Source: an uncultured Prevotella sp. (GTDB taxonomy: Bacteria; Bacteroidota; Bacteroidia; Bacteroidales; Bacteroidaceae). From it: a stretch of DNA of 64,000 nucleotides. Positions 1-64,000 of the stretch are shown in pieces. The number at the start of each line of letters is the position of its first letter. The first letter of the stretch is position 1. The notes beneath the pieces are model-generated. The model saw only the letters and a list, made by a program, of their open reading frames with translations, did no database searches and was not told where the DNA came from. A program made the position numbers and the translations under genes. Where the stretch lies: assembly GCA_902800365.1 (NCBI GenBank), contig CADCEF010000013.1, positions 36,658-100,657 of the forward strand, given 5' to 3'.

Positions 1-91
1 AAAGGATTGCTGCTATAAGTGTTGTTGTAAGCGTGGCAGCAAACAATCGCCAGTGTTTCTTACATTCGTTTATGTATGATTTTAAGTCCAT
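1..91 (-). CDS. Wzz-like chain-length determinant protein, 5' end only
   Basis: This is the first 30 codons of a leftward gene that runs off the window edge. The start is the ATG complementary to 89-91, 10 bp after the stop of the Wza-like gene, so the two are co-transcribed. The visible N-terminus reads MDLKSYINECKKHWRL and then a hydrophobic stretch rich in Ala, Thr, Leu and Ile. A short cytoplasmic arm followed by a first membrane segment is the usual start of Wzz/GumC-type polysaccharide co-polymerases. The family assignment also leans on the neighbour, because Wza and Wzz genes are normally adjacent. Only a fraction of the protein is visible, so the identity is probable rather than certain. 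Confidence 0.6.
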   Translation of the reverse strand, partial: MDLKSYINECKKHWRLFAATLTTTLIAAIL

Positions 92-101
92 ATCAACTTG
101 A

Positions 102-884
102 TTATTTAAAAAGGAATACGGCTACGGTGGTGAGCACCGATACAATCGACAGCCAGAACGATGCGTTACGTGTTTCGTTGCCGTTGGCGGTCGACTGGCG
201 TGCTCTTACACTATTGGCTTTTACGTAGACGATGTCGTTCTGGTGGATGTTAAAGGCCTCTGAGTTTAACAGCTTCTGTCCATCGGTAAGGCTCAATACG
301 TATGTTTTGCGTTTGCCGCCTTCGGTTCTGATTACCATCACCGAATCGCGCTTACCATATTGCGATAGGTCGCCAGCCTTGCCCAGCGCCTCTAGTAGCG
401 TCATCTGGTCTTTCTCTATCTTATAAACACCAGGTTCCTTTACTTCGCCAGTTACCGTAAATGTCATGTTCTGCAGCTCCACGGTTACGTTGGCGTCCTT
501 TAACTGCTCCTTCTGCAGTTCGTGTTTGATGGTCTGCTCGGCCTCATATCGAGTCAGTCCACCCACATGTATCTCACCAATTACTGGGAAATCGATAGTG
601 CCTTGCGGGCTTACAGTATAGGGGGCAATGTAGGGATTGCCTGCAGCATTACCTTGGGTAATCTGTGTGGCAAAACTCTTATTAAACAGGTTGCTCATCA
701 ACGGGTCTTTGCTCTTTACAATCACTGTTAGCTGATCGTTAGGTTGCAGTTTAATGGTGCCATCAATCGTGATATCTGTCTGTTGACCGTTCTGTAGATC
801 TTGCAGATAGTTAAAGTTGCGTGGTGTAGTGCAGCTTGCCATCACCAGCGCCGTGCATATTGCAATAAATAAACGATTCTTCAT
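102..884 (-). CDS. Polysaccharide export outer-membrane lipoprotein (Wza/PES family)
   Basis: This 260-residue protein carries a lipoprotein signal (residues 1-17, lipobox VMASC, Cys18). The polysaccharide biosynthesis/export (PES) domain follows, about residues 40-135, and includes LQPNDQLTV and the VSPQGTIDFPVIGEI segment typical of the family. An SLBB-type beta-grasp domain covers about 138-225 (VTGEVKEPGVYKI). A C-terminal hydrophobic helix (about 242-258) ends in FLFK, which is usual for Bacteroidales Wza relatives. In the family these proteins form the outer-membrane pore through which capsule or exopolysaccharide leaves. It is the promoter-proximal gene of a leftward operon that continues into a Wzz-like gene. 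A TAnnTTTG box lies about 50 bp upstream. Confidence 0.9.
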   Translation of the reverse strand: MKNRLFIAICTALVMASCTTPRNFNYLQDLQNGQQTDITIDGTIKLQPNDQLTVIVKSKDPLMSNLFNKSFATQITQGNAAGNPYIAPYTVSPQGTIDFPVIGEIHVGGLTRYEAEQTIKHELQKEQLKDANVTVELQNMTFTVTGEVKEPGVYKIEKDQMTLLEALGKAGDLSQYGKRDSVMVIRTEGGKRKTYVLSLTDGQKLLNSEAFNIHQNDIVYVKANSVRARQSTANGNETRNASFWLSIVSVLTTVAVFLFK

Positions 885-931
885 TATATCTAAAAACGCT
901 ATTTATACCTTATTATTATAGAATTCGGGGG

Positions 932-939
932 CAAAAATA
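932..939 (-). promoter_or_regulatory. -7 box for the polysaccharide export operon
   Basis: The reverse strand reads TATTTTTG, matching the Bacteroidetes sigma-ABfr -7 consensus TAnnTTTG. It lies 48 bp upstream of the export lipoprotein start. Confidence 0.6.
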
Positions 940-982
940 CTAAAATTTTGGGTAAAAATGTTGTTTATATCCGAAAAAGTGC

Positions 983-990
983 TATCTTTG
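983..990 (+). promoter_or_regulatory. -7 box for ssrA
   Basis: TATCTTTG matches TAnnTTTG. It sits 47 bp upstream of the mature tmRNA 5' end, so a short 5' leader would be processed off, as usual for tmRNA precursors. Confidence 0.65.
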
Positions 991-1037
991 CAACCGAATT
1001 TGCTGGTGAGCAGTTCGAATTACGACATTTACGTCTT

Positions 1038-1435
1038 GGGGGTGACTGGATTTGACGGCGAGATGAAATGGTACGTAAGCACGCGGAGGCTTCTTTGGTT
1101 CCCTCCATAATCTGAGTCAAGGAAATTATAATTGGCAACAATGAGTATGCTCTCGCTGCCTAATCGAAGTATAGTAGATTACTGGCTTTATTCCTTTACA
1201 AGGTAGAGGAACGAGACGTCGCTCCGAGGATGTTGTTCCGAATCCAAAGATAAAGCGGCGCAGGTTAAATCGGAAATAGTCACTGTAGGCTCCGATGCAG
1301 GGATGAAGTTTTAGGAGATAAGGTCGCAGTTGGTGGCTTGGGTCTTGCTGCAGCTCGAAAATGAAGGCCAAGATAAGCGTGTAGAAAGCGTATGGTTTCC
1401 TTGTGCGGACGAGGGTTCGACTCCCTCCACTTCCA
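1038..1435 (+). ncRNA. ssrA: Transfer-messenger RNA (tmRNA)
   Basis: tmRNA rescues stalled ribosomes and tags nascent peptides. The 5' end GGGGGTG (1038-1044) pairs with CACTTCC (1428-1434) to make a 7-bp acceptor stem with two G-U pairs; A1435 is the discriminator and CCA is not encoded. The tRNA-like T-arm is GAGGG-TTCGACT-CCCTC (1410-1426). The tag reading frame runs from 1134 to the TAA at 1161-1163 and encodes GNNEYALAA, close to known Bacteroidales tags such as GENNYALAA and ending in the protease-recognised ALAA. The length of about 398 nt is normal. The short ORFs across this interval are not real genes. A G+C-rich hairpin follows directly. Confidence 0.96.
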
Positions 1436-1446
1436 CTTTTGTTGCG

Positions 1447-1474
1447 CCCTCGCGAGGTCTCACCCTCGTGAGGG
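1447..1474 (+). terminator. ssrA terminator hairpin
   Basis: An 11-bp stem pairs 1447-1457 (CCCTCGCGAGG) with 1464-1474 across a loop of 6 nt, with one G-U pair, and is followed by a T-rich run. The right arm is also the outer end of the left inverted repeat described below. Confidence 0.7.
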
Positions 1475-1690
1475 TTCTTTACTTATTTTTCCATCAACCA
1501 GTATTTTTTTCTGAGTAAAAAGTTTGCTATCTAGGGCGAAGCAATCGCTTACCTCCCTTATGAATATTTATATTAATAATTATTAACAATCGGATTGGCC
1601 CAAATACAGATATTTCTTCTTATATTTGCACCATCTATTAACTGAAAGATTGAAAACTTGTGATTATAAATGGTTTATGTGCTGATTATG
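1463..1690 (+). repeat. Left arm of long imperfect inverted repeat
   Basis: Two blocks, 1463-1505 and 1601-1690, match the reverse complement of 5224-5355 at roughly 90% by eye. They are separated by about 95 bp that the right arm lacks. The second block contains the TATATTTG promoter box, the leader and the first codons of the flavoprotein gene at 1660, so the repeat includes coding sequence. Confidence 0.85.
1621..1628 (+). promoter_or_regulatory. -7 box of the flavoprotein/MATE operon
   Basis: TATATTTG matches TAnnTTTG and lies 31 bp upstream of the GTG start at 1660. The copy in the right repeat arm reads TATATTTA on its own strand, so its conserved G is lost. Confidence 0.65.
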
Positions 1691-2572
1691 GCAGCCGTTT
1701 CTGTCCATGTATATTGGCAGTAACGGGCGGTTGTGCAGTTTGCAGTCAGGTCAATGGCAAGGACTTTTGCGACTGTAAGGCCAGTGGCGGTATCTGTATC
1801 AAGCAGGAACTGCTTAGAAATGGTGGGAAAGCGAACCCCGGTCGGTTAACGTATGAATGCGAAGTGATGTCGGTGATTCATTACGACGGCTTAGTGTTTT
1901 TTAGGGTTAAGGTGCCTTTATCATTAGAGAGGGAGGTGAAACGTCCAGGCGGCTTTGTGTTTGTACGCCGTAAAGATGCGGCTTCCTGGTACGATGTACC
2001 CATCTCCGTACAATTTGAGGAGATGATGGTGGGTAGCATAGGAATGACGCTTCTTTTCCGTGGCGTCAAGACTAACCAGTTCAAGGACTTAGCCGAGGGT
2101 GACACGCTGTTGATACGCGGCCCGTTCAACAACGGTCTGTTAGGATTGCAGCATCTGGAAGCGCAACAGTCGAGTCGCTGCTTGATACTGGCCAAGGGCA
2201 TTGGTTTATTGCCATCGGTATCACGAAGGAAATTTCTCACCTTCCATCCTGAAGTTCCAGCTCGATTTGTTTGAACTTCCATATAGACCTTTGACTCTGC
2301 TTGATGACGATGGTGAGCTCAGCACACCTACCAAGCATCTTATCAGACGGTTCGTGACCGATGGAGGCAGTCTGATTCATGTCGGGGCTTCAGAATATGT
2401 GATACACCAGGTGACCGCCTATCTACATTATATCGGCAAAAGTCATGTAAAGCTCTCTGCCTGCAACAATGCCAAGATGTGTTGCGGCGAAGGTGTGTGC
2501 GGCGCATGCACGGAAACAACTGCCGACAGACGGGTCATTCATCATTGTAAAGAACAAGTAAAAATAAAATAA
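1660..2572 (+). pseudogene. PyrK-like flavoprotein electron-transfer subunit, frameshifted
   Basis: Two reading frames make up one protein. Residues from GTG 1660 give a Cys-rich N-terminal module (CADYGSRFCPC, CAVCSQVNGKDFCDC) and then a ferredoxin-reductase-like FAD barrel, ending about LILAKGIGLLPS. The frame then runs into unrelated residues and stops at 2274. The +1 frame, open across 2201-2572, continues with the NAD-side domain (LDLFELPYRPLTLLDDDG) and the PyrK-type [2Fe-2S] cysteine cluster CNNAKMCCGEGVCGAC. The break lies between about 2200 and 2250. Homologues, annotated as sulfide/dihydroorotate dehydrogenase-like FAD/NAD-binding proteins, pass electrons between NAD(P)H and a partner flavoprotein, here probably the next gene 8 bp downstream. 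A sequencing error or programmed +1 shift cannot be excluded; no classical slippery heptamer is seen. Confidence 0.7.
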
Positions 2573-2580
2573 TACGTTAT

Positions 2581-3855
2581 ATGAGAGTTATTATCATAGG
2601 AGGCGGATGGGCCGGTACAGCCGCTGCGATAGCTGCAAGAAAAGCTGGCGCCGAGGTTTGTCTGATAGAGAAAACAGATATGCTACTGGGATGTGGCAAT
2701 GCAGGTGGAATCATGCGTAACAACGGTAGGTTCACAGCTGCCGAAGAGATGATTGCATTGGGAGGCGGCGAACTGTTCCAGTTGATTGACCGCATTGCGG
2801 TGCACCGCAACGTGGAGTTCCCCGGCCATCATCACGCCACACTCTATCCTGTCAACACCATCGAGGCACATGTTCGTCGACTGGTTGTGGAAATGGGCAT
2901 TGATGTGCGCTGTTCTACACACATCTGCGATGTAGCGTGTAACAACAATCGGTTGGAAGGAGTCTATGCCGACTCTGGCGACCTTTTCGAAGGTGATGTC
3001 TTTATTGAAACTACAGGCAGTGCCGGCCCTATGGGTAACTGTTTGAAATATGGCAATGGTTGCTGCATGTGCGTGCTGCGCTGCCCAGCCTTTGGTCCGC
3101 GCATCAGTATCACTGAGCGCTGTGGAGGCCAGGATTATCAGGGCGAACGCCAGCCCGACATGTTCGGTGTGTTCTCTGGATCGTGCAAGGTGTCGAAAGA
3201 GAGTCTGTCGGCAGCGCTGCAGGATGAATTGAACAGCAAAGGTGTAGCCTTGATACCACTTCCTAAGGAGGAGATCAACTACGACAAACTGAAGATAAAG
3301 GCCTGTAAGCAATATGCCATCAAGGATTTCTCTGAGAATATGATCCTACTCGATACTGGCGACGCTAAGCTCATGACCAGCTACTATCCCGTTGAGAAGT
3401 TGAGACGGCTGCCCGGCATGGAAAATGCCCGTTACGTAGATCCATGTGCTGGCAGCAAGGGCAACTCCATACGTTACCTCTCAGTAGCCTACCGCTCAAA
3501 TGCTATGACTGTGGATGGTATCAGCAACCTGCTTTGCGCTGGCGAGAAAAGTGGTCTGTTTATTGGTCACACAGAGGCCATTACCACAGGAACCTTGGCT
3601 GGTCACAACGCTGCACGATTGGCTGCCGCCAAGCCCTTGCTGACACTGCCGCAGACTCTTGCCGTAGGCGACCTCATTGCAGCGGCTAACAGTGCTATCA
3701 AGGAAAGGCACGACACCATGGAGCGCTTTACCTTCTCGGGTGGAAACTACTTCAACCGCATGAAGGAAAAGCAGCTATACACCACCGACATCGAAGCCAT
3801 CAGGCAGCGGGTGGAACAGGCTGGACTGCTGGGAGTGTATAATGAACATGTATAG
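2581..3855 (+). CDS. FAD-dependent oxidoreductase (GidA/TrmFO-like fold)
   Basis: This 424-residue protein starts with a textbook dinucleotide-binding motif, VIIIGGGWAGTAAAIAA, followed by an acidic residue ending the second strand (CLIEKTDML). The GCGNAGGIMRNNGRF segment and the later SNLLCAGEKSGLFIGHTEAI segment resemble the FAD-binding ends of GidA/TrmFO-type proteins. A Cys-rich patch near residues 155-170 (GNGCCMCVLRCPAFGPR) could hold a cluster or redox-active thiols. It is encoded 8 bp after the PyrK-like flavoprotein and 8 bp before the MATE gene. The inference is that it receives electrons from the PyrK-like subunit, which is broken here. The substrate is unknown, and it is not a typical trmFO because the context and Cys patch differ. 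Confidence 0.75.
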   Translation: MRVIIIGGGWAGTAAAIAARKAGAEVCLIEKTDMLLGCGNAGGIMRNNGRFTAAEEMIALGGGELFQLIDRIAVHRNVEFPGHHHATLYPVNTIEAHVRRLVVEMGIDVRCSTHICDVACNNNRLEGVYADSGDLFEGDVFIETTGSAGPMGNCLKYGNGCCMCVLRCPAFGPRISITERCGGQDYQGERQPDMFGVFSGSCKVSKESLSAALQDELNSKGVALIPLPKEEINYDKLKIKACKQYAIKDFSENMILLDTGDAKLMTSYYPVEKLRRLPGMENARYVDPCAGSKGNSIRYLSVAYRSNAMTVDGISNLLCAGEKSGLFIGHTEAITTGTLAGHNAARLAAAKPLLTLPQTLAVGDLIAAANSAIKERHDTMERFTFSGGNYFNRMKEKQLYTTDIEAIRQRVEQAGLLGVYNEHV

Positions 3856-3863
3856 CTATCAGA

Positions 3864-5225
3864 ATGCGCTCCTATAAGGTTGACATAGAAGTCTTTGAGC
3901 GAATGCCTGTTGCAAGGGCTGTACTTGCTCAGAGTATCCCAGCCATTGTGGCTCAACTGATAGTGCTTCTTTACAACTGGGCCGACACTTTTTTCCTGGC
4001 ACGTCTGAACAAACCGGAATTGGTGGCGGCGGCTACCATTGTACTCCCCCTCTATCTGATGCTGACCGCCATTGGTAACCTTCCAGGAGTGGGCGGCGGA
4101 AGCCAGTTCGCCAATCACCTGGGCAAGCACGATTATACAGGGGCGCAACGCGTGGCATCGATCACCTTCTGGATGGGTATGATACTGGCATTGGCATGTT
4201 GTTTGTCCTTTCCTCTGTGTAGCGACATACTACTGAGCCTCATCGGTGCCAACGAACGAACCCTTGCCCCCGCCAAGGAGTATGCGTTCTGGGTGATTAC
4301 CATAGGCGGCATTCCGGTCATCATGAATCTCGTGCTTGCCAATCTGGTCAGAGCAGAGGGTATGGCACTCCAGGCTTCCATCGGCATCTCGGCAGGAGGT
4401 ATATTGAACTGCTTGCTTGATCCTCTGCTCATGCTGCCGAGCATGGGTAATATGGGTATTATTGGTGCAGGTATCGCCACAGCTGTATCAAACATGGTGT
4501 CGGTATTGTGGCTTGTTGCCGTCATCTGGCGTCGCCGAAAAACTGGTGTGCTAACCTTTGCACCACAGCTTCTACGCTATACCAGGAACTATATAGGCAG
4601 CATTGCCAAGGTTGGTTTCTCTTCATCTATACAATATATGCTGACGGTGGTTGCCGTAGCAGCCCTGACACACTTTGTTGCCCAATATAACACTGAGGCA
4701 ACAGCAGCCCTTGGCATTGTGAAACGGCTCGACTATCTGCCGCTTTACTTTACCATCGGACTTTCTCAAGGCATCTTGCCACTGCTTGCCTACAACCACT
4801 CGTCGGGCAACGTTGCCCGGCGCAATCACGTGTTCAAGTGCGGCTGTATCATTTCCTTCGGATTTGCCATGCTGTGCTTCGCTGTATTTGAAATTTGGGC
4901 TTACCAATTGGCCATGCTGTTCACACAGGAGTCGCTCACGGTATCATACATCGTACCTTTTCTCCGAATACAGGTAGTAGCCATGCCATTCATGGCGGTG
5001 TGTTATCCCTCTATCACACTCTTTCAAGCTATGGAGCGTTCACGAGAGGCCCTTATCTGCAGCATCCTGCGAAAAGGTGTTGTCGATATCCCCCTGCTCA
5101 TTGTCCTGAATGCGCTATGGCCTTTATTCGGCTGCATGTGGGTGCAGCCAATAGTAGATTTCACTTCAATGTTGGTTGCCTTTTACTTTGCCTCTCAGAT
5201 TCGGGCTCAGATTCATGACTACTAA
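3864..5225 (+). CDS. MATE-family multidrug/cation antiporter
   Basis: This 453-residue protein has about 12 hydrophobic segments in two pseudo-symmetrical halves. It has the family's N-terminal signature: IPAIVAQLIVLLYNWADTFFLARL, where the segment from IPAIVAQL to YNWADTFF matches the usual PxxxxQL...NxxDxxF pattern. The GNMGIIGAGIATAVSNMVSVLW stretch before the mid-loop and the repeated half near residues 250-300 also fit. MATE proteins export cationic drugs or metabolites using Na+ or H+ gradients. It is the last gene of the three-gene unit starting at 1660; the stop lies directly against the right inverted-repeat arm. Start ATG 3864 is 8 bp after the oxidoreductase stop. Confidence 0.88.
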   Translation: MRSYKVDIEVFERMPVARAVLAQSIPAIVAQLIVLLYNWADTFFLARLNKPELVAAATIVLPLYLMLTAIGNLPGVGGGSQFANHLGKHDYTGAQRVASITFWMGMILALACCLSFPLCSDILLSLIGANERTLAPAKEYAFWVITIGGIPVIMNLVLANLVRAEGMALQASIGISAGGILNCLLDPLLMLPSMGNMGIIGAGIATAVSNMVSVLWLVAVIWRRRKTGVLTFAPQLLRYTRNYIGSIAKVGFSSSIQYMLTVVAVAALTHFVAQYNTEATAALGIVKRLDYLPLYFTIGLSQGILPLLAYNHSSGNVARRNHVFKCGCIISFGFAMLCFAVFEIWAYQLAMLFTQESLTVSYIVPFLRIQVVAMPFMAVCYPSITLFQAMERSREALICSILRKGVVDIPLLIVLNALWPLFGCMWVQPIVDFTSMLVAFYFASQIRAQIHDY

Positions 5226-5355
5226 TCAACACATAAACCGTTGATAATCACAAGTTTCAATCCTTCAGTTGATAGATGGTGTAAATATAAGAAGAAATAT
5301 CTGAATTTGGATAATACTGATTGATGGAAAAATAAGGAAAGAACCCTCGTGAGGG
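5224..5355 (-). repeat. Right arm of long imperfect inverted repeat
   Basis: Read on the reverse strand, this interval reproduces the left arm: terminator stem, T-rich stretch, promoter region, and then GTG ATT ATC AAC GGT TTA TGT GTT GAT followed by TAG. These are the first nine codons of the gene at 1660 and then a stop. The promoter box has degenerated to TATATTTA. Unlike the left arm it is contiguous. Confidence 0.85.
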
Positions 5356-5382
5356 GTTTTCCATTTCTGAATATCATTTCAA

Positions 5383-5448
5383 TTTGCGTATAGGCGCACA
5401 ATCGTTTGCGTATAGCCGAATGATCGTTTGCATATAGGCAAACGATGA
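5383..5448. repeat. Three tandem 22-bp units, TTTGCGTATAG type
   Basis: Units start at 5383, 5405 and 5427, each 22 bp, beginning TTTGCGTATAG or TTTGCATATAG with a variable second half. The array lies in the roughly 300-bp gap between the convergent MATE and SGNH genes. No gene was found in the gap; it holds only the right inverted-repeat arm and two 22-bp-period arrays. Confidence 0.8.
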
Positions 5449-5460
5449 ATTAGTAGGCTT

Positions 5461-5527
5461 TTTGTACCTTTTCTCCTTACTCTTTGTACCTGATAACCTT
5501 AGGGATTGTACCTTAAAAACCTTAGGT
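5461..5527. repeat. Second 22-bp-period array, TTGTACC type
   Basis: TTGTACC recurs at 5462, 5484 and 5506, exactly 22 bp apart. CCTTAGG follows in the last two units, and an inverted GGTACAA closes the array. The sequence differs from the preceding array but the period is the same. Confidence 0.75.
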
Positions 5528-5532
5528 ACAAA

Positions 5533-6687
5533 TCAAAAAGATTCTTCGTGATCGTATTGGGGCATGTAGCGAATCAGCTTGTGTATAGCTGCATGTGCCA
5601 TTGACTCATAGGCCCGTTCGCTGGGGTGCAGGTGGTCGCCGCTATCGTAGCCCTCGGCAAATGCTTTGGGATTGGTTACATGGCGCACAGCAGCATCGAA
5701 GTCGATACAGCCATCGAAGATAGGCGATGTGCGCAGCCACTCATTAAACGCCTGGCGCATCTTCTCGCGGTCTTCGTTGTAGGTGCGCCAACCGAAGATT
5801 GGCAATAGGGTGCCGCTCCATACCTTCAGTCCCATGGCCTTGGCTGGTTTCACATAGATGTTCTCAATGCCTTGTTCCATTTCCTCAACGGTAGGCAGGT
5901 CGCTCCACGGGCGGAATGGGTTTACATCGGTTCCAACGGGATGTATGATGTCGTTGATACCATGCTGGATAATCACATCTGTTGCCCCTGCCACATTCAT
6001 CTCGATAGGGAATCGGGTAGCACCTTTCAAGCCGTATGCCTGATAGGTGATGCAGTCGTACTGTCGCAGGATACGAGTTCCGCTTACGGCGCGGCGTATG
6101 ATGGCAGCATTCGATCCGAAGGCCTGTAATGCCATATAGTCGGGCCACGATTGAGCCGTGATGGAGTCGCCATAGCAAACGATGGAATGATTATCGGCCG
6201 ATGTCAGTATGTCGATTGTGTTTAAGAAGTAGAACCAGTTGGTGCTACGACTCAAGTCAAGGGGTAATTCGTCGGCTTCGGCATAGTCGCCATAGGCATA
6301 GAATCCTTTTGATAGCGGACCGGTGACCAGTGTGCCGCTGTTCATCTGTGTGAAATCTGCCAGATAGAAGCTCACGTTGATGGTGTCGCCTCGGTTCACG
6401 TTGTAGTTGATGGCATCGCTCTCGGTTTCCTTTCCGGGCATGATGGTAATGCGATTCTCTCCATCGAATGTGATAGGCGTATGACCAACGAACAGCTTTG
6501 AGAGTGTAACGGGTTCTGTTCCTGTGAGGTTTGAGAAACGGAAGCGTAACTGGCTGCCGCTAAAGCACATACGGATAGGGTAGCGTAGCGTGAGGTCCTT
6601 GGCGTATGTTGCTTCACGGCGATTGGTGATAGAGGTAGCATTGCCCCAGCAAGCCACCCATTTGTTGTTATCAGTATGATTGTTCAT
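5533..6687 (-). CDS. SGNH/GDSL-family hydrolase
   Basis: This 384-residue protein has an N-terminal beta-sandwich-like part (about 1-150, with QLRFRFSNLTGTEPVTLSKL, typical of two-domain GDSL esterases). An SGNH hydrolase domain follows: block I IVCYGDSIT with nucleophile Ser175, a block III GIND motif, and a terminal SGDHLHPS supplying the catalytic Asp and His. The family hydrolyses esters such as acetyl groups on polysaccharides or lipids. No signal peptide is visible, so it is predicted to be cytoplasmic unless the start is mis-set, which is odd because many close relatives are secreted. It is the last gene of a leftward unit with the FHA and SPOR genes, 8 bp from the FHA stop. Confidence 0.8.
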   Translation of the reverse strand: MNNHTDNNKWVACWGNATSITNRREATYAKDLTLRYPIRMCFSGSQLRFRFSNLTGTEPVTLSKLFVGHTPITFDGENRITIMPGKETESDAINYNVNRGDTINVSFYLADFTQMNSGTLVTGPLSKGFYAYGDYAEADELPLDLSRSTNWFYFLNTIDILTSADNHSIVCYGDSITAQSWPDYMALQAFGSNAAIIRRAVSGTRILRQYDCITYQAYGLKGATRFPIEMNVAGATDVIIQHGINDIIHPVGTDVNPFRPWSDLPTVEEMEQGIENIYVKPAKAMGLKVWSGTLLPIFGWRTYNEDREKMRQAFNEWLRTSPIFDGCIDFDAAVRHVTNPKAFAEGYDSGDHLHPSERAYESMAHAAIHKLIRYMPQYDHEESF

Positions 6688-6695
6688 AGTGGTTT

Positions 6696-7226
6696 TTATT
6701 CTTCTTCTGATGATGTACGAAGAATGATGGATGTGGCACCTAAAGTAAACAGGGTTCCATCGCTGATGACGCGGCGCTCTTTGGGGGTGAGCTCTACATT
6801 ATCAATAAAGGTACCGGTGTTACTGTTGTTGTCTTTCAGAGTGTAACGCAAGCCGCCTTTCTTGTCGCGGCTAACGGTAATCGTACAATGATTCAGGTCT
6901 ACACTAGGGTCGACCGTCTCGAAGGCAGTATTGGCAGGATTTCCTTTCTGGTAGCGACCGATGATATTGTCGCCCATACGTAGCGGAATGACCTGCTTGT
7001 AGTGGAATACGTTTTCGATGACCACGATTGAACCGCAACCTTCTTCGTTGGCCTGCTCGTCGGGATTCTCATCCTTCTGGCGCTCGCGAAGTTTGCTTAC
7101 TCCGATGCGGATGCCGAATTCCTTGCCACATTCGGGGCACTTGAATACCAACGACTGACCAGCCTCGTACTTGGTCTCGTCGAAGGTGATATACTGGTCG
7201 CACTTGGGGCAACGTACTCTTTTCAT
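6696..7226 (-). CDS. Zinc-ribbon FHA-domain protein
   Basis: This 176-residue protein has an N-terminal zinc ribbon with Cys6/Cys9 and Cys30/Cys33 (CPKC and CPEC, MJ0042-like). A charged linker follows, then a forkhead-associated domain at about 75-172: IPLRMGDNIIGRY, a DLNHCTI strand in place of the usual SRxH, and the NSNTGTFIDN turn. FHA domains bind phosphothreonine peptides. The conserved Arg of GR is present, but Ser of SxxH is replaced by Asn, so phospho-binding is possible rather than assured. It overlaps the SPOR gene upstream by 4 bp (ATGA), implying translational coupling. Role unknown. Confidence 0.85.
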   Translation of the reverse strand: MKRVRCPKCDQYITFDETKYEAGQSLVFKCPECGKEFGIRIGVSKLRERQKDENPDEQANEEGCGSIVVIENVFHYKQVIPLRMGDNIIGRYQKGNPANTAFETVDPSVDLNHCTITVSRDKKGGLRYTLKDNNSNTGTFIDNVELTPKERRVISDGTLFTLGATSIILRTSSEEE

Positions 7227-8344
7227 TCGCTCTTCTCGTTATATTTGTAAACCCAGGCCTCTTCTAATTCTTTTTCTTGAGAAATCTTCTGTAGTTTCTT
7301 ATATGCATCGGTCTGATTTTCAAAATGGCCGTACACAACTCGGGTTACATTGTTGTGAACATAGATCTCTGCACCCTCATAACCACGTTTTGCAAGGCGG
7401 ACGATGAAATCTTCTGCATTATGTTTTGAAACTTGGCTCGCCAATACAATGCAGTAACCTTCGCGCTTGGCAGACTTGATAGCAGGCTTTGATACTCCAG
7501 CGGGTTGGGCAGGTTTTATTGTGTCAAGTATTGCCTCTGAAGTCTTAGTGGCTGGCTTATGAGCATCCTTACGTTTAAAATCGATAGCGCTTGTATTGGT
7601 GTCCTTTGATGACATCATTCCAAAAAGGAACTGGTTGTTCAGATTGCTGATGGTACGAGTCATCATCTCGGTCTGACCAGTAGGCATAGCGATGAAAAAT
7701 ACAGCAAGAAGAATAGCCGCAACTGCAACTGCATTGCGAATCCAAGTGAACTTTATGCGAACTACATCGTTATCATCATCTTCCAACTCGTCTATGGTTT
7801 CCTCGGAATTCTCCGTAGATTCCTCCATAAGATGTTTCATCGGATGCTCAAGCTTAACAACAATTGGCGTTTCCTTGACAACTTCCTTGACCGGTTCCTC
7901 AGTTATAACCTCAGCATTAACCATCTCTATGGTTTTCATCTCAAATGAATTCAGTCCATAAAGACTTGGTGACAGAATACCAGCCTCGCAAGGTGTGAAC
8001 ACATAGTTCCCATCCTCGTTCAGTTCTAATATACCTATATTATTAAGTTCGTATCTGCCTACGTTCTGCAAATGCTGTGTAAGCTCGTTAACTTCGTCTT
8101 CTATACGCTGAATGGCATCTGGATAACTTATGTCGTAGGCTTCGATATACGACTGAGCCAAAAGAGAATCATTAATCTTAAGCTGAGGGTTAAATCCAAG
8201 CGTACGAAGAGGGGGGAGGAAAATGCAATCTTCCTCATCATATCGTGCCTCAACATGATGCGCCATAAATCCACCCAGATTTGGTACTATAACGCAGTCG
8301 TTGTTGAGCAATAGTATCTCAATATGTCTTTCTAATTCAATCAC
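7223..8344 (-). CDS. HU-CCDC81 and SPOR domain membrane protein
   Basis: This 373-residue protein has an N-terminal Bacteroidetes HU-CCDC81-type region (about 1-130; VPNLGGFMAHH and FNPQLKINDSLLAQSY are characteristic). An acidic linker is followed by one membrane helix (about 205-222, AVAVAAILLAVFFIAM). A C-terminal SPOR domain (about 293-368; YCIVLASQVSKHNAEDFI) belongs to a family that binds denuded glycan strands at division septa. The topology places the HU-like domain in the cytoplasm and SPOR in the periplasm. A link between DNA or FtsZ-proximal factors and the septum is a reasonable inference. The start is GTG 8344, only 4 bp from a TAATTTTG promoter box. Confidence 0.88.
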   Translation of the reverse strand: MIELERHIEILLLNNDCVIVPNLGGFMAHHVEARYDEEDCIFLPPLRTLGFNPQLKINDSLLAQSYIEAYDISYPDAIQRIEDEVNELTQHLQNVGRYELNNIGILELNEDGNYVFTPCEAGILSPSLYGLNSFEMKTIEMVNAEVITEEPVKEVVKETPIVVKLEHPMKHLMEESTENSEETIDELEDDDNDVVRIKFTWIRNAVAVAAILLAVFFIAMPTGQTEMMTRTISNLNNQFLFGMMSSKDTNTSAIDFKRKDAHKPATKTSEAILDTIKPAQPAGVSKPAIKSAKREGYCIVLASQVSKHNAEDFIVRLAKRGYEGAEIYVHNNVTRVVYGHFENQTDAYKKLQKISQEKELEEAWVYKYNEKSE

Positions 8345-8348
8345 GGGT

Positions 8349-8356
8349 GCAAAATT
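8349..8356 (-). promoter_or_regulatory. -7 box, almost no leader
   Basis: The reverse strand reads TAATTTTG. The GTG start codon begins 5 nt beyond the box, so the transcript would be leaderless or nearly so. Confidence 0.5.
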
Positions 8357-8423
8357 ACATCAAAAAAACGAGATAAACAAATAAAAGAAACTTAAAATTG
8401 CGTGATAAATGAAATTTTTAGTG

Positions 8424-8431
8424 TACCTTTG
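8424..8431 (+). promoter_or_regulatory. -7 box for ugd
   Basis: TACCTTTG lies 22 bp upstream of the ugd ATG. Confidence 0.65.
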
Positions 8432-8453
8432 CAGAAAAATATAAGTTATCGAT

Positions 8454-9773
8454 ATGAATATTGCTATCGTAGGAACCGGTTATGTAGGTTTGGTATCAGG
8501 AACATGTTTCGCCGATACAGGTGCAAATGTAACGTGTGTAGACGTAGACAAGAATAAGATTGAACGTCTTAAGAATGGTGAAATACCTATCTATGAACCT
8601 GGACTCGACGAGCTGGTTAAGAAGAATGTAGCCGCTGGCAGATTAAAGTTTACTACGGATCTTGCTTCAGTATTAGATGATGTTGAGATTGTTTTTTCAG
8701 CCGTTGGTACCCCTCCTGATGAGGATGGCTCTGCTGATTTGAAATATGTGCTTCAGGTGGCTAAGACCATTGGTCAGAACCTAAAGAAATATGTGGTCGT
8801 GGTTACAAAGAGTACAGTTCCTGTTGGAACGGCTAGGAAGGTTCGTAAGGCTATTGAGGAAGAGCTGGAGAAGCGAGGCGTAAATATCGAATTTGACGTT
8901 GCATCTAACCCAGAATTCCTTAAAGAGGGTAATGCTATTAAGGATTTTATGAGTCCAGACCGTGTAGTTGTTGGTGTTGAGAGTGAAAAAGCCAAAAAGA
9001 CACTGACCAAACTATACAAACCGTTCTTGATTAATAATTTCCGTGTCATCTTTATGGATATCCCATCGGCAGAGATGACCAAGTATGCCGCGAACTCTAT
9101 GCTGGCCACACGTATTTCATTTATGAATGATATTGCAAATCTTTGCGAGCGTGTTGGAGCCGACGTTAATATGGTACGTGCAGGAATAGGTTCTGATACT
9201 CGTATCGGCCGTAAGTTCCTCTATGCAGGCTGTGGATATGGTGGATCGTGCTTCCCCAAGGATGTAAAGGCTCTTATCAAGACTGCTGATCAGAATGGCT
9301 ACTCGATGGAGGTCCTTAAAGCTGTTGAACGTGTAAACGAGAAACAGAAGAGCGTTCTTTTTAAAAAGCTTGTTAAAGCTTATGGAAGTAAAGATGCATT
9401 AAATGGCAAGACTATTGCTATGTGGGGCCTCTCGTTCAAACCTGAGACAGATGACATGCGAGAGTCAACAGCGCTGGTTTTGATAGATTTGCTGCTTGAA
9501 GCCGGATGCCGTGTTCGTGCTTACGACCCAATTGCTATGGAGGAGTGTAAGCGTAGGATAGGTGATAAGGTTGTTTATTGCCGTGATATGTATGATGCTG
9601 TTCTTGATGCCGATGCTCTGTTGCTGCTGACAGAATGGAAGGAATTCCGTCTGCCAGGATGGGGTGTTATCAAGAAAGCGATGAAGCGACCATTGGTTAT
9701 TGATGGTAGAAATATATTCGATATTGAGGAGTTGGAAGAAAACGGCTTCGAGTATCATTGCATAGGTAAATGA
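8454..9773 (+). CDS. ugd: UDP-glucose 6-dehydrogenase
   Basis: This 439-residue enzyme oxidises UDP-glucose to UDP-glucuronate with two NAD+, feeding capsule and glycan synthesis. The N-terminal Rossmann motif is IAIVGTGYVGLVSGTCFAD. The substrate-site segment NPEFLKEGNAI and the catalytic-Cys motif GCGYGGSCFPKD (Cys266) are intact. The C-terminal domain has LSFKPETDDMRES and ends near residue 435, the normal length. It has its own promoter. The stop overlaps the ATG of the following lipoprotein (ATGA), so the two are translationally coupled. Family members acting on GDP-mannose or UDP-ManNAc look similar, but the motifs favour UDP-glucose. Confidence 0.93.
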   Translation: MNIAIVGTGYVGLVSGTCFADTGANVTCVDVDKNKIERLKNGEIPIYEPGLDELVKKNVAAGRLKFTTDLASVLDDVEIVFSAVGTPPDEDGSADLKYVLQVAKTIGQNLKKYVVVVTKSTVPVGTARKVRKAIEEELEKRGVNIEFDVASNPEFLKEGNAIKDFMSPDRVVVGVESEKAKKTLTKLYKPFLINNFRVIFMDIPSAEMTKYAANSMLATRISFMNDIANLCERVGADVNMVRAGIGSDTRIGRKFLYAGCGYGGSCFPKDVKALIKTADQNGYSMEVLKAVERVNEKQKSVLFKKLVKAYGSKDALNGKTIAMWGLSFKPETDDMRESTALVLIDLLLEAGCRVRAYDPIAMEECKRRIGDKVVYCRDMYDAVLDADALLLLTEWKEFRLPGWGVIKKAMKRPLVIDGRNIFDIEELEENGFEYHCIGK

Positions 9774-10552
9774 AGAAATTAATAACGATATCATTATTGG
9801 TTGTTATTCTGGTTGCATGTAACCAGAATAATTCATCAGTATTGCCAGAGGATAAAGAGGCCAAAGCTATGTTGCAGGGCGTTTGGGTGGATGAGGAAAG
9901 TGGTGATGTCTCGTTTAAAGTTAACGGGGACACCATTTATTTCTCTGATGCAACAAGTATGCCTACATATTTTCGAATCTATGAGGATTCGCTTTATCTT
10001 GGTTCTGGCACATCTTATGGTATCGTTAAACAGACAGAACATCTATTTTGGTTCAATAATCAGAATGGTGATTTGTTGAAGTTGGAAAAGAACGATGGCG
10101 CCGAAGATGTGGCTGGTAATGAACATACAGCCCCAAGTATACTTACATATACTCATCAGGTGAAAATCGATTCTGTGGTATCATATAACAAAAATCGTTA
10201 CCATTGGTATATAGCTATTAATCCCACAAAGTATAAGGTTACCAAACGCTCTTATAATGAAGATGGGCTTGAGGTGGAAAACGTGTATTACGACAATATT
10301 ATGCACGTAAGCGTATTTCTTGGAGCTAATAAATTATATTCGAGTGACTTTCATAAACAGCAGTATAAAGGATTAGTTCCTGATGCATTTCTTGATGAGG
10401 CTATTTTGGCCAATATGGAGTATAGTCATATTGATGCACAGGGATTGCATTTTAATGCAACACTTTGTATCCCTGATGGAGCGACATGTTATATGGTAGA
10501 GTCGACCATCAGTTATACAGGAGTTTCATCGATGAAGCTGGTTGAGTACTAA
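9770..10552 (+). CDS. Lipoprotein, DUF4738-like
   Basis: This 260-residue protein has a clear lipoprotein signal (residues 1-16, lipobox LVAC, Cys17) and the remainder has no membrane segment. About 35-95 is a small beta-rich part (GVWVDEESGDVSFKVNGDTIYFSD) resembling lipocalin-like META/DUF4738-type lipoproteins. About 115-260 has the YHWYIAINPTKYKVTKRSY and FHKQQYKGLVPDAFLDEAIL segments that I associate with DUF4738 of Bacteroidales. The function is not known. It overlaps the ugd stop by 4 bp and is convergent with nudC after a 1-bp gap. Likely periplasmic or outer-membrane anchored. Confidence 0.7.
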   Translation: MKKLITISLLVVILVACNQNNSSVLPEDKEAKAMLQGVWVDEESGDVSFKVNGDTIYFSDATSMPTYFRIYEDSLYLGSGTSYGIVKQTEHLFWFNNQNGDLLKLEKNDGAEDVAGNEHTAPSILTYTHQVKIDSVVSYNKNRYHWYIAINPTKYKVTKRSYNEDGLEVENVYYDNIMHVSVFLGANKLYSSDFHKQQYKGLVPDAFLDEAILANMEYSHIDAQGLHFNATLCIPDGATCYMVESTISYTGVSSMKLVEY

Positions 10553-10553
10553 A

Positions 10554-11324
10554 CTATTTCTCGTCCAACCACGCATCTAGAAGCATTCTAGCTATTGACA
10601 ATTTCTCTGGTATAGTAGGCAGGTTGTCGCGTTTAAACCAGCCTCCTTTTGCTATTTCACTTTTCTGCAAATGGATGTCACCTGATACATAATCGGCATT
10701 GAAACCAACCATTAATCCACAAGGGTAGGGCCAAGGCTGTGAACCGAAATATCTGATGTTATTGATTTTTACACCAGTTTCCTCGAATGCTTCGCGGGCT
10801 ACAGCCTCTTCCAGAGTCTCACCAGTCTCTACGAAACCAGCAACCAATCCATAGAAGTCTGTACGGAAATTCTTGGCACGAACAAGCAATACCTCGTCTC
10901 CTTTATGTATCAGCACAATGACTGCTGTTGCTAATTGTGGCCATATCTCTTTGCCGCACTCTGTACATTTCTTAGAAATCTCAGTGTCCATTTTCATTGG
11001 GGCGCCACAGACACCGCAGAATTTGGTGTTGGCATCCCAATAAAGCAGTTCATGACATTTGCCAGCTTTCTGATAAAGTGACTTTTCGAGTTTATAATAC
11101 GATTGACGTAATCCACACATCTCATAACGGGGATTATCACAAATTGGGTGATCGATTCTATATGTCTTAACCTCTATACCGTCAATGGGCGTAATGTTCA
11201 TTACGTTGGTCCATGGCTTTATTTCTGTTGGCGGTTCCTCTAGGAGAGGAATGGTATACCCGCCATCTGGCGTTTTCTCTAATAACAGTTCTTCTTTGCA
11301 GAATACAAAATAATGTTGTTTCAT
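10554..11324 (-). CDS. nudC: NAD(H)/NAD-capped RNA pyrophosphatase
   Basis: This 256-residue protein has the NudC architecture: an N-terminal barrel, a zinc ribbon with CGVC and CTECG pairs (about 105-130), and a Nudix domain whose box is GFVETGETLEEAVAREAFEETGV. The NudC-specific SQPWPYP motif follows the box (SQPWPFP in E. coli), which separates this family from other Nudix enzymes. The reaction is hydrolysis of NAD(H) to NMN(H) plus AMP, and removal of the NAD cap from RNA. It overlaps the upstream 5'-nucleotidase gene by 4 bp; a nucleotide-salvage pair is a sensible inference, since the products AMP and NMN are 5'-nucleotidase-type substrates. Confidence 0.9.
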   Translation of the reverse strand: MKQHYFVFCKEELLLEKTPDGGYTIPLLEEPPTEIKPWTNVMNITPIDGIEVKTYRIDHPICDNPRYEMCGLRQSYYKLEKSLYQKAGKCHELLYWDANTKFCGVCGAPMKMDTEISKKCTECGKEIWPQLATAVIVLIHKGDEVLLVRAKNFRTDFYGLVAGFVETGETLEEAVAREAFEETGVKINNIRYFGSQPWPYPCGLMVGFNADYVSGDIHLQKSEIAKGGWFKRDNLPTIPEKLSIARMLLDAWLDEK

Positions 11325-13060
11325 TTTCCGAATAATTGTTTACGGTCTCTTTCCAGAGCTGGCTTAACCCATGCCTCGGGCACGAATTTCCAGTTGTTGT
11401 TCTTTTGTGGGGCTATTGTACCCAGACGTTTAATCTCTTCTGTAAGATAGTGGCGTTGGTCCATGTCGGTGTGGAACAGTACACGGTTTTCGAGAGAGTC
11501 CTGTAGTATCCCTGCACCTCTTGTCAGCAGTTCGCCACCACCATTGGCACGATAGCTGTTCATCACAACTTTATACCATTTCTTTTCGTCAAATGGTTCA
11601 CCATTCGACATCTGTAGAATCTTTACTTTATTTCCGTCTGGTTGTGTGAGATCTACTACATAATCGATTCCGCAAGCAGAGTCAAAATTAAATGTATAGT
11701 ATTGAAAACCAGTGCGTTGCTGGTCTTCTTTTGCGTCATCGTTGAGTCTTAGTGCATGGTCGCTTGGCGACTTCATTGTGTTGCACCACATGTCGTACGA
11801 GAACTCCAGATGTTTTCTGATTTCTTCGCCAGTCATTTTGAGCACAAACAACAGATTCTCGAAGCGGTACAACTTGAACATATCAGCCTGAGTAACCTCA
11901 CCAGCCTCGATGGTTGTATCGAATGCTAATGGCGCATTGAATGAAATGTCGGCCTTTGAAATGCTCATCTGCAGATTGTGGATGAGGTCGGTAAATGCTG
12001 AATTTCCGAAGAAACTTTCACGGGTATAAATCGGGTGCTTGAAATAGCCGATTTTCGTGTTTACGTAATCTTTTACCTTGTCAATGGTTGGCTGGAAGGT
12101 GGTTATCATCTCTTCGTCAACTTTCTCGTCGAGCACGCTTACGATGTTGCCTTTAATCACTTTCTTTTTTAGTTCGCCTTTGTGATAGGTAAGGGTGATT
12201 TCAGCTTCGGCCACATTGGCAACATAGCATGAGGGGTCAATACACAGCACGCGCTTTCCCTCCTTGTTAGTAACCCACATGTTGTGAACCTGATGGTCGT
12301 GACCAAAGAAGATGATATCAAATCCTGGTACCTCTCGAGCCACAGCTTCTGTGGCGTTTTCTTGATACTCTGGTGTAACGATGCCACCGTCAAGTCCTGA
12401 ATGGAACAGGCCAAAGATAAGGTCGGGCTTTTCTACATCCTTCACGTATTTCACCCACTTCTTGGCGCACGATGTCATATCTTCGAATTCCAACCCCTTC
12501 CAGATAGATTTGTTCAACCAGTGAGGAATAGCTGGGGTTATCATACCGATTACCACTATTTTTACACCGTCCTTTACATGAACAGAGTAGGGTTTTATGC
12601 CTGTGTAGATGTGTTTCGGATGCGCCTCGGCGTTTTTATATTTTTCTTTGACGATGTTGCGAATCCATTTGTCGTATACCTTATGTCCGGGTTCTATATC
12701 GTGATTACCTACTGTTTCTGCATCGTATTTCATATAGTTGATGACAGATGCAGCCAGGTTCTCATCTTCTGGCATCACATAATTCGTCCAATAAACACAT
12801 GGCTGACCTTGTAGAATGTCGCCATTGTCAATAAGCAGGAAGTGATCTTCTCCGTATTTCTCACGTTGTTTTTTAATATAGGTATTTGCTCTTGAAAGAG
12901 TACCTCTAATAGGTTTCTTCTCCATGAAATCATATGGGAAGAAATGTCCGTGTACATCGCTTGTCTCAACGACTTTTATCTTAACGGTTTTAGAGCTTTT
13001 TGCCTCTGCCGATGTTAATGATAGCAGAATAGATATCAGGAGAATAACTGTCTTGTTCAT
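11321..13060 (-). CDS. Periplasmic metallophosphatase/5'-nucleotidase
   Basis: This 579-residue protein has a cleavable signal peptide (about 1-20, ending AEA). The N-terminal calcineurin-like metallophosphatase domain shows all metal motifs: DVHGHFFPYD, DNGDILQGQP, GNHDIEPG, LFHSGLD and GHDHQVHN. The C-terminal 5'-nucleotidase domain (about 335-540) contains FGNSAFTDLI and the YRFENLLFVLKMTGEEI and YRANGGGELL segments that bind the nucleotide base. Family members dephosphorylate nucleotides or 2',3'-cyclic nucleotides in the periplasm. It is the first gene of the operon with nudC, with a promoter box at 13082-13089. The exact substrate cannot be read from the sequence. Confidence 0.88.
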   Translation of the reverse strand: MNKTVILLISILLSLTSAEAKSSKTVKIKVVETSDVHGHFFPYDFMEKKPIRGTLSRANTYIKKQREKYGEDHFLLIDNGDILQGQPCVYWTNYVMPEDENLAASVINYMKYDAETVGNHDIEPGHKVYDKWIRNIVKEKYKNAEAHPKHIYTGIKPYSVHVKDGVKIVVIGMITPAIPHWLNKSIWKGLEFEDMTSCAKKWVKYVKDVEKPDLIFGLFHSGLDGGIVTPEYQENATEAVAREVPGFDIIFFGHDHQVHNMWVTNKEGKRVLCIDPSCYVANVAEAEITLTYHKGELKKKVIKGNIVSVLDEKVDEEMITTFQPTIDKVKDYVNTKIGYFKHPIYTRESFFGNSAFTDLIHNLQMSISKADISFNAPLAFDTTIEAGEVTQADMFKLYRFENLLFVLKMTGEEIRKHLEFSYDMWCNTMKSPSDHALRLNDDAKEDQQRTGFQYYTFNFDSACGIDYVVDLTQPDGNKVKILQMSNGEPFDEKKWYKVVMNSYRANGGGELLTRGAGILQDSLENRVLFHTDMDQRHYLTEEIKRLGTIAPQKNNNWKFVPEAWVKPALERDRKQLFGK

Positions 13061-13081
13061 TCTTTTTTAGTAATTTTGGTG

Positions 13082-13089
13082 CAAATATA
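13082..13089 (-). promoter_or_regulatory. -7 box for 5'-nucleotidase/nudC operon
   Basis: The reverse strand reads TATATTTG, 21 bp upstream of the ATG. Confidence 0.6.
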
Positions 13090-13141
13090 CGTATTTTAAT
13101 TGATTTACCCAAACTTTTGGTTGAATATTTTAAGATTGGCT

Positions 13142-13157
13142 TGGCACATTTTTTGCA
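13142..13157 (+). promoter_or_regulatory. Sigma-54-type (-24/-12) promoter
   Basis: TGGCAC, five bases (ATTTT), then TTGCA matches the RpoN consensus TGGCAC-N5-TTGC(A/T) at every conserved position, with the GG and GC dinucleotides 12 bp apart. It lies 33 bp upstream of the J-domain gene, which also has a full AGGAGG ribosome-binding site at 13176-13181. No TAnnTTTG box is present in the appropriate place. Confidence 0.72.
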
Positions 13158-13189
13158 TGGATATAATAAAAAAATAGGAGGATTTGAAT

Positions 13190-13870
13190 ATGGCATTCAT
13201 TGATTATTACAAGATTTTAGGCGTAGATAAGTCTATTCCACAGAAAGATGTGAAAAAGGCTTATCTTAAGCGAGCCAAACAATTTCATCCAGATTTACAT
13301 CCAGATGATCCTAAGGCTCAGGCGAAGTTCCAGGCTCTTCAAGAGGCCTACGATGTTATTGGAGATCCGCAAAAGCGTGCCAAGTACGACCAGTATGGTG
13401 AAAAGTGGCGTGAGGCAGAGCAGTTCCAGGGCTTTGGCGGTGGGGGCCATAGCGGTGGTAACCCGTTTAGTGGTTTCGACTTTAGTAGTTTCCAGGGCGG
13501 TGGATTCTCGTCTTTCTTCGAAGACCTTTTTGGACGTAAAGGTCAACAGGGAGGAGGCTTTGGCGGGTTCCAAGGTTTTGGAGGCGCTCGTCAGTCTCGT
13601 ACACATAGTGGCGAGATGAACGCAAATGTAACAATAGATCTTTGCACTGCGTTACTGGGTGGTGAGGTTATTGTTACGCTATCAAATGGCCAGAAACTCA
13701 AGCTTAAGATTAAGCCGGAAACTCAACCTGGTACTAAGGTTCGCTTACGTGGTAAGGGATATGATAGGGGAGACGGGACGTTTGGCGATCTCATTATTAC
13801 CTACCAAGTAAAACTTCCGACAAATCTGACTGAGCGTCAGAAGGACCTGTTACGCCAGATGCTTCAATAG
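13190..13870 (+). CDS. J-domain co-chaperone (CbpA-like, single C-terminal domain)
   Basis: This 226-residue protein starts at ATG 13190, chosen over the upstream TTG because AGGAGG lies 8 nt before it. The J domain (about 2-67) contains the HPD motif ([11 protein letters not shown]), which stimulates DnaK ATPase. A Gly/Phe-rich linker follows (about 75-130) and then one substrate-binding beta domain (about 140-210: [34 protein letters not shown]). No Cys-rich zinc domain is present. E. coli CbpA is about 306 residues with two beta domains, so this is a short form. It is preceded by a sigma-54-type promoter and overlaps kdsB tail-to-tail by 21 bp. No CbpM modulator gene is adjacent. Confidence 0.87.
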
Positions 13871-14596
13871 AAACTCCTCTGCGCGAGTCAGATCTTCTGG
13901 GGTGTCAATTCCTACGGTCTCGATGTCGGTAAGGCCAACTCGTATGCGATAACCGTTCTGTAACCAACGAAGTTGCTCAAGACTTTCTGCTTTTTCCAGA
14001 CTGCTCATGGGCAACTTTGTTACTTCTGCTAATACCTCGCGGCGGTATGCGTAAACACCGAGATGTTTCAGGAAAGGATATTCCCCAAACCAACTGTCGA
14101 GCTCTTTTCCTCTTATAAACGGTATTATACTACGACTAAAATATAAAGCAAACCCACGATTGTCGGTTACAATTTTAGGCGAGTTAGGATTCTCTACAGC
14201 ATCAATTGATTCGAAAGGCTTTCCTAATGTTCCAATCTGAGTCTCGGGGGCATCAAAAAGGTGCATAAGTGTTTCTATTTGCGATGGCTGAATGAAGGGC
14301 TCATCTCCCTGAACGTTGATTATGACATCAGCATCCAGACCAATCTTCTCTGCTGCTTCCTCAATACGGTCGGTGCCACTTTTGTGGTCGGCACGTGTCA
14401 TTACAGCCTTGCCTCCAAAGTCTGTCACAGTGTTGTATATGCGATCATCATCAGTAGCTACATATACATCGTCGAGCACGCTTTTTACCTGCTCGTACAC
14501 TCTCTGAATAACTGTTTTTCCGCCCAGTATTGCAAGCGGCTTGCCCGGATATCTTGTCGAAGCATAACGGGCAGGAATAATAGCCATAAACTTCAT
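13850..14596 (-). CDS. kdsB: CMP-Kdo synthetase
   Basis: This 248-residue protein is full length for 3-deoxy-manno-octulosonate cytidylyltransferase, which activates Kdo with CTP for lipid A-core synthesis. The N-terminus is the family signature [39 protein letters not shown] and the [13 protein letters not shown] segment with IDTPEDL near the end are all present. The 3' end overlaps the J-domain gene by 21 bp on the opposite strand. The start lies 8 nt past a TACCTTTG box, giving a very short leader. Confidence 0.95.
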
Positions 14597-14604
14597 AATG
14601 GGTG

Positions 14605-14612
14605 CAAAGGTA
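14605..14612 (-). promoter_or_regulatory. -7 box for kdsB
   Basis: The reverse strand reads TACCTTTG. The ATG begins 8 nt downstream of the box, leaving at most a few leader nucleotides. Confidence 0.6.
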
Positions 14613-14686
14613 AATAAAAAAACTGATGAAAACGCAAAAACTTATAAAATAATACGATGGAATTTGCGAACCTCGATATTTTTATT

Positions 14687-14694
14687 TAAATTTG
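14687..14694 (+). promoter_or_regulatory. -7 box for the MORN-protein gene
   Basis: TAAATTTG lies 28 bp upstream of the ATG at 14723. Confidence 0.6.
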
Positions 14695-14722
14695 CACACA
14701 TAAAAATTGGAATATAGTTCAA

Positions 14723-15841
14723 ATGAATATAAATAGACTTTCGATTATAGCACTAACATTGTTTCTGCCATTTACAGCAGAAGCGCAGAAGATAACACTC
14801 GGTTCGGCAACTACAAAGGATGGTGGCGAATATCAAGGAGAGATGTTGATGGGAAAACCAAATGGTAAAGGTAAGGCTGTTTACAAGAACGGTAACTGGT
14901 ACGAGGGCGAATACGTAAAAGGTAAGCGCCAAGGTTATGGTACATACTCTTTCTTTGATGGTGAAAAGTACGAGGGTGAGTGGTTTCAGGATCAACAACA
15001 TGGCAAAGGAACATATTATTTCCAGAATAATAACCGCTATGATGGCTTATGGTTTCGTGACTACCAACAGGGACATGGAATAATGTACTATTATAATGGT
15101 GATAAGTATGATGGCGAATGGAAACAAGATAAACGCTCTGGATATGGTATATACACATTTGCTAGTGGCGCGTACTATAAGGGAGATTGGTCTAACGACA
15201 AGAAGAACGGTAAAGGTGTCTACGATTGGGGGGATGGTTCTGTATACGATGGCGACTGGAAAGAGAATATGCGCTCGGGCAAAGGTACTTTTAAGTATTC
15301 CGGTGGTGATGTGTATATTGGTCCTTGGGTAGATGACGAGATGAACGGTCGAGGTATATATAAGTTCCAGAACGGCGATGTATATGAGGGGGATTATGTT
15401 AAAGGCGAACGTACAGGTTCTGGAATATTCAAGTATGCTAATGGTGACAAATATACAGGCCAGTTCTCGAAAGGAGACAAGCAGGGACAAGGCACATTTG
15501 TGTGGAGCAATGGTGATACCTATGTAGGCCAGTGGAAGGCCGACAAACAGGAGGGTCGCGGAAAACTGACCAAGAAATGTGGCGATACTGTCGAGGGCAC
15601 CTTCAAGGCTGGTCAGCCTAATGGTGAGTGTGTCGTACGTTTTGCTGATGGTTCTAAATTCAAGGGCACCTTTAAAAATGGCCGTCGTAATGGGATGGCT
15701 GTTGAGGAGGACAAGGATGGTAATCGTTTTGAAGGAACTTATCAAGACGATGTTCGCGATGGAAACTTCGTTGAGAAAGATAGAAACGGTAAGGTTACCG
15801 CCCAGGGTACATATACCCGAGGTCACCGCCAAACAAAATAA
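14723..15841 (+). CDS. Secreted MORN-repeat protein
   Basis: This 372-residue protein has a signal peptide (about 1-21, ending AEA-Q). Nearly everything after it consists of about 14 MORN repeats of roughly 23 residues, with the pattern YxGxWxxGxxxGxGxYxxxxGDxY (for example YEGEWFQDQQHGKGTYYF). MORN repeats form an elongated single-layer beta-sheet and often mediate protein or lipid contacts. The substrate is unknown. Internal repeats are diverged at the DNA level, so they are unlikely to recombine often. It has its own promoter and is followed 23 bp later by the YhcH gene in the same direction. Confidence 0.88.
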   Translation: MNINRLSIIALTLFLPFTAEAQKITLGSATTKDGGEYQGEMLMGKPNGKGKAVYKNGNWYEGEYVKGKRQGYGTYSFFDGEKYEGEWFQDQQHGKGTYYFQNNNRYDGLWFRDYQQGHGIMYYYNGDKYDGEWKQDKRSGYGIYTFASGAYYKGDWSNDKKNGKGVYDWGDGSVYDGDWKENMRSGKGTFKYSGGDVYIGPWVDDEMNGRGIYKFQNGDVYEGDYVKGERTGSGIFKYANGDKYTGQFSKGDKQGQGTFVWSNGDTYVGQWKADKQEGRGKLTKKCGDTVEGTFKAGQPNGECVVRFADGSKFKGTFKNGRRNGMAVEEDKDGNRFEGTYQDDVRDGNFVEKDRNGKVTAQGTYTRGHRQTK

Positions 15842-15864
15842 AAAACTTATAAATCATTCCGATT

Positions 15865-16311
15865 ATGATAATTGATACTATTGAGAATCTTGGCAAATAT
15901 GTAGCACTTAATCCGTTGTTTGCCGATGTCATTGAGTTTCTGAAGAATAATGATCTCCGAACGATGGAAGAGGGGAAATATCCTATTAAGGATAAAAATC
16001 TCTTTCTGAGTGTTCAGGTGGCCAAGCAGCGTACCAAGGAATCTGCATTCATCGAGACTCATATTGAGATGGTAGATATCCAAATTCCTATCTCCTGTGC
16101 TGAAACCTACGGCTATTCTCCTCTATGCGATCTTCCGGAGTTTGAGTATGATGCCGAATTAGACATGACGAAGTATGGCGACACCAAGCCACAGACTTAT
16201 GTCACTATTAAACCGGGTCAGTTCGTCATCTTCTTCCCACAAGATGGACATGCGCCTTGTATTATTGATGAGCCGGAAATTAAGAAGGTAATTTTTAAAG
16301 TTAAAGCATAA
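15865..16311 (+). CDS. YhcH/YjgK/YiaL family protein
   Basis: This 148-residue protein has the normal length and motifs of the YhcH/EbgC cupin-like family: the ETHIEMVDIQIPISCAE segment carries the conserved HxxxxDIQ metal/substrate-binding residues, and the C-terminal block has GQFVIFFPQDGHAP. Relatives act on sialic acid or other sugar acids, or form the beta subunit of evolved beta-galactosidase; the sequence does not say which. It lies 7 bp upstream of the glycogen branching enzyme gene and is probably co-transcribed, which would fit a role in carbohydrate handling. Confidence 0.87.
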   Translation: MIIDTIENLGKYVALNPLFADVIEFLKNNDLRTMEEGKYPIKDKNLFLSVQVAKQRTKESAFIETHIEMVDIQIPISCAETYGYSPLCDLPEFEYDAELDMTKYGDTKPQTYVTIKPGQFVIFFPQDGHAPCIIDEPEIKKVIFKVKA

Positions 16312-16318
16312 AATAACT

Positions 16319-18352
16319 ATGGAAACAAAAATGAAACAATCTCCCGAGCATATCGGGTTAGTGCGTAACGACTCATGGCTTGAGCCTTTTGAGGGTGCTA
16401 TCCGTGGGCGTCACGACCACGCTGTGTGGAAAATTAACCAGTTGACTAAAAATGGCAAGAAGACTCTTAGCGATTTCGCTTCTGGTCATCTTTATTTCGG
16501 ACTTCACAAGTTGGCAAAAGGCTGGGTGTTCCGTGAGTGGGCACCTAATGCTACCGATATCTATCTTATTGGCGACTTCAACAACTGGCAGGAGAACGAG
16601 AAGTATCGTTGCAAACGTATTGCTGGTACTGGCAATTGGGAACTGAAATTGTCAGAAAAAGCCTTGAAGCACGGACAGCTTTACAAAATGAAGGTAAAGT
16701 GGAATGGTGGTGAAGGTGAACGTATTCCTGCCTGGTGCCGCCGTGTGGTTCAGGATGATAACACCAAGATATTCTCAGCTCAGGTTTGGAATCCTGAGAA
16801 GAAATATGAATTCAAGAAAAAGAACTTCAAACCCAAGAAGAATCCTCTGCTCATATATGAATGCCATGTTGGAATGGGGCAGGATGCAGAGAAAGTTGGA
16901 ACATATAAGGAATTTAAAGATAATGTATTGCCGCGTGTCATCAAGGATGGCTATAACTGTATTCAGGTGATGGCCATCCAGGAGCATCCTTACTATGGTT
17001 CATTCGGCTATCATGTATCGTCGTTCTTTGCCCCATCGAGCCGCTTTGGTACACCCGAGGATTTGAAGGAACTGATTGATACAGCACACAAGAATGGTGT
17101 AGCTGTTATTATGGACATCGTTCACTCGCATGCTGTAAAGAATGAGGTAGAAGGTCTGGGCAATCTCGCTGGCGATCCTAACCAGTTCTTCTATCCAGGC
17201 GATCGTCATGAGCATCCGGCTTGGGATTCGCTGTGCTTCGATTATGGCAAGGATGATGTCCTGCACTTCCTTCTGTCTAACTGCAAATACTGGCTCGAGG
17301 AGTTTAAGTTTGATGGTTTCCGCTTCGATGGCGTAACCTCAATGCTCTATTACTCTCATGGTCTGGGTGAGGCTTTTGGTGGATACGGCGACTACTTTAA
17401 TGGTCACGAGGACGATAACGCCATTTGTTATCTCACTCTGGCTAATAAATTGATTCACGAGGTTAATCCTAATGCTATCACAATCGCCGAGGAGGTTTCG
17501 GGTATGCCTGGTCTTGCTGCAAAGTTCGAGGATGGTGGATATGGCTTCGACTATCGTATGGCCATGAACATTCCTGATTATTGGATCAAGACTATTAAGG
17601 AGGTTCGTGATGAAGACATCAACGTATGTTCTATATTCTGGGAGGTGAAGAATCGTCGTCCTGACGAGAAAACCATCTCGTATTGCGAGAGTCACGACCA
17701 GGCACTCGTTGGTGATAAAACAATCATCTTCCGCCTGATTGATGCCGATATGTATTGGCACTTCGCCAAGAAGGATGTGAACGATATAGCCCAGCGTGGT
17801 ATAGCCCTGCATAAGATGATACGTCTGGTTACCTTAGGAGCCATTAATGGTGGCTATCTGAACTTTATGGGTAACGAGTTCGGACATCCGGAATGGATTG
17901 ACTTCCCGCGTGAGGGTAATGGCTGGAGTTATAAGTATGCGCGTCGTCAGTGGAACCTTGTAGATAACAAGGATCTGTGTTATCATTGGCTGGGTGATTT
18001 CGATCGTGAAATGCTTAAGACCATCAAGACGGTACGTAATTTCCAGGACAAGCCTGTGGTTGAAATATGGCATGACGATGGTGATCAGGTACTCTGTTTC
18101 ATGCGTGGTGATTTAGTGTTTGTATTCAACTTCTCACCCACACGTAGTTATACCGATTATGGTTTCTTGGTTCCAACTGGTTCGTATAAGGTAATGCTTA
18201 ATACCGACTCGAAGGAATTTGGTGGAAACGGATTTGCCGACGACACCGTTACTCACTTCACCAATTTTGATCCTCTTTATATCAAGGACCATAAGGAGTG
18301 GCTCAAACTCTATATACCGGCTCGTTCTGCCGTAGTATTGAAGAAAATTTGA
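16319..18352 (+). CDS. glgB: 1,4-alpha-glucan branching enzyme (eukaryotic-like GH13_8 type)
   Basis: This 677-residue enzyme introduces alpha-1,6 branches into glycogen. It has an N-terminal CBM48 (about 55-150, VFREWAPNATDIYLIGDFNNWQ), a GH13 barrel and a C-terminal all-beta domain. The catalytic residues are visible: nucleophile Asp in FRFDGVTSM (about residue 337), general acid Glu in TIAEEVSGMP (about 391-392), and the third Asp in YCESHDQ. NFMGNEFGHPEWIDFPR is typical of eukaryotic-type branching enzymes, the form common in Bacteroidales. A second in-frame ATG lies 12 bp downstream of the first. The next gene starts 1 bp after the stop. Confidence 0.92.
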   Translation: METKMKQSPEHIGLVRNDSWLEPFEGAIRGRHDHAVWKINQLTKNGKKTLSDFASGHLYFGLHKLAKGWVFREWAPNATDIYLIGDFNNWQENEKYRCKRIAGTGNWELKLSEKALKHGQLYKMKVKWNGGEGERIPAWCRRVVQDDNTKIFSAQVWNPEKKYEFKKKNFKPKKNPLLIYECHVGMGQDAEKVGTYKEFKDNVLPRVIKDGYNCIQVMAIQEHPYYGSFGYHVSSFFAPSSRFGTPEDLKELIDTAHKNGVAVIMDIVHSHAVKNEVEGLGNLAGDPNQFFYPGDRHEHPAWDSLCFDYGKDDVLHFLLSNCKYWLEEFKFDGFRFDGVTSMLYYSHGLGEAFGGYGDYFNGHEDDNAICYLTLANKLIHEVNPNAITIAEEVSGMPGLAAKFEDGGYGFDYRMAMNIPDYWIKTIKEVRDEDINVCSIFWEVKNRRPDEKTISYCESHDQALVGDKTIIFRLIDADMYWHFAKKDVNDIAQRGIALHKMIRLVTLGAINGGYLNFMGNEFGHPEWIDFPREGNGWSYKYARRQWNLVDNKDLCYHWLGDFDREMLKTIKTVRNFQDKPVVEIWHDDGDQVLCFMRGDLVFVFNFSPTRSYTDYGFLVPTGSYKVMLNTDSKEFGGNGFADDTVTHFTNFDPLYIKDHKEWLKLYIPARSAVVLKKI

Positions 18353-18353
18353 A

Positions 18354-19517
18354 ATGGGATATAATAATTATCGGAAAAAACAACGTAATGATAGCGCAAT
18401 GACCATCCGTGTGGTGTGCGCTATCGTTTTTATTCTCTTTACATGGTGCTGGGTGTACTACTTCCAGTGCGATTTGTTAGCTATGGCGCAACATGTGCTT
18501 AGTAATGGGCTAACCCATTACAATCGTATTGTAGGAGCCATTGTTATCACTGTCGTACTGATGTTTTTCCAGAATCTGGTGCATAAGTATACCCGCCTGA
18601 ACAAGAGCTTTTATTCACTTACCTTCTTTCCTTCGATGTTGTTGTTAGGAATGCTAACAAATATCAAACCCGATCCTGAAGGAGGTATTAATCATGGATT
18701 TTCAGGTTGGCTAGCCATTCTTGTCCTAATAGCTTGGGGGGGTGTGTCATACGTGTCTACTAAACTGCAGGAACTCGATGATGATGCTACCCCCAATATC
18801 TTGTCGCGTTCTATGTGGGTAAACCTGCTGTTGTTGGTTTTCCAGATGATGATAACCGCAGGTATTGCTAATACCAATGCTGTGTTCCATTACCGCATGC
18901 GTGCCGAGCGTTGCTTGCTTGATGGCGATATTGATGGTGCACTTAAAGCTGGTAAGAAGTCACTTGAGTGCGATGAACCGCTTGTCATGCTCCGCATGCA
19001 GGCTCTGGCTCGTAAGGATGCTCTTGGAGAACAACTCTTCGAATATAAGGTATGTGGTAGCAGCAAAAGTATTTTGCCCACTAACGATAGTACTCCAACG
19101 TTGTTGTTATATCCGGTAGATAGTATCTATAAGTTTATTGGTGCTGTTCCTGCCTACAAAATGGAACCGATGCATTACCTTAAGTTGGTTCAGCGTAAGG
19201 ATTCTGTGTCGCGAAAGGTGGTGAACGATTATCTGCTCTCCGGCTATCTAATTGATAAGGATATTGATAACTTTGTTCGTGAGCTTGGAAGACATTATTC
19301 AATAAACGATAGCCTTCCAAAGCACTATCGCGAGGCAATGGTTTTATATACTCATTTGCGCTCACGTCCTGTAGCGGTTTATCATAACACCGTGATGGAT
19401 GAAGATTACAATAACTTCCGCGAACTGCGAAACAAGTATCCTGACAAGAGGGAGCAGAAAGGCAAGATGATGGAAGAGTATTTTGGTACCTATTGGTATT
19501 ATTATTGGTATGAATAG
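18354..19517 (+). CDS. Membrane protein of unknown function, DUF6057-like
   Basis: This 387-residue protein is not a firmly recognised family. About 17-185 contains four or five hydrophobic segments (for example VVCAIVFILFTWCWVYYF and WVNLLLLVFQMMITAGIA). The rest, about 190-387, is soluble and helical, starting with a TPR-like pair (MRAERCLLDGDIDGALKAGKKSLECDEPLVML). Bacteroidales proteins of the DUF6057 type have this membrane-plus-TPR layout, but I am not certain. It starts 1 bp after the branching enzyme stop and ends at a strong terminator, so it is the last gene of that unit. The C-terminus is very Tyr/Trp-rich (GTYWYYYWYE). Confidence 0.6.
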   Translation: MGYNNYRKKQRNDSAMTIRVVCAIVFILFTWCWVYYFQCDLLAMAQHVLSNGLTHYNRIVGAIVITVVLMFFQNLVHKYTRLNKSFYSLTFFPSMLLLGMLTNIKPDPEGGINHGFSGWLAILVLIAWGGVSYVSTKLQELDDDATPNILSRSMWVNLLLLVFQMMITAGIANTNAVFHYRMRAERCLLDGDIDGALKAGKKSLECDEPLVMLRMQALARKDALGEQLFEYKVCGSSKSILPTNDSTPTLLLYPVDSIYKFIGAVPAYKMEPMHYLKLVQRKDSVSRKVVNDYLLSGYLIDKDIDNFVRELGRHYSINDSLPKHYREAMVLYTHLRSRPVAVYHNTVMDEDYNNFRELRNKYPDKREQKGKMMEEYFGTYWYYYWYE

Positions 19518-19527
19518 AGTAAAAAAT

Positions 19528-19555
19528 AAGCCTCTCGAAATAATTCGGGAGGCTT
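19528..19555. terminator. Bidirectional terminator hairpin
   Basis: A 12-bp stem (19528-19539 with 19544-19555) has a 4-nt loop and two G-U pairs, then a T run. A-rich sequence on the other side lets it serve both the glgB unit and the leftward acyl-CoA synthetase genes. Confidence 0.85.
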
Positions 19556-19567
19556 TCTTTTTTATGC

Positions 19568-21229
19568 TTATTTGTACAAATAGCGTTTAATACTCTTTTT
19601 AGGAGTTTTTTCAAACTCTTCCTCGTGAATTTCTATTTCTGAAATCTTCTCGTATGCAGGAAGAATCTCGTTCAGTCCATTGCGGTTCTGCTCCATGATG
19701 TTCTTCAGGTCTTCGTCAGAGAATCCCATGTTCTTAGCCTCATCCATGTCGGGGTGAACCAGAGCTACTAACTTAGTGTCGCGCTGTACCACGATGCTTT
19801 CAACCACCATAGTCATAGAGTTCAGTTTATCCTCAATCTCCTCGGGGTAGATGTTTTGTCCGTTAGCACCAAGCAACATGTTCTTCGAGCGTCCGTTAAT
19901 GAAAACATTGCCATCATCGTCCATTGTGCCGAGGTCGCCTGTGTGATACCATCCATCGCGATCGATTGTTTCTGCTGTAGCCTCTGGGTTCTTGTAGTAG
20001 CCCAGCATTACATTTGGACCTTTTGTAAGGATTTCTCCAGGAATACGCTTCGGATCGGGTGATACTATCTTTACTTCCTGATGCAGAGCTGCTCGTCCGC
20101 ACGAACCAGGTGCAAAAGTCTTATAGTCGCGATAGCAGATGATAGGGGCACACTCTGTAGCACCGTAGCCCACGGTATATGGGAAATCTATGCGCTTTAG
20201 GAAATGTTCTACTTCCTGATTCAGAGCAGCACCACCTATTATAACCTCGTACATATTTCCACCAAATGCCTTCAGTACCTCCTGACAGATCATCTCGCGT
20301 ACCTTTTTCGATATCACAGGCATCTGTAAGAGCAGGCGCATACGGTTGTTCTGTATCTTTGGGAATACCTTCTTGCGTATAATCTTCTCGATAATAAGAG
20401 GTACTGCTATAACAATTCTTGGTTTGATTTCTGCCAAAGCCTGAGCGATGATTGCTGGCGATGGAACACGGTTCAGATAGTATACGTGGCATCCGTGCAG
20501 GAACTCAAAGATAAACTCGAATGCCATTCCATACATGTGGGCCATTGGCAGCATTGATATTACCTTATCGCCAGCCTTTATTATGTTGCCCAATACACTT
20601 ATGGCAAAGTCGTAGTTGGACCATAGAGCGCGATAGGGTAGCATTACACCCTTTGAGAATCCTGTTGTTCCGCTGGTGTAGTTTATCACAGCCAGTTCCT
20701 CTGGACTCTGCTCTATGTAATAATTAACGTGTTCCTTGCGGAAGTATTTGGGAAATTTCTTTCCGTACAACTCATTCAAGTGCTCGCGTGCATATGTAAG
20801 CTTGTCGGTACGTGATACCATCAGCGAGTAGTCAGGGTTATTTATAATACCCTCAAGTGTAGGCATGGCCTGGGGATCGATGATTGTAGCCACATGGTCG
20901 CCCACAAAGAGTAGTCTTGCCTCTGAGTGGTTAACGATGTTGTGTACTTGTTCGGCGTTGAACTCGTGCAGAATGGGCACGGCAATAGCACCGTAGGTAA
21001 GTGTGGCAAGGAAAGCCACAGCCCATTGTGATGAGTTACGTCCACAGAGTGCAATCTTGTCGCCTTTCTGTATTCCGCTATTTTCGAAAAGAATATGCAA
21101 CTTTTCGATTTTTCTGGCTACGTCATGAAACTGCAGCGTCTGGCCCTTAAAATCGGTAAGGGCGTCGCGATCCCAATTGTCAATGATACTTTTTTGTATC
21201 AGAGCGTTAAAACTAGGTATATGTTCCAT
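19568..21229 (-). CDS. AMP-forming long-chain acyl-CoA synthetase, copy 2
   Basis: This 553-residue member of the ANL superfamily has the AMP-binding P-loop motif YTSGTTGFSKGVML. Other motifs are the VGYGATECAPII A5 motif, DGWYHTGDLGTMDDDG (A7 Asp) and NGRSKNMLLGANGQNIYPEEIEDKL, with the catalytic Lys near the C-terminus in EKTPKKSIKRYLY. It activates fatty acids to acyl-AMP and acyl-CoA. It lies 6 bp downstream of a closely related paralogue and matches it over the whole length, indicating tandem duplication. The partner differences are mostly in the N-terminal substrate domain, so chain-length preference may differ; that is inference. Confidence 0.88.
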   Translation of the reverse strand: MEHIPSFNALIQKSIIDNWDRDALTDFKGQTLQFHDVARKIEKLHILFENSGIQKGDKIALCGRNSSQWAVAFLATLTYGAIAVPILHEFNAEQVHNIVNHSEARLLFVGDHVATIIDPQAMPTLEGIINNPDYSLMVSRTDKLTYAREHLNELYGKKFPKYFRKEHVNYYIEQSPEELAVINYTSGTTGFSKGVMLPYRALWSNYDFAISVLGNIIKAGDKVISMLPMAHMYGMAFEFIFEFLHGCHVYYLNRVPSPAIIAQALAEIKPRIVIAVPLIIEKIIRKKVFPKIQNNRMRLLLQMPVISKKVREMICQEVLKAFGGNMYEVIIGGAALNQEVEHFLKRIDFPYTVGYGATECAPIICYRDYKTFAPGSCGRAALHQEVKIVSPDPKRIPGEILTKGPNVMLGYYKNPEATAETIDRDGWYHTGDLGTMDDDGNVFINGRSKNMLLGANGQNIYPEEIEDKLNSMTMVVESIVVQRDTKLVALVHPDMDEAKNMGFSDEDLKNIMEQNRNGLNEILPAYEKISEIEIHEEEFEKTPKKSIKRYLYK

Positions 21230-21235
21230 AAGCTA

Positions 21236-22894
21236 TCAGTTATTCTTATATAGGTAGCGTTTTATACTCTTTTTTGGTGTCTTGGCAAATTCCTCTTCCT
21301 GGAGTTCAATTGCCGATATACGACTGTATGCAGGCAGAATGTTGTTCAGTTCTTGACGGTTCTGCTCCATAATGTTTTCCAATTCTTCACGTGTGAAGCT
21401 CACCACCTCGTCTTTGTCGGGGTGTACCAGAGCAACCAACTTGTCGCCACGCTGAATCACCAGGCTCTCTGATACCATTGCCATAGTGTTCAGCTTGTCT
21501 TCGATCTCCTCGGGATAAACGTTCTGTCCGTTGGCTCCAAGCAGCATGTTTTTCAGGCGTCCGCGAATAAATATATGTCCATCTGCCGACATTGTTGCTA
21601 AGTCGCCAGTATGATACCATCCATCGGCATCCAAAACCTCGCGGGTTGCTTCTTCATTCATGTAGTATCCTGTCATCACGTTTGTTCCTCTAGCCACAAT
21701 TTCTCCGGCAATATTCTGCGGGTCTGTGCTCAGAATCTTCACCTCCATGCGGTCGACAGGCGCTCCGCACGAACCAGGCGCAAAGTCGTGATAATCACTG
21801 AATGATATCAGCGGAGCACACTCTGTGGTTCCGTAGCCTACTGTTATTGGGAAACCAATCGACAGCAGAAACTCTTCTACCTCTTTCGATAGTGGAGCTC
21901 CACCTACGATAACCTCATACAGGTTGCCGCCAAAGGCTTTGTAAACATCCTTGCAAATGCGTGTCTTTACCTTTTTGCTAACTATAGGCATTGCCAGCAG
22001 CAGACGCATACGGTTGTCCTGTATCTTGGGGAATACCTTCTTACGTATTATCTTTTCAATAATAAGCGGTACTGTGATGATTACTGAAGGTTTTACTGTA
22101 GCAAACGCCTCGGCTATGATAGCGGGACTTGGCAGGCGGGTTAGGAAGAACAGATGACATCCATTGCAGAATCCAAAGAGGAATTCTACAGCCATTCCGT
22201 ACATGTGGGCCATAGGCAGAATGCTAAGCATATTGTCGCCAGCTTTTACATTCCTACCAAGAATGCGCAAACAGAACTCTACGTTGCTCCAGATGGTGCG
22301 ATAGGGTAGCATGACGCCTTTTGAAAATCCTGTAGTGCCGCTGGTATAATTAATCATCGACAGCTCTTCGGCATCGTCAACATGATATTTTACATGCTGC
22401 GCTCTAAACGCTTTGGGGTATTTGCTGCCAAACATCAAATTAAGATGTTCGCGCGCGTAGGTTATTTTTTCCGATCGAGAAATGAAGAGCGAGAAATCGG
22501 GCAGGTTAATTATTGCCTCAAGTGCCGGCATCGCTTCAGGATCGATTGTCTTTACCGCAAAATCTCCTATGAACAAGAGCTTGGAGCCTGAGTGATTAAC
22601 TATGTTCTGAATCTGCTCGCCATTAAACTCGTGTAGAATGGGCACAGCAACGGCTCCGTAGGTAAGTGTGGCAAGGAAGGCTACTGCCCAGTGTGCAGAG
22701 TTACGACCGCATATCGCTATCTTATCACCCTTAACCACACCACTGTTTTCAAATAATATATGTATTTTTTCGATTTTGCGTGCGACGTCGTGATACTGGA
22801 GCGTTATGCCCTGATAGTCTGTAAGAGCATCCTGGTCCCAGTTTTTCACTATGGCTTCCTGAATTAAAGCATTAAAACTGCTAAATTTTTCCAT
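21236..22894 (-). CDS. AMP-forming long-chain acyl-CoA synthetase, copy 1
   Basis: This 552-residue paralogue of the next gene has the same motifs: YTSGTTGFSKGVML, VGYGTTECAPLI, DGWYHTGDL, RGRLKNMLLGANGQNVYPEEIEDKL and KTPKKSIKRYLYK. The start is placed at the ATG complementary to 22892-22894. A longer open frame extends 60 bp upstream, but it crosses a TACCTTTG promoter box at 22924-22931, and MEKFSSFNALIQ aligns with MEHIPSFNALIQ of the paralogue. It is the promoter-proximal gene of the pair. The role is fatty-acid activation, probably of exogenous or recycled acyl chains. Confidence 0.88.
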   Translation of the reverse strand: MEKFSSFNALIQEAIVKNWDQDALTDYQGITLQYHDVARKIEKIHILFENSGVVKGDKIAICGRNSAHWAVAFLATLTYGAVAVPILHEFNGEQIQNIVNHSGSKLLFIGDFAVKTIDPEAMPALEAIINLPDFSLFISRSEKITYAREHLNLMFGSKYPKAFRAQHVKYHVDDAEELSMINYTSGTTGFSKGVMLPYRTIWSNVEFCLRILGRNVKAGDNMLSILPMAHMYGMAVEFLFGFCNGCHLFFLTRLPSPAIIAEAFATVKPSVIITVPLIIEKIIRKKVFPKIQDNRMRLLLAMPIVSKKVKTRICKDVYKAFGGNLYEVIVGGAPLSKEVEEFLLSIGFPITVGYGTTECAPLISFSDYHDFAPGSCGAPVDRMEVKILSTDPQNIAGEIVARGTNVMTGYYMNEEATREVLDADGWYHTGDLATMSADGHIFIRGRLKNMLLGANGQNVYPEEIEDKLNTMAMVSESLVIQRGDKLVALVHPDKDEVVSFTREELENIMEQNRQELNNILPAYSRISAIELQEEEFAKTPKKSIKRYLYKNN

Positions 22895-22923
22895 TAAAAC
22901 TGCACAAATTTTGAAATTTTGTG

Positions 22924-22931
22924 CAAAGGTA
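22924..22931 (-). promoter_or_regulatory. -7 box for acyl-CoA synthetase pair
   Basis: The reverse strand reads TACCTTTG, 29 bp upstream of the chosen ATG. This box decides the start. Confidence 0.6.
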
Positions 22932-22980
22932 ATGCATTTTTTGCACACTACCAAATGTTTTTGTGCAATTTTTCAAAAAA

Positions 22981-24228
22981 TTATTCGTATCTCATCGATT
23001 TCGCAGGATGTATGTGCGAAATCAAGTAGCTTGGTGCTATAAGCACAAATACACATATCAAAAGTGTGGCTATGTTTATCATCGCAATAATGGGCAGATT
23101 CAGCTCCATGGGTGCTTCGCTCACATAGTATGTCTGTGGGTCGAGCGCAATCAATCCTGTATGTTGCTGTAGCAGAACGATGCCTATACCTGCTATGTTT
23201 CCCCAGAATAATCCTTGGCCTATGATAAACACAGAGAACCATAGGAATGTATGGCGTACAGTTTTGTTTCTGGCACCTAAGGCCTTCAGTATTCCTATCA
23301 TCTGAGTGCGCTCCAGTATAATAATCAGCAGTCCGCTAATCATCGTGAATCCAGCTACGCATACCATCAGCGCAAGTATTATCCATACGTTAATGTCAAG
23401 CAGCTCCAACCACGAGAATACCTGGGGATACAGCTCGTATATGGTTTCACTTGTCAGCGTGTTTCCTTGCTCGTCGGTAGAGCGGTTCACGTTATCAATA
23501 AATGTGTTTGCTGTAATGTCCAGATGTTCAAAGTCCTTCACCAATACCTCTATGCCTGTGGCCTGATTATCTGTCCATCCGTTTAGCTTATTGGCGGTAT
23601 GTAAGTCTGTGAAACAAAGCGTCTCGTCAAAGCGTGTCATATTAGTCTGGTATATGCCAGCTATGGTGAATCTGCGAGTGCGCACATCTTCGTTATCAAT
23701 AAAATAGCCAAACACCTTGTCGCCAGCTTTTAGTCGCATCTTGTCGGCTATCATTTTGGATATCAGTATCTTATAGTGACTGGCTGAATCGCTGAATGCT
23801 GGTATTGAACCTTCTGTGAGATGCTTGCTCAGGAATGTTGTATCGTATTCGGCTGCTATGCCTTTAAATGCTACACCCAGAAAGTCTTCGTCTGTCTTTA
23901 GTATTCCTTGCGTCATACTGAATCGCTCGGCATGGGCCACGCCATTAAGGTTGCTGATAGCTCTCATCAGACTGTCGTCGGCACAAATGGGGTGGGGATC
24001 ACCACCGCCATAGTTCATAATATTGTGCACTTGTATGTGACTGCCAAAGCCTACAACCTTGTCGCGGATGGTGTGCTTGAATCCCAGAACCACGCTCACC
24101 GTTACTATCATAACTGCAAGACCGATAGCCACTCCGATGGTAGCTATACGAATAGCAGGACGACTCACTTTTCGTTTGTCGCCCTTGTCACTATATATCT
24201 TCTTAGCTATGTATAATGGAAAATTCAC
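22981..24228 (-). CDS. LolC/LolE-like ABC transporter permease
   Basis: This 415-residue protein has the FtsX/LolE architecture. One N-terminal helix (about 27-48, IATIGVAIGLAVMIVTVSVVLGF) is followed by a large periplasmic domain (about 50-270), and three C-terminal helices carry LERTQMIGILKALGARNKTVRHTFLWFS, the coupling-helix region of this family. LolC/LolE permeases extract lipoproteins from the inner membrane with the LolD ATPase, which is not encoded here. The MNFPLYIAKKIYS start is typical of Bacteroidetes members. It overlaps the aminotransferase gene by 4 bp and is co-expressed from its promoter. Confidence 0.85.
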   Translation of the reverse strand: MNFPLYIAKKIYSDKGDKRKVSRPAIRIATIGVAIGLAVMIVTVSVVLGFKHTIRDKVVGFGSHIQVHNIMNYGGGDPHPICADDSLMRAISNLNGVAHAERFSMTQGILKTDEDFLGVAFKGIAAEYDTTFLSKHLTEGSIPAFSDSASHYKILISKMIADKMRLKAGDKVFGYFIDNEDVRTRRFTIAGIYQTNMTRFDETLCFTDLHTANKLNGWTDNQATGIEVLVKDFEHLDITANTFIDNVNRSTDEQGNTLTSETIYELYPQVFSWLELLDINVWIILALMVCVAGFTMISGLLIIILERTQMIGILKALGARNKTVRHTFLWFSVFIIGQGLFWGNIAGIGIVLLQQHTGLIALDPQTYYVSEAPMELNLPIIAMINIATLLICVFVLIAPSYLISHIHPAKSMRYE

Positions 24229-25430
24229 TCTTCGTCAACTCTTCCTGGGTATGTTTCAAGCGCTTTGCGCAATACTACCAAGGCGCGTTCCAAATCTTCC
24301 TTCTTTAGCACGTAAGCTATTCGTACCTGATTGATACCGGCACCAGGCGTGGTATAGAAACCTGCTGCAGGAGCCATCATGACCGTCTCACCCTCGTACT
24401 CAAACTCAGAGAGGCACCAACGGCAGAACTTCTCGGCATCATCTACTGGCAGTTTGGCAACTGTGTAGAATGCTCCCATTGGTATTGGAGAATAGACTCC
24501 TGGAATGCGGTTTAATCCATCGATGAGGCATTTACGGCGCTCTACATATTCATCATAAACATCGCGGTAATAATCCTCTGGAGCATCCAGCGATGCCTCG
24601 GCAACTATTTGTCCAATCAATGGGGGAGAGAGGCGGGCCTGACAGAATTTCATCACGGCCTTGCGCACCTCGGCATTCTTGGTTATCAAAGCGCCGATAC
24701 GGATTCCACACTCGCTGTATCGTTTTGATACGGAGTCGATAAGAATCACGTTCTGCTCGATGCCTTCCAAGTGGCAGGCTGAGATATATGGCGAGCCTGT
24801 ATAGATATACTCACGATATACCTCATCGGAGAACAGATACAAATCGTACTTCTTTACCAGATCGCGAATCTGATTCATCTCGCGACGTGTATATAGGTAG
24901 CCCGTTGGGTTGTTTGGGTTACATATCATGATTGCGCGTGTGCGCTCGTTGATGAGTTCCTCGAATTTCTCTACCTTAGGCAGACTGAATCCCTCTTCGA
25001 TGGTAGTTGCGATGGTGCGAATCTTGGCACCTGCAGAAATCGCGAATGCCATATAGTTTGCATAAGCAGGCTCGGGCACAATAATCTCATCGCCTGGGTT
25101 CAGGCAGCTCAGAAATGCAAATAGTACAGCCTCGCTACCGCCGCTGGTAATGATAATATCGTCGGCAGTTACGTTAATATTGTATTTCGCGTAATAGTCT
25201 ACCAGTTTTTCGCGATAGCTCTGGTAACCCTGTGATGGTGAATACTCCAGGATTTTGCGGTCTATCTGCTTAAGTGCATCGAGTCCAACTTGTGGTGTTG
25301 GCAGGTCTGGCTGACCGATGTTCAGGTGGTAAACCTTTGTACCTCTTTTCTTAGCGGCTACTGCAAGTGGAGCGAGTTTTCTAATAGGCGACTCGGGCAT
25401 CTCCAGTCCGCGAACTGATATCTCAGGCAT
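24225..25430 (-). CDS. Class I/II PLP-dependent aminotransferase (AspC-like)
   Basis: This 401-residue fold-type I aminotransferase has the substrate-loop motif HLNIGQPDLPTP, ITSGGSEAVLFAF for PLP phosphate contacts, NPNNPTGYLYTRRE, LFSDEVYREY with the PLP-pyridine Asp, and the Schiff-base Lys in DSVSKRYSECGIRIGA. The final Arg that binds substrate carboxylate is in INQVRIAYVLKKED. The family transfers amino groups among aspartate, alanine or aromatic amino acids; the specificity cannot be read here. It is first in a two-gene unit with the Lol-like permease, with TACCTTTG at 25478-25485. Confidence 0.87.
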   Translation of the reverse strand: MPEISVRGLEMPESPIRKLAPLAVAAKKRGTKVYHLNIGQPDLPTPQVGLDALKQIDRKILEYSPSQGYQSYREKLVDYYAKYNINVTADDIIITSGGSEAVLFAFLSCLNPGDEIIVPEPAYANYMAFAISAGAKIRTIATTIEEGFSLPKVEKFEELINERTRAIMICNPNNPTGYLYTRREMNQIRDLVKKYDLYLFSDEVYREYIYTGSPYISACHLEGIEQNVILIDSVSKRYSECGIRIGALITKNAEVRKAVMKFCQARLSPPLIGQIVAEASLDAPEDYYRDVYDEYVERRKCLIDGLNRIPGVYSPIPMGAFYTVAKLPVDDAEKFCRWCLSEFEYEGETVMMAPAAGFYTTPGAGINQVRIAYVLKKEDLERALVVLRKALETYPGRVDEE

Positions 25431-25477
25431 CTTTCTATTTGACTAATTAACTATTTACTATTTGACAATTTGCGGTG

Positions 25478-25485
25478 CAAAGGTA
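25478..25485 (-). promoter_or_regulatory. -7 box for aminotransferase/permease unit
   Basis: The reverse strand reads TACCTTTG, 47 bp upstream of the ATG. Confidence 0.6.
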
Positions 25486-25527
25486 CTAAATTATTTTTAA
25501 AACTTGCTTTTTTTCGATTTATTTGTT

Positions 25528-25535
25528 TACTTTTG
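25528..25535 (+). promoter_or_regulatory. -7 box for pseudokinase operon
   Basis: TACTTTTG lies 20 bp upstream of the ATG at 25556. Confidence 0.6.
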
Positions 25536-25555
25536 CACCAAAATTTTAGCAAACG

Positions 25556-26845
25556 ATGAATTTCGAGGAATTATTAGAAACGCGCGATGTCAGGAAAACC
25601 ACAAAAGTACGTCTTCCTTACGGCTACTTCTACAAGCGGTTGATAGATGGAAAGTACTCGAACTTTGTGGAGTTTCACGACGAGGTTGCCGATCATGTCG
25701 CTTTTAGCAACTGTGTTCGCACCGAGGCTGCCGATATGGAGAAGATTGGCAACAAACACCAGCTGCACTTTGTGCCTAACGAGGGCGATGGTGGTGTATA
25801 TGCCATAGCCGTAGAGGTGGGCAATTTTATCACTTTCGATCAGCTCCTTAATGAGAATCCTGCTGTTATTGCCCGCGAATCATTCGCTGCTGACACTCTG
25901 CGCGATTTGGTTGAAATCACCGAGTTGCTAAACGATAAGGGCATCTACCATGTATGTTTCGCTCCATGTAATGTACTTGTCCGCAAGAACGATTCTACAG
26001 TTCGCCTTCTGTGCCACGGCTCGTTCTATGCCAAGCTCGATCAGGAGACACTTTACGACGGATTGGAAGACTATGTAGCCCCTGAAGTTCTGGCTGGAGG
26101 CGAGATTACAGCCCGTGCCGATGTTTATTCGCTGGCTAAGTTTGTAGGCTGGCTGTATCATTCTGCCGGTCTGCCACTTGAGTGGCGTCATGTTATAGCT
26201 CGCGCCACAGCCGAAGACCCAGAGCGTCGTTATTCATCGGTAAAGGAATTCTATAATGCTCTTATAAACTATAAGAACATGCGCCGTACGGCTCTTGTTG
26301 GTTTTGCTGCCATCGCTATTGCCCTGGCTATTGTTGGCTGCTATTTCTATATGTTGCCACAGCCAGAACAGGTGGAGTATGTAAAAGCTGTAGAGGAGCC
26401 TATACCTGATGATATGCTCGATGAGGAGAATCTGCTATACGGTCTGGGTGCCGATGCCGACTCGGCTACCATCGCTAACATCGTGGCAAAGCAGATGCGC
26501 CTGAAAGACTCGCTGTCTATAGACGAGAAGGAGATGAAGGCCTATCAGGCCAAAGCCGAGCAGATATTCCGTAAGCAGTTCACTAAGGAGGCCGATCGCA
26601 TCCTCTCTAAGGTATATAACAATAAGCAGATGAACCTTAATGAGAAGGATTTTATGGCTCGTAGCCGTAGTATGACTGAGGAACTGGCAAAGGTGGAGCA
26701 GGAACTTGCTAAATCGTCGAACCTTGGCAATGAGCGCTCTCAGCGTATTGCCAGCGAGATTATTGACCAGCTTACCACCAAGAAGATGGAAGCACTTGAC
26801 AAGGATTATTTAGGAATAAAAAAGAATAAAACAGAAAAGAAATGA
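25556..26845 (+). CDS. Membrane-anchored Hanks-type pseudokinase
   Basis: This 429-residue protein has a protein-kinase-like domain at about 15-240. The C-lobe landmarks are conserved: H132-x6-N139 (HVCFAPCNV), APE at 175-177, DVYSL at 189-193, and DPERRYSSVKEF near 221-232. Catalytic residues are replaced: the HRD Asp is Cys134, the catalytic-loop Lys is Ala136, and DFG is CHG (153-155). It should therefore lack kinase activity. A single membrane helix follows (about 246-266), then a long charged helical tail (about 290-429) likely outside the inner membrane. It is first in an operon with DUF4494 and YggS, overlapping DUF4494 by 4 bp. A scaffold or sensor role is inference. Confidence 0.78.
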   Translation: MNFEELLETRDVRKTTKVRLPYGYFYKRLIDGKYSNFVEFHDEVADHVAFSNCVRTEAADMEKIGNKHQLHFVPNEGDGGVYAIAVEVGNFITFDQLLNENPAVIARESFAADTLRDLVEITELLNDKGIYHVCFAPCNVLVRKNDSTVRLLCHGSFYAKLDQETLYDGLEDYVAPEVLAGGEITARADVYSLAKFVGWLYHSAGLPLEWRHVIARATAEDPERRYSSVKEFYNALINYKNMRRTALVGFAAIAIALAIVGCYFYMLPQPEQVEYVKAVEEPIPDDMLDEENLLYGLGADADSATIANIVAKQMRLKDSLSIDEKEMKAYQAKAEQIFRKQFTKEADRILSKVYNNKQMNLNEKDFMARSRSMTEELAKVEQELAKSSNLGNERSQRIASEIIDQLTTKKMEALDKDYLGIKKNKTEKK

Positions 26846-27318
26846 GAAGCAGATCAGCAATGTGGTTTGAATGCAAGATCCGTTACGAAAAGGTAATGGA
26901 AGATGGCATGCAGAAGAAAGTAAATGAGAATTATGTAGTAGACGCACTCAGCTTTAGCGAGGCCGAGACCCGCATTACAGAGGAGATGTCAGCATATATC
27001 AGCGGAGAGTTTGAAGTGGCAGATATCAAGAAGGCTGCCTTCAAAGAGGTGTTCTTCACCGACGATAACATCGCCGACAAGTGGTACAAGGCAAAGCTTC
27101 AGTTCATCACTATCGACGAGAAGACCGAGAAGGAGAAGCGCTCTACCGTTACCTATCTTGTTCAGGCTGGCTCAATGAACGGCGCTATGAAGAACATCGA
27201 TGAGGTTATGGGTGGTACTATGATTGATTATGTTATAGCATCGGTAGCCGAGACAACTCTGATGGATGTCTTCGAGTATGGTAAGACTAACGATAAGCCT
27301 GAATACGAGCAGCAGTAA
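26842..27318 (+). CDS. DUF4494 domain protein
   Basis: This 158-residue cytoplasmic protein has no signal peptide or membrane segment. It is recognised by the MWFECKIRYEKVMEDG start and the ADKWYKAKLQFITIDEKTEKEKR and GTMIDYVIASVAETTLMDVFEY segments as the Bacteroidetes DUF4494 family. The two halves look similar (each has a W-x-K-x-x-(Y/F)-x-x-x-x-E strand), suggesting an internal duplication. No biochemical role is known to me. It sits between the pseudokinase and YggS genes with a 4-bp overlap on one side and a 2-bp gap on the other, so all three are one translationally linked unit. Confidence 0.85.
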   Translation: MRSRSAMWFECKIRYEKVMEDGMQKKVNENYVVDALSFSEAETRITEEMSAYISGEFEVADIKKAAFKEVFFTDDNIADKWYKAKLQFITIDEKTEKEKRSTVTYLVQAGSMNGAMKNIDEVMGGTMIDYVIASVAETTLMDVFEYGKTNDKPEYEQQ

Positions 27319-27320
27319 TC

Positions 27321-27995
27321 ATGGATTACGACGTTAAATCCCATCTGCACGAGGTTATAGACCATTTGCCACAGGGCGTTCGCCTTGTGGCTATCTCTAA
27401 GTATCATCCCAACGAGTATATCGAGGCTGCATACGAGGAGGGTCAGCGTGTTTTCGGCGAGAGTCACGAGCAGGAACTTCGATTGAAACATCAGTCGCTG
27501 CCTTCTGATATCGAGTGGCATTTCATAGGTCATTTGCAAACCAATAAGGTTAAGTATATTGCCCCATACGTGTCGATGATTGAGGCTGTTGATTCACTCA
27601 AACTTCTTCGCGAGGTTAACAAGCAGGCCGAGAAGTGTGGTAGAGTAATAAAGGTGCTGCTCGAGTTGCATATTGCCGAAGAGGCTACTAAATATGGTCT
27701 TTCGCTCGATGCTTGTCGCGAATTATTAGAAGCTGGCGAATGGCGCGAGATGAAAAACATTCAGATTTGTGGATTGATGATGATGGCATCGTTTGTTGAC
27801 GATACCGAACAGATTCGCCGCGAAATGACTATTGCCCGCGACTTCTTCGATGAGGTTAAAGGTAAGTACTTTGCCGATGATGAAGCATTCTGTGAGCGCT
27901 CGTGGGGTATGAGCGATGACTATCCGATAGCTCTTGAAACCGGCTCTACCATGATACGCGTAGGAACTAAGATTTTTGGTCCCCGCGTTTATTGA
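27321..27995 (+). CDS. PLP homeostasis protein, YggS family
   Basis: This 224-residue alanine-racemase-fold protein is normal for COG0325. Lys27 in LVAISKYHPNEYI is the Schiff-base lysine; FGESHEQEL, WHFIGHLQTNKVKYI, LLELHIAEEATKYGL and the C-terminal GSTMIRVGTKIFGPR are all family signatures. YggS proteins bind pyridoxal phosphate and keep B6 and amino-acid pools balanced, with no known catalytic activity. Last gene of the pseudokinase-DUF4494-YggS operon. Its 3' end overlaps the convergent EFR1 gene by 29 bp. Confidence 0.93.
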   Translation: MDYDVKSHLHEVIDHLPQGVRLVAISKYHPNEYIEAAYEEGQRVFGESHEQELRLKHQSLPSDIEWHFIGHLQTNKVKYIAPYVSMIEAVDSLKLLREVNKQAEKCGRVIKVLLELHIAEEATKYGLSLDACRELLEAGEWREMKNIQICGLMMMASFVDDTEQIRREMTIARDFFDEVKGKYFADDEAFCERSWGMSDDYPIALETGSTMIRVGTKIFGPRVY

Positions 27996-28743
27996 AGTAG
28001 TATTGTCCGCGCTTGCGTGTTATCTTTCCGAAGTTAATGGCGTGAGTAGGGCAGTAATGATAACAAGCCAAGCATGATGTACACCGTCCGTTGTGATTCC
28101 ACACGGGCGGTGTTCCTGTTATATTATCTACAGGACACACATTGGCACACTTGCCGCACTTGATGCAAACGGCATCATCTACCGTAAACTTCTTGTCGTT
28201 CACCATTCGTGCGTTGAAGTATGCACCAATCACATACGAGTATAGTCGGGGAGTGCCGCCTTTCTCTAATTCCTCAACGCCTTCCTTGCGCTCGCGTATA
28301 CATTCTATAATATGTGGAATCAAATTCTTGGCTGCTGCTATCTTTTGGCGTTCTTTCTCCTCAGTATCTGTATACATAAACGGCAGACAAACGTACGACT
28401 CTGGCATAACGACGCTGAACATGGTTGTGGCTTTGAGACCTACAACTTCTAAATCCTTATTCAATATTGTCATAGCCTCGCCCATATTGTCGCCGCAAGT
28501 GGTAAGAGCCCAGCAGTATGAGGCATTAATCCTCAGCTTCTTTATAAACTCCCTTACTATTCTTGGCGGTTGCCAGCCGTGAGTAGGGAAACAGAAACCT
28601 GCTGTTTCTCCTGGTTGAAGCGTAAACTCATGTCTCCCTTCGCGAATAAGGTCGGGGATAAACAGTAACTCTTCGTCGATGCTTGCAGCTATCTCCTTAG
28701 CCACAAATCTTGTATTACCTGTGCCGCTAAAATAGAAAATCAT
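27967..28743 (-). CDS. EFR1-family flavodoxin-ferredoxin protein
   Basis: This 258-residue protein begins with a flavodoxin-like domain (MIFYFSGTGNTRFVAKEIA, phosphate-binding loop SGTGNT). It ends with two [4Fe-4S] ferredoxin motifs, CIKCGKCANVCPVDN and CTSCLACYHYCPTHAI (about 190-235). This layout is that of the EFR1 family of anaerobes, presumed to carry electrons between ferredoxin and unknown partners. It lies downstream of the NUDIX gene in the same orientation with a 12-bp gap. The tail overlaps yggS on the other strand. Confidence 0.87.
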   Translation of the reverse strand: MIFYFSGTGNTRFVAKEIAASIDEELLFIPDLIREGRHEFTLQPGETAGFCFPTHGWQPPRIVREFIKKLRINASYCWALTTCGDNMGEAMTILNKDLEVVGLKATTMFSVVMPESYVCLPFMYTDTEEKERQKIAAAKNLIPHIIECIRERKEGVEELEKGGTPRLYSYVIGAYFNARMVNDKKFTVDDAVCIKCGKCANVCPVDNITGTPPVWNHNGRCTSCLACYHYCPTHAINFGKITRKRGQYYFNKRGDQKS

Positions 28744-28755
28744 ATCTTGTGTTGT

Positions 28756-29256
28756 TTATAGGAAAAACTTCTGGAATTCGCTCTCAAAGTTAGGTGTGAG
28801 CACATCTTTCCCGATAGCCTCGAGTATCTCGTCGAGGGTCCAGAATCGTCCGCCGTCCAATTCTTCTGCCGATGGTGTTACGGGACCATCATAAGTGGTG
28901 CGATTTACGTAAACCAACTCTTTCTCGCGTTTGCTGTCAAACACATATTTGCCTACTCGTATGGGTGTGAACTCTGTTATACCTAATTCTTCTCGCACCT
29001 CTCGTACAAGTGCCTGTTCCGGCTCCTCGCCGTAGTCAATATGTCCGCCCACGCTGGTGTCCCACTTGCCAGGCTGAATATCCTTCCAGTCAGGTCGGCG
29101 CTGCAGATACACCTCGCCTTTGCTGTTAAACACATGCAGATGTACTACGGGGTGCAGCAGTTTCGAACCACTGTGGCATTCGCCGCGTGTTGCCGATCCG
29201 ATTACATGTCCCTCCTCATCTACTATAGGGAACTTCTCTAAACTATTATCTTTCAT
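28756..29256 (-). CDS. NUDIX hydrolase (IDI-like)
   Basis: This 166-residue enzyme has the NUDIX box GHIDYGEEPEQALVREVREELGI. A DEEGHVIGSATRGECH N-terminus and LHPVVHLHVFNSKGEVYLQRR resemble isopentenyl-diphosphate-isomerase-like NUDIX proteins. The start is set at the ATG complementary to 29254-29256. An open frame reaches 29391, but it runs through a TACTTTTG promoter box (29265-29272), and its extra 45 residues would be a hydrophobic stretch foreign to the family. The substrate is unknown; a housecleaning diphosphatase is most likely. Confidence 0.85.
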   Translation of the reverse strand: MKDNSLEKFPIVDEEGHVIGSATRGECHSGSKLLHPVVHLHVFNSKGEVYLQRRPDWKDIQPGKWDTSVGGHIDYGEEPEQALVREVREELGITEFTPIRVGKYVFDSKREKELVYVNRTTYDGPVTPSAEELDGGRFWTLDEILEAIGKDVLTPNFESEFQKFFL

Positions 29257-29264
29257 AACGCTCG

Positions 29265-29272
29265 CAAAAGTA
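29265..29272 (-). promoter_or_regulatory. -7 box for NUDIX/EFR1 unit
   Basis: The reverse strand reads TACTTTTG with the ATG 8 nt past the box, again a near-leaderless arrangement. Confidence 0.55.
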
Positions 29273-29355
29273 CTAATAATTATGAAACCTGCCAAAAATA
29301 TCGCTAAAAATATATTAATTCGTGTAAATTCGTGTGGTTGGTATCTTATTTTTAG

Positions 29356-29363
29356 TATTTTTG
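29356..29363 (+). promoter_or_regulatory. -7 box for the secreted protein at 29372
   Basis: TATTTTTG, with the ATG 8 nt past the box. It sets the start well inside the longer open frame. Confidence 0.55.
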
Positions 29364-29371
29364 CAACCGAA

Positions 29372-29956
29372 ATGAGAAAGTGGTTTTTCATAATAATGCT
29401 ATGTTGCTCTGCTTGCGTTAAGGCGCAGGAGGAGCGGGGCTTGCTTATGCCTGATACTACATTCTCGTTGCCGCCGCTAACTTATCGCGGCACCATCGCC
29501 ACCTATCCTTATTTAGGCAATATGTTTACTGGCTTTGGCAACTGGGAGCTTCATCCCGGATTGAACGCCTCGCTTTCGGCGTCGGCTATCTTTGGGTTGG
29601 GAGAGAACTCGGGGAGTGGTTTTGCCAATAGTATTGCGGTGATGTATGCCGGACAGATTATGCCGAAACTTTCTTTCTCTATCGGAGGCTATTCTTCGTT
29701 CCTGGATTGGGGGCGGCATCAGATGAAGGATGCAGGACTGACGGCGATGTTGAACTACCGCATAGATGAGCATTGGGAGACTGCCGTTTTTGCACAAAAG
29801 TCTTTGATGCAACCCAGTATGCCACTTAGGCAGATGTGGTGGTTAGGGGCCGACTTTGGCGACAAGATAGGCGCATCAATCAAGTATAACATCAATCCTA
29901 ACATAAGCGTACAGTTTAGTGTATGGGATCAAAAATTAAAGGCTCGCCATTTTTAG
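29372..29956 (+). CDS. Secreted protein of unknown function, possible small beta-barrel
   Basis: This 194-residue protein has a signal peptide (about 1-19, ending VKAQ). The mature part has alternating Gly/aromatic strands (NASLSASAIFGLGENSGSGFANSIAVMYAGQIMPKLSFSIGG, cited in part) and ends in KARHF. This suggests an eight-strand outer-membrane barrel or a periplasmic beta protein; I do not recognise a named family. The longer upstream frame is rejected because the promoter box and the signal peptide both point to ATG 29372. The last codons and the TAG stop are inside a terminator hairpin. Confidence 0.68.
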   Translation: MRKWFFIIMLCCSACVKAQEERGLLMPDTTFSLPPLTYRGTIATYPYLGNMFTGFGNWELHPGLNASLSASAIFGLGENSGSGFANSIAVMYAGQIMPKLSFSIGGYSSFLDWGRHQMKDAGLTAMLNYRIDEHWETAVFAQKSLMQPSMPLRQMWWLGADFGDKIGASIKYNINPNISVQFSVWDQKLKARHF

Positions 29957-29965
29957 CGAGCCTTT
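29938..29965. terminator. Terminator overlapping a stop codon
   Basis: A 10-bp perfect stem (AAAGGCTCGC with GCGAGCCTTT) has an 8-nt loop, followed by T-rich sequence. The TAG stop of the rightward gene (29954-29956) lies in the loop and first base of the right arm. A-rich flanks let it serve the convergent OMP gene as well. Confidence 0.85.
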
Positions 29966-29987
29966 ATTGTTGAGTTTCTTAAATTCT

Positions 29988-30539
29988 TTAGAATGGAATT
30001 CTGTAACCAAGAGTAATTGTGAAGTAGCTGTGCTTAGAATCACCCTCCTTGAAGGCCTTTGTCAAACCAAGGTTGTAACGTGCATCGAGCACAACGTTTG
30101 CAAACTCATATGACAGACCCATTGGAACGCTCAGATAGAAACTCTTAACACCGTCGGTAATCTTTTCATCACCTATTTTCTTCTGAACATTGAATCCTGG
30201 CTGTATACCGGCTTTGATAGCCAAACCTTTAACAATGTAGTAGTTTGCCAGAACAGGAATGTTAATGTAGTCGAGTTTCAAAGTCACATCAGCGGTCTTA
30301 GACTTTACTCCCTGCATAGAGTAGAGTACACCAGCGCTAATGCCGAAGTTATCAGCAACACCATATTCAAACTCCAATCCCGCAGCAAGACCTACACGCA
30401 TCTTAGAGTCATCAGTCTTAGTCATAGTAGCAAGGTTTATACCAGCCATTGGCTTAATAGATGCCTGACCTGCTTCGTTCTGAGCGTTTGCACTTACTGC
30501 TGCTATCATCATGATAGCGATCATCATTAGCTTTTTCAT
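29988..30539 (-). CDS. Outer-membrane beta-barrel protein (PorT/OmpX-like)
   Basis: This 183-residue protein has a signal peptide (about 1-19, ending VSANAQ). The mature domain has alternating beta strands (KPMAGINLATM, VGLAAGLEFEYGVADNFGISAGVLYSM, LKLDYINIPVLANYYI). It ends in the aromatic motif FTITLGYRIPF, whose final Phe is typical of BAM-recognised barrels. About eight strands fit its size. This is the PorT-family type of small Bacteroidetes outer-membrane barrel, often of unknown function. It has a separate promoter with a leader of about 50 nt and a strong shared terminator. Confidence 0.82.
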   Translation of the reverse strand: MKKLMMIAIMMIAAVSANAQNEAGQASIKPMAGINLATMTKTDDSKMRVGLAAGLEFEYGVADNFGISAGVLYSMQGVKSKTADVTLKLDYINIPVLANYYIVKGLAIKAGIQPGFNVQKKIGDEKITDGVKSFYLSVPMGLSYEFANVVLDARYNLGLTKAFKEGDSKHSYFTITLGYRIPF

Positions 30540-30593
30540 AATTTCTTGTCTTTTAAGTTAATAAATAAAATTGTCTTTGTTAAATTGTTTTTG

Positions 30594-30601
30594 CAAATAT
30601 A
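30594..30601 (-). promoter_or_regulatory. -7 box for beta-barrel gene
   Basis: The reverse strand reads TATATTTG, 54 bp upstream of the ATG. Confidence 0.6.
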
Positions 30602-30716
30602 AGGAGATTTTTAATACAATGTACTCTTTTTTGCAGAAAGCTGCATAAATTTAACATTAATTAGCTAAATAAGCGGAAAAATTCCTAAATAATTTGCAAT
30701 TTAGCCCATTTTGCAG

Positions 30717-30724
30717 TAACTTTG
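30717..30724 (+). promoter_or_regulatory. -7 box for truA
   Basis: TAACTTTG lies 23 bp upstream of the truA ATG. Confidence 0.6.
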
Positions 30725-30747
30725 CACGCTGAAAAAATGAAAGCATA

Positions 30748-31482
30748 ATGGTAAAGCGATATTTTGTAACCCTTAGCTACGACGGCACTAACTATCACGG
30801 ATGGCAGGTGCAGCCTAACGGTATTTCGGTACAGGGCGAACTGCAGCGTGTGCTGTCTACCTTGTTGAGGCAGGAGATAGCTATTACCGGAGCTGGACGT
30901 ACCGATGCCGGTGTGCATGCACGAGTGATGGTGGCGCATTTTGATTTCGAGGGCGAGGTAGACTGTAAGCAGCTGGCCTACAAGATGAACCGCATGCTAC
31001 CAAAGGATATCGCAGTAAGCAAGGTAGAGGAGGTTGCACCCGATATGCATGCACGATTCTCGGCTACCGAGCGCACATACCATTATTATATACACACGCG
31101 TAAGGATCCGTTTAAGCGCCACTATTCGTGCGAGATACACTATCCGCTCGACTTTGAGGCTATGAACCGTGCCGGACGTATACTGATGGAGTACAAAGAC
31201 TTCGGCGCTTTCTGCAAGGCACACTCGGATGTAAAGACAACTCTGTGCCATGTTACCCGTGCTGAGTGGATACAGACAGGCGAGACAGATTGGTATTTCG
31301 TTATATCAGCCAATCGTTTCCTACGTAATATGGTTCGAGCTGTTGTGGGAACTCTTATTGATGTGGGTCGTGGACGACTGACTGAGGAAGGTCTGCGTGC
31401 TGTGATTGAGGGTAAGCGCCGCAGCGATGCTGGCGACTCTATGCCTGGGAATGCTTTGTTCCTTGAGGATGTGAAATATTAG
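30748..31482 (+). CDS. truA: tRNA pseudouridine(38-40) synthase
   Basis: This 244-residue enzyme isomerises uridines 38-40 in the anticodon arm. The catalytic Asp53 lies in GAGRTDAGVHA. YDGTNYHGWQVQPNGISVQGELQ at the N-terminus (quoted in part), FSATERTYHYYIHT and the C-terminal FLRNMVRAVVGTLIDVGRG are family signatures, and the length is usual. It is followed 19 bp later by an EamA transporter gene in the same direction. Confidence 0.94.
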   Translation: MVKRYFVTLSYDGTNYHGWQVQPNGISVQGELQRVLSTLLRQEIAITGAGRTDAGVHARVMVAHFDFEGEVDCKQLAYKMNRMLPKDIAVSKVEEVAPDMHARFSATERTYHYYIHTRKDPFKRHYSCEIHYPLDFEAMNRAGRILMEYKDFGAFCKAHSDVKTTLCHVTRAEWIQTGETDWYFVISANRFLRNMVRAVVGTLIDVGRGRLTEEGLRAVIEGKRRSDAGDSMPGNALFLEDVKY

Positions 31483-31501
31483 TTTTTGGGATAATATATA
31501 T

Positions 31502-32419
31502 ATGTGGTTAATATTAGCATTTATGTCGGCGGCCTTGTTGGGTTGCTATGATTCTTTGAAGAAACATGCCCTGAGGGGTAATGCCGTTATACCTGTATTG
31601 TTTCTTAATACTTTGTTTTCGAGCATAATCTTCCTGCCGTTCATCATTCTTAGCGGTACTACCGATGTGCTTGATGGAGGCATGTTCCATGTGTCGAGCG
31701 GCGGTTGGGAAGTTCATAAATACATATTGCTTAAGTCGCTTATCGTGCTGTCGAGCTGGATTCTAGGCTATTTTGGCATGAAGCATCTGCCACTTACCAT
31801 CGTCGGTCCTATCAATGCAACGCGCCCTGTGATGACGCTGGTAGGAGCCCTGCTGGTGTTTGGCGAGCGACTGAACCATTGGCAATGGATTGGTGTGCTG
31901 TTGGCTATAGCTTCGTTCCTGCTGCTGAGTCGTAGCGGTAAGAAGGAGGGTATCGACTTTAAGCACGATCATTGGATATATATGATAGTGGGTGCTGCCG
32001 TGCTTGGTGCTGTTAGCGGACTGTACGACAAGTTCCTCATGGCTCCTGTAGAGAATGGTGGAGTAGGGCTCGACCGCATGATGGTGCAGTCGTGGTACAA
32101 CATCTACCAATGCTTTATGATGGGTGCTATGCTGTGGCTGTTGTGGTGGCCTAAACACGAACAGACTACGCCGTTCCATTTTTCATGGTCGATTGTTGGC
32201 GTCAGCGTGTTCCTGTCAACAGCCGACTTCCTGTACTTCTATTCGCTCAGTATGCCCGAGGCGATGATATCTATCGTGTCGATGATACGTCGCGGCAGCG
32301 TTATCGTAAGCTTCATGTTTGGTGCTATGTTCTTCCACGAGAAGAACCTCAAGGCCAAAGCTTTCGACCTCGCCCTCGTATTACTTGGAATGGTCTTCCT
32401 TTACATCGGCAGCCGCTGA
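31502..32419 (+). CDS. EamA/DMT-family transporter
   Basis: This 305-residue protein has ten hydrophobic segments in two EamA halves. The first half ends with LTIVGPINATRPVMTLVGALLVFGERL and the second with EAMISIVSMIRRGSVIVSFMFGAMFFHEK, where an E-x-L/K ends each half as usual in drug/metabolite transporters. The substrate is unknown. The 3' end overlaps the convergent tamB by 39 bp. It probably shares the truA transcript. Confidence 0.85.
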   Translation: MWLILAFMSAALLGCYDSLKKHALRGNAVIPVLFLNTLFSSIIFLPFIILSGTTDVLDGGMFHVSSGGWEVHKYILLKSLIVLSSWILGYFGMKHLPLTIVGPINATRPVMTLVGALLVFGERLNHWQWIGVLLAIASFLLLSRSGKKEGIDFKHDHWIYMIVGAAVLGAVSGLYDKFLMAPVENGGVGLDRMMVQSWYNIYQCFMMGAMLWLLWWPKHEQTTPFHFSWSIVGVSVFLSTADFLYFYSLSMPEAMISIVSMIRRGSVIVSFMFGAMFFHEKNLKAKAFDLALVLLGMVFLYIGSR

Positions 32420-35400
32420 TTTCTTTTTTCGCTTTTTCGATGAGAAGAGGTCGCGTATGCCGTTAAAGTCCTTCTTCATGATGAGGCCGATGCCCTGGGT
32501 GTTCAGCGACGACTTTGTGAAGTAGCGATCGTTAGTCTGGTTGTACACCTTCAGGGCAAGATTACCGTTGGGGTAGAGCAGATACTGCACGTCGAAGTCG
32601 CCAATAAACGATGGGTTAGCATGTGTGGCGTTGTCGCGATAGCCGAACTGTCCGTTGATGAGCAGACGGTTGTTCAGCATGCGGCCGTTGATGATTCCCT
32701 CGTATTCTGCATTATGCCAGCCCTCGTTTCCTGTAGAGATGTTGGCGCCGAAGTTCCAGTTGTCGTTCTTGATAAACTGGTTGATGAGTGTGTTTATCTG
32801 CGACGACAGCGTTCCTGACAGGAAGCTCTGCATAGCCAGCGTGGTCTGGTCGGTACGTTCGTTAGTGCCGCTGTTGTTGGCGCCCTGATTGTAGAATCGT
32901 CCGATGGCAAGCAGATAGACTACCTGTTGGTTCATCTCCTGCTGACCGTTGATGATAGAGCGCACCATCTGCTGCTCGTCGGCATTAACGGTTGGCATTT
33001 CGAGGTCGAAGTCAACCTGAGGCTGTGCCGGCTGTCCGCCGATGTTCATCAGACAGTTTACGCGGATGGTGTTGTTGGTAAACGAGTTTCCGATGTTCAG
33101 GTCACTCAGACTTACGCCGCTAACTGTGTAAACAGCCTGCAGATTGAGTGCTGCCTGATAAGGATCGCCCCCAAAGACGATGGTTCCACCGCGATTGAAT
33201 GTGAAGTTCTTCTTGATAATGTTCTGTATGGTTATGCCGTAGGTACCATGATCCACGGTATATGTGCCGAACATGTTGAACGACCCCTTGTTGTGGAACG
33301 ATGCACGCAGGGCGCCGTTACCGTAAAGGGTAATATAGTCCTTGGTGTTCTCGTCCATAAGCAGTTTTACAGCTGCCGATGGATTGGCGTTAATTATGAA
33401 GTTTATGTAGATATCGGTATCGTCGGCCCTCGAACTGGCTGTAGCTGCCTGGCTGCCAGAGCCTGCATTCGCCGTATTGGCTTTGCTTGGCTGCTCCCAT
33501 GTTATGAACTCCTGATTGCTGATGGCATCGGGGCTTGCGGCGTTATACACGAATACTGTGCCGGGCTGGGGGGTAACGTTGCAGTTTATGATAACATCGT
33601 TGCCATGACCGCTGATAGATACATCGCCCGAGGCATAAACCGTGCCATAGAAGGTTGACTCGCCGAAATCGTTGAAATCGTAGGCCAGCAGGTTGTCGGC
33701 TCTCACAAACAGGTCGTAGCTCATATTGGTAAGGTGCTCGTGGTGGATGCCGCCTGAGAGGATACCTTCGTTGCCCAATGCATCGACAATCCGCATATTA
33801 TGGAGTTCGATTTCATCGGGAATCATCACCACGGTATCTTTTACCAGTTTGTAGGTGGTGTTCAGCGGCGTAACCGTTGCCTCGCCATCCACTACCAACT
33901 GTCCAGTAAGGTTGATGTTGTCGAGCGTTCCCGACAGGCGCGCCAATCCTTCGCCTCTTCCTGTAATGCTGCTCAGGAAGCTGCTGGTGAAGTTGTGCAT
34001 GAATTCTATGCTGGTTCCATCGGCCTCGATGGCAAGGTCGATAGTATTATGTACAGGCGATACAAAGCCGTTGATGCGAGTCTGCGCCTCCGGACCGTCG
34101 TTGGCCACGGCATGAATGTCTATCTGTTCGGCCTCGTGGTTCCAGTTGGCTTTGGCGTGCAGCACGCCCATGCGCCCACGCTCAAACTTGAATTCATCGA
34201 CAATCAGGTCGGCATTTGCCTTGAATCCATCGAAAAGTGATGAGGCCTTGGCCTTGCCAGTAGCCTTGCCGCTGAATTCTACGCTGTGGAAGTTCACCAG
34301 GTCGAGGATATAGCCCACTTCCACCTCGCTCAGGTCTACGGTTAGCGAGTCGGTCTCGTTCTTTGATGCGATTCCATCGACGATGATGTGCTGCTTTCCG
34401 TGCTGAACCGAGAAGTGGTCTATCAGCAGGAACTTATCGCTATAGAGCACATCCGATGGTTCCACATCCCAGCCTTCGCCACGCAGAATGATGTGCGATG
34501 GCATGATGCGCAGGTGGGCCTCGGGCTTGTTGGCCACGTTGTGATAAAGCTGCATAATGGTGTTCAGCTGTCCGCTCATGCGCTCGCTGCTATCGTGGTT
34601 ATCCCATATAAGCGATGTGGTGAGGTTGTTGTTAGCCGCATGTGCCGATAGTCCGAGGTCCAGATGCTGACCGTTGTCCATCAGCTTCTGTATGCTTACG
34701 TTGCATCGCAAGGTGTCGGCAGGCGATGAAATGTTGATAAATCCGTCGTTGTACCACGATCCGTTGTATGCAAACGATGGTAGGTCGCCGTTAAGATACA
34801 GCTCGTTGGTAAAGTCGTTCACACGTGCCTGCAGGGTAATAGGCTGGCTTATCTTCAGGTCTACGCCTAATAGTCGGTTCAGCCAGTCGCTCTTGCTCAC
34901 CATCAGTCGCAGAATAAAGTTGTTGTTGGTCTTCTTGCTGGTAGTGGGCAATCCTGGTAGAGTGGGGAGCTTCGACTTTACCAGATTGGTTAGCGATGCT
35001 GTCAGGGTGCTGTAGTCAAACTGTCCCTTCAGTTCGGCATCGGCAAAGTCGCTCTTTACCGTAAGATAATGTATGCCGTTATCTTTTCCTGTTGTGATGT
35101 TAAGGTTGTCCAGACTGTATGCCGGATGTTCTCCGGCGGCAGTCATGTGGAAGTTACTCAGACGTATGTTTCCCTGTGCATCGTTCAGGTTGTGGGCAGT
35201 CATGTCGGCCTCTAAATGTCCGCTTATAGCAGCGTCGCCCCACTTGTCGGTAAGGTGCAAAGCTGAGGGCATTATCTTTATGATTGCAGCTTGTAACTTG
35301 ATGTTATTCAACTTGTTATCGCTGATATGTTCATCTGATAGTGTAGTTTCTATCTGCGCTTCAAGGTGCGGGTCGTTTATATCCAGATTGCTTGTTATAA

Positions 35401-36829
35401 TACCCTTGTTGTAGCCGCCGCTTAGTGCCAGGTTGTGATACGAATATCCCTTGTAGTCAAGCTGGCTAACCACTCCTTCTACGTTCACGTCGGGCTTCTT
35501 CCCCTCGTGCAGCATTCCGTTCAGCTTCAGGGCTGAGGTAAGTTTGCCAAGGTTGTTGTCGCCCAGAATCTTCTGCAGGTTCAGCTCGTTTATGTCTACC
35601 GTACCGCCGAATGTCTGGTCGGCAGCCAGGTTCATAGCTACCTTGGCGTCGCCGGCACCGGTGTGTATGTCGCTCTGAAGGGCTCCTGCGCCCTGCTTGT
35701 CGCGATGACAGGTGCCTTGTATCTGTATGTTGCCAAGGGTGGTGAGCTGCGATGGAATCTGTGGAAATACCTTTGCCAGCAGGTTCAGGTAACCCTCAGA
35801 CGCAGCCAGGCGGTTGAGCTGCAGATTCCATGATGGGCGCTGCTGCCAATGGCTTATCCAGCCGTTGGCGTTCAGGTCGAGCTCGTGCCCTGCCGATGAT
35901 ACCAGCAGGCTGGGAACGTGCAGCTCGGAGTCGGAGCCTCTAAAGCTGGTGGCGATGGAAATGGGGTTGCTTAAATCCTTTAGCTTAGGAACAAAACAAC
36001 TTAATTCTGAGGGAGTTATGCTTGTGTTTAAAATCTTTCCGTAGTAATCAAGTGAGCCCTTTTGCAGTCCGCTGTCGGTAAGCAGATAGCTGGCGCGGAG
36101 GCTGTCGATCTGTACACGCGACTGAGGCAACTCTACCAACAGATTCTCTAACTGCGACTGTTTCTTTCCTGCTGCCAGATAGAACTTGATGCGCTTTACG
36201 GTTAGTCCGCTCTGCTCCTTAAATTCCAGTCGCTTTACGTTTACGTTCAGCGAGTCGTCGGTCAGGGCGCGCAGGTTGATGTGGGCGCTGAGTCCCTGAA
36301 CCTTCAGGTGCTGCGGATTGAAAATGCCGCTGGTGCGCGGTTGGTCGAGCTGGTCGTATGTAAGACTTGAACGGCGTATAATCAGCGAGTTTATGCGCAG
36401 GTCGAGTGGGGTGTGACTGGTGGTATCCTTCGATGCCAGCGAGTCGAGTGCAAACTGGAAGTTGGGCTTGCTCTCGGCATCGGCCTTATATAATATGAAA
36501 TGTGCGCCAAAGAGCTGAGCCGATGAAATGGAGATTTTTCCATCCAGCAGCGGCAGCAGTTCCAGACGTACCGACAAACGACCCACCCGCAGCATCTCCT
36601 TCTGCTGCTGGTCCAGTATCTTAACATCATCTATGATTATACGGCTAAAGAGTCCCAGATCCACTCTGCCTACACTAACTTCGGTGCCGAGTTTATCTGA
36701 AATAGCCCCTGCAATTTTGCCTCCGATGAAGCGCTGCGCCTGGGGGATATATGATAGCGTCATAAGTGCCACATTAAGCAGTATGACACCCCAAATTGTC
36801 CAACTAACTAAACGTTTAAGTAACTTCAC
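32381..36829 (-). CDS. tamB: TamB-like translocation/assembly module protein
   Basis: This 1482-residue protein has an N-terminal signal anchor (about 9-28, SWTIWGVILLNVALMTLSYI). An AsmA-like start follows (VGRVDLGLFSRIIIDDVKILD), then a very long beta-rich body. The C-terminal DUF490/TamB domain (about 1030-1470) contains VDHGTYGITIQNIIKKNFTFNRGG, GGQPAQPQVDFDLEMP and QFGYRDNATHANPSFIGDFDVQYLL. TamB and related bridge proteins span the periplasm as a hydrophobic groove for lipid transport or barrel assembly. Bacteroidetes members are of this size. The GTG start lies 4 bp from a TAATTTTG box. The 3' end overlaps the EamA gene. Confidence 0.9.
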   Translation of the reverse strand: MKLLKRLVSWTIWGVILLNVALMTLSYIPQAQRFIGGKIAGAISDKLGTEVSVGRVDLGLFSRIIIDDVKILDQQQKEMLRVGRLSVRLELLPLLDGKISISSAQLFGAHFILYKADAESKPNFQFALDSLASKDTTSHTPLDLRINSLIIRRSSLTYDQLDQPRTSGIFNPQHLKVQGLSAHINLRALTDDSLNVNVKRLEFKEQSGLTVKRIKFYLAAGKKQSQLENLLVELPQSRVQIDSLRASYLLTDSGLQKGSLDYYGKILNTSITPSELSCFVPKLKDLSNPISIATSFRGSDSELHVPSLLVSSAGHELDLNANGWISHWQQRPSWNLQLNRLAASEGYLNLLAKVFPQIPSQLTTLGNIQIQGTCHRDKQGAGALQSDIHTGAGDAKVAMNLAADQTFGGTVDINELNLQKILGDNNLGKLTSALKLNGMLHEGKKPDVNVEGVVSQLDYKGYSYHNLALSGGYNKGIITSNLDINDPHLEAQIETTLSDEHISDNKLNNIKLQAAIIKIMPSALHLTDKWGDAAISGHLEADMTAHNLNDAQGNIRLSNFHMTAAGEHPAYSLDNLNITTGKDNGIHYLTVKSDFADAELKGQFDYSTLTASLTNLVKSKLPTLPGLPTTSKKTNNNFILRLMVSKSDWLNRLLGVDLKISQPITLQARVNDFTNELYLNGDLPSFAYNGSWYNDGFINISSPADTLRCNVSIQKLMDNGQHLDLGLSAHAANNNLTTSLIWDNHDSSERMSGQLNTIMQLYHNVANKPEAHLRIMPSHIILRGEGWDVEPSDVLYSDKFLLIDHFSVQHGKQHIIVDGIASKNETDSLTVDLSEVEVGYILDLVNFHSVEFSGKATGKAKASSLFDGFKANADLIVDEFKFERGRMGVLHAKANWNHEAEQIDIHAVANDGPEAQTRINGFVSPVHNTIDLAIEADGTSIEFMHNFTSSFLSSITGRGEGLARLSGTLDNINLTGQLVVDGEATVTPLNTTYKLVKDTVVMIPDEIELHNMRIVDALGNEGILSGGIHHEHLTNMSYDLFVRADNLLAYDFNDFGESTFYGTVYASGDVSISGHGNDVIINCNVTPQPGTVFVYNAASPDAISNQEFITWEQPSKANTANAGSGSQAATASSRADDTDIYINFIINANPSAAVKLLMDENTKDYITLYGNGALRASFHNKGSFNMFGTYTVDHGTYGITIQNIIKKNFTFNRGGTIVFGGDPYQAALNLQAVYTVSGVSLSDLNIGNSFTNNTIRVNCLMNIGGQPAQPQVDFDLEMPTVNADEQQMVRSIINGQQEMNQQVVYLLAIGRFYNQGANNSGTNERTDQTTLAMQSFLSGTLSSQINTLINQFIKNDNWNFGANISTGNEGWHNAEYEGIINGRMLNNRLLINGQFGYRDNATHANPSFIGDFDVQYLLYPNGNLALKVYNQTNDRYFTKSSLNTQGIGLIMKKDFNGIRDLFSSKKRKKKSAAADVKEDHSK

Positions 36830-36833
36830 GAGG

Positions 36834-36841
36834 CAAAATTA
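36834..36841 (-). promoter_or_regulatory. -7 box for tamB, almost no leader
   Basis: The reverse strand reads TAATTTTG; the GTG start is 5 nt past the box. Confidence 0.45.
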
Positions 36842-36905
36842 CGACAATTTGTTTGGATTTGGGCATTTTTTTTCCATTATTTGTAGTTATGTGGCATTTT
36901 TTTAG

Positions 36906-36913
36906 TAATTTTG
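36906..36913 (+). promoter_or_regulatory. -7 box for the nqr operon
   Basis: TAATTTTG lies 40 bp upstream of nqrA ATG. Confidence 0.6.
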
Positions 36914-36953
36914 CACTCGATTCGTGAATCTATTCTATAAATTTCTGATATAA

Positions 36954-38297
36954 ATGGCAAATGTGATTAAGTTACGCAAAGGCTTAGACATTACCCTTGA
37001 GGGCAAGGCCGAGGAGAAGAAAATCCAGCTGAAATCAAACGGCAAGTTCGCGCTTGTACCCGATGATTTCGAGGGTGTAACTCCAAAGGTTGTTGTCAAG
37101 GAGGGCGATAAGGTCAAGGCCGGGGATGCTCTGTTCGTTAACAAGCAGTATCCTGAGGTTAAGTTTGCCTCGCCAGTTAGCGGAACAGTCCGCGAGGTGG
37201 TTCGTGGTGAACGTAGAAAAGTGCTCTGCGTGAGAGTGGATGCCGACGAGAAGCAGGAGTTCGTTGACTTCGGCAAGAAGGATGTCGGCACGCTTACTGG
37301 CGAGCAAGTTATTAACGCATTGTTGGAAGCAGGTATCTTCGGATACATCAACCAGTTGCCTTATGCTGTGTCAACCAATTCAAGTGTGCAGCCTAAGGCA
37401 ATTTTTGTATCTGCTCTGCGCGACAAGCCTCTGGCATGCAACTTCGAGTACGAGGTTGAGGGCCAGGAGCAGGACTTCCAGACAGGTATCTCGGCTCTGG
37501 CTAAGATTGCCAAGACCTATCTGGGTGTAGGTGTAGGCTCAAAGCTTGAGAGCGTTAAGGATGCTGAGGTTACCGTGTTCGATGGCAAGTGCCCAGCAGG
37601 TAACGTAGGTGTTCAGGTTAACAACATCGACCCAGTTAACAAGGGTGAGGTGGTTTGGACCATCGGCGATCCAACAGTAGTGCTGTTCATTGGCCGCCTG
37701 TTCAATACAGGTAAGGTTGACCTGCGCCGTACCGTAGCTCTGTGTGGTAGCGAGGTTAAGAACCCTGCCTGCGTTGATATGCTGGTAGGCGAGGAGCTCT
37801 CTACTCTGCTCAGCAACAGCTACGATGCACAGAAGAGCGTTCGTATTATCAATGGTAACGTGCTTACAGGCCGCCCAACCACTAAGGACGGATTCCTTGG
37901 TGCTCACACCAGCGAGATTACAGTTATCCCCGAGGGTAACGATGCTGATGAGATGCTGGGTTGGATTCTGCCCCGCTTCAAGCAGTTCTCTGTTAACCGC
38001 AGCTATTTCTCATGGCTGTGTGGCAAGAAGCAGTATGCTCTCGATGCCCGCGTAAAGGGTGGCGAGCGCCACATGATTATGAGTGGTGAGTACGATAAGG
38101 TGCTGCCTATGGACATCTACGGCGAGTACCTCATCAAGTCTATCATCGCTGGCGATATCGACCGTCAGGAGGCTCTGGGTATCTACGAGGTAAGTCCTGA
38201 GGATTTCGCTCTCGCAGAGTTCGTGGATAGCTCTAAGCTGGAGTTGCAACGCATTGTACGTGAAGGTCTTAACATCCTCCGTAAGGAGAATGCTTAA
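36954..38297 (+). CDS. nqrA: Na+-translocating NADH:quinone reductase subunit A
   Basis: This 447-residue peripheral subunit of the Na+-NQR complex pumps sodium while oxidising NADH. The N-terminal segment IKLRKGLDITLEGKAEEK and the barrel-sandwich VKEGDKVKAGDALFVNK correspond to the RnfC/NqrA start. GRPTTKDGFLGAHTSEITVIPEG and SWLCGKKQYALDARVKGGERHMIMSG are NqrA signatures. It is the first gene of the complete six-gene operon. A 34-bp gap of heptamer repeats separates it from nqrB. Confidence 0.95.
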   Translation: MANVIKLRKGLDITLEGKAEEKKIQLKSNGKFALVPDDFEGVTPKVVVKEGDKVKAGDALFVNKQYPEVKFASPVSGTVREVVRGERRKVLCVRVDADEKQEFVDFGKKDVGTLTGEQVINALLEAGIFGYINQLPYAVSTNSSVQPKAIFVSALRDKPLACNFEYEVEGQEQDFQTGISALAKIAKTYLGVGVGSKLESVKDAEVTVFDGKCPAGNVGVQVNNIDPVNKGEVVWTIGDPTVVLFIGRLFNTGKVDLRRTVALCGSEVKNPACVDMLVGEELSTLLSNSYDAQKSVRIINGNVLTGRPTTKDGFLGAHTSEITVIPEGNDADEMLGWILPRFKQFSVNRSYFSWLCGKKQYALDARVKGGERHMIMSGEYDKVLPMDIYGEYLIKSIIAGDIDRQEALGIYEVSPEDFALAEFVDSSKLELQRIVREGLNILRKENA

Positions 38298-38324
38298 TGT
38301 TTCATGTTTAACGTTTAATGTTTA
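38297..38324. repeat. Four 7-bp units (ATGTTTA type) between nqrA and nqrB
   Basis: Units are ATGTTTC, ATGTTTA, ACGTTTA and ATGTTTA. They fill most of the nqrA-nqrB gap. A second array of the same type lies between nqrE and nqrF. Confidence 0.75.
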
Positions 38325-38331
38325 ATATAAT

Positions 38332-39492
38332 ATGTCAGCATTAAGAAATTATCTCAATAAGATAAAGCCGAACTTTGAGGAGGGTGGCAAGCTTCATGCC
38401 TTCCGCTCTGTGTTCGACGGCTTTGAGACCTTCCTTTATGTGCCTAACGACACAGCGAAGGCTGGTGGCGTGAATATTCACGATTCCATCGACTCGAAGC
38501 GCATTATGAGTATGGTGGTTATCGCCCTGATGCCCGCCATGCTGTTTGGTATGTATAACATCGGCTATCAGAACTATCTGGCAGCAGGTACACTCGCCGG
38601 CGCAAGCTTCTTCGAGCTCTTTGCTTACGGTTTCCTGGCTGTTTTGCCAAAGATTCTGGTTAGCTACATCGTAGGTCTGGGCATCGAGTTTGCCTGGGCA
38701 CAGTGGAAGGGTGAGGAAATCCAGGAGGGTTACCTCGTTTCTGGTATCATCATTCCATTGATTATTCCTATTGGTTGCCCACTGTGGATGCTGGCTCTGG
38801 CCTGCGCATTCTCGGTTATCTTCTGTAAGGAGATATTCGGTGGTACAGGTATGAACATCTTCAACCCAGCTGTTGCAGCTCGTATGTTCCTGTTCTTCGC
38901 TTATCCTTCAAAGATGACTGGCGATACCGTTTGGGTGGCTCAGAGCTCTATCTTCGGTCTGGGTAACGACCTGCCCGATGGATTCACAGCTGCTACACCA
39001 CTCGGTCAGCTGGCTCAGAACATCACCCCCGATGCTTCTATCCTCGATATGGCCCTCGGATTCATCCCTGGTTCTATCGGTGAGACCAGCCTCGTTGCCA
39101 TCGCCATCGGTGCTGCTATCCTGCTGTGGACAGGCATCGCTTCTTGGCGCACCATGATCAGCGTATTCGTTGGTGGTATCGCACTTGCAGTACTCTTCGA
39201 GCAGACTGGTCAGGGCATGACATGGTGGCATCACCTGGTAATGGGTGGTTTCGCATTCGGTGCTGTGTTTATGGCTACCGACCCTGTTACATCATGCCGC
39301 ACCACCACAGGTCAGTATATCTACGGATTCCTGATTGGCGCTATGGCCATCATCATCCGTGTATTGAATGCCGGTTATCCTGAGGGTATGATGCTCGCCA
39401 TCTTCTTTGGTAACATGTTTGCTCCTACTATCGACCACTTCGTTGTGGAGCGCAATATCTCTAACCGTTTAAAGAGAGGAGGTCGCAAATGA
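38332..39492 (+). CDS. nqrB: Na+-NQR subunit B
   Basis: This 386-residue integral membrane subunit carries covalently bound FMN and forms the Na+ path with NqrD and NqrE. Many hydrophobic helices are visible. NIFNPAVAARMFLFFAYP and DGFTAATPLGQLAQ are family blocks; the Thr in the latter is the probable FMN attachment site, although the usual SGAT is TAAT here. GAVFMATDPVTSCRTTTGQYIYG is also typical. The N-terminus (NYLNKIKPNFEEGGKLHAF) is the usual cytoplasmic arm. The stop overlaps the nqrC start by 4 bp. Confidence 0.95.
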   Translation: MSALRNYLNKIKPNFEEGGKLHAFRSVFDGFETFLYVPNDTAKAGGVNIHDSIDSKRIMSMVVIALMPAMLFGMYNIGYQNYLAAGTLAGASFFELFAYGFLAVLPKILVSYIVGLGIEFAWAQWKGEEIQEGYLVSGIIIPLIIPIGCPLWMLALACAFSVIFCKEIFGGTGMNIFNPAVAARMFLFFAYPSKMTGDTVWVAQSSIFGLGNDLPDGFTAATPLGQLAQNITPDASILDMALGFIPGSIGETSLVAIAIGAAILLWTGIASWRTMISVFVGGIALAVLFEQTGQGMTWWHHLVMGGFAFGAVFMATDPVTSCRTTTGQYIYGFLIGAMAIIIRVLNAGYPEGMMLAIFFGNMFAPTIDHFVVERNISNRLKRGGRK

Positions 39493-40103
39493 AACTGAAT
39501 ACAAACTCTAACGCGTACATTATTATATATAGCGCGATAATGGTGGTTATCGTAGCCTTCCTGCTGGCATTTGTCTATCAGGCATTGAAGCCTATGCAGG
39601 ATGCTAACGTAGCACTTGATGTTAAGAAGCAGATTCTCTACTCGCTCAACATCCGCGACCTTGATGGTTCGGCTGCCGAGGCAAAGTATTCTGAGGTAGT
39701 TAAGAACGAGACAGAGAAAGACGGACAGAAGCTCTATGAGTGCCAGATTGATGGCAAAAACATAGTTGTGGCCAGCCTTAAGGGAATGGGTCTCTGGGGC
39801 GGCATCAGTGGCTATCTGGCTATCGACCCCGAGGGTAAGGTTTACGGTGCCTACTTCAACCACGAAGGTGAGACCGCTGGTCTGGGTGCTGAAATCAAGG
39901 ACTCTCAGGCTTGGCAGGAGAAGTTCATCGGCAAGCAGATCTGGGACGAGAACGGCAACGTAGTACTCTCAGTAGTTAAGAAGGTTGAGAACCCCGCTAC
40001 TCAGGTTGACTGTGTAACTGGTGCAACCCTCACTTCGAATGGTGTTGATGCCATGCTGAAGGACGGCCTGAAGAATGTTAAACCAAATGCAGAGGAGGAG
40101 TAA
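39489..40103 (+). CDS. nqrC: Na+-NQR subunit C
   Basis: This 204-residue subunit has one N-terminal membrane helix (about 9-29, AYIIIYSAIMVVIVAFLLAF) and a periplasmic FMN-binding domain. The covalent FMN motif is VTGATLTSNGVD, with the Thr in the canonical SGAT(L)T position. GMGLWGGISGYLAIDPEGKVYG and HEGETAGLGAEI are NqrC blocks. It is shorter than the Vibrio protein (about 257 residues), as usual in Bacteroidales. It is followed 4 bp later by nqrD. Confidence 0.94.
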   Translation: MKLNTNSNAYIIIYSAIMVVIVAFLLAFVYQALKPMQDANVALDVKKQILYSLNIRDLDGSAAEAKYSEVVKNETEKDGQKLYECQIDGKNIVVASLKGMGLWGGISGYLAIDPEGKVYGAYFNHEGETAGLGAEIKDSQAWQEKFIGKQIWDENGNVVLSVVKKVENPATQVDCVTGATLTSNGVDAMLKDGLKNVKPNAEEE

Positions 40104-40107
40104 GATT

Positions 40108-40731
40108 ATGGCATTATTCAGTAAACAAAATAAGGAGGTTTTTACAAACCCATTAAACGTCGACCATCCTATTCTCGGACAGGTGCTGGGCATCTGCTCG
40201 GCATTGGCTGTAACATCACAGCTTAAGCCTGCCATCGTAATGGGTCTCGCCGTTACTGTGATTACCGCTTTCTCTAACGTAATCATCTCTATCATCCGCA
40301 ACACTATCCCTAACCGCATCCGTATTGTGGTTCAGTTGGTAGTTGTGGCTGCTCTTGTAACCATCGTTTCTCAGATTCTGAAGGCTTTCGCTTACGATGT
40401 CAGCGTTCAGCTCTCTGTGTATGTAGGTCTTATCATCACCAACTGTATCCTGATGGGCCGCCTCGAGGCATTCGCTATGCAGAACAAGCCTTGGCCATCG
40501 TTCCTCGATGGAGTAGGTAACGGTCTGGGCTACGCTATGATTCTGGTTATCGTTGGTGCCGTTCGTGAGCTGCTGGGCCGCGGCAGTCTGCTTGGCTTCC
40601 AGCTCATTCCCGATGCCTGCTACGACTTCGGTTACGTTAACAACGGTATGATGACGATGCCAGCTATGGCGCTGATTCTCGTGGGATGTGTGATTTGGGT
40701 TCATCGTGCTTACTTTTATAAGGAGAAATAA
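40108..40731 (+). CDS. nqrD: Na+-NQR subunit D
   Basis: This 207-residue integral membrane subunit starts at ATG 40108 rather than the upstream in-frame codons, because 40108 follows directly after the nqrC stop and gives the usual MALFSKQNKEVFTNPLNVDHPIL start (quoted in part). Six helices are expected; ITNCILMGRLEAFAM and the GNGLGYAMILVIVGAVRELLGRG segment contain the conserved NqrD/RnfE cysteine and Arg/Glu residues. Together with NqrE it holds the intramembrane iron site. Confidence 0.94.
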   Translation: MALFSKQNKEVFTNPLNVDHPILGQVLGICSALAVTSQLKPAIVMGLAVTVITAFSNVIISIIRNTIPNRIRIVVQLVVVAALVTIVSQILKAFAYDVSVQLSVYVGLIITNCILMGRLEAFAMQNKPWPSFLDGVGNGLGYAMILVIVGAVRELLGRGSLLGFQLIPDACYDFGYVNNGMMTMPAMALILVGCVIWVHRAYFYKEK

Positions 40732-40734
40732 GAT

Positions 40735-41361
40735 ATGGAACACGCAATATCATTACTATTCAGGTCGATTTTTGTCGACAATATGATCTTCGCCTTCTTC
40801 CTCGGCATGTGCTCTTATCTGGCTGTGTCGAAGACTGTGAAGACTTCGCTGGGACTCGGTCTCGCTGTGACCTTCGTGCTCACCGTTACCGTTCCTGTTA
40901 ACTATCTGTTGCAGACCAAGGTGCTGGGCCCCGACTGCCTTGTTGAGGGTGTCGACCTCAGCTACCTCAGCTTCATCCTCTTCATCGCCGTTATTGCCGG
41001 TATGGTGCAGTTGGTTGAGATGACAGTAGAGAAGTACTCACCATCGCTCTATGCAGCGCTGGGTATCTTCCTGCCTCTGATTGCCGTAAACTGCGCTATC
41101 ATGGGTGCATCGCTGTTCATGCAGCAGCGCATCCTGATGGACCCCTCTAACTCGCAGGCCATCACCAGCGTTTGGGATGCCATCATCTATGGCTTCGGCT
41201 CTGGTCTCGGTTGGGCTCTGGCCATCGTGGCTATGGGTGCCATCCGCGAGAAGATGCAGTACTCGGATGTGCCCAAGCCTCTGCAGGGCCTCGGCATCGT
41301 GTTTATCACCGTGGGCCTCATGGCTATGGCTATGATGTGTTTCTCAGGCCTTAACATATAA
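40735..41361 (+). CDS. nqrE: Na+-NQR subunit E
   Basis: This 208-residue subunit, homologous to NqrD, begins [29 protein letters not shown], which carries the first conserved Cys near residue 25. [13 protein letters not shown] contains the second Cys of the iron site. The helix count and length fit the family. It lies 3 bp after nqrD and is followed by a second heptamer array before nqrF. Confidence 0.95.
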
Positions 41362-41388
41362 TGGTCAATGTTCAATGTTAAATGTTCA
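41361..41388. repeat. Four 7-bp units (ATGTTCA type) between nqrE and nqrF
   Basis: Units are ATGGTCA, ATGTTCA, ATGTTAA and ATGTTCA. The last unit supplies an ATG (41382) in frame with nqrF. Since 7 is not a multiple of 3, successive ATGs fall in different frames. Confidence 0.75.
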
Positions 41389-41396
41389 ATGAATTT

Positions 41397-42665
41397 ATGG
41401 CACAGTTTATAGCATATAGTATAGGGGTTTTCCTCGCGGTAATCATCCTGCTGGTGATTATCCTGTTGGTGGCTAAGAAGTATCTCAGCCCCAGCGGTAA
41501 TGTGAATATTACAGTTAACGGTGATAAGGTGCTCAACGTACCACAGGGCAACAACCTGATGGCTACCCTCAACGAGAACGGCATTTTCTTGCCTTCTGCT
41601 TGTGGTGGTAAGGCCAGCTGCGGACAGTGTAAGGTTCAGGTGCTCGAGGGCGGTGGCGAGATTCTCGACTCAGAGAAGCCTCACTTCACCCGTAAGCAGA
41701 TTAAGGACCATTGGCGCCTGGGTTGCCAGTGCAAGGTTAAGGGCGACCTGAAGATTCATGTAGATGAGTCAATCCTCGGCGTTAAGGAATACGAGTGTAC
41801 CGTTATCTCTAACAAGAACGTGGCTACCTTCATCAAGGAGTTCAAGGTGCAGCTGCCTGCTGGCGAGCACATGGACTTCCTGCCTGGTTCGTACGCTCAG
41901 ATCAAGATTCCTAAGTTTGATTGCATCGACTACGATAAGGATATCGACAAGAGCCTGATTGGCGACGAGTATCTGCCCGCATGGGAGAAGTTCGGACTGT
42001 TCCCACTCAAGTGTAAGAACCCCGAGGACACCATCCGTGCTTACTCAATGGCCAACTATCCTGCCGAGGGCGATGTATTCATGCTTACAGTACGTATCGC
42101 CACACCTCCATTCAAGGCCGACCGCAGTGGCTTCATGGATGTAAACCCAGGTATCGCTTCATCTTACATCTTCTCGCTGAAACCAGGCGACAAGGTAATC
42201 ATGAGCGGACCTTTCGGCGACTTCCACCCACACTTCGACTCGAAGAAGGAGATGATCTGGGTTGGTGGTGGTGCCGGTATGGCTCCTCTGCGTGCTCAGA
42301 TCATGCACATGACAAAGACTCTGCACACCACCGATCGCGAGATGCACTATTTCTATGGTGCACGTGCGCTGAACGAGGTGTTCTATCTCGAGGATTTCCT
42401 CGGACTGGAGAAGGAGTACCCCAACTTCCACTTCCACCTGGCGCTCGACCGTCCAGACCCTGCAGCCGATGCAGCTGGCGTAAAGTACACACCGGGATTT
42501 GTTCACAACGTGATGTTCGAGACCTATCTGAAGGATCACGATGCTCCCGAGGATATCGAGTACTACATGTGCGGTCCTGGCCCTATGTCGAAGGCCGTTG
42601 TGGGCATGCTCGACTCTCTCGGCGTAGATCCCGAGTCAATCATGTACGATAACTTCGGCGGATAA
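41397..42665 (+). CDS. nqrF: Na+-NQR subunit F, NADH-oxidising
   Basis: This 422-residue entry subunit has one N-terminal helix (about 5-28), a [2Fe-2S] ferredoxin domain (SACGGKASCGQCKVQVL with a later GCQC), and an FAD/NADH reductase domain. The reductase has RAYSMANYP for FAD, GGGAGMAPLRAQI for NADH and a C-terminal MCGPGPMSKAV block. An in-frame ATG at 41382 lies inside the heptamer repeat array; I chose 41397 because the distance to the IGVFL helix matches other Bacteroidales NqrF proteins. It is the last gene of the operon and is followed by a terminator. Confidence 0.93.
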   Translation: MAQFIAYSIGVFLAVIILLVIILLVAKKYLSPSGNVNITVNGDKVLNVPQGNNLMATLNENGIFLPSACGGKASCGQCKVQVLEGGGEILDSEKPHFTRKQIKDHWRLGCQCKVKGDLKIHVDESILGVKEYECTVISNKNVATFIKEFKVQLPAGEHMDFLPGSYAQIKIPKFDCIDYDKDIDKSLIGDEYLPAWEKFGLFPLKCKNPEDTIRAYSMANYPAEGDVFMLTVRIATPPFKADRSGFMDVNPGIASSYIFSLKPGDKVIMSGPFGDFHPHFDSKKEMIWVGGGAGMAPLRAQIMHMTKTLHTTDREMHYFYGARALNEVFYLEDFLGLEKEYPNFHFHLALDRPDPAADAAGVKYTPGFVHNVMFETYLKDHDAPEDIEYYMCGPGPMSKAVVGMLDSLGVDPESIMYDNFGG

Positions 42666-42696
42666 CCTTTCGGTTAATTCCCCGCAAACAATAAGC

Positions 42697-42728
42697 AAAG
42701 TGCAGCAACCCGATGGTTACTGCACTTT
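42697..42728 (+). terminator. Terminator of the nqr operon
   Basis: A 13-bp stem with one mismatch (AAAGTGCAG at 42697-42705 pairs with 42720-42728; ACC pairs with GGT) has loop CGAT, then CTTTTTG. Confidence 0.88.
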
Positions 42729-42755
42729 CTTTTTGTCTTCAGGGCTGCGTTTCGG

Positions 42756-42863
42756 CTAAGCCCCAACTCCCATGCACGAGGTTGCCCCCAGTGCCGTCAC
42801 AATCGCTGTAGCGATAGATGCAATCATCTGCACGATGAACTTAATAGTCTCTCTCTTAGTCAT
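42756..42863 (-). CDS. Smalltalk-family micro-protein
   Basis: This 35-residue ORF is too short for routine calling. It reads MTKRETIKFIVQMIASIATA, then IVTALGATSCMGVGA. A charged N-terminus precedes a hydrophobic helix with Ala/Thr/Ile and a terminal TSCMG, the layout of the Bacteroidales proteins annotated as 'smalltalk protein'. A near-consensus ribosome-binding site (AAGGAG) lies about 10 nt upstream, unusual here and in favour of real translation. It follows the HU-like gene by 15 bp, the usual partner of these micro-proteins. Function unknown; a single-pass inner-membrane or lipoprotein-like peptide is possible. Confidence 0.75.
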   Translation of the reverse strand: MTKRETIKFIVQMIASIATAIVTALGATSCMGVGA

Positions 42864-42878
42864 AAGTCATCTCCTTTC

Positions 42879-43403
42879 TTAATCGCCCTCACCTGGGTCA
42901 TCGCTCGAGATTGGCGGATTGCTCTGGTTGCCACCGTTCTGGTTACCATTCTCATTATCCTCAATGTCGCCACTGTCGCCGCTGGTTACACGCTTCAGCA
43001 CGTTTCCATCCTCGTCCAGACAGGTAATCTGGATACTGGTATTCTTCAGCTCATCCTTCACCTCAGTGTTAGGTGTGAAAATGATTCGGCGCACACTAAT
43101 CAGACCGGTCTTCACGTCCTCCAGATTCTCTACCGCCTTACTGCGAACGCCGAAGCGCATGGTTCCCAGTCCTGGCAGTGGGATAGAGTGACCCTCTGTG
43201 GCCCACGTGCGAATTACCTCGCCTGCAGCATCCCAAGCTGCTTTGATAACACCTGCAGATATTCCGCTGTGGGTAGCAGCCTCTGCGAATACCTTCTTCT
43301 CCTGAATGGGTGAATACAGATCAGGGCGCATCACGAACTTCTTAACACCAGGTTTGTTGCCGATTTTAAGCACTCGGCGCTGTGCAATTACTTTAATCGC
43401 CAT
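42879..43403 (-). CDS. HU-like DNA-binding protein with acidic tail
   Basis: This 174-residue protein has an HU/IHF-type fold at about 1-125 of the Bacteroidetes HU-HIG type: VFAEAATHSGISAGVIKAAWDAAGEVIRTWATEGHSIPLPGLGTMRFGV is cited in part as GHSIPLPGLGTMRFG. A low-complexity Gly/Asn/Asp-rich tail (about 145-174) ends DDPGEGD. Genes of this kind are scattered in many copies in Bacteroidales genomes, usually next to a smalltalk gene and phage-like lysis or primase genes. The role is probably DNA binding or nucleoid or replicon association. Confidence 0.85.
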   Translation of the reverse strand: MAIKVIAQRRVLKIGNKPGVKKFVMRPDLYSPIQEKKVFAEAATHSGISAGVIKAAWDAAGEVIRTWATEGHSIPLPGLGTMRFGVRSKAVENLEDVKTGLISVRRIIFTPNTEVKDELKNTSIQITCLDEDGNVLKRVTSGDSGDIEDNENGNQNGGNQSNPPISSDDPGEGD

Positions 43404-43590
43404 AATTCAATTTAGTTTAGTTTTTGTGTTGTTATAATTTTTGTTATTATTCTCGTTGTCTCTATTTTGAGCCGCTATACACTACGATTAAAGGTTGCAA
43501 CAGCTAGAATTAATGCGCGCAATTTCCAGATTTAAATCTCGCAATTTTTATCCTTAATACCGCCGCCCGCGTTCTCTCATATTGACAATG

Positions 43591-43598
43591 CAAAGGTA
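43591..43598 (-). promoter_or_regulatory. -7 box for HU-like/smalltalk unit
   Basis: The reverse strand reads TACCTTTG, giving a leader of about 180 nt before the HU-like ATG. Confidence 0.5.
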
Positions 43599-43687
43599 CG
43601 AAATTTTTAAGCCAATTTCAAGAAATCGGGCTTCAACTCTCCGTTAAAATATGTAAACGTCATAACTATTGTGCATATATGATTTTG

Positions 43688-43714
43688 CAACCGCCTCAAC
43701 CGTCTCAACCGTCT
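43688..43714. repeat. Three 9-bp units (CAACCGTCT)
   Basis: CAACCGCCT, CAACCGTCT, CAACCGTCT in tandem. They are followed by TTTCGGTT, which can pair with the last unit's AACCG. Confidence 0.8.
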
Positions 43715-43829
43715 TTTCGGTTTTTATAAAATGCACAAAAGCAAGCAAATACATCTTAGTAACGCGTACCTATTTAATAATATATATAATATAACTATTA
43801 TTCTCTCTCCATCTATGTGTTTTCGCAAA

Positions 43830-43864
43830 AAGACGCTAAGACGTTTAAGACGCTTAAGACGCCT
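43830..43864. repeat. Four 8-9-bp units (AAGACGCTT)
   Basis: AAGACGCT, AAGACGTTT, AAGACGCTT, AAGACGCCT in tandem. The reverse complement, CGTCTTAA(G/A), recurs in direct orientation at 54139-54165. Confidence 0.8.
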
Positions 43865-43923
43865 ACTATAAGAACAGAATGATATTTTTTTGCCAAAAAG
43901 TTTGGAGTTTCAAAAATTCTCTT

Positions 43924-43931
43924 TATCTTTG
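43924..43931 (+). promoter_or_regulatory. -7 box for the InlB-repeat operon
   Basis: TATCTTTG; transcription from here would give a 5' leader of nearly 300 nt containing the nested hairpin at 44046-44168. Confidence 0.6.
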
Positions 43932-44045
43932 CAAATAATAAGTAATTGAATAAGAAGTCTGATATGTATAACTCTTAAAATATTTGCCTATGGTAAAATA
44001 ACTACAAACAATAGGACATAAAACAGAACGTCCACTTTTGATTCT

Positions 44046-44168
44046 TGTTGTTCGATAATTGGGGAATTAGAAAACACATTCAAGAACATTAGTAGATAGT
44101 TCACGCTGTATGGCGTGGGCATTTACTCGTTTAAGAATGTGAGGTTATCCCCAATACCGCGAACAACG
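44046..44168 (+). promoter_or_regulatory. Nested stem-loop in the 5' leader, candidate RNA element
   Basis: Four helices nest in order: 44046-44054 with 44160-44168 (GTTGTTCG core), 44058-44065 with 44148-44155 (ATTGGGGA/TCCCCAAT), 44075-44081 with 44135-44141 (CACATTC/GAATGTG), and a terminal hairpin 44102-44106 with 44113-44117 (CACGC/GCGTG) over a 6-nt loop. The element ends about 60 nt before the ATG of the InlB-repeat gene. Such a long, orderly fold in a leader suggests a cis-acting RNA or a promoter-region inverted repeat; I cannot assign it to a named class. Confidence 0.6.
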
Positions 44169-44228
44169 TAGACGAAGTAAATTGTCCACGTTTTCTTTAT
44201 TTATTTCACTAACATTTAATCTATAATT

Positions 44229-45794
44229 ATGAGTAGACTTAAACTATTATTATTGTTGTGGCTGATGCTGGTAGGATTTGCATCTGGCTACTCCCAAGAA
44301 ATAGTAAAATGCATTGTTATTGAGACTAACTCTGTAGGAAATGTAGAGTGTTATCTCTCAAAGCATCCTAAATTGACTCAAAACAATGATGTTGTAACGT
44401 TGACTACAGATGATGCAGTCACAGAATTCAGTACTACAGATATTAAAAAAGTGTATTTTGGTGAAGATAAATACCTTTATAAACTCGTATATTATGTAGA
44501 TGATGAGCTATACAAAACATATAAGTACGAAGTTGGAGAGGCAATCACACCAGAAGAAGTACCAACTAAGGAGGGATATACCTTCTCTGGTTGGAGTGAC
44601 ATTCCTGCCACAATGCCTGCAAAGGATGTGACAGTTACGGGTACATTCTCAGTAAGTAAGTATAAGCTGGTTTATAAGGTAGATGGTGAGGAGTACAAGA
44701 GTTATGATGTTGAGTATGGCGCAACCATAACTCCAGAAGCAGAGCCGACTAAGGAAGGATATACTTTCTCTGGATGGAGTGATATTCCTGCCACAATGCC
44801 TGCTAACGATGTGACTGTTACTGGTACCTTCTCTATAAACAAATATAAGTTGGTTTATAAGGTTGATGGCGAGGAGTACAAGAGTTATGATGTTGAGTAT
44901 GGCGCAACTATTACTCCAGAAGAAGCACCAACTAAGGAGGGATATACCTTCTCTGGTTGGAGTGATATTCCTGCCACAATGCCTGCTAACGATGTGACAG
45001 TTACGGGTACATTCTCAGTAAGTAAGTATAAGTTGGTTTATAAGGTTGATGGCGAGGAGTACAAGAGTTATGATGTTGAGTATGGCGCAACTATTACTCC
45101 AGAAGAAGCACCAACTAAAGAGGGATATACATTCTCTGGTTGGAGTGACATTCCTGCCACAATGCCCGCCAAAGATGTGACGGTTACTGGTACATTCACA
45201 GTAAACAAGTATAAACTGGTATATAAAGTTGATGGCGAGGAGTACAAGAGCTATGACGTGGAGTACGGAGCATCAATCACTCCGGAAACAGAGCCAACTA
45301 AGGAGGGATATACTTTCTCCGGTTGGAGTGACATTCCAAACACAATGCCTGCCAAGAATGTAACTGTTACAGGTACTTTCACGATAAATAAGTATACTGT
45401 TAGCTATGTGATTGACAACGAAGTATTCCAAGAAGATAAATTGGAGTTTGGTGCAAAGATAGTTCCACCAGAGGCACCAAAGAGAGACGGATATGATTTC
45501 TCATGGGGCGAATATCCTGAAACTATGCCTGCAAAGGATATAGTTATTACAGGAACATACGTAACTGGTATAAATGGAGTTGTTTATAGCTCTGTTCTAC
45601 AATATAATGGTGATTATTATACTTTGAATGGGCTGGATGCCAACGAATCTGTTATCGTTTATGCTGCATCAGGTGAAATTATTCTTCGCTCTACAGCCTC
45701 TGAAAAGGGAGAATTAATTATCCGAACTTCTCAACTCTCAAATGGAGTAAATATTATCAAGACAAAGAATCAATCATTTAAAGTTATTCGATAA
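44229..45794 (+). CDS. Secreted InlB B-repeat protein
   Basis: This 521-residue protein has a signal peptide (about 1-22). A short unique part is followed by six InlB B-repeat (Listeria-Bacteroides) units of about 61 residues, each with the pattern YKLVYKVDGEEYKSYDVEYG and TKEGYTFSGWSDIP. The last unit is diverged. A C-terminal beta domain of about 70 residues ends NGVNIIKTKNQSFKVIR, resembling type IX secretion sorting domains (usual pattern GVYIVK...KVIK). It is likely surface exposed; the role may be adhesion or a scaffold. It overlaps the next gene by 1 bp (TAATG). Confidence 0.82.
   Translation: MSRLKLLLLLWLMLVGFASGYSQEIVKCIVIETNSVGNVECYLSKHPKLTQNNDVVTLTTDDAVTEFSTTDIKKVYFGEDKYLYKLVYYVDDELYKTYKYEVGEAITPEEVPTKEGYTFSGWSDIPATMPAKDVTVTGTFSVSKYKLVYKVDGEEYKSYDVEYGATITPEAEPTKEGYTFSGWSDIPATMPANDVTVTGTFSINKYKLVYKVDGEEYKSYDVEYGATITPEEAPTKEGYTFSGWSDIPATMPANDVTVTGTFSVSKYKLVYKVDGEEYKSYDVEYGATITPEEAPTKEGYTFSGWSDIPATMPAKDVTVTGTFTVNKYKLVYKVDGEEYKSYDVEYGASITPETEPTKEGYTFSGWSDIPNTMPAKNVTVTGTFTINKYTVSYVIDNEVFQEDKLEFGAKIVPPEAPKRDGYDFSWGEYPETMPAKDIVITGTYVTGINGVVYSSVLQYNGDYYTLNGLDANESVIVYAASGEIILRSTASEKGELIIRTSQLSNGVNIIKTKNQSFKVIR
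44658..45389 (+). repeat. Four near-identical 183-bp tandem repeats inside the InlB-repeat gene
   Basis: Units are 44658-44840, 44841-45023, 45024-45206 and 45207-45389. The two middle units are almost identical over their whole length. In-frame gain or loss by recombination would alter the protein length without breaking the frame. Confidence 0.85.
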
Positions 45795-46888
45795 TGAAAA
45801 AGACAATTATAAGCATTGTGGCTGTTTTTACTGCCATAACAATGTCTGCCCAGACAGTGAATGTACATTTTAAGAATGGTCAGACTATACGATTCAATTC
45901 GTCGAATGTTGACCATGTGGATTTCTCAGAAAAAGCTCCTGATCCTACAGTATCAGCTGGAGCAGTAGTCGATCTTGGACTCTCTGTATATTGGTGTTCG
46001 TGCAATGTTGGTGCAGAATCTCCTGAGGAGTATGGCGATTATTTTGCTTGGGGCGAGACAAAGCCGAAGAGTAGTTATACTAAAGATACATATAGCTATT
46101 ATGACTCAAACACCGCTCAATATATGGATATTGGTGACGATATATGTGGAACCGAATTTGATGCCGCTACGGTTAATCTTGGAAGTGATTGGAGAATGCC
46201 TACAAAAACAGAAATGCTTGAACTAGTAGAAAAATGCTCATGGGAATGGACCCAGCTAAGTGGCGTTAACGGATTTAAGGTCACTGGTACCAATGGAAAT
46301 TCAATTTTCTTGCCTGCCAACGGTTATATATTAAATGAAACTCATAAAAATCCAGAATGGACTTTTTACCCAACAGGAAGTATATCCATGAGTTTAGGGG
46401 CAGCATATAGGTCTGCTGAAATGCTATACTTGCAAGGTAGCAGTACGCCAACAACGTTAAATGTCAATAGTTATGGGTCCGCTATTGAATATGGTGTAAC
46501 TATCCGCCCTGTAACAACTAATCCTAACGCCGAGGGTGGACCAGTAGATCATTCACAGGATTATCTAGTAACAGATAAGATTTCTGCTGCTTTCACAGGT
46601 GGCGCTTATACTTCTGTAAATGGCAAGATTAGCGGTGGCAGCCAACTTAATGTTAAGTTTACAAATGGTAGCACCGAGACTGTAACGTTGGTTGGAATAC
46701 AGTTGGTGGATGGTTCTACTAGCGAGGCTGGTAACAATGGCCTGGATTCAGAGGTAGAAGTGCCTGCAGGCGAATCTAAAGAATACACAGTTACTGTTGG
46801 TTGGGCAGGCATAACCAGTCCAATAATCCGCTTTACATATCGTTTCAATAAAAAGAAATATACCGTAGAAGGTACTTGGGATTTGTAA
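45794..46888 (+). CDS. Secreted FISUMP-like surface protein
   Basis: This 364-residue protein has a signal peptide (about 1-19, ending MSAQ). A domain of about 55-240 reads VDLGLSVYWCSCNVGAESPEEYGDYFAWGETKPK (quoted in part) and GSDWRMPTKTEMLEL, the Fibrobacter-succinogenes-major-paralogue-like fold common in secreted Bacteroidales proteins. The C-terminal part, about 255-364, is an immunoglobulin-like beta domain (LNVKFTNGSTETVTLVGIQLVDG). The ligand is unknown. Its ATG shares a base with the stop of the InlB-repeat gene, so the two are made together, possibly as surface partners. Confidence 0.75.
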   Translation: MKKTIISIVAVFTAITMSAQTVNVHFKNGQTIRFNSSNVDHVDFSEKAPDPTVSAGAVVDLGLSVYWCSCNVGAESPEEYGDYFAWGETKPKSSYTKDTYSYYDSNTAQYMDIGDDICGTEFDAATVNLGSDWRMPTKTEMLELVEKCSWEWTQLSGVNGFKVTGTNGNSIFLPANGYILNETHKNPEWTFYPTGSISMSLGAAYRSAEMLYLQGSSTPTTLNVNSYGSAIEYGVTIRPVTTNPNAEGGPVDHSQDYLVTDKISAAFTGGAYTSVNGKISGGSQLNVKFTNGSTETVTLVGIQLVDGSTSEAGNNGLDSEVEVPAGESKEYTVTVGWAGITSPIIRFTYRFNKKKYTVEGTWDL

Positions 46889-46902
46889 ACGATACAATCA
46901 CA

Positions 46903-46946
46903 ATGGACGGTTCTGTTGATCAATAATGATCGAGGGAACCGTCCAT
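46903..46946 (+). terminator. Hairpin after the surface-protein operon
   Basis: An 11-bp perfect stem, ATGGACGGTTC at 46903-46913 with 46936-46946. The loop contains a further GATC...GATC pair. It lacks a clear T tract, so it may stabilise the 3' end rather than terminate. Confidence 0.6.
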
Positions 46947-47090
46947 AGTTTATCTTATGTGATATTGGTTATTACCTATGATTACTTTTGGGTATTTGTT
47001 GAAGGAATCTAATATTAATCGTACTGATTCTGTTTTTAATTTATTTCTCTTTTTTATGCGTTATTATGCTGGGAATTGAGAGATTTTATG

Positions 47091-47098
47091 TACCTTTG
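47091..47098 (+). promoter_or_regulatory. -7 box for DUF1016 nuclease gene
   Basis: TACCTTTG lies 22 bp upstream of the ATG at 47121. Confidence 0.65.
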
Positions 47099-47120
47099 CA
47101 CCAACATAATCTTAACGTAA

Positions 47121-48302
47121 ATGAGCGATATAATAAACTATAAAAGCGCGGTGAATGTTATTAAAACCGCGATACTACAGAGTCAGGCGAGGGCAGCAAA
47201 GGCCGTAAACCAAGAGCAGTTAGCATTGTACTTTGGTATTGGAAGATATATTTCTGAGAATACCCGCAATAATGGTTGGGGTACTGGTGTACTCAAACAA
47301 ATAAGCGAAAGTCTTAGGCTTGAACTTCCTGGTCTTCGCGGATTCAGCGAGACGAATCTAAAGAACATGCGTATGTTTTATGAGGCTTGGAAGGATATCG
47401 AGTCCAATTCGTCAGTCGCAACTGACGAATTAGGAAATCTCCAATCATCCGCTATCGATATTAGAACGCAAAATGTTGATAATGAGCAAAATACAATTCG
47501 TCAGTTGCAACTGACGAATTATACTGAATTCCCTCTTGCTGAGTTTCTGAGCATCAGTTTTACGCATCATATTGCAATCATCAATAATGCAAAGGATTTT
47601 GATGAGCGTCTGTTCTATATAAGGTTTTGCCACAATTTCAAACCCACTACAGAAGAGTTGCCTGGCATCATTAAGAAGCAAGACCTCTACCACCATCAGG
47701 ACAAGATGCCTAACAACTTCCTGACTACTATTCCAGACTATAAGCAGGCCTATCGTGCCATCCGAATGTTCAAGGATGAATACTTGCTTAATTTCATTAA
47801 TGTAGAAGAATTAGGTATGCATGATGAAGATGTGGACGAGAGCGTAATTGAGAGCAATATTGTGCACAACGTGAAGAACTTCATCATGACTTTCGGACGA
47901 GGATTTACATTCTGTGGCAGTCAGGTACACTACGATAAACTGGGGCACGACCATTGGATAGACCTCTTGTTCTTTAATCGCGACCTGAATCGAACCGTAG
48001 TGTTCGAACTGAAGAATGGAAGATTTAAAGTAGGTTATCTTGGCCAGCTTAGCGCATATCTACGCGTACTTAACGACGAAGATCGCCGCCGCCATGAAGA
48101 GGCTCCCATTGGTATCATCCTTTGTAGAGATGCTGATAAAGATTATGCTGGATATATAATGCAGGACTTCCGTCAGCCGATGGGGGTTGCCACCTATAAG
48201 ACTGCCGACGAAATGGATCCTGAACTTCTGAAAGCCCTGCCACCTAAGGAAGAACTGCAAAAGGTGTTTGAGGAGAGCAGTAAGAAAGAAGAAACAAAAT
48301 AG
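47121..48302 (+). CDS. DUF1016/YhcG PDDEXK nuclease family protein
   Basis: This 393-residue protein has an N-terminal DUF1016_N domain (about 5-170; GWGTGVLKQISESLRLELPGLRGFSETNLKNM, quoted in part). The C-terminal PDDEXK nuclease domain (about 200-360) has the catalytic core HWIDLLFFNRDLNRTVVFELKNGRF, with Asp, Glu and Lys in place. Family members are found near restriction systems and phage elements and are thought to process branched or foreign DNA. The N-domain is interrupted at about residues 95-135 by a non-conserved insert encoded by two palindromes. It lies in the accessory region with its own promoter. Confidence 0.85.
   Translation: MSDIINYKSAVNVIKTAILQSQARAAKAVNQEQLALYFGIGRYISENTRNNGWGTGVLKQISESLRLELPGLRGFSETNLKNMRMFYEAWKDIESNSSVATDELGNLQSSAIDIRTQNVDNEQNTIRQLQLTNYTEFPLAEFLSISFTHHIAIINNAKDFDERLFYIRFCHNFKPTTEELPGIIKKQDLYHHQDKMPNNFLTTIPDYKQAYRAIRMFKDEYLLNFINVEELGMHDEDVDESVIESNIVHNVKNFIMTFGRGFTFCGSQVHYDKLGHDHWIDLLFFNRDLNRTVVFELKNGRFKVGYLGQLSAYLRVLNDEDRRRHEEAPIGIILCRDADKDYAGYIMQDFRQPMGVATYKTADEMDPELLKALPPKEELQKVFEESSKKEETK
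47406..47431. repeat. 26-bp near-perfect palindrome, copy 1, inside coding sequence
   Basis: AATTCGTCAGTCG then CAACTGACGAATT. One central mismatch from perfect symmetry. It encodes NSSVATDEL in the variable insert of the DUF1016_N domain. Confidence 0.85.
47495..47520. repeat. 26-bp perfect palindrome, copy 2, inside coding sequence
   Basis: AATTCGTCAGTTG then CAACTGACGAATT. It is read in a different frame from copy 1 and encodes IRQLQLTNY. The copies differ by one base. Confidence 0.88.
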
Positions 48303-48321
48303 TTGAACTATGCTATTCCAA

Positions 48322-48353
48322 TAGAACCGCGAGATAGATAATCTCGTGTTCTA
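48322..48353. repeat. Hairpin downstream of the nuclease gene
   Basis: Two stacked stems, TAGAAC (48322-48327) with GTTCTA (48348-48353) and CGAGAT (48330-48335) with ATCTCG (48341-48346). There is no T tract; it could be a 3'-end structure or an operator for the following gene. Confidence 0.55.
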
Positions 48354-48471
48354 TCTCTACGGTCTCACATTAGAAGAACAATTAATCGCGTTAGGAGATG
48401 CTTTGACTTCATAGTGAAGTTTGTTAGATAGGTTAGAATTCATTTTAAACAATATAAATCAAAAACGAAAT

Positions 48472-49797
48472 ATGGACTATACAACAGTTTATCGTCCTCT
48501 GATATATAAAGACAGAGAGGATATTGACGATTTCCCTGTAGATGAAACTGATAATGCTGAATATATTACTATGGAATCGGTATTCATGGAGAAACTTGAA
48601 TCACGCCCCTTCATTAAGGAAAGCTATAATGCGCCAGAGCTGATTCTTAAGATATTTAACAATGCGCGTTATATCACCACGCTAATATATTCAGAAAATC
48701 ATCCGCAACATTATTTGCGCAAGTATTTGAAAATAACAGAGAAATATAGTCAAGACACTATCGTGTCTAATCACGTGATGCAGGCCACCATGGCTCTTGT
48801 AGTTAATTACCTATTGCATTATTTAGGAGATTTTTACTATGGAAGTAAAATTGTCAAAGCTATTATTGATAATTTTAAAGACTGGGATGCTAAAGGTACA
48901 CCAGAAGGTAAACATGATTTTTATGATTTGTTGATTGAACGAACATCAGAAACAGATAAGTATCCAAGATGGGCAACAGATGACGGCGATTTCTCACGAC
49001 GCGACATGAAAGAGGTTGTACATGATATTGATATAGATCCTTATCATATTATAGCCGATATGGATTATATAATTAGAGAAACTTTTGGATATTATGCAGG
49101 TGATCCAGAATGCCCTCATATTTTGAAGACTGTTAAAGTTCTCATGAACAACTTTGAGCGTTCAAAAAAATTAATCGAAGAAGTACGTGATATGCTAGAT
49201 GATGCCTATCAGAAACTAAAGAAAGCTTATCCCCATGCAGGATTAAAATGGGAAGACGATATCCCAGCTGCTCTTCAACCCCCCAATTTTGCAGCAGATG
49301 TAGAATTACTGCTAGGACAGATAGATGATTTGAAAGATAAAATGAAACAACTGGCACGTGAGAAAACTGCTTTGGAAAAGAAAAATAATGATCTTGTTGA
49401 AAAAGAAGGAAGTAATAGGGTTATAATGAGCAGAGTTCTGGCAGAGAAACATGAACTTGAATATAAATTACATAAAATAAAAAATCATGAGTATGTAACT
49501 CCTGAAAAAGCTTTTACTGCATCTGGGAATGAGTGCTTTACAAAAGCAAAAATGGGGCTACTTATTTATACCATAGCATCTATCACTGATGGACCAACTC
49601 CTATAAAGAAACAATTGGTTCCTATTATTTCCGCAATCGGAGGTTGGGAGGATACGTCAGTAAATAGCGAAATAAAAAAAGCAGGATTCAATCAGAAGGA
49701 TATTGATGCTGTAGCAAAAGTTTTTGAATCTGCTATGCCAAAATTTGCAACTGAGATAAGAAAACAGATACCGAGGAAGTTAAAAAACAAAAAGTAG
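48472..49797 (+). CDS. Uncharacterised protein with central coiled coil
   Basis: This 441-residue protein is not a family I recognise. The start ATG 48472 is preferred to an upstream TTG. There is no signal peptide or membrane helix. About 1-240 is helical and acidic; about 290-345 is a coiled coil (LLLGQIDDLKDKMKQLAREKTALEKKN, quoted in part). About 355-441 is a basic C-terminal domain (FTKAKMGLLIYTIASITDGPTPIKKQLVPIISAIGGW) ending KKLKNKK-like. The C-terminal repeat of that domain is seen in several hypothetical Bacteroidales proteins from mobile regions. It sits between the DUF1016 nuclease and the VirE cassette; a defence or mobile-element role is only guessed. Confidence 0.6.
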   Translation: MDYTTVYRPLIYKDREDIDDFPVDETDNAEYITMESVFMEKLESRPFIKESYNAPELILKIFNNARYITTLIYSENHPQHYLRKYLKITEKYSQDTIVSNHVMQATMALVVNYLLHYLGDFYYGSKIVKAIIDNFKDWDAKGTPEGKHDFYDLLIERTSETDKYPRWATDDGDFSRRDMKEVVHDIDIDPYHIIADMDYIIRETFGYYAGDPECPHILKTVKVLMNNFERSKKLIEEVRDMLDDAYQKLKKAYPHAGLKWEDDIPAALQPPNFAADVELLLGQIDDLKDKMKQLAREKTALEKKNNDLVEKEGSNRVIMSRVLAEKHELEYKLHKIKNHEYVTPEKAFTASGNECFTKAKMGLLIYTIASITDGPTPIKKQLVPIISAIGGWEDTSVNSEIKKAGFNQKDIDAVAKVFESAMPKFATEIRKQIPRKLKNKK

Positions 49798-49865
49798 CCC
49801 ACTACCTATGGTACTACCTATGATTAAGTAGCCCACTACATACATTTTTTCAGATTAATTTTGTA

Positions 49866-49907
49866 TATTTTTGCACCCGCATTTGGATGTTATTCCATTT
49901 GCGGGTG
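49866..49907 (+). promoter_or_regulatory. Promoter box followed by a start-site hairpin
   Basis: TATTTTTG (49866-49873) is followed at once by CACCCGCA (49874-49881), which pairs with TGCGGGTG (49900-49907); TGGA/TCCA pair inside. The expected transcription start would lie in the left arm, so the RNA would begin in or next to a hairpin. Confidence 0.6.
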
Positions 49908-49940
49908 TTCTATTTATGCAATGCAGAGAAGAAATGTTCG

Positions 49941-49990
49941 TCATTATTCGTCAAATGTCGTCAAATGTCGTCAAAGTATGTCAACGACAT
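49941..49990. repeat. Five 10-bp tandem units (TCAAATGTCG)
   Basis: TCATTATTCG, TCAAATGTCG, TCAAATGTCG, TCAAAGTATG, TCAACGACAT in exact 10-bp register. The array ends 12 bp upstream of the TAATTTTG box, a position fitting an operator or iteron. Confidence 0.85.
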
Positions 49991-50002
49991 TTTCGTTCTA
50001 TG

Positions 50003-50010
50003 TAATTTTG
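50003..50010 (+). promoter_or_regulatory. -7 box downstream of the 10-bp repeats
   Basis: TAATTTTG; the first gene starts 95 bp further on. Confidence 0.55.
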
Positions 50011-50105
50011 CAGAATAATTATTAACCGCGAAGCTTGCTTGGGCCTGCACCGGTGCGTTTGGACGCGCGTCCACTCTTGCTGGCTGAGCATAACACTTCG
50101 AGGTT

Positions 50106-50582
50106 ATGAGCAAGATGAAGCAAGTCCGTCCTGAGGACTTTGACGTGGAGGCGCTGATAGCGGCCGCACGAGAGGGAAGATTGTATGTTGACGAGAAGAA
50201 AAAGACAGTCAACAAAGAGCAGGTAAAAAGAGATGTACGTGCGTATGTGGCACGTATCAGTCCGTTGGTAACTCGACGCTACAGTTCGTTGATTGATGAA
50301 CTGTGGGACGAAATCTTCAGCAACGATGTGCTGATGGACATGATTATGCCTAAACCAAAGGCAAGAAAATGTAGAAAGTTTGATAAGTATGGCGTGATGC
50401 GTATAGTGGGGGTGCTACGCGTAAAAGGCGTATACGAACAGCGTAGCGACCCGCAGTTTGATGCGCTGCTGGAGCAGCCTGGACAGGATAGTCCTTATCG
50501 CCGATACTTGGGGCAGGGGCTAGAACAGCGTGCTCAGTTGCTGGCCTTGAGAAGCATTGTTGAAACTTTAACAATCTGGTAA
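50106..50582 (+). CDS. Uncharacterised cassette protein 1
   Basis: This 158-residue protein is not recognised. It is helical and charged, with no signal or membrane segment. About 1-60 is Lys/Glu/Arg-rich (VRPEDFDVEALIAAAREGRLYVDEKKKTVNKEQ, quoted in part). About 85-158 contains KYGVMRIVGVLRVKGVYEQ, which reads like a small wedge of a DNA-binding or structural domain. It is the first gene of a tight rightward cassette that ends with a P5-like protein. An early-gene regulator, for example of the adjacent 10-bp repeats, is a guess that its position allows. Confidence 0.55.
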   Translation: MSKMKQVRPEDFDVEALIAAAREGRLYVDEKKKTVNKEQVKRDVRAYVARISPLVTRRYSSLIDELWDEIFSNDVLMDMIMPKPKARKCRKFDKYGVMRIVGVLRVKGVYEQRSDPQFDALLEQPGQDSPYRRYLGQGLEQRAQLLALRSIVETLTIW

Positions 50583-50615
50583 AATGTATTCTTTTTACCA
50601 GGCTGGAAATCGCGG

Positions 50616-50623
50616 TACTTTTG
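50616..50623 (+). promoter_or_regulatory. -7 box for cassette gene 2
   Basis: TACTTTTG, 31 bp upstream of the ATG at 50655; the rest of the cassette may be driven from here. Confidence 0.6.
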
Positions 50624-50654
50624 CACCGGAAATTTTAATTAATACATCAGAAGT

Positions 50655-51008
50655 ATGAAAAAAAAATATGTAAGAAACGAGCACGGCATCAACATCAAGG
50701 TGTGTTGCGCATCGTGCAAACTAAGAAAGATTACAAGCGACCGAGGTCGCGTGTGTGGTCTGAGTGGCAAAAAGGTAAAAGCAAATCACTGCTGCGACCA
50801 GTGGGAGATGAGCCGACGCCTGCAGAATTCAGGTATGAGTGGCGGAAAGGTGAAGAGCTATCGCTACCTTACTTTCTACCGCAAGCGATGGATTGAGCAG
50901 CGCGAGGCACTGACCTCTGGAAGAATCACAGCCGCAGCGATACTATCGGCAGAGGACATCAGAGAAGAATACGAACAGGAGCATGGCTCCATATACATAA
51001 ACTTATAA
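50655..51008 (+). CDS. Cysteine-rich cassette protein 2
   Basis: This 117-residue protein has a putative zinc-binding region at about 14-50 (VCCASCKLRKIT, RVCGLSGKKVKANHCCDQW), with about seven Cys and one His. It is followed by a basic helical C-terminal half ending GSIYINL. The Cys arrangement resembles small phage or mobile-element zinc-finger proteins, but I cannot name a family. It is 14 bp upstream of the next gene, in the same unit. A role in DNA or RNA binding is inferred from the zinc ribbon and basic charge only. Confidence 0.6.
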   Translation: MKKKYVRNEHGINIKVCCASCKLRKITSDRGRVCGLSGKKVKANHCCDQWEMSRRLQNSGMSGGKVKSYRYLTFYRKRWIEQREALTSGRITAAAILSAEDIREEYEQEHGSIYINL

Positions 51009-51022
51009 TAAACAAGTAAACT

Positions 51023-51331
51023 ATGATTAGAATTAAAGGATTTATCAAGAATGTCGGTCAGACAAGAGATTGGACCGACAAAAATGGCGAACAGCGCCAG
51101 AGTGTTAATCTCGTATTGTCTTTCCCTTATGTATCGAAAGACGGTAGGGAGCTATGCGACGAGATGATGGGTGAGATGACGCTGCCTAAGGACAAATCGG
51201 TAGAGGGTATAATAAAGGCATGTGAGGATCACGAGAAGTGTGAGATACATGTTGGATTTAAACTCACAGACTGGAAGGACAAGAAGATTCAGAACATCGT
51301 AGTGTATAACATAACAAAACTGATGATGTAA
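51023..51331 (+). CDS. Small cassette protein 3, possibly OB-like
   Basis: This 102-residue protein begins MIRIKGFIKNVGQTRDWTDKNGEQRQSVNLVLSF (quoted in part) and continues as alternating strands (CEIHVGFKLTDWKDKKIQNIVVYNITKL). The strand pattern with W and charged loops resembles a small OB-fold or single-strand-binding-like protein, which would suit a partner of a primase/helicase, but no SSB signature is certain. It is placed 2 bp before the next gene. No signal peptide. Confidence in the gene is high; confidence in the fold is low. Confidence 0.6.
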   Translation: MIRIKGFIKNVGQTRDWTDKNGEQRQSVNLVLSFPYVSKDGRELCDEMMGEMTLPKDKSVEGIIKACEDHEKCEIHVGFKLTDWKDKKIQNIVVYNITKLMM

Positions 51332-51333
51332 GT

Positions 51334-51708
51334 ATGAAAAAGATTAACAAGAAAAAGAATCAAAGAGAGGTAACGCTGGATGGTATGATGACCATCGGCA
51401 AGTCGGGTAACAATCTTCGTCAGGCAGACTTCCAATGCTGCGAGGATGTTGAGATAGAGGCCTTTGTTGGTAGATTCAAGGTGCAAGGCATGCATAACGG
51501 CGACGTGTATATGCAGGAACTGCCAAAACAACAGAGAAACAAGCCTTTGTTTAGACTTGACAACAGCTCGTTCTCGTTAGGACGCAACGGACGATACTAC
51601 TTCAACTTCCGACTGCCAGAGAGTGAACTGAGTGCGCTGCCCAAGCTACTGATGAAGGATGCCCGTGAGGCAGCGGCAAAGATAACCAAAACGTACTTAA
51701 AGAACTGA
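51334..51708 (+). CDS. Uncharacterised cassette protein 4
   Basis: This 124-residue basic protein begins [17 protein letters not shown]. The middle ([26 protein letters not shown]) is beta-rich, and the end ([23 protein letters not shown]) is helical. No family is recognised. It is separated from its neighbours by 2 and 5 bp and is clearly part of the same transcript as the VirE/DUF3987 gene, suggesting a joint role in replication or packaging of the element. Confidence 0.58.
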
Positions 51709-51713
51709 TAATT

Positions 51714-54146
51714 ATGATGAGACCAAGCTATTTTAACAGCGTTAGAGACCGCAGGGCTAAAACCCTAACCCCTGCGGCGCTCAGCGCCTTACAGACCCGA
51801 AAGGCAACCATCGATGGTATGGCGGAGATTGCAAAGCTGCAGGGTGAGGGTAAGGACATACGTCCGGGCAAGGAAATGCTGAGTGTGATAACCTGGGGAG
51901 CACGTTATAACGACGGCGACCCGCGAGGTACAGAGGGAGCAAAACCTACGGGACTGTTCTTCATAGACTGCGACCACCTGAAGGAACCGCCACGCGAAGT
52001 ATATGAACGCCTGATGACGGCCAGCAGCATAGCAGATGAGGTTCGCCGAAAGGCTGTGGCTGATGTTATGAAGCAGCACACCAAAGGTGCACATATAACG
52101 CCCAGTGGCGAGGGACTGAGACTCATTCTCGTTAAGTTGTTGCCCGATAAGGACAACGAGGCAAACATCATGGCCTTTAAGCAGATGCTGGCTGCCGACC
52201 CTGCCATCGAAACGGTTGATGAGAAAGTAAAGGACATAGGCCACCCAAGTTATGTGCCGAGTCAGGACTATTGGATATTTTTTGATAATGATATGCTGAA
52301 TGAAGATGAAAAAGAAAATGATGCAACTATTGGTAAGGACGGTACTGCACTGCAGAAAGCGACAAGCGTCGCAAACCTCATTGGCGAAATCGCAACAGCC
52401 GCAGGAGCCGAAACCGTTCAAACTCAGGACGAGCTACGGGGAGATTATCGACTTCGACTGAGCTATGATGCAGAGGGTTTTCCCATCGGCATGAACGGCA
52501 AGCGACTGCAGACGGAGTACCGCGGTCATCAACTGACAGAAATTCGCGACAACATTGTTACGCTGATGGGCGGGCAGCCAGCCATAGGCGACCGCAATAT
52601 GCGAACTTATAAAGTTCTGTCGGCAATGGCACCCATCGTAGACTACAAGGAAGAGGTGCTGCGCACGCTGATTCCTTATTGGGGACTGACTTGGGACGAG
52701 GCAGAACCGATAGCTAAAAGTGCTGCCAAACGCCGACCTTCGGAGAAGTTGCCTTACCTGCTGTGGAAGGTGCTACGCGAGATGGGTATAGACGATGCCT
52801 CTATGCAGGTGGACGAAGACGATGAGGATTTTGAGAACATCGAAGAACTGCAAGAAGATACTGGCCCTTCGCGAGACTCAATGCCGCCACTGGCGCCAGT
52901 GTTCAAACAGTGGGTGGGGCGTGCGCCGAAGGACTACCTGGAGATGATCTACTTCTCGGTGCTGTTCAGTATGTCTTGTCTGGCGTCAAAGCTACGTGCG
53001 CGCTATCTTGACGGGCGAATCCACTCACCATCGTTGTTCGTCACCGTAGAAGGAACACCAGGCTCAGGAAAATCGTGGGCGTGCGATGTGTGCGATATGC
53101 TGCTGGAACCCATGGATCAGGATGACCTGAAGGGACAGGAAAAACAGTTGGAATATGAACGTGCACTGAAGCTCAGTCGCAACTCGAAGAAACAACCCGA
53201 AGACCCGATGGTGATTCAGCGCAGGCTGCCAGCAACCGTCTCGGTGACAGCTTTCCTAAAGCAGAACTTCCAGAATAAGGGACTACACAGCGTAACTATA
53301 TGCCCCGAGGTAGATACTATGGTGAAGCAGCACAATCGCGGATCGTGGGGACAACTCTCTGACATTTACCGACTGGCTTATGAGAACCAGGTGGCCTCGC
53401 AGAAATTCATGTCGGAGAACTCGTTCTCGGGTACTGCAAAGGTGTTCTACAACTTGCTGGTTACTGGAACTCCTCAATCGATGGCCAAGTTCTTCAGGAA
53501 TGTTGAAGACGGACTGGTTACGCGTACAATCCCCATCGTGCTGCCCGATCAATTCGGTGCCCGTAATCCACAGTGGAAACCTTGGACGGCATTGCAGCGA
53601 AAGGTAATCAACGATACCATCAGTCGCGTGTATCATGCACTGTCGATGGACGAAGAGGGCAATGTGGCCGAGGAGCACATGATGCAGCTCGACTGGCTGA
53701 ACAAAGCGCTTGATGAGTGGCTGGAGGAGCAGCGATTGAAGGCCATTAAGGAAATGTCTCGTTCGCGCGACCAGTATCGTCGCCGAGCCGCCAACGATGG
53801 ATTCCGTGCAGGAATGGTTGTCTATTATCTGCTGGGAGAGAAACCTACTGCCGAGGTGAAACGTAAGACGATAGCCAACGCTCTGTATGTAGCCACCTAC
53901 GCCGTAGAATCGCTGATAGCCAAGTATGGTCGCGAGACTGAGGAAACGCTTGTGGGCAAAGACCGCCGCCCTGCAAAGAGTATTATATTGTTTGACTTGA
54001 TGCCCGAAGAGTTCAGTCGTGATCAACTGAAACAGAAGATGCAGGAACTGAAGGTGCTATCCAAACTGCGCGACGTAGTATGGCGCTGGTCAAAGTCTGG
54101 TCTTATAGAAGTGATGCCCGACGGTACTATCCGCAAAGCGTCTTAA
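51714..54146 (+). CDS. VirE-N/DUF3987 primase-helicase-like protein
   Basis: This 810-residue protein has an N-terminal VirE-type/BT4734-like region (about 50-200) with the nucleotide-polymerase-like FFIDCDHLK and [14 protein letters not shown] motifs of primase-polymerase-related proteins. The C-terminal DUF3987 ATPase region (about 400-720) has the Walker [14 protein letters not shown]. The later [26 protein letters not shown] contains a probable Walker B end. Such proteins occur in Bacteroidales phage-like and integrated elements and are thought to start or assist DNA replication. Two adjacent ATGs at 51714 and 51717 give equivalent starts. The stop codon lies inside a 9-bp repeat array. 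Confidence 0.82.
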
Positions 54147-54165
54147 ATGTCTCAAGTGTCTTAAG
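54139..54165. repeat. Three 9-bp units (CGTCTTAAA type)
   Basis: CGTCTTAAA, TGTCTCAAG, TGTCTTAAG, overlapping the end of the DUF3987 gene. The reverse complement matches the AAGACG array at 43830-43864, so the two arrays face each other across about 10 kb. Confidence 0.75.
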
Positions 54166-54174
54166 TGTATTTTA

Positions 54175-54624
54175 ATGAAAATAATTATGTTACCAAGAGG
54201 AATTAGAAATAATAACCCACTGAACATCCGCAGAAGCAAGGACCAGTGGAAAGGTATGGCAGAGGCACAGACTGACCAAGCCTTTGTACAGTTTAAGAGT
54301 TTGAAATGGGGCTGGCGAGCAGCGTTTTATCTGCTCACGCGTACATATTATCATAAGTACCGCCTATACACCATCCGCAGCATCGTAAACAAGTGGGCGC
54401 CACCAAGTGAGAACAACTCGAAGGCGTATGTGGAGAACGTGAGCCGACTGACGGGTATCGACCCCGATGAGGCCTTAGGCATCCCATCAGAAAAGCCTCA
54501 GCGCTGGATAGCCTTAGGCGTGGCAATGGCAATACAAGAGAATGGCTTTGAGAGCCTCGACTTTTTCGCCATACTTACAGGTTGGGGCCTCTGCCGTGAA
54601 GACGCGCAATCAGGCAAGTTGTAA
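54175..54624 (+). CDS. Phage structural protein P5-like
   Basis: This 149-residue protein is recognised by RGIRNNNPLNIRRSKDQWKGM at the N-terminus and AFVQFKSLKWGWRAAFYLL, with a NSKAYVENVSRLTGIDPDE segment. Bacteroidales genomes carry this family under the name structural protein P5, near lysis or amidase genes. A lysozyme-like fold has been suggested for such proteins, but I see no certain catalytic motif. It is the last gene of the cassette, 28 bp after the DUF3987 stop, and ends at a terminator. A second in-frame ATG (54187) would give a start of MLPRGIRNNN, equally plausible. Confidence 0.78.
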   Translation: MKIIMLPRGIRNNNPLNIRRSKDQWKGMAEAQTDQAFVQFKSLKWGWRAAFYLLTRTYYHKYRLYTIRSIVNKWAPPSENNSKAYVENVSRLTGIDPDEALGIPSEKPQRWIALGVAMAIQENGFESLDFFAILTGWGLCREDAQSGKL

Positions 54625-54634
54625 ATCTAAAAAT

Positions 54635-54664
54635 AAGGAGCATCCGAATCATCGGGTGCTCCTT
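54635..54664 (+). terminator. Terminator of the P5 cassette
   Basis: AAGGAGCA (54635-54642) pairs with TGCTCCTT (54657-54664), with an internal CCG/CGG pairing, then TTATTTG. Confidence 0.85.
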
Positions 54665-54711
54665 TATTTGTTTATGAAGTAGGGGCTATATAGATATTAT
54701 TTATCTATAAG

Positions 54712-56667
54712 CTATCCCTCGAAAACATAGCCCAGGCCGGGGCGGCTTGCGATGTTCTGGGCGTAGCTGCCCAGTTTTTTGCGCAGGCGGGTGATGTTAA
54801 CATTTATCGTTCGGTCGGTCACGATGACATCGGGCCATACCGTGTCCATCAGCTGCTGGCGGGTGAGTACATGGTTGCGGTGGGAGAGAAGTTGGTAAAG
54901 CAGGTCGAACTCGGTACGCGTGAGGCTGATGGGCTGGCCGTCGATGGTAACCGTACGGCGATCGACATTCATCTTCAGGCTGTTGTAGTTCTGATAGCGT
55001 TTGCCCAATCGGGCCTCTACCACATTCATTACGTAATCGCCCAGCTTCTCGCAGTCGGCAACGATGTCGGTATAGAGCGTGCCCAGCGTATAACTGTAAG
55101 TGTGGCTGTTAACATCGCTAAGCGTCTCGGCCTTGATGTTGTCGCGCATGGTGTTGATGTCGTTCTCGATATCACGCGAGGCATCGACAGTCAGGTTTTC
55201 GCGACGGCCGTTCATCACAACCATCATTTGTGTCAAAGCCTCGTTAACCAGATGCTGCATATCGTGCAGACGGGTGTACTGGCTGGGGGTAAAGTCTTCA
55301 CGATTGTTGCGCAGATGCTTGATGGTACGGGCCATCTTGTAGCACGCATCGCCGATGGATTCCAACTCGCCAATCTGGCGGAACATAATGCGGATTTTAT
55401 TCTTTGTCTCGTCGGAAAGGTGGTCTTTGCCCACCTGTTCAAGATAGTTGGCTATCTCAATTTCCATATTGTCGGCGATGGTCTCGTAGTGTTCTATACG
55501 CTCAAACTGGCGCTCAAACTCCTTTTTGTCTTTCTCGTCCATTAGCGTGCGCGTCATACCAAACATGCGTTGCATGCGCTCGGCAAAATGGATAATCTCC
55601 TTTTGCGCCTGCAGAACAGATATTTCGGGGGTAGCCATCACGCCACCATCGATGAAATGAAGGGCAGCGTTGGGCTTGGCCTGCTGCTTGTTGGGCAGAA
55701 GGCGGCACACCAGGCGCTCCATCTGGGGGATAAAGCCGATGAGCAGAGCGGTGTTGAGAATGTTGAAACACGTATGGAACATGGCCAGCACTACCGACAG
55801 AAGCTCGGTTTGCCCGCCTATCGCCGGATGATAGCCAACGATGCTGCACACCATATCGACGAAAGGATAGAATACCGCCAGCACCCAAACCACACCGAAC
55901 ACATTGAACAGCAGATGGGCTAACGCCGCCCTGCGGGCTTCGATGCCTGCGCCGAGTGCTGCCAGATTGGCTGTGGCTGTTGTGCCGATGTTCTCGCCCA
56001 TCACCAAGGCTATGCCCATATAGATGGGCAGCACGCCTGTTGAGCAGAGCAGAATGGTGATGGCCATGACGGCTGCCGACGACTGGACGATGCAGGTGAT
56101 AAGCGTGCCTGCGGCAAGGAAGACGAATATGGTGAGATAGCTGCTGGTATCAAACGAGGCAAAGAATGCCACCACCTGGGCATTATGCTGAAGGTCCATA
56201 TCCTTACCAGCGCCACTCAACATGACGAGCGACCAGAAGAGAAATGCCAGTCCGAAAAGGAACTCGCCTGCATAACGGTGGCGCTTCTTGTAAATAAGCA
56301 CCATGCCCACCAGGAAGGCGGGAAACACCACCACGGTCAGGTTCAGATTGTAGCCCAGCGACATGATCCAAGCCGTAAGTGTAGTACCGATATTGGCACC
56401 CATGATAACCGAGATGGCCTGTGCCAACGTGAGCAGTCCGGCACTAACAAACGATACCGTCATAACCGTTGTGGCCGACGACGATTGTACGGCGCAAGTA
56501 ACAAAGGTGCCTGTAAGCATGCCGGTTAGTCGGTTGGTGGTCATTCGTCCAAGAATATGTCGTAAGCCCGATCCTGCCATCTTCTGTAGGGCGTCGCTCA
56601 TGGTTTTCATGCCATAGATGAGAAGTGCGAGCGAGCCTAAAAGTCTTAATACAATCTCTAATGTCAT
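54712..56667 (-). CDS. Na/Pi cotransporter-PhoU protein fused to a PhoB-type winged helix
   Basis: This 651-residue protein is read without a break. Residues about 1-330 are an NptA/SLC34-like Na+/phosphate transporter with the paired QSS motifs (VQSSSATTVMTV, VQSSAAVMAITI) and two GxNIGTT motifs (MGANIGTT, MGENIGTT). About 345-550 is a PhoU-like helical bundle (FERIEHYETIADNMEIEI, IGELESIGDACYKMAR, DCEKLGDYVMNV). Residues 564-651 are an OmpR/PhoB C-terminal DNA-binding domain: ISLTRTEFDLLYQLLSH, LTRQQLMDTVWPD, the recognition helix DRTINVNITRLRKKLG and the wing ending GLGYVF. The usual cotransporter ends before the third domain. Membrane-bound phosphate-responsive transcription control is inferred. 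Its promoter has Pho-box-like repeats. Confidence 0.9.
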   Translation of the reverse strand: MTLEIVLRLLGSLALLIYGMKTMSDALQKMAGSGLRHILGRMTTNRLTGMLTGTFVTCAVQSSSATTVMTVSFVSAGLLTLAQAISVIMGANIGTTLTAWIMSLGYNLNLTVVVFPAFLVGMVLIYKKRHRYAGEFLFGLAFLFWSLVMLSGAGKDMDLQHNAQVVAFFASFDTSSYLTIFVFLAAGTLITCIVQSSAAVMAITILLCSTGVLPIYMGIALVMGENIGTTATANLAALGAGIEARRAALAHLLFNVFGVVWVLAVFYPFVDMVCSIVGYHPAIGGQTELLSVVLAMFHTCFNILNTALLIGFIPQMERLVCRLLPNKQQAKPNAALHFIDGGVMATPEISVLQAQKEIIHFAERMQRMFGMTRTLMDEKDKKEFERQFERIEHYETIADNMEIEIANYLEQVGKDHLSDETKNKIRIMFRQIGELESIGDACYKMARTIKHLRNNREDFTPSQYTRLHDMQHLVNEALTQMMVVMNGRRENLTVDASRDIENDINTMRDNIKAETLSDVNSHTYSYTLGTLYTDIVADCEKLGDYVMNVVEARLGKRYQNYNSLKMNVDRRTVTIDGQPISLTRTEFDLLYQLLSHRNHVLTRQQLMDTVWPDVIVTDRTINVNITRLRKKLGSYAQNIASRPGLGYVFEG

Positions 56668-56689
56668 AGTTTATTTATCTTAATATTTC

Positions 56690-56754
56690 GGTTACAAAGA
56701 TAAATAAAAAGAGCATAGGTTGCAAATTATTAAGGTTACGTTTTGGTTACAAAT
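56690..56754 (-). promoter_or_regulatory. Pho-box-like direct repeats in the cotransporter promoter
   Basis: GGTTACG (56734-56740), TTTT, GGTTACA (56745-56751) form a 7-4-7 tandem repeat with an 11-bp period, the same geometry as the E. coli Pho box. Two further copies are GGTTGCAAA (56718-56726) and GGTTACAAA (56690-56698); the last overlaps the TATCTTTG -7 box. On the transcribed strand each copy reads TTTGTAACC or similar. Confidence 0.7.
56695..56702 (-). promoter_or_regulatory. -7 box for the cotransporter fusion gene
   Basis: The reverse strand reads TATCTTTG, 27 bp upstream of the ATG. Confidence 0.6.
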
Positions 56755-56765
56755 ACTTAAATAAC

Positions 56766-57506
56766 CTATTTCGCAGTCAGAATCTCGCGGGCGCGGGCTA
56801 CTTGCTCGGTGGTGGGAGTGGCTACGTCTTTTAGGGAATAAGGGACGCCCAGCTGCTCCCATTTAAAGGTGCCCAGGGTGTGGTAGGGCAGTACCTCAAC
56901 CCGCTGTACGTTCTGCAGCGTGTCGATGAACTGGCGCAGCTGTGTGAGCTGCTCCTCGTCGGTGGTGATGCCTGGTACCAGCACATGGCGAATCCAAACG
57001 GGCTTCTGGATGTCGGAGAGATAGCGGGCGCAGTCCAGAATCTGCTCGTTGCCGTGGCCTGTAAGCCAACGATGCTTCTCGCTATCGATGTGCTTGATGT
57101 CGAGCAGTACCAGATCGGTACTCTGCATCAGGCGCTGGAACTTAGCGAAGAAAGGTTCCTCGCGGGTGAAAGGCTGGGCGGCTGTGTCGAGACAGGTGTT
57201 GATGCCGCGACGATGGGCCTCCTCGAACAGTTCAATCAGAAAATCAATCTGTAGCAGCGCCTCGCCACCACTCACGGTAATGCCACCATCGGGGCCCCAA
57301 TAGCTGCGGTAGCGCTCGGCCTTGTCGAGCAGTTCGCCGGCAGTCATCAGCTTGCCGCAAACATCAGAACCAAGTCTCCATGTGTCGGGGTTGTGGCAGT
57401 AGCGGCAACGCATCTGACAACCCTGTAGGAAAATAAGAAACCGAATCCCTGGCCCATCAACAGAGCCAAAGGATTCGGTAGAGTGTATATAACCGGGAGT
57501 AGTCAT
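56766..57506 (-). CDS. pflA: Pyruvate formate-lyase activating enzyme
   Basis: This 246-residue radical-SAM enzyme has the C30-x3-C34-x2-C37 cluster (CQMRCRYCHNPDTW). GPDGGITVSGGEALLQ for SAM binding, TCLDTAAQPF, LLDIKHIDSEKHRWLTGH and RHVLVPGITTDEEQL are typical of PflA. It abstracts hydrogen from the Gly of PflB to make the glycyl radical. The ATG shares one base with the PflB stop (TAATG), so it is translated after PflB from the same mRNA. Confidence 0.95.
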   Translation of the reverse strand: MTTPGYIHSTESFGSVDGPGIRFLIFLQGCQMRCRYCHNPDTWRLGSDVCGKLMTAGELLDKAERYRSYWGPDGGITVSGGEALLQIDFLIELFEEAHRRGINTCLDTAAQPFTREEPFFAKFQRLMQSTDLVLLDIKHIDSEKHRWLTGHGNEQILDCARYLSDIQKPVWIRHVLVPGITTDEEQLTQLRQFIDTLQNVQRVEVLPYHTLGTFKWEQLGVPYSLKDVATPTTEQVARAREILTAK

Positions 57507-59752
57507 TACAGGCTCTCGTGAGATTGACGTGCAATAACATCCTCCTGCTGCTCGCGAGTGAGGTCGATGAACTTCACGGCGTAACCAGATACACGGATGG
57601 TGAAGTTAGCGTACTCAGGCTTCTCAGGATGCTCCATAGCATCGCGCAGCTTCTCGACACCAAACACGTTTACGTTCAGGTGGTGAGCACCACGGCTGAA
57701 GTAACCGTCCATCACACGAACCAGCGTGTTGGCACGTTCGTCGTCGTTCTGTCCCAAAGCGTTAGGACTGATGGTCTGAGTGTTAGAGATACCATCGAGG
57801 GCATACTCGTAAGGCAGCTTGGCAACAGAGTTGAGCGAAGCCAGTAATCCGTTCTGCTCGGCACCATAGCTTGGGTTTGCACCAGGAGCCAGAGGAGTAC
57901 CGGCACGGCGTCCGTCGGGCAGATTGCCTGTGTACTTACCATAAACCACGTTAGAGGTGATGGTGAGGATAGAGCAGGTTGGGGTAGCGTTACGATAGGT
58001 GGCGTGCTTGCGAATCTTCTTAACGAAGGTCTTGAGCAACCATACGGCTATCTCGTCGGCGCGGTCGTCGTCGTTTCCGTAGCGTGGGAAGTCGCCCTCG
58101 GCTACGTAGTCAACGTTGAATCCCTCCTCGTCGCGAATCATTTTTACTTTCGCATATTTCACAGCCGAGATAGAATCAACTACGTGAGAGAATCCGGCGA
58201 TACCGGTAGCGAATGTGCGGCGCACGTTGGTATCGATGAGGGCCATCTCGGCAGCCTCGTAGAAGTACTTATCGTGCATGTAGTGGATGAGGTTCAGGGT
58301 GTTTACATATACACCTGCCAGCCAGTCCATAGCCTGATCGAAGCGTGGAGCCAGCTCCTCCCATGTCAGATACTCGTCCTTGATGGGGCGGAAACCTGGA
58401 GCTACCTGCTCGCGGGTCTTAGCGTCGACACCACCGTTACATGCATACAGGAAACACTTAGCCAGGTTGGCGCGTGCTCCGAAGAACTGCATCTCCTTAC
58501 CAGTCTGGGTAGCACTTACGCAGCAGCAGATGCTGTAGTCGTCGCCCCAAACAGGACGCATCACCTCGTCGTTCTCGTACTGGATAGAGCTGGTCTTCAC
58601 AGAGATCATAGCTGCATACTTCTTGAAGTTCTCGGTGAGTCGGGGAGAGTAGAGCACGGTGAGGTTTGGCTCGGGCGATGGGCCCATGTTCTCCAGAGTA
58701 TGGAGGAAACGGTAGTCGTTCTTGGTTACCATGTGGCGTCCGTCCATGCCCATACCACCTACCTCGAGTGTAGCCCAAACAGGGTCGCCAGAGAAGAGCT
58801 GGTTGTAAGATGGAATACGAGCGAACTTAACCATGCGGAACTTCATGACCAGATGGTCGATAAGCTCCTGAGCCTCGGCCTCAGTAAGCGTTCCCTCTTC
58901 CATATCGCGCTGGATGTAGATATCGAGGAAAGTAGATACGCGACCTACCGACATGGCAGCACCATTCTGAGTCTTGATGGCAGCCAGGTAGCCGAAGTAG
59001 AGCCACTGGACAGCCTCGCGAGCGTTGTTGGCGGGCTGAGAGATATCGAAACCATAGATCTGAGCCATAGCCTTCATCTCCTTCAGGGCCTTGATCTGCA
59101 TAGAAATCTCCTCACGCAGACGAATCACGTCGTCGCTCATCACACCGGCACCGCAGTTGCGCTTGTCGGCCTCCTTCTCGGCGATGATGAAATCGATACC
59201 ATACAGAGCCACGCGGCGATAGTCGCCTACGATACGGCCACGACCATAAGTATCGGGCAGACCTGTGAGGATGTGGTTATGACGAACGTGCATCATCTCC
59301 TCGGTGTAAGCATCGAATACGCCATCGTTGTGAGTCTTGCAATATTTGGTGAAGATCTCGTGCAGCTTCTCTGAGGGCTGGTAGCCGTAAGTTGTGCAAG
59401 CCTGCTCAGCCATCTTGATGCCGCCAAAAGGCATGAAGGCGCGCTTAAGGGGTTTATCGGTCTGCAGACCAACTACCTTCTCCAGGTCCTTCTTACTCTC
59501 GTCGATGTAAGCAGGGCCATAAGCAGTCATGCTCGATACGATTTCTGTCTCCATGTCGAGCACACCGCCCTTGGCACGCTCCTCCTTCTGCAACTCCTGC
59601 AGACGTCCCCACAAAACGTTGGTGGCATCGGTAGGTGCTGCCAGGAATGACTCGTCGCCTTCGTAGGCTGTGTAGTTGTTCTGAATAAAGTCTCTGAGGT
59701 TGACCTCTTCGGTCCATTTGGTTCCTTTAAAACCACGCCATTCTTTACGCAT
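57506..59752 (-). CDS. pflB: Formate C-acetyltransferase (pyruvate formate-lyase)
   Basis: This 748-residue enzyme converts pyruvate and CoA to acetyl-CoA and formate in anaerobic fermentation. The active-site cysteines are in [22 protein letters not shown] (Cys409-411), and the glycyl-radical site is Gly723 in RVSGYAVKF. The length and the block [22 protein letters not shown] are those of PflB rather than a glycerol dehydratase. A glycyl-radical domain ends the protein. The promoter TACCTTTG is 64 bp upstream. The long antisense frame across the gene is a shadow. Confidence 0.96.
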
Positions 59753-59815
59753 AAATTAATTAGTGTTTTTTGTTCTTTTGTAAAATAATAATACCTATTG
59801 TATTTTTTCCGGCTG

Positions 59816-59823
59816 CAAAGGTA
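59816..59823 (-). promoter_or_regulatory. -7 box for pflBA
   Basis: The reverse strand reads TACCTTTG, 64 bp upstream of the pflB ATG. Confidence 0.62.
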
Positions 59824-59915
59824 CTACTTTTTTATGACCTGTACAACTTTTTGCGCAGCAATATTTAATAAATGTTATTTTTGGGAGCATATTTTGAAAA
59901 TATCTTGATTTATGT

Positions 59916-59923
59916 TATCTTTG
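59916..59923 (+). promoter_or_regulatory. -7 box for methyltransferase/symporter unit
   Basis: TATCTTTG lies 57 bp upstream of the ATG at 59981. Confidence 0.62.
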
Positions 59924-59980
59924 CACATGAAATAATAATCTAATTCAAGTTTCGCAGTATTAATTCTAATTTGTTTAAGT

Positions 59981-60916
59981 ATGAAAAAGCTTCTCATTTC
60001 TGCCGCTATAATATGCATGATGCTGGCAAGTGGCTGTTCTACAGTATCGATGCCGTCGGTTTCATATACGGCTTACACTTCTCTCTATTGGCTTAGAGAG
60101 GCTGGCGTTCCAGAGGCAGCTGAATTTTCTGATGCCATTGGCAATGATAAAGTCAACTTGTCTAAAGACACAGTTGCTAGTTACGATGAACTGGCACCTG
60201 TGAACAAACTTTATATAGAGATGCGTTATGCTGCGCTCAACCAATATATTATCGGCAACAATTATCAAAACAATTTGGATATAGCTTGCGGTTTTGCTCC
60301 TCGTAGCATTGCGATGGCACGTCAGAACCGCATGTTTGTTGGGGCAGATTTTGGCCCGTCGGTAACAGAAGTCAAACACGTCTTGCCTGATTGCTTGTCT
60401 CGCAAGCAGCAGAAACGGGTTCGTTATATTGTTGCTGACGCCACAGATCGTTCCAGTATGATGAAAGCCGCCGACAAGATGGATGGCCGTATCTGTATCA
60501 CGATGGATGGACTGATGATGTATCTGACAAGAGAAGAGCAGGCGGCTGTATTGCAGAACATACGGGCTATCCTGAAAAATCATGGCGGTGCATTTGTCAC
60601 ATCCGACTTTTCGGCTCGCGAATTTGTCAAGGCTGCAGCAGAAGTTGTCTATCATGAAGCTGATGCTCAGCGGATATACCGCAATTCTGCTGAAATGTAT
60701 GAGAAAACAGCATCGGCAGATTTCGACAAGGCTTTTTTCCCTCATGCAGATGAAGCACAGCGCTTTATAGAGTCTCAGGGACTAAAGGTGAAAAGGATTC
60801 CCCTTTTCCCAAAGCCATACTCTATTTACTGTGCCAAGGATTTGGATATAGAGCAATACCAAAAGTTGGAAGGTTTGAAAAAAGCCGCATTTATGTGGGA
60901 GATTACTGCCGAATAA
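59981..60916 (+). CDS. SAM methyltransferase (COG3315-like) with lipoprotein signal
   Basis: This 311-residue protein has an N-terminal lipoprotein signal (about 1-18, hydrophobic core ISAAIICMMLASG, Cys19). A class I methyltransferase of the leucine-carboxyl-methyltransferase/COG3315 type follows: SAM-binding NLDIACGFAPRSIAM (motif I region), VRYIVADATDRSSMM, and RICITMDGLMMYLTREEQAAVL. Export of a SAM-dependent enzyme is unexpected because SAM is cytoplasmic. An alternative start at Met26 (MPSVSYTAYTSLYW) would give a cytoplasmic protein; the first 25 codons nonetheless code a textbook signal. It is followed 42 bp later by an SLC1 symporter gene. Confidence 0.72.
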   Translation: MKKLLISAAIICMMLASGCSTVSMPSVSYTAYTSLYWLREAGVPEAAEFSDAIGNDKVNLSKDTVASYDELAPVNKLYIEMRYAALNQYIIGNNYQNNLDIACGFAPRSIAMARQNRMFVGADFGPSVTEVKHVLPDCLSRKQQKRVRYIVADATDRSSMMKAADKMDGRICITMDGLMMYLTREEQAAVLQNIRAILKNHGGAFVTSDFSAREFVKAAAEVVYHEADAQRIYRNSAEMYEKTASADFDKAFFPHADEAQRFIESQGLKVKRIPLFPKPYSIYCAKDLDIEQYQKLEGLKKAAFMWEITAE

Positions 60917-60958
60917 CCGAATCTTGAGTGACATTTACCTGCTTCCTACAAAATAACT

Positions 60959-62557
60959 ATGATGATGAATGATACCATGTATATATTAACGGAATCGAAT
61001 TATTCTGATGCTATTGGTTGGTTAGAGGAACAGCTTGCTAAAAGGAAGGTTCCGCACCATGAAATTATAATGGCAGAACTGCTTTTGGAAGAAAACTTCT
61101 ATAGCCTCGCAGAAGTTTCTGACCAGCAGCCTTTCGAGGCGACAATCTCCCTGCATAAACGATTTGGGAATGTGAAACTTCGCATCTCTGCACAAGGTAA
61201 AGAATTCAATCCTCTATTTTTCGATGAAACTGAGGACGACGATCCCGATCATTTTTCTCATGTCGACATTCTGAGATCATATCATCAGTATCTGCGTTAT
61301 TTCCATAGAGGCAATAAGAATATCATTGAGATATATGTGCATAAGTCGGAAACCAAGGAAATCAGGAATACACTTTGGGGGCTCGTCTTTGGACTCTTAT
61401 TGGGTGTGCTACTGAAACAATTTGTTGATGTAGAGGTGCAGAAATGGATTAACTATAATGTGCTTGATTCCCTACAGCTGATATTTATGAAAGTGCTCAT
61501 GCTGGTAGTTACTCCTATGATTTTCTTTTCTGTCATTACGGGTATTTCCAGTATGTCGGATATTACTTATATCAAGCGAATTGGCGGCAAGCTTGTTGCT
61601 TATTCTTTGCTGAAACTGTCGTTTTATATAGTTGTAGGCATGTTAATTGGTCATTTGATAGGCGTGATGCCACAGTTGCTGAAAGTCTTTAAACTTGGTG
61701 GTGAAACCATGCAGTCAACCCTGTCAATACGTAACTTAATTGTCGATATTGTGCCGGGTAGCATCATGTCGCCATTCGTAGAGAACCATATGCTGCAAAC
61801 GCTATTTCTCGCCTTCCTCTTCGGCATCATGCTATCCCGTCCTAGCGAGCATCTGGATTGGGCAAAAAAGGGCGTGGAGTTTATGAGCAGTTTCACCATC
61901 GATGTGTTGGGAGTCATTTCAAAGTGTATCCCCTTGGTTGTTATGGTATCGATGATAGAACTGATGATTAAGACCGATATCTCCATACTGCTTTCTTACG
62001 GCAAGCTTATTATCTTTGCCGCATTGGGATTGCCGTTATCACTTCTTGTGTCATCGGCACTCGTAGCCCTTTTCGGGCACATGAGTCCAACGGACTTCTT
62101 GAGCAAGATATCCCGCTTTATTGTCTTGCCTTTTTCTACAAGCAATTCTAGTGTATGTATGCCAGCTACGATGAAATTTTGTATAGAAAAACTTGGTATG
62201 GAGAAAAATTTTGTAAGATTCTCCATATCCATGGGTATGCAGTTCAATATGGCAGGGACGGCGTTTTATGTGGCTATTATTTCCATGATGATGGTGCATA
62301 CCTTTGGTATCAATCTGAGTTTGGATTTCTTGTTCTCCCTGTTTGTCGCAGAATTATTCCTGGCTCTTACAGGTGTAGGTATTATCGCAATGCCAACGCT
62401 TTTTGGAGCTATGGGTATACCTTCAGAGGCTATCATGTTTTTCATAGGAATTGAGCCGCTTATGGATATGCCTGGTACTGCGCATAGCGTCACCGAGAAT
62501 ATCACTTCATCTTATCTCGTGGCATGTCAAGAGAAACGTATTAGAAACTTGAAATAA
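60959..62557 (+). CDS. SLC1 dicarboxylate/amino acid:cation symporter with RsbW-like N-terminal domain
   Basis: This 532-residue protein has an N-terminal soluble domain (about 15-130) with the features of the anti-sigma/RsbW-type ATPase fold: IIMAELLLEENFYSL, KLRISAQGKEFNPL (a DxGxxF-type box with Asp replaced by Ala) and YHQYLRYFHRGNKNIIEIYV. A symporter of about 390 residues follows (GltP/DctA type), with the MLVVTPMIFFSVITGI region, GIMLSRPSEHL, the SNSSVCMPATMKFCIEKLG hairpin and MQFNMAGTAFYVAI with the NMAGTA-type substrate motif. Most SLC1 members have no extra N-domain. Three consecutive ATGs give near-identical starts. A terminator follows. Confidence 0.85.
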   Translation: MMMNDTMYILTESNYSDAIGWLEEQLAKRKVPHHEIIMAELLLEENFYSLAEVSDQQPFEATISLHKRFGNVKLRISAQGKEFNPLFFDETEDDDPDHFSHVDILRSYHQYLRYFHRGNKNIIEIYVHKSETKEIRNTLWGLVFGLLLGVLLKQFVDVEVQKWINYNVLDSLQLIFMKVLMLVVTPMIFFSVITGISSMSDITYIKRIGGKLVAYSLLKLSFYIVVGMLIGHLIGVMPQLLKVFKLGGETMQSTLSIRNLIVDIVPGSIMSPFVENHMLQTLFLAFLFGIMLSRPSEHLDWAKKGVEFMSSFTIDVLGVISKCIPLVVMVSMIELMIKTDISILLSYGKLIIFAALGLPLSLLVSSALVALFGHMSPTDFLSKISRFIVLPFSTSNSSVCMPATMKFCIEKLGMEKNFVRFSISMGMQFNMAGTAFYVAIISMMMVHTFGINLSLDFLFSLFVAELFLALTGVGIIAMPTLFGAMGIPSEAIMFFIGIEPLMDMPGTAHSVTENITSSYLVACQEKRIRNLK

Positions 62558-62587
62558 GAATGATAGTTAGGTAACATGACATAATAA

Positions 62588-62615
62588 AAGGGAGCATCCA
62601 TTTGGGTGCTCCCTT
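62588..62615. terminator. Terminator between symporter and nifJ
   Basis: AAGGGAGCA (62588-62596) pairs with TGCTCCCTT (62607-62615), loop TCCATTTGGG with a further CC/GG pair. It can serve both convergent genes. It resembles the P5 terminator. Confidence 0.85.
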
Positions 62616-62656
62616 GAATATGATGGTCGGGATTACAAATCCCTCCAACTGTCGGA

Positions 62657-64000
62657 TTAATCCTCCCAGTTCTCTGCAGCCTTACGGATGTAAGACTTGT
62701 AGCGCAGCTGAGCCATCTTCTGTGCCTCGGCAAACAGCTCCTCAGCCTCGTTAGGATAAGCCTTCTTAACAGAGAGGTAACGAACCTCGCCAAGCAGGAA
62801 GTCGTGGAAGTTCTCCCAGTTAGGCTCCTTAGAGTCGAGTGAGAATGGGTTCTTGCCTTCGTCGGCCAGAGCTGGGTTGTAGCGCCACAGGTGCCAGTAA
62901 CCGCACTCAACAGCCTTCTTCTCCTCGGCCTGGCTCTTACCCATACCGCCCTTGGCCTTCAGACCGTGGTTGATACATGGAGCGTAAGCGATGATGATTG
63001 AAGGTCCGTGCCAAGCCTCGGCCTCGCGGATAGCCTTCAGGGTCTGAGCGTGGTCAGCACCCATTGCAATCTGAGCTACATATACATAACCGTAAGTGGT
63101 AGCAATCATACCCAGATCCTTCTTGCGGATGCGCTTACCCTGAGCAGCGAACTGAGCGATAGCACCAAGAGGAGTAGCCTTAGAAGCCTGACCACCGGTG
63201 TTAGAGTAAACCTCAGTATCGAGCACGAGGATGTTAACATCCTCACCAGAAGCAATCACGTGGTCGAGACCGCCGTAACCGATATCGTAAGAAGCACCGT
63301 CACCACCGATGATCCACTGGCTGCGCTTAACCAGGTAGTGGTCGAGGGTCTTCAGCTCGGTGCAAACTGGGCAACCAGCGGCAGCACCAGCTGCAATCTG
63401 CTCGCGAAGCTTTGGAGCAATCTCCTTGGTCTTGTCGGCATCGTCCTTATTGTCGATCCACTCCTGAGCCAGAGCCTTGTACTCAGCGCTGGTCTTATCG
63501 CTATCAATCATCTCCTGCAGCAGCTTAGCTACGCGCTCCTTCATCTTCTTGTTACCAAGAGCCATACCCAGACCGAACTCGCAGAAGTCCTCGAACAGAG
63601 AGTTATTGAATACAGGACCCTGACCCTTCTCGTTCTTAGTATAAGGTGTAGAAGGAATAGAAGCAGAGTAGATAGAAGAACAACCTGTAGCGTTGGCAAT
63701 CATCTGACGATCACCGAACAGCTGGCTGATCAGCTTAACGTATGGAGTCTCACCGCAACCAGAGCAAGCGCCAGAGAACTCAAACAGAGGCTGAGCGAAC
63801 TGAGAGTTCTTAACGTTACTCTTGATGTCAACCAAGTGCTGCTTTGAAGGAACCTTAACAAGCTTGTCCCAATCGGCAGCCATCTTCTTGTTCTCGGTTG
63901 TATCGGGGTTGAATGGAACCATTGTGAGGGCCTTGCCAGTCTTAGGATTACCTGGGCAGATGTCAGCACAGTTGCCGCAACCCAGACAGTCGAGTACTGA
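62657..64000 (-). CDS. nifJ: Pyruvate:ferredoxin oxidoreductase, C-terminal 447 residues
   Basis: The frame is open through the window edge, so the gene is incomplete at its 5' end. Visible parts are the last ferredoxin motif CLGCGNCADICPGNPKT and the thiamine-diphosphate domain: SGACSGCGETPYVKLISQLFGDR (quoted in part), the TPP/Mg motif GGDGASYDIGYGGLDHV and SNTGGQASKATPLGAIAQFA. It oxidises pyruvate to acetyl-CoA and CO2, reducing ferredoxin. The full enzyme is about 1180 residues. With PFL and Na+-NQR in the same window it gives a consistent anaerobic energy scheme. The C-terminus ends AENWED, as usual. Confidence 0.95.
   Translation of the reverse strand, partial: SVLDCLGCGNCADICPGNPKTGKALTMVPFNPDTTENKKMAADWDKLVKVPSKQHLVDIKSNVKNSQFAQPLFEFSGACSGCGETPYVKLISQLFGDRQMIANATGCSSIYSASIPSTPYTKNEKGQGPVFNNSLFEDFCEFGLGMALGNKKMKERVAKLLQEMIDSDKTSAEYKALAQEWIDNKDDADKTKEIAPKLREQIAAGAAAGCPVCTELKTLDHYLVKRSQWIIGGDGASYDIGYGGLDHVIASGEDVNILVLDTEVYSNTGGQASKATPLGAIAQFAAQGKRIRKKDLGMIATTYGYVYVAQIAMGADHAQTLKAIREAEAWHGPSIIIAYAPCINHGLKAKGGMGKSQAEEKKAVECGYWHLWRYNPALADEGKNPFSLDSKEPNWENFHDFLLGEVRYLSVKKAYPNEAEELFAEAQKMAQLRYKSYIRKAAENWED

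Follow-up and report, generated by a model that had tools for sequence, protein, structure and literature searches.

A predicted phosphate importer of Prevotella-like gut and rumen bacteria carries the DNA-binding half of PhoB as its tail and lies behind a putative Pho box

The window analysed here is a stretch of 64,000 nt from an uncultured Prevotella sp. (GCA_902800365.1, CADCEF010000013.1, positions 36,658–100,657 of the forward strand). On its reverse strand, a single frame of 651 codons with no internal stops encodes a Na/Pi cotransporter, a PhoU helical part and a PhoB-type winged helix in one chain (Table 1). All three domains (Na_Pi_cotrans, PhoU and Trans_reg_C) exceeded their own Pfam cut-offs: Na_Pi_cotrans scored 182.8 bits over two stretches, PhoU 30.1 bits against a cut-off of 23.5 (best stretch 468–551), and Trans_reg_C, at residues 577–649, 72.7 bits against 26.2. 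The NCBIfam cotransporter model TIGR00704 matched residues 5–326 at 212.2 bits, barely above its cut-off of 210.1, and both pairs of transporter motifs (QSSSATT/QSSAAV and GANIGTT/GENIGTT) are present in the translation. A sequence-only reading of the window had described one continuous 651-residue frame with transporter motifs, PhoU and a winged helix, and translation and Pfam confirmed it.

Table 1. Positions of the fused gene, its parts and its upstream elements, numbered from the first nucleotide of the window
Feature	Position	Strand	Basis
Fused gene, Na/Pi cotransporter–PhoU–PhoB-type winged helix (651 aa)	54712..56667	-	Translation, Pfam, NCBIfam, full-length relatives
Na/Pi cotransporter part, ~residues 1–330, two QSS and two NIGTT motifs	55678..56667	-	TIGR00704; Na_Pi_cotrans
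PhoU helical part, ~residues 340–555, limits estimated	55003..55650	-	PhoU profile; EARLG end in alignment
OmpR/PhoB winged-helix DNA-binding domain, ~residues 561–651, without receiver	54715..54987	-	Trans_reg_C; NF053854; invariant residues
Putative Pho box GTAACCAAAACGTAACC, a pair of half-sites at 11-bp spacing; the window's genome gave no other exact match to the pattern	56734..56750	-	
Presumed -7 type element TATCTTTG, TAnnTTTG, 32 bp past the Pho box	56695..56702	-	

Profile matches identify the tail as the predicted DNA-binding half of PhoB. Its best PhoB-type NCBIfam profile was NF053854 (Bacteroidota PhoB), of which only positions 131–225 of 225, the DNA-binding half, were matched; the receiver half is absent from the fused protein, and the score of 103 bits lies far below the full-length cut-off of 270 bits. 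Among the best 60 of 67 PDB matches, the tail aligned with OmpR/PhoB-type effector domains and the front with SLC34 phosphate transporters. Across 31 proteins of the window's own group of fusions (F1, below), W611, R627, R629, G644, G646 and Y647 of the winged helix were invariant and R619 nearly so. Because the median dN/dS of the winged helix was 0.093 (0.068 for the transporter–PhoU part; fused gene pairs with dS of 0.05–1, comprising 170 non-independent pairs out of 74 sequences), the tail is under strong purifying selection.

An unbroken full-length fusion was found in at least 18 of 200 genomes of the same genus, the window's own included, counted among the matches listed, so that fusions broken at contig ends would escape; one carrier (G117) is a single-contig genome that is 99% complete. 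Within the family, at least 37 of 399 genomes from seven genera encode the fusion, and in an order-wide sample of 295 genomes searched at E 1e-120 it appeared in the window's own genome only. In the genome collection, where 80 loci were kept from 156 relatives, 57 loci carry the fused frame with a full transporter part, and the fused frame of L093 is shortened; several of them lie on contigs that also belong to the 18 same-genus fusion genomes. Named strains with the fusion are Prevotella sp. P6B1, Xylanibacter ruminicola D31d, P. aff. ruminicola Tc2-24 and Prevotella sp. khp7. The concern that the fusion might be absent from all relatives, raised with the sequence-only reading, was answered by this search, in which it recurred. 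Since the unbroken fusion recurs across independent assemblies, sequencing or assembly error is excluded; an assembly or frameshift artefact, for which we found no point in favour, was rejected as having negligible probability, the same uninterrupted frame being present in named strains and in a single-contig genome as well. Prevotella-like gut and rumen bacteria thus carry, as judged from sequence, a predicted phosphate importer with the DNA-binding half of PhoB as its tail. Plasmid records matching the fused protein numbered 661, and the best 5 of these end at or before query residue 557. In the open-licence PMC literature we found no description of a Na/Pi cotransporter–PhoU–winged helix fusion.

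A conserved neighbourhood of the fused gene was considered and rejected: pflA/pflB accompany it in only 4 of 57 fused loci searched, the flanks of which differ in length. In the window, the gene is adjoined by an 810-codon frame with a DUF3987 match (51714–54146), which is absent from the 57 other fused loci searched and may belong to a mobile element. Elsewhere in the window, a tmRNA gene with the tag GNNEYALAA occupies positions 1038–1438.

Among unfused relatives, 23 importer genes with 64–72% identity are followed by phoB, encoding both receiver and winged helix, and mostly, where the locus extends far enough, by a short phoR of ~305 codons. Some of these nptA-phoB-phoR operons hold a tandem pair of importer genes; three with a short PhoR and two tandem importers (L109 7670–9256, L090 7625–9256 and L104 7751–9318) are the likely source of the fusion. 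The domain order of the fusion is the gene order of these operons, which encode the same importer family under the same box in three or four separate genes where the fusion has one. Because its nearest unfused relatives form such operons, the fusion resembles an nptA-phoB-phoR operon minus receiver and kinase. We infer, for the order of events, that the ancestral state was likely such an operon under a Pho box, comprising an importer with a PhoU domain, a response regulator and a short kinase, and that the PhoB receiver and the kinase would have been lost in the fusion. No phoB or phoR of the operon type was found beside fused loci, in flanks of varying length; three fused loci (L076, L083 and L108) lie near other, distant kinase or regulator genes, including a hybrid kinase gene that directly adjoins the fused gene of L083.

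In alignment, the junction joins the natural importer end (EARLG) to the start of the PhoB effector domain. The transport and PhoU parts are as complete as in NptA–PhoU cotransporters (TIGR00704), but in the unfused examples of this analysis the chain stops after PhoU, whereas the fusion continues into the winged helix. In a tree built from 100 rows of transporter parts, the fusions formed three groups: F1, to which the window belongs, neighbours the operon importers with an SH-aLRT of only 80; F2 stands next to an unfused tandem paralogue; and F3 is the third. Junction indels were absent from the 8 F1 and from 5 of the 6 F2 proteins aligned, the junction is two residues longer in the 4 F3 proteins aligned, and that of L228 is fourteen residues longer. 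Approximately unbiased (AU) tests rejected a single clade of all fused transporter parts (p = 0.0057) and a single F1+F2 clade (p = 0.017), on quick trees with groups chosen after viewing and beside a weak winged-helix tree (91 columns). The sequences would therefore be compatible with repeated fusion or with transporter parts having recombined onto a single fused gene, the latter being possible because the trees are quick, the winged-helix tree is weak and F1 shares its junction with 5 of 6 F2 proteins. Three other loci bear on this family: the window's genome also encodes an unfused importer of ~60% identity that lacks the box (L238, G000:C21:30779–32530); L240 (G095:C217) has phoB and a PhoR-type kinase gene near an opposite-strand importer paralogue (49% identity), with four GTAAC half-sites; and L239 (G071:C77), in a fusion genome, is a degenerate locus with fragments of an importer start and a PhoB-like winged helix (the latter without a Pfam match) near four GTAAC repeats, possibly what is left of a phoB locus since lost.

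The region singled out earlier as the promoter (56690–56754) contains both a Pho box and a TAnnTTTG element, TATCTTTG, which we take to be a Bacteroidota -7 type element. A third GTAACC at 56690–56695 (-), right behind the -7 element, may represent an additional half-site. New here is the fixed distance between box and promoter before fused genes: among genome-collection loci with at least 150 bp upstream, the box (GTAAC-N6-GTAAC) lies 32–33 bp before the -7 element in 48 of 56 fused genes. Of the other open frames in the fused loci that span 200 codons or more (331 in all), none had the box at this distance and two had it at any distance; these control frames were found mechanically on both strands, so that some may not be genes. 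The box at this distance was likewise found at none of 40 nptA loci without a linked winged helix, hand-chosen from the same-genus matches listed (20 from genomes without PhoB, 20 from genomes with PhoB elsewhere). Across the full set of fetched loci, after removal of duplicates and of 4 short ones, the box stood at the set distance in 56/63 F1, 6/7 F2 and 0/7 F3 genes, leaving 7 F1 genes and 1 F2 gene without it. By the same count, 17 of 22 operon importers had it (21 when 11-bp multiples were allowed), as did 10 of 58 unfused importers without an adjacent winged helix; nine of these ten belong to operon loci, lie beside phoB or come from genomes with PhoB over the cut-off, and the tenth is L106.

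Genome-wide scans point to GTAAC-N6-GTAAC as the putative Pho box of the Prevotella-like group. In 20 genomes with PhoB encoded elsewhere, the combined box and promoter site occurred in 17 (control 0), just before phoB in 8 and before pst in 4, with G133 having both and the remaining genomes matching neither position. Nearly all operon genomes had it (19 of 20), as against 2 of 20 genomes that have neither PhoB nor the fusion; among the latter 20, the reversed control pattern gave 6 matches in 5 genomes. Among fetched loci, 3 of 7 phoB loci and 5 of 13 pst loci had the box, the five being among the 8 pst loci from PhoB-elsewhere genomes; one of the five boxed pst loci (L263) has three half-sites and no matching -7 element.

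The combined site occurs in 15 of the 18 fusion genomes and stands at the fused gene in 13; G071 and G175 have it only elsewhere, G027 and G151 at other places as well as at the fused gene. The exact box pattern occurs exactly once in 14 of the 18, always upstream of the fused gene, which has a box with one mismatch in G119 and a variant box in G171; pattern scans found none upstream of the gene in G175 and G005. With one mismatch allowed, several of the 18 had further matches to the box alone, about as often as to the reversed control pattern. In the window's genome, the sole box and promoter site found is at the fused gene's own promoter, and no second site appeared at two mismatches and 32-bp spacing, in a scan of 8 genomes that recovered the own site in 6 and gave three weaker extra matches in three others. 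A large Pho regulon of the fused protein gained no support from these patterns, whose only site in the window's genome was its own promoter, though weaker or differently spaced sites may exist. Two recurrent sequences were seen in these scans: GTAATAATTCAGTAATAATTATTTTC before a -7 type element (G027:C52:2788, G151:C78:2248 and G178:C3:38916), and an identical 17-mer, GTTGCCAAATCGTAACC, possibly part of a repeat, present seven times in five genomes (G032:C8, C37 and C100; G034:C51; G119:C126; G151:C15; G188:C17).

The F3 lineage (genus g24; L222–L227, L236 and L237) has the GTAAC box in 0/7. Five of 8 F3 loci bear [AG]TTAAGATTnTGTTAYAAT upstream, and two more have the half element TGTTACAAT alone. 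Within this element, GTTACAAT is the reverse complement of ATTGTAAC; the element may be a turned Pho box. Recognition-helix residue 622 varied with a base of the box, N622 occurring with C in 44 rows and D622 with A in 22, against 1 and 7 exceptions respectively, among 74 scored rows of 79 distinct ones. On the tree, the three supported independent pairs gave one for, one against and one without a difference; the covariation is strong in raw counts and not independent of phylogeny.

PhoB itself is missing from most of the fusion genomes examined. Of the 200 genus genomes, 109 have a PhoB over the family cut-off; 2 of these are among the 18 with the fusion and 107 among the 182 without it (Fisher p = 1e-4), the two being the fragmented G073 and G171 (74% and 89% complete), which were also the only ones of the 18 with matches to a short PhoR query beyond E 1e-30. 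A further set of 68 entries was drawn from 44 of 58 fused loci (12 on contigs of the first 18 genomes being left out, plus L068 and L093) and 24 of 35 further family genomes; less seven duplicates from identical places, it gave 61 distinct fusion genomes, of which 8 have PhoB, G320 only once neighbouring pieces were added. PhoB over the cut-off is thus missing in 69 of 79 fusion genomes examined, the four named strains included. Its absence is not special to such genomes, as 75 of 182 without the fusion also lack it, and absence of a gene from any one genome is weak evidence because many of the genomes are incomplete. PstC passed its cut-off in 1/18 fusion, 3/20 operon, 1/20 no-PhoB and 8/20 PhoB-elsewhere genomes, and Pst loss was rejected as a mark of fusion genomes (1/18 vs 12/60, p = 0.28).

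These counts bear on whether a different response regulator binds the box, with the fused winged helix a leftover or acting elsewhere. Ten of the 79 fusion genomes do have PhoB, and other OmpR-type regulators exist, two further matches lying in the window's genome; yet with PhoB missing from the rest, no box at the set distance in the 40 nptA loci without a linked winged helix and a tail under purifying selection, we consider this quite improbable.

The reading we regard as probable, with moderate confidence, is that the fused protein would be a phosphate importer doubling as the transcription factor of its own gene, so that a one-component autoregulator in the membrane takes the place of PhoR–PhoB. 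Because a matching DNA site precedes its own gene, the importer probably controls that gene without the usual sensor kinase. The PhoB DNA-binding domain, presumably cytoplasmic, would follow the PhoU bundle after a short linker, and the kinase–receiver relay would be replaced by the transporter/PhoU part, which would sense phosphate status. When phosphate is scarce, the conformation of this part would free or pair the winged helices, two of which would bind the tandem Pho box and activate the gene; when phosphate is ample, they would be held off the DNA. A membrane-held factor requires a target near the membrane, which counts against the autoregulator. The PhoR–PhoB substitute proposed in the sequence-only reading, which would sense phosphate flux or occupancy, is partly supported, by the PhoB-half tail, the operon relatives, the rarity of PhoB in fusion genomes and the Pho box; its likely target is its own promoter rather than genes at large, because the only such box found in the window's genome sits there.

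Membrane-tethered regulators released through proteolysis are known, and they offer a precedent for a winged helix that is cleaved off, or made separately, to act as a soluble factor. In the window an ATG does sit where the tail begins; this methionine is not conserved, however, as several proteins in an alignment of 18 have leucine, valine or isoleucine in its place, and the absence of linker indels at the F1 and most F2 junctions argues for a held geometry, so that release as a soluble factor appears very unlikely.

The predicted domain make-up, an input and a DNA-binding output in one polypeptide without a receiver, fits a membrane one-component regulator. As with ToxR and CadC, a winged helix is joined to a membrane protein; in the ToxR family (PMC5936718), the winged helix is N-terminal, with one membrane helix and a periplasmic sensor, whereas that of the fusion is C-terminal, behind a many-helix transporter and PhoU, which places the protein outside the ToxR/CadC family and upholds, by translation and Pfam, the contrast noted in the sequence-only reading. 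According to the same source, CadC binds DNA as a full-length membrane regulator and reads lysine via LysP, a separate transporter that is merely a co-sensor, whereas the fusion has its transporter in the same chain. ChxR is described as an OmpR/PhoB protein that works without phosphorylation (PMC3960148, in part). Compared with PhoR–PhoB, the DNA-binding half is alike and box and promoter element are spaced as at phoB/pst genes, but the fusion has neither receiver nor kinase, carries its DNA-binding domain on the importer and has one target found in the window's genome. In the sections drawn on, a 2026 survey of PhoU counted the NptA PhoU domain and omitted Na_Pi_cotrans proteins from its PhoU sequence set (PMC13170248).

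For the sign of regulation, activation in phosphate scarcity is favoured by analogy, because the box distance matches that of phoB/pst promoters and pstC expression in B. fragilis needs PhoB, which binds the pstC promoter in gel-shift (PMC3547664, in part). The sign could be the reverse, because BF4351 of B. fragilis, listed as a Na-dependent phosphate transporter, falls PhoB-dependently in low phosphate, 101-fold in the wild type and not in a phoB mutant (PMC3547664 Table 2, in part). The fused winged helix would then lower its own gene from the box when the importer is busy or abundant, and feedback on a single target suits homeostasis; the position of the box upstream of the promoter element, as in genomes with a separate PhoB, and the PhoB requirement of pstC (PMC3547664) speak against such an autorepressor, which we judge unlikely, though worth keeping in view. 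Under the favoured autoregulator, we propose more tentatively, and at somewhat less than even chances, that the transport cycle of a solute importer directly drives a transcription factor in the same chain whose regulon is its own gene only, and that this arose more than once in one family by collapse of nptA-phoB-phoR, so that PhoU-type domains could pass a signal to a DNA-binding domain with no need of a kinase, a receiver or phosphate transfer.

How transporters and PhoU signal phosphate status to PhoR–PhoB is a long-standing open question. In the fusion, kinase and receiver are absent, and there is one chain and one known candidate site; the question can therefore be put to one protein and one promoter in a rumen bacterium that can be cultured. 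The family also offers a clear evolutionary case of a two-component operon that has apparently collapsed into a one-component regulator.
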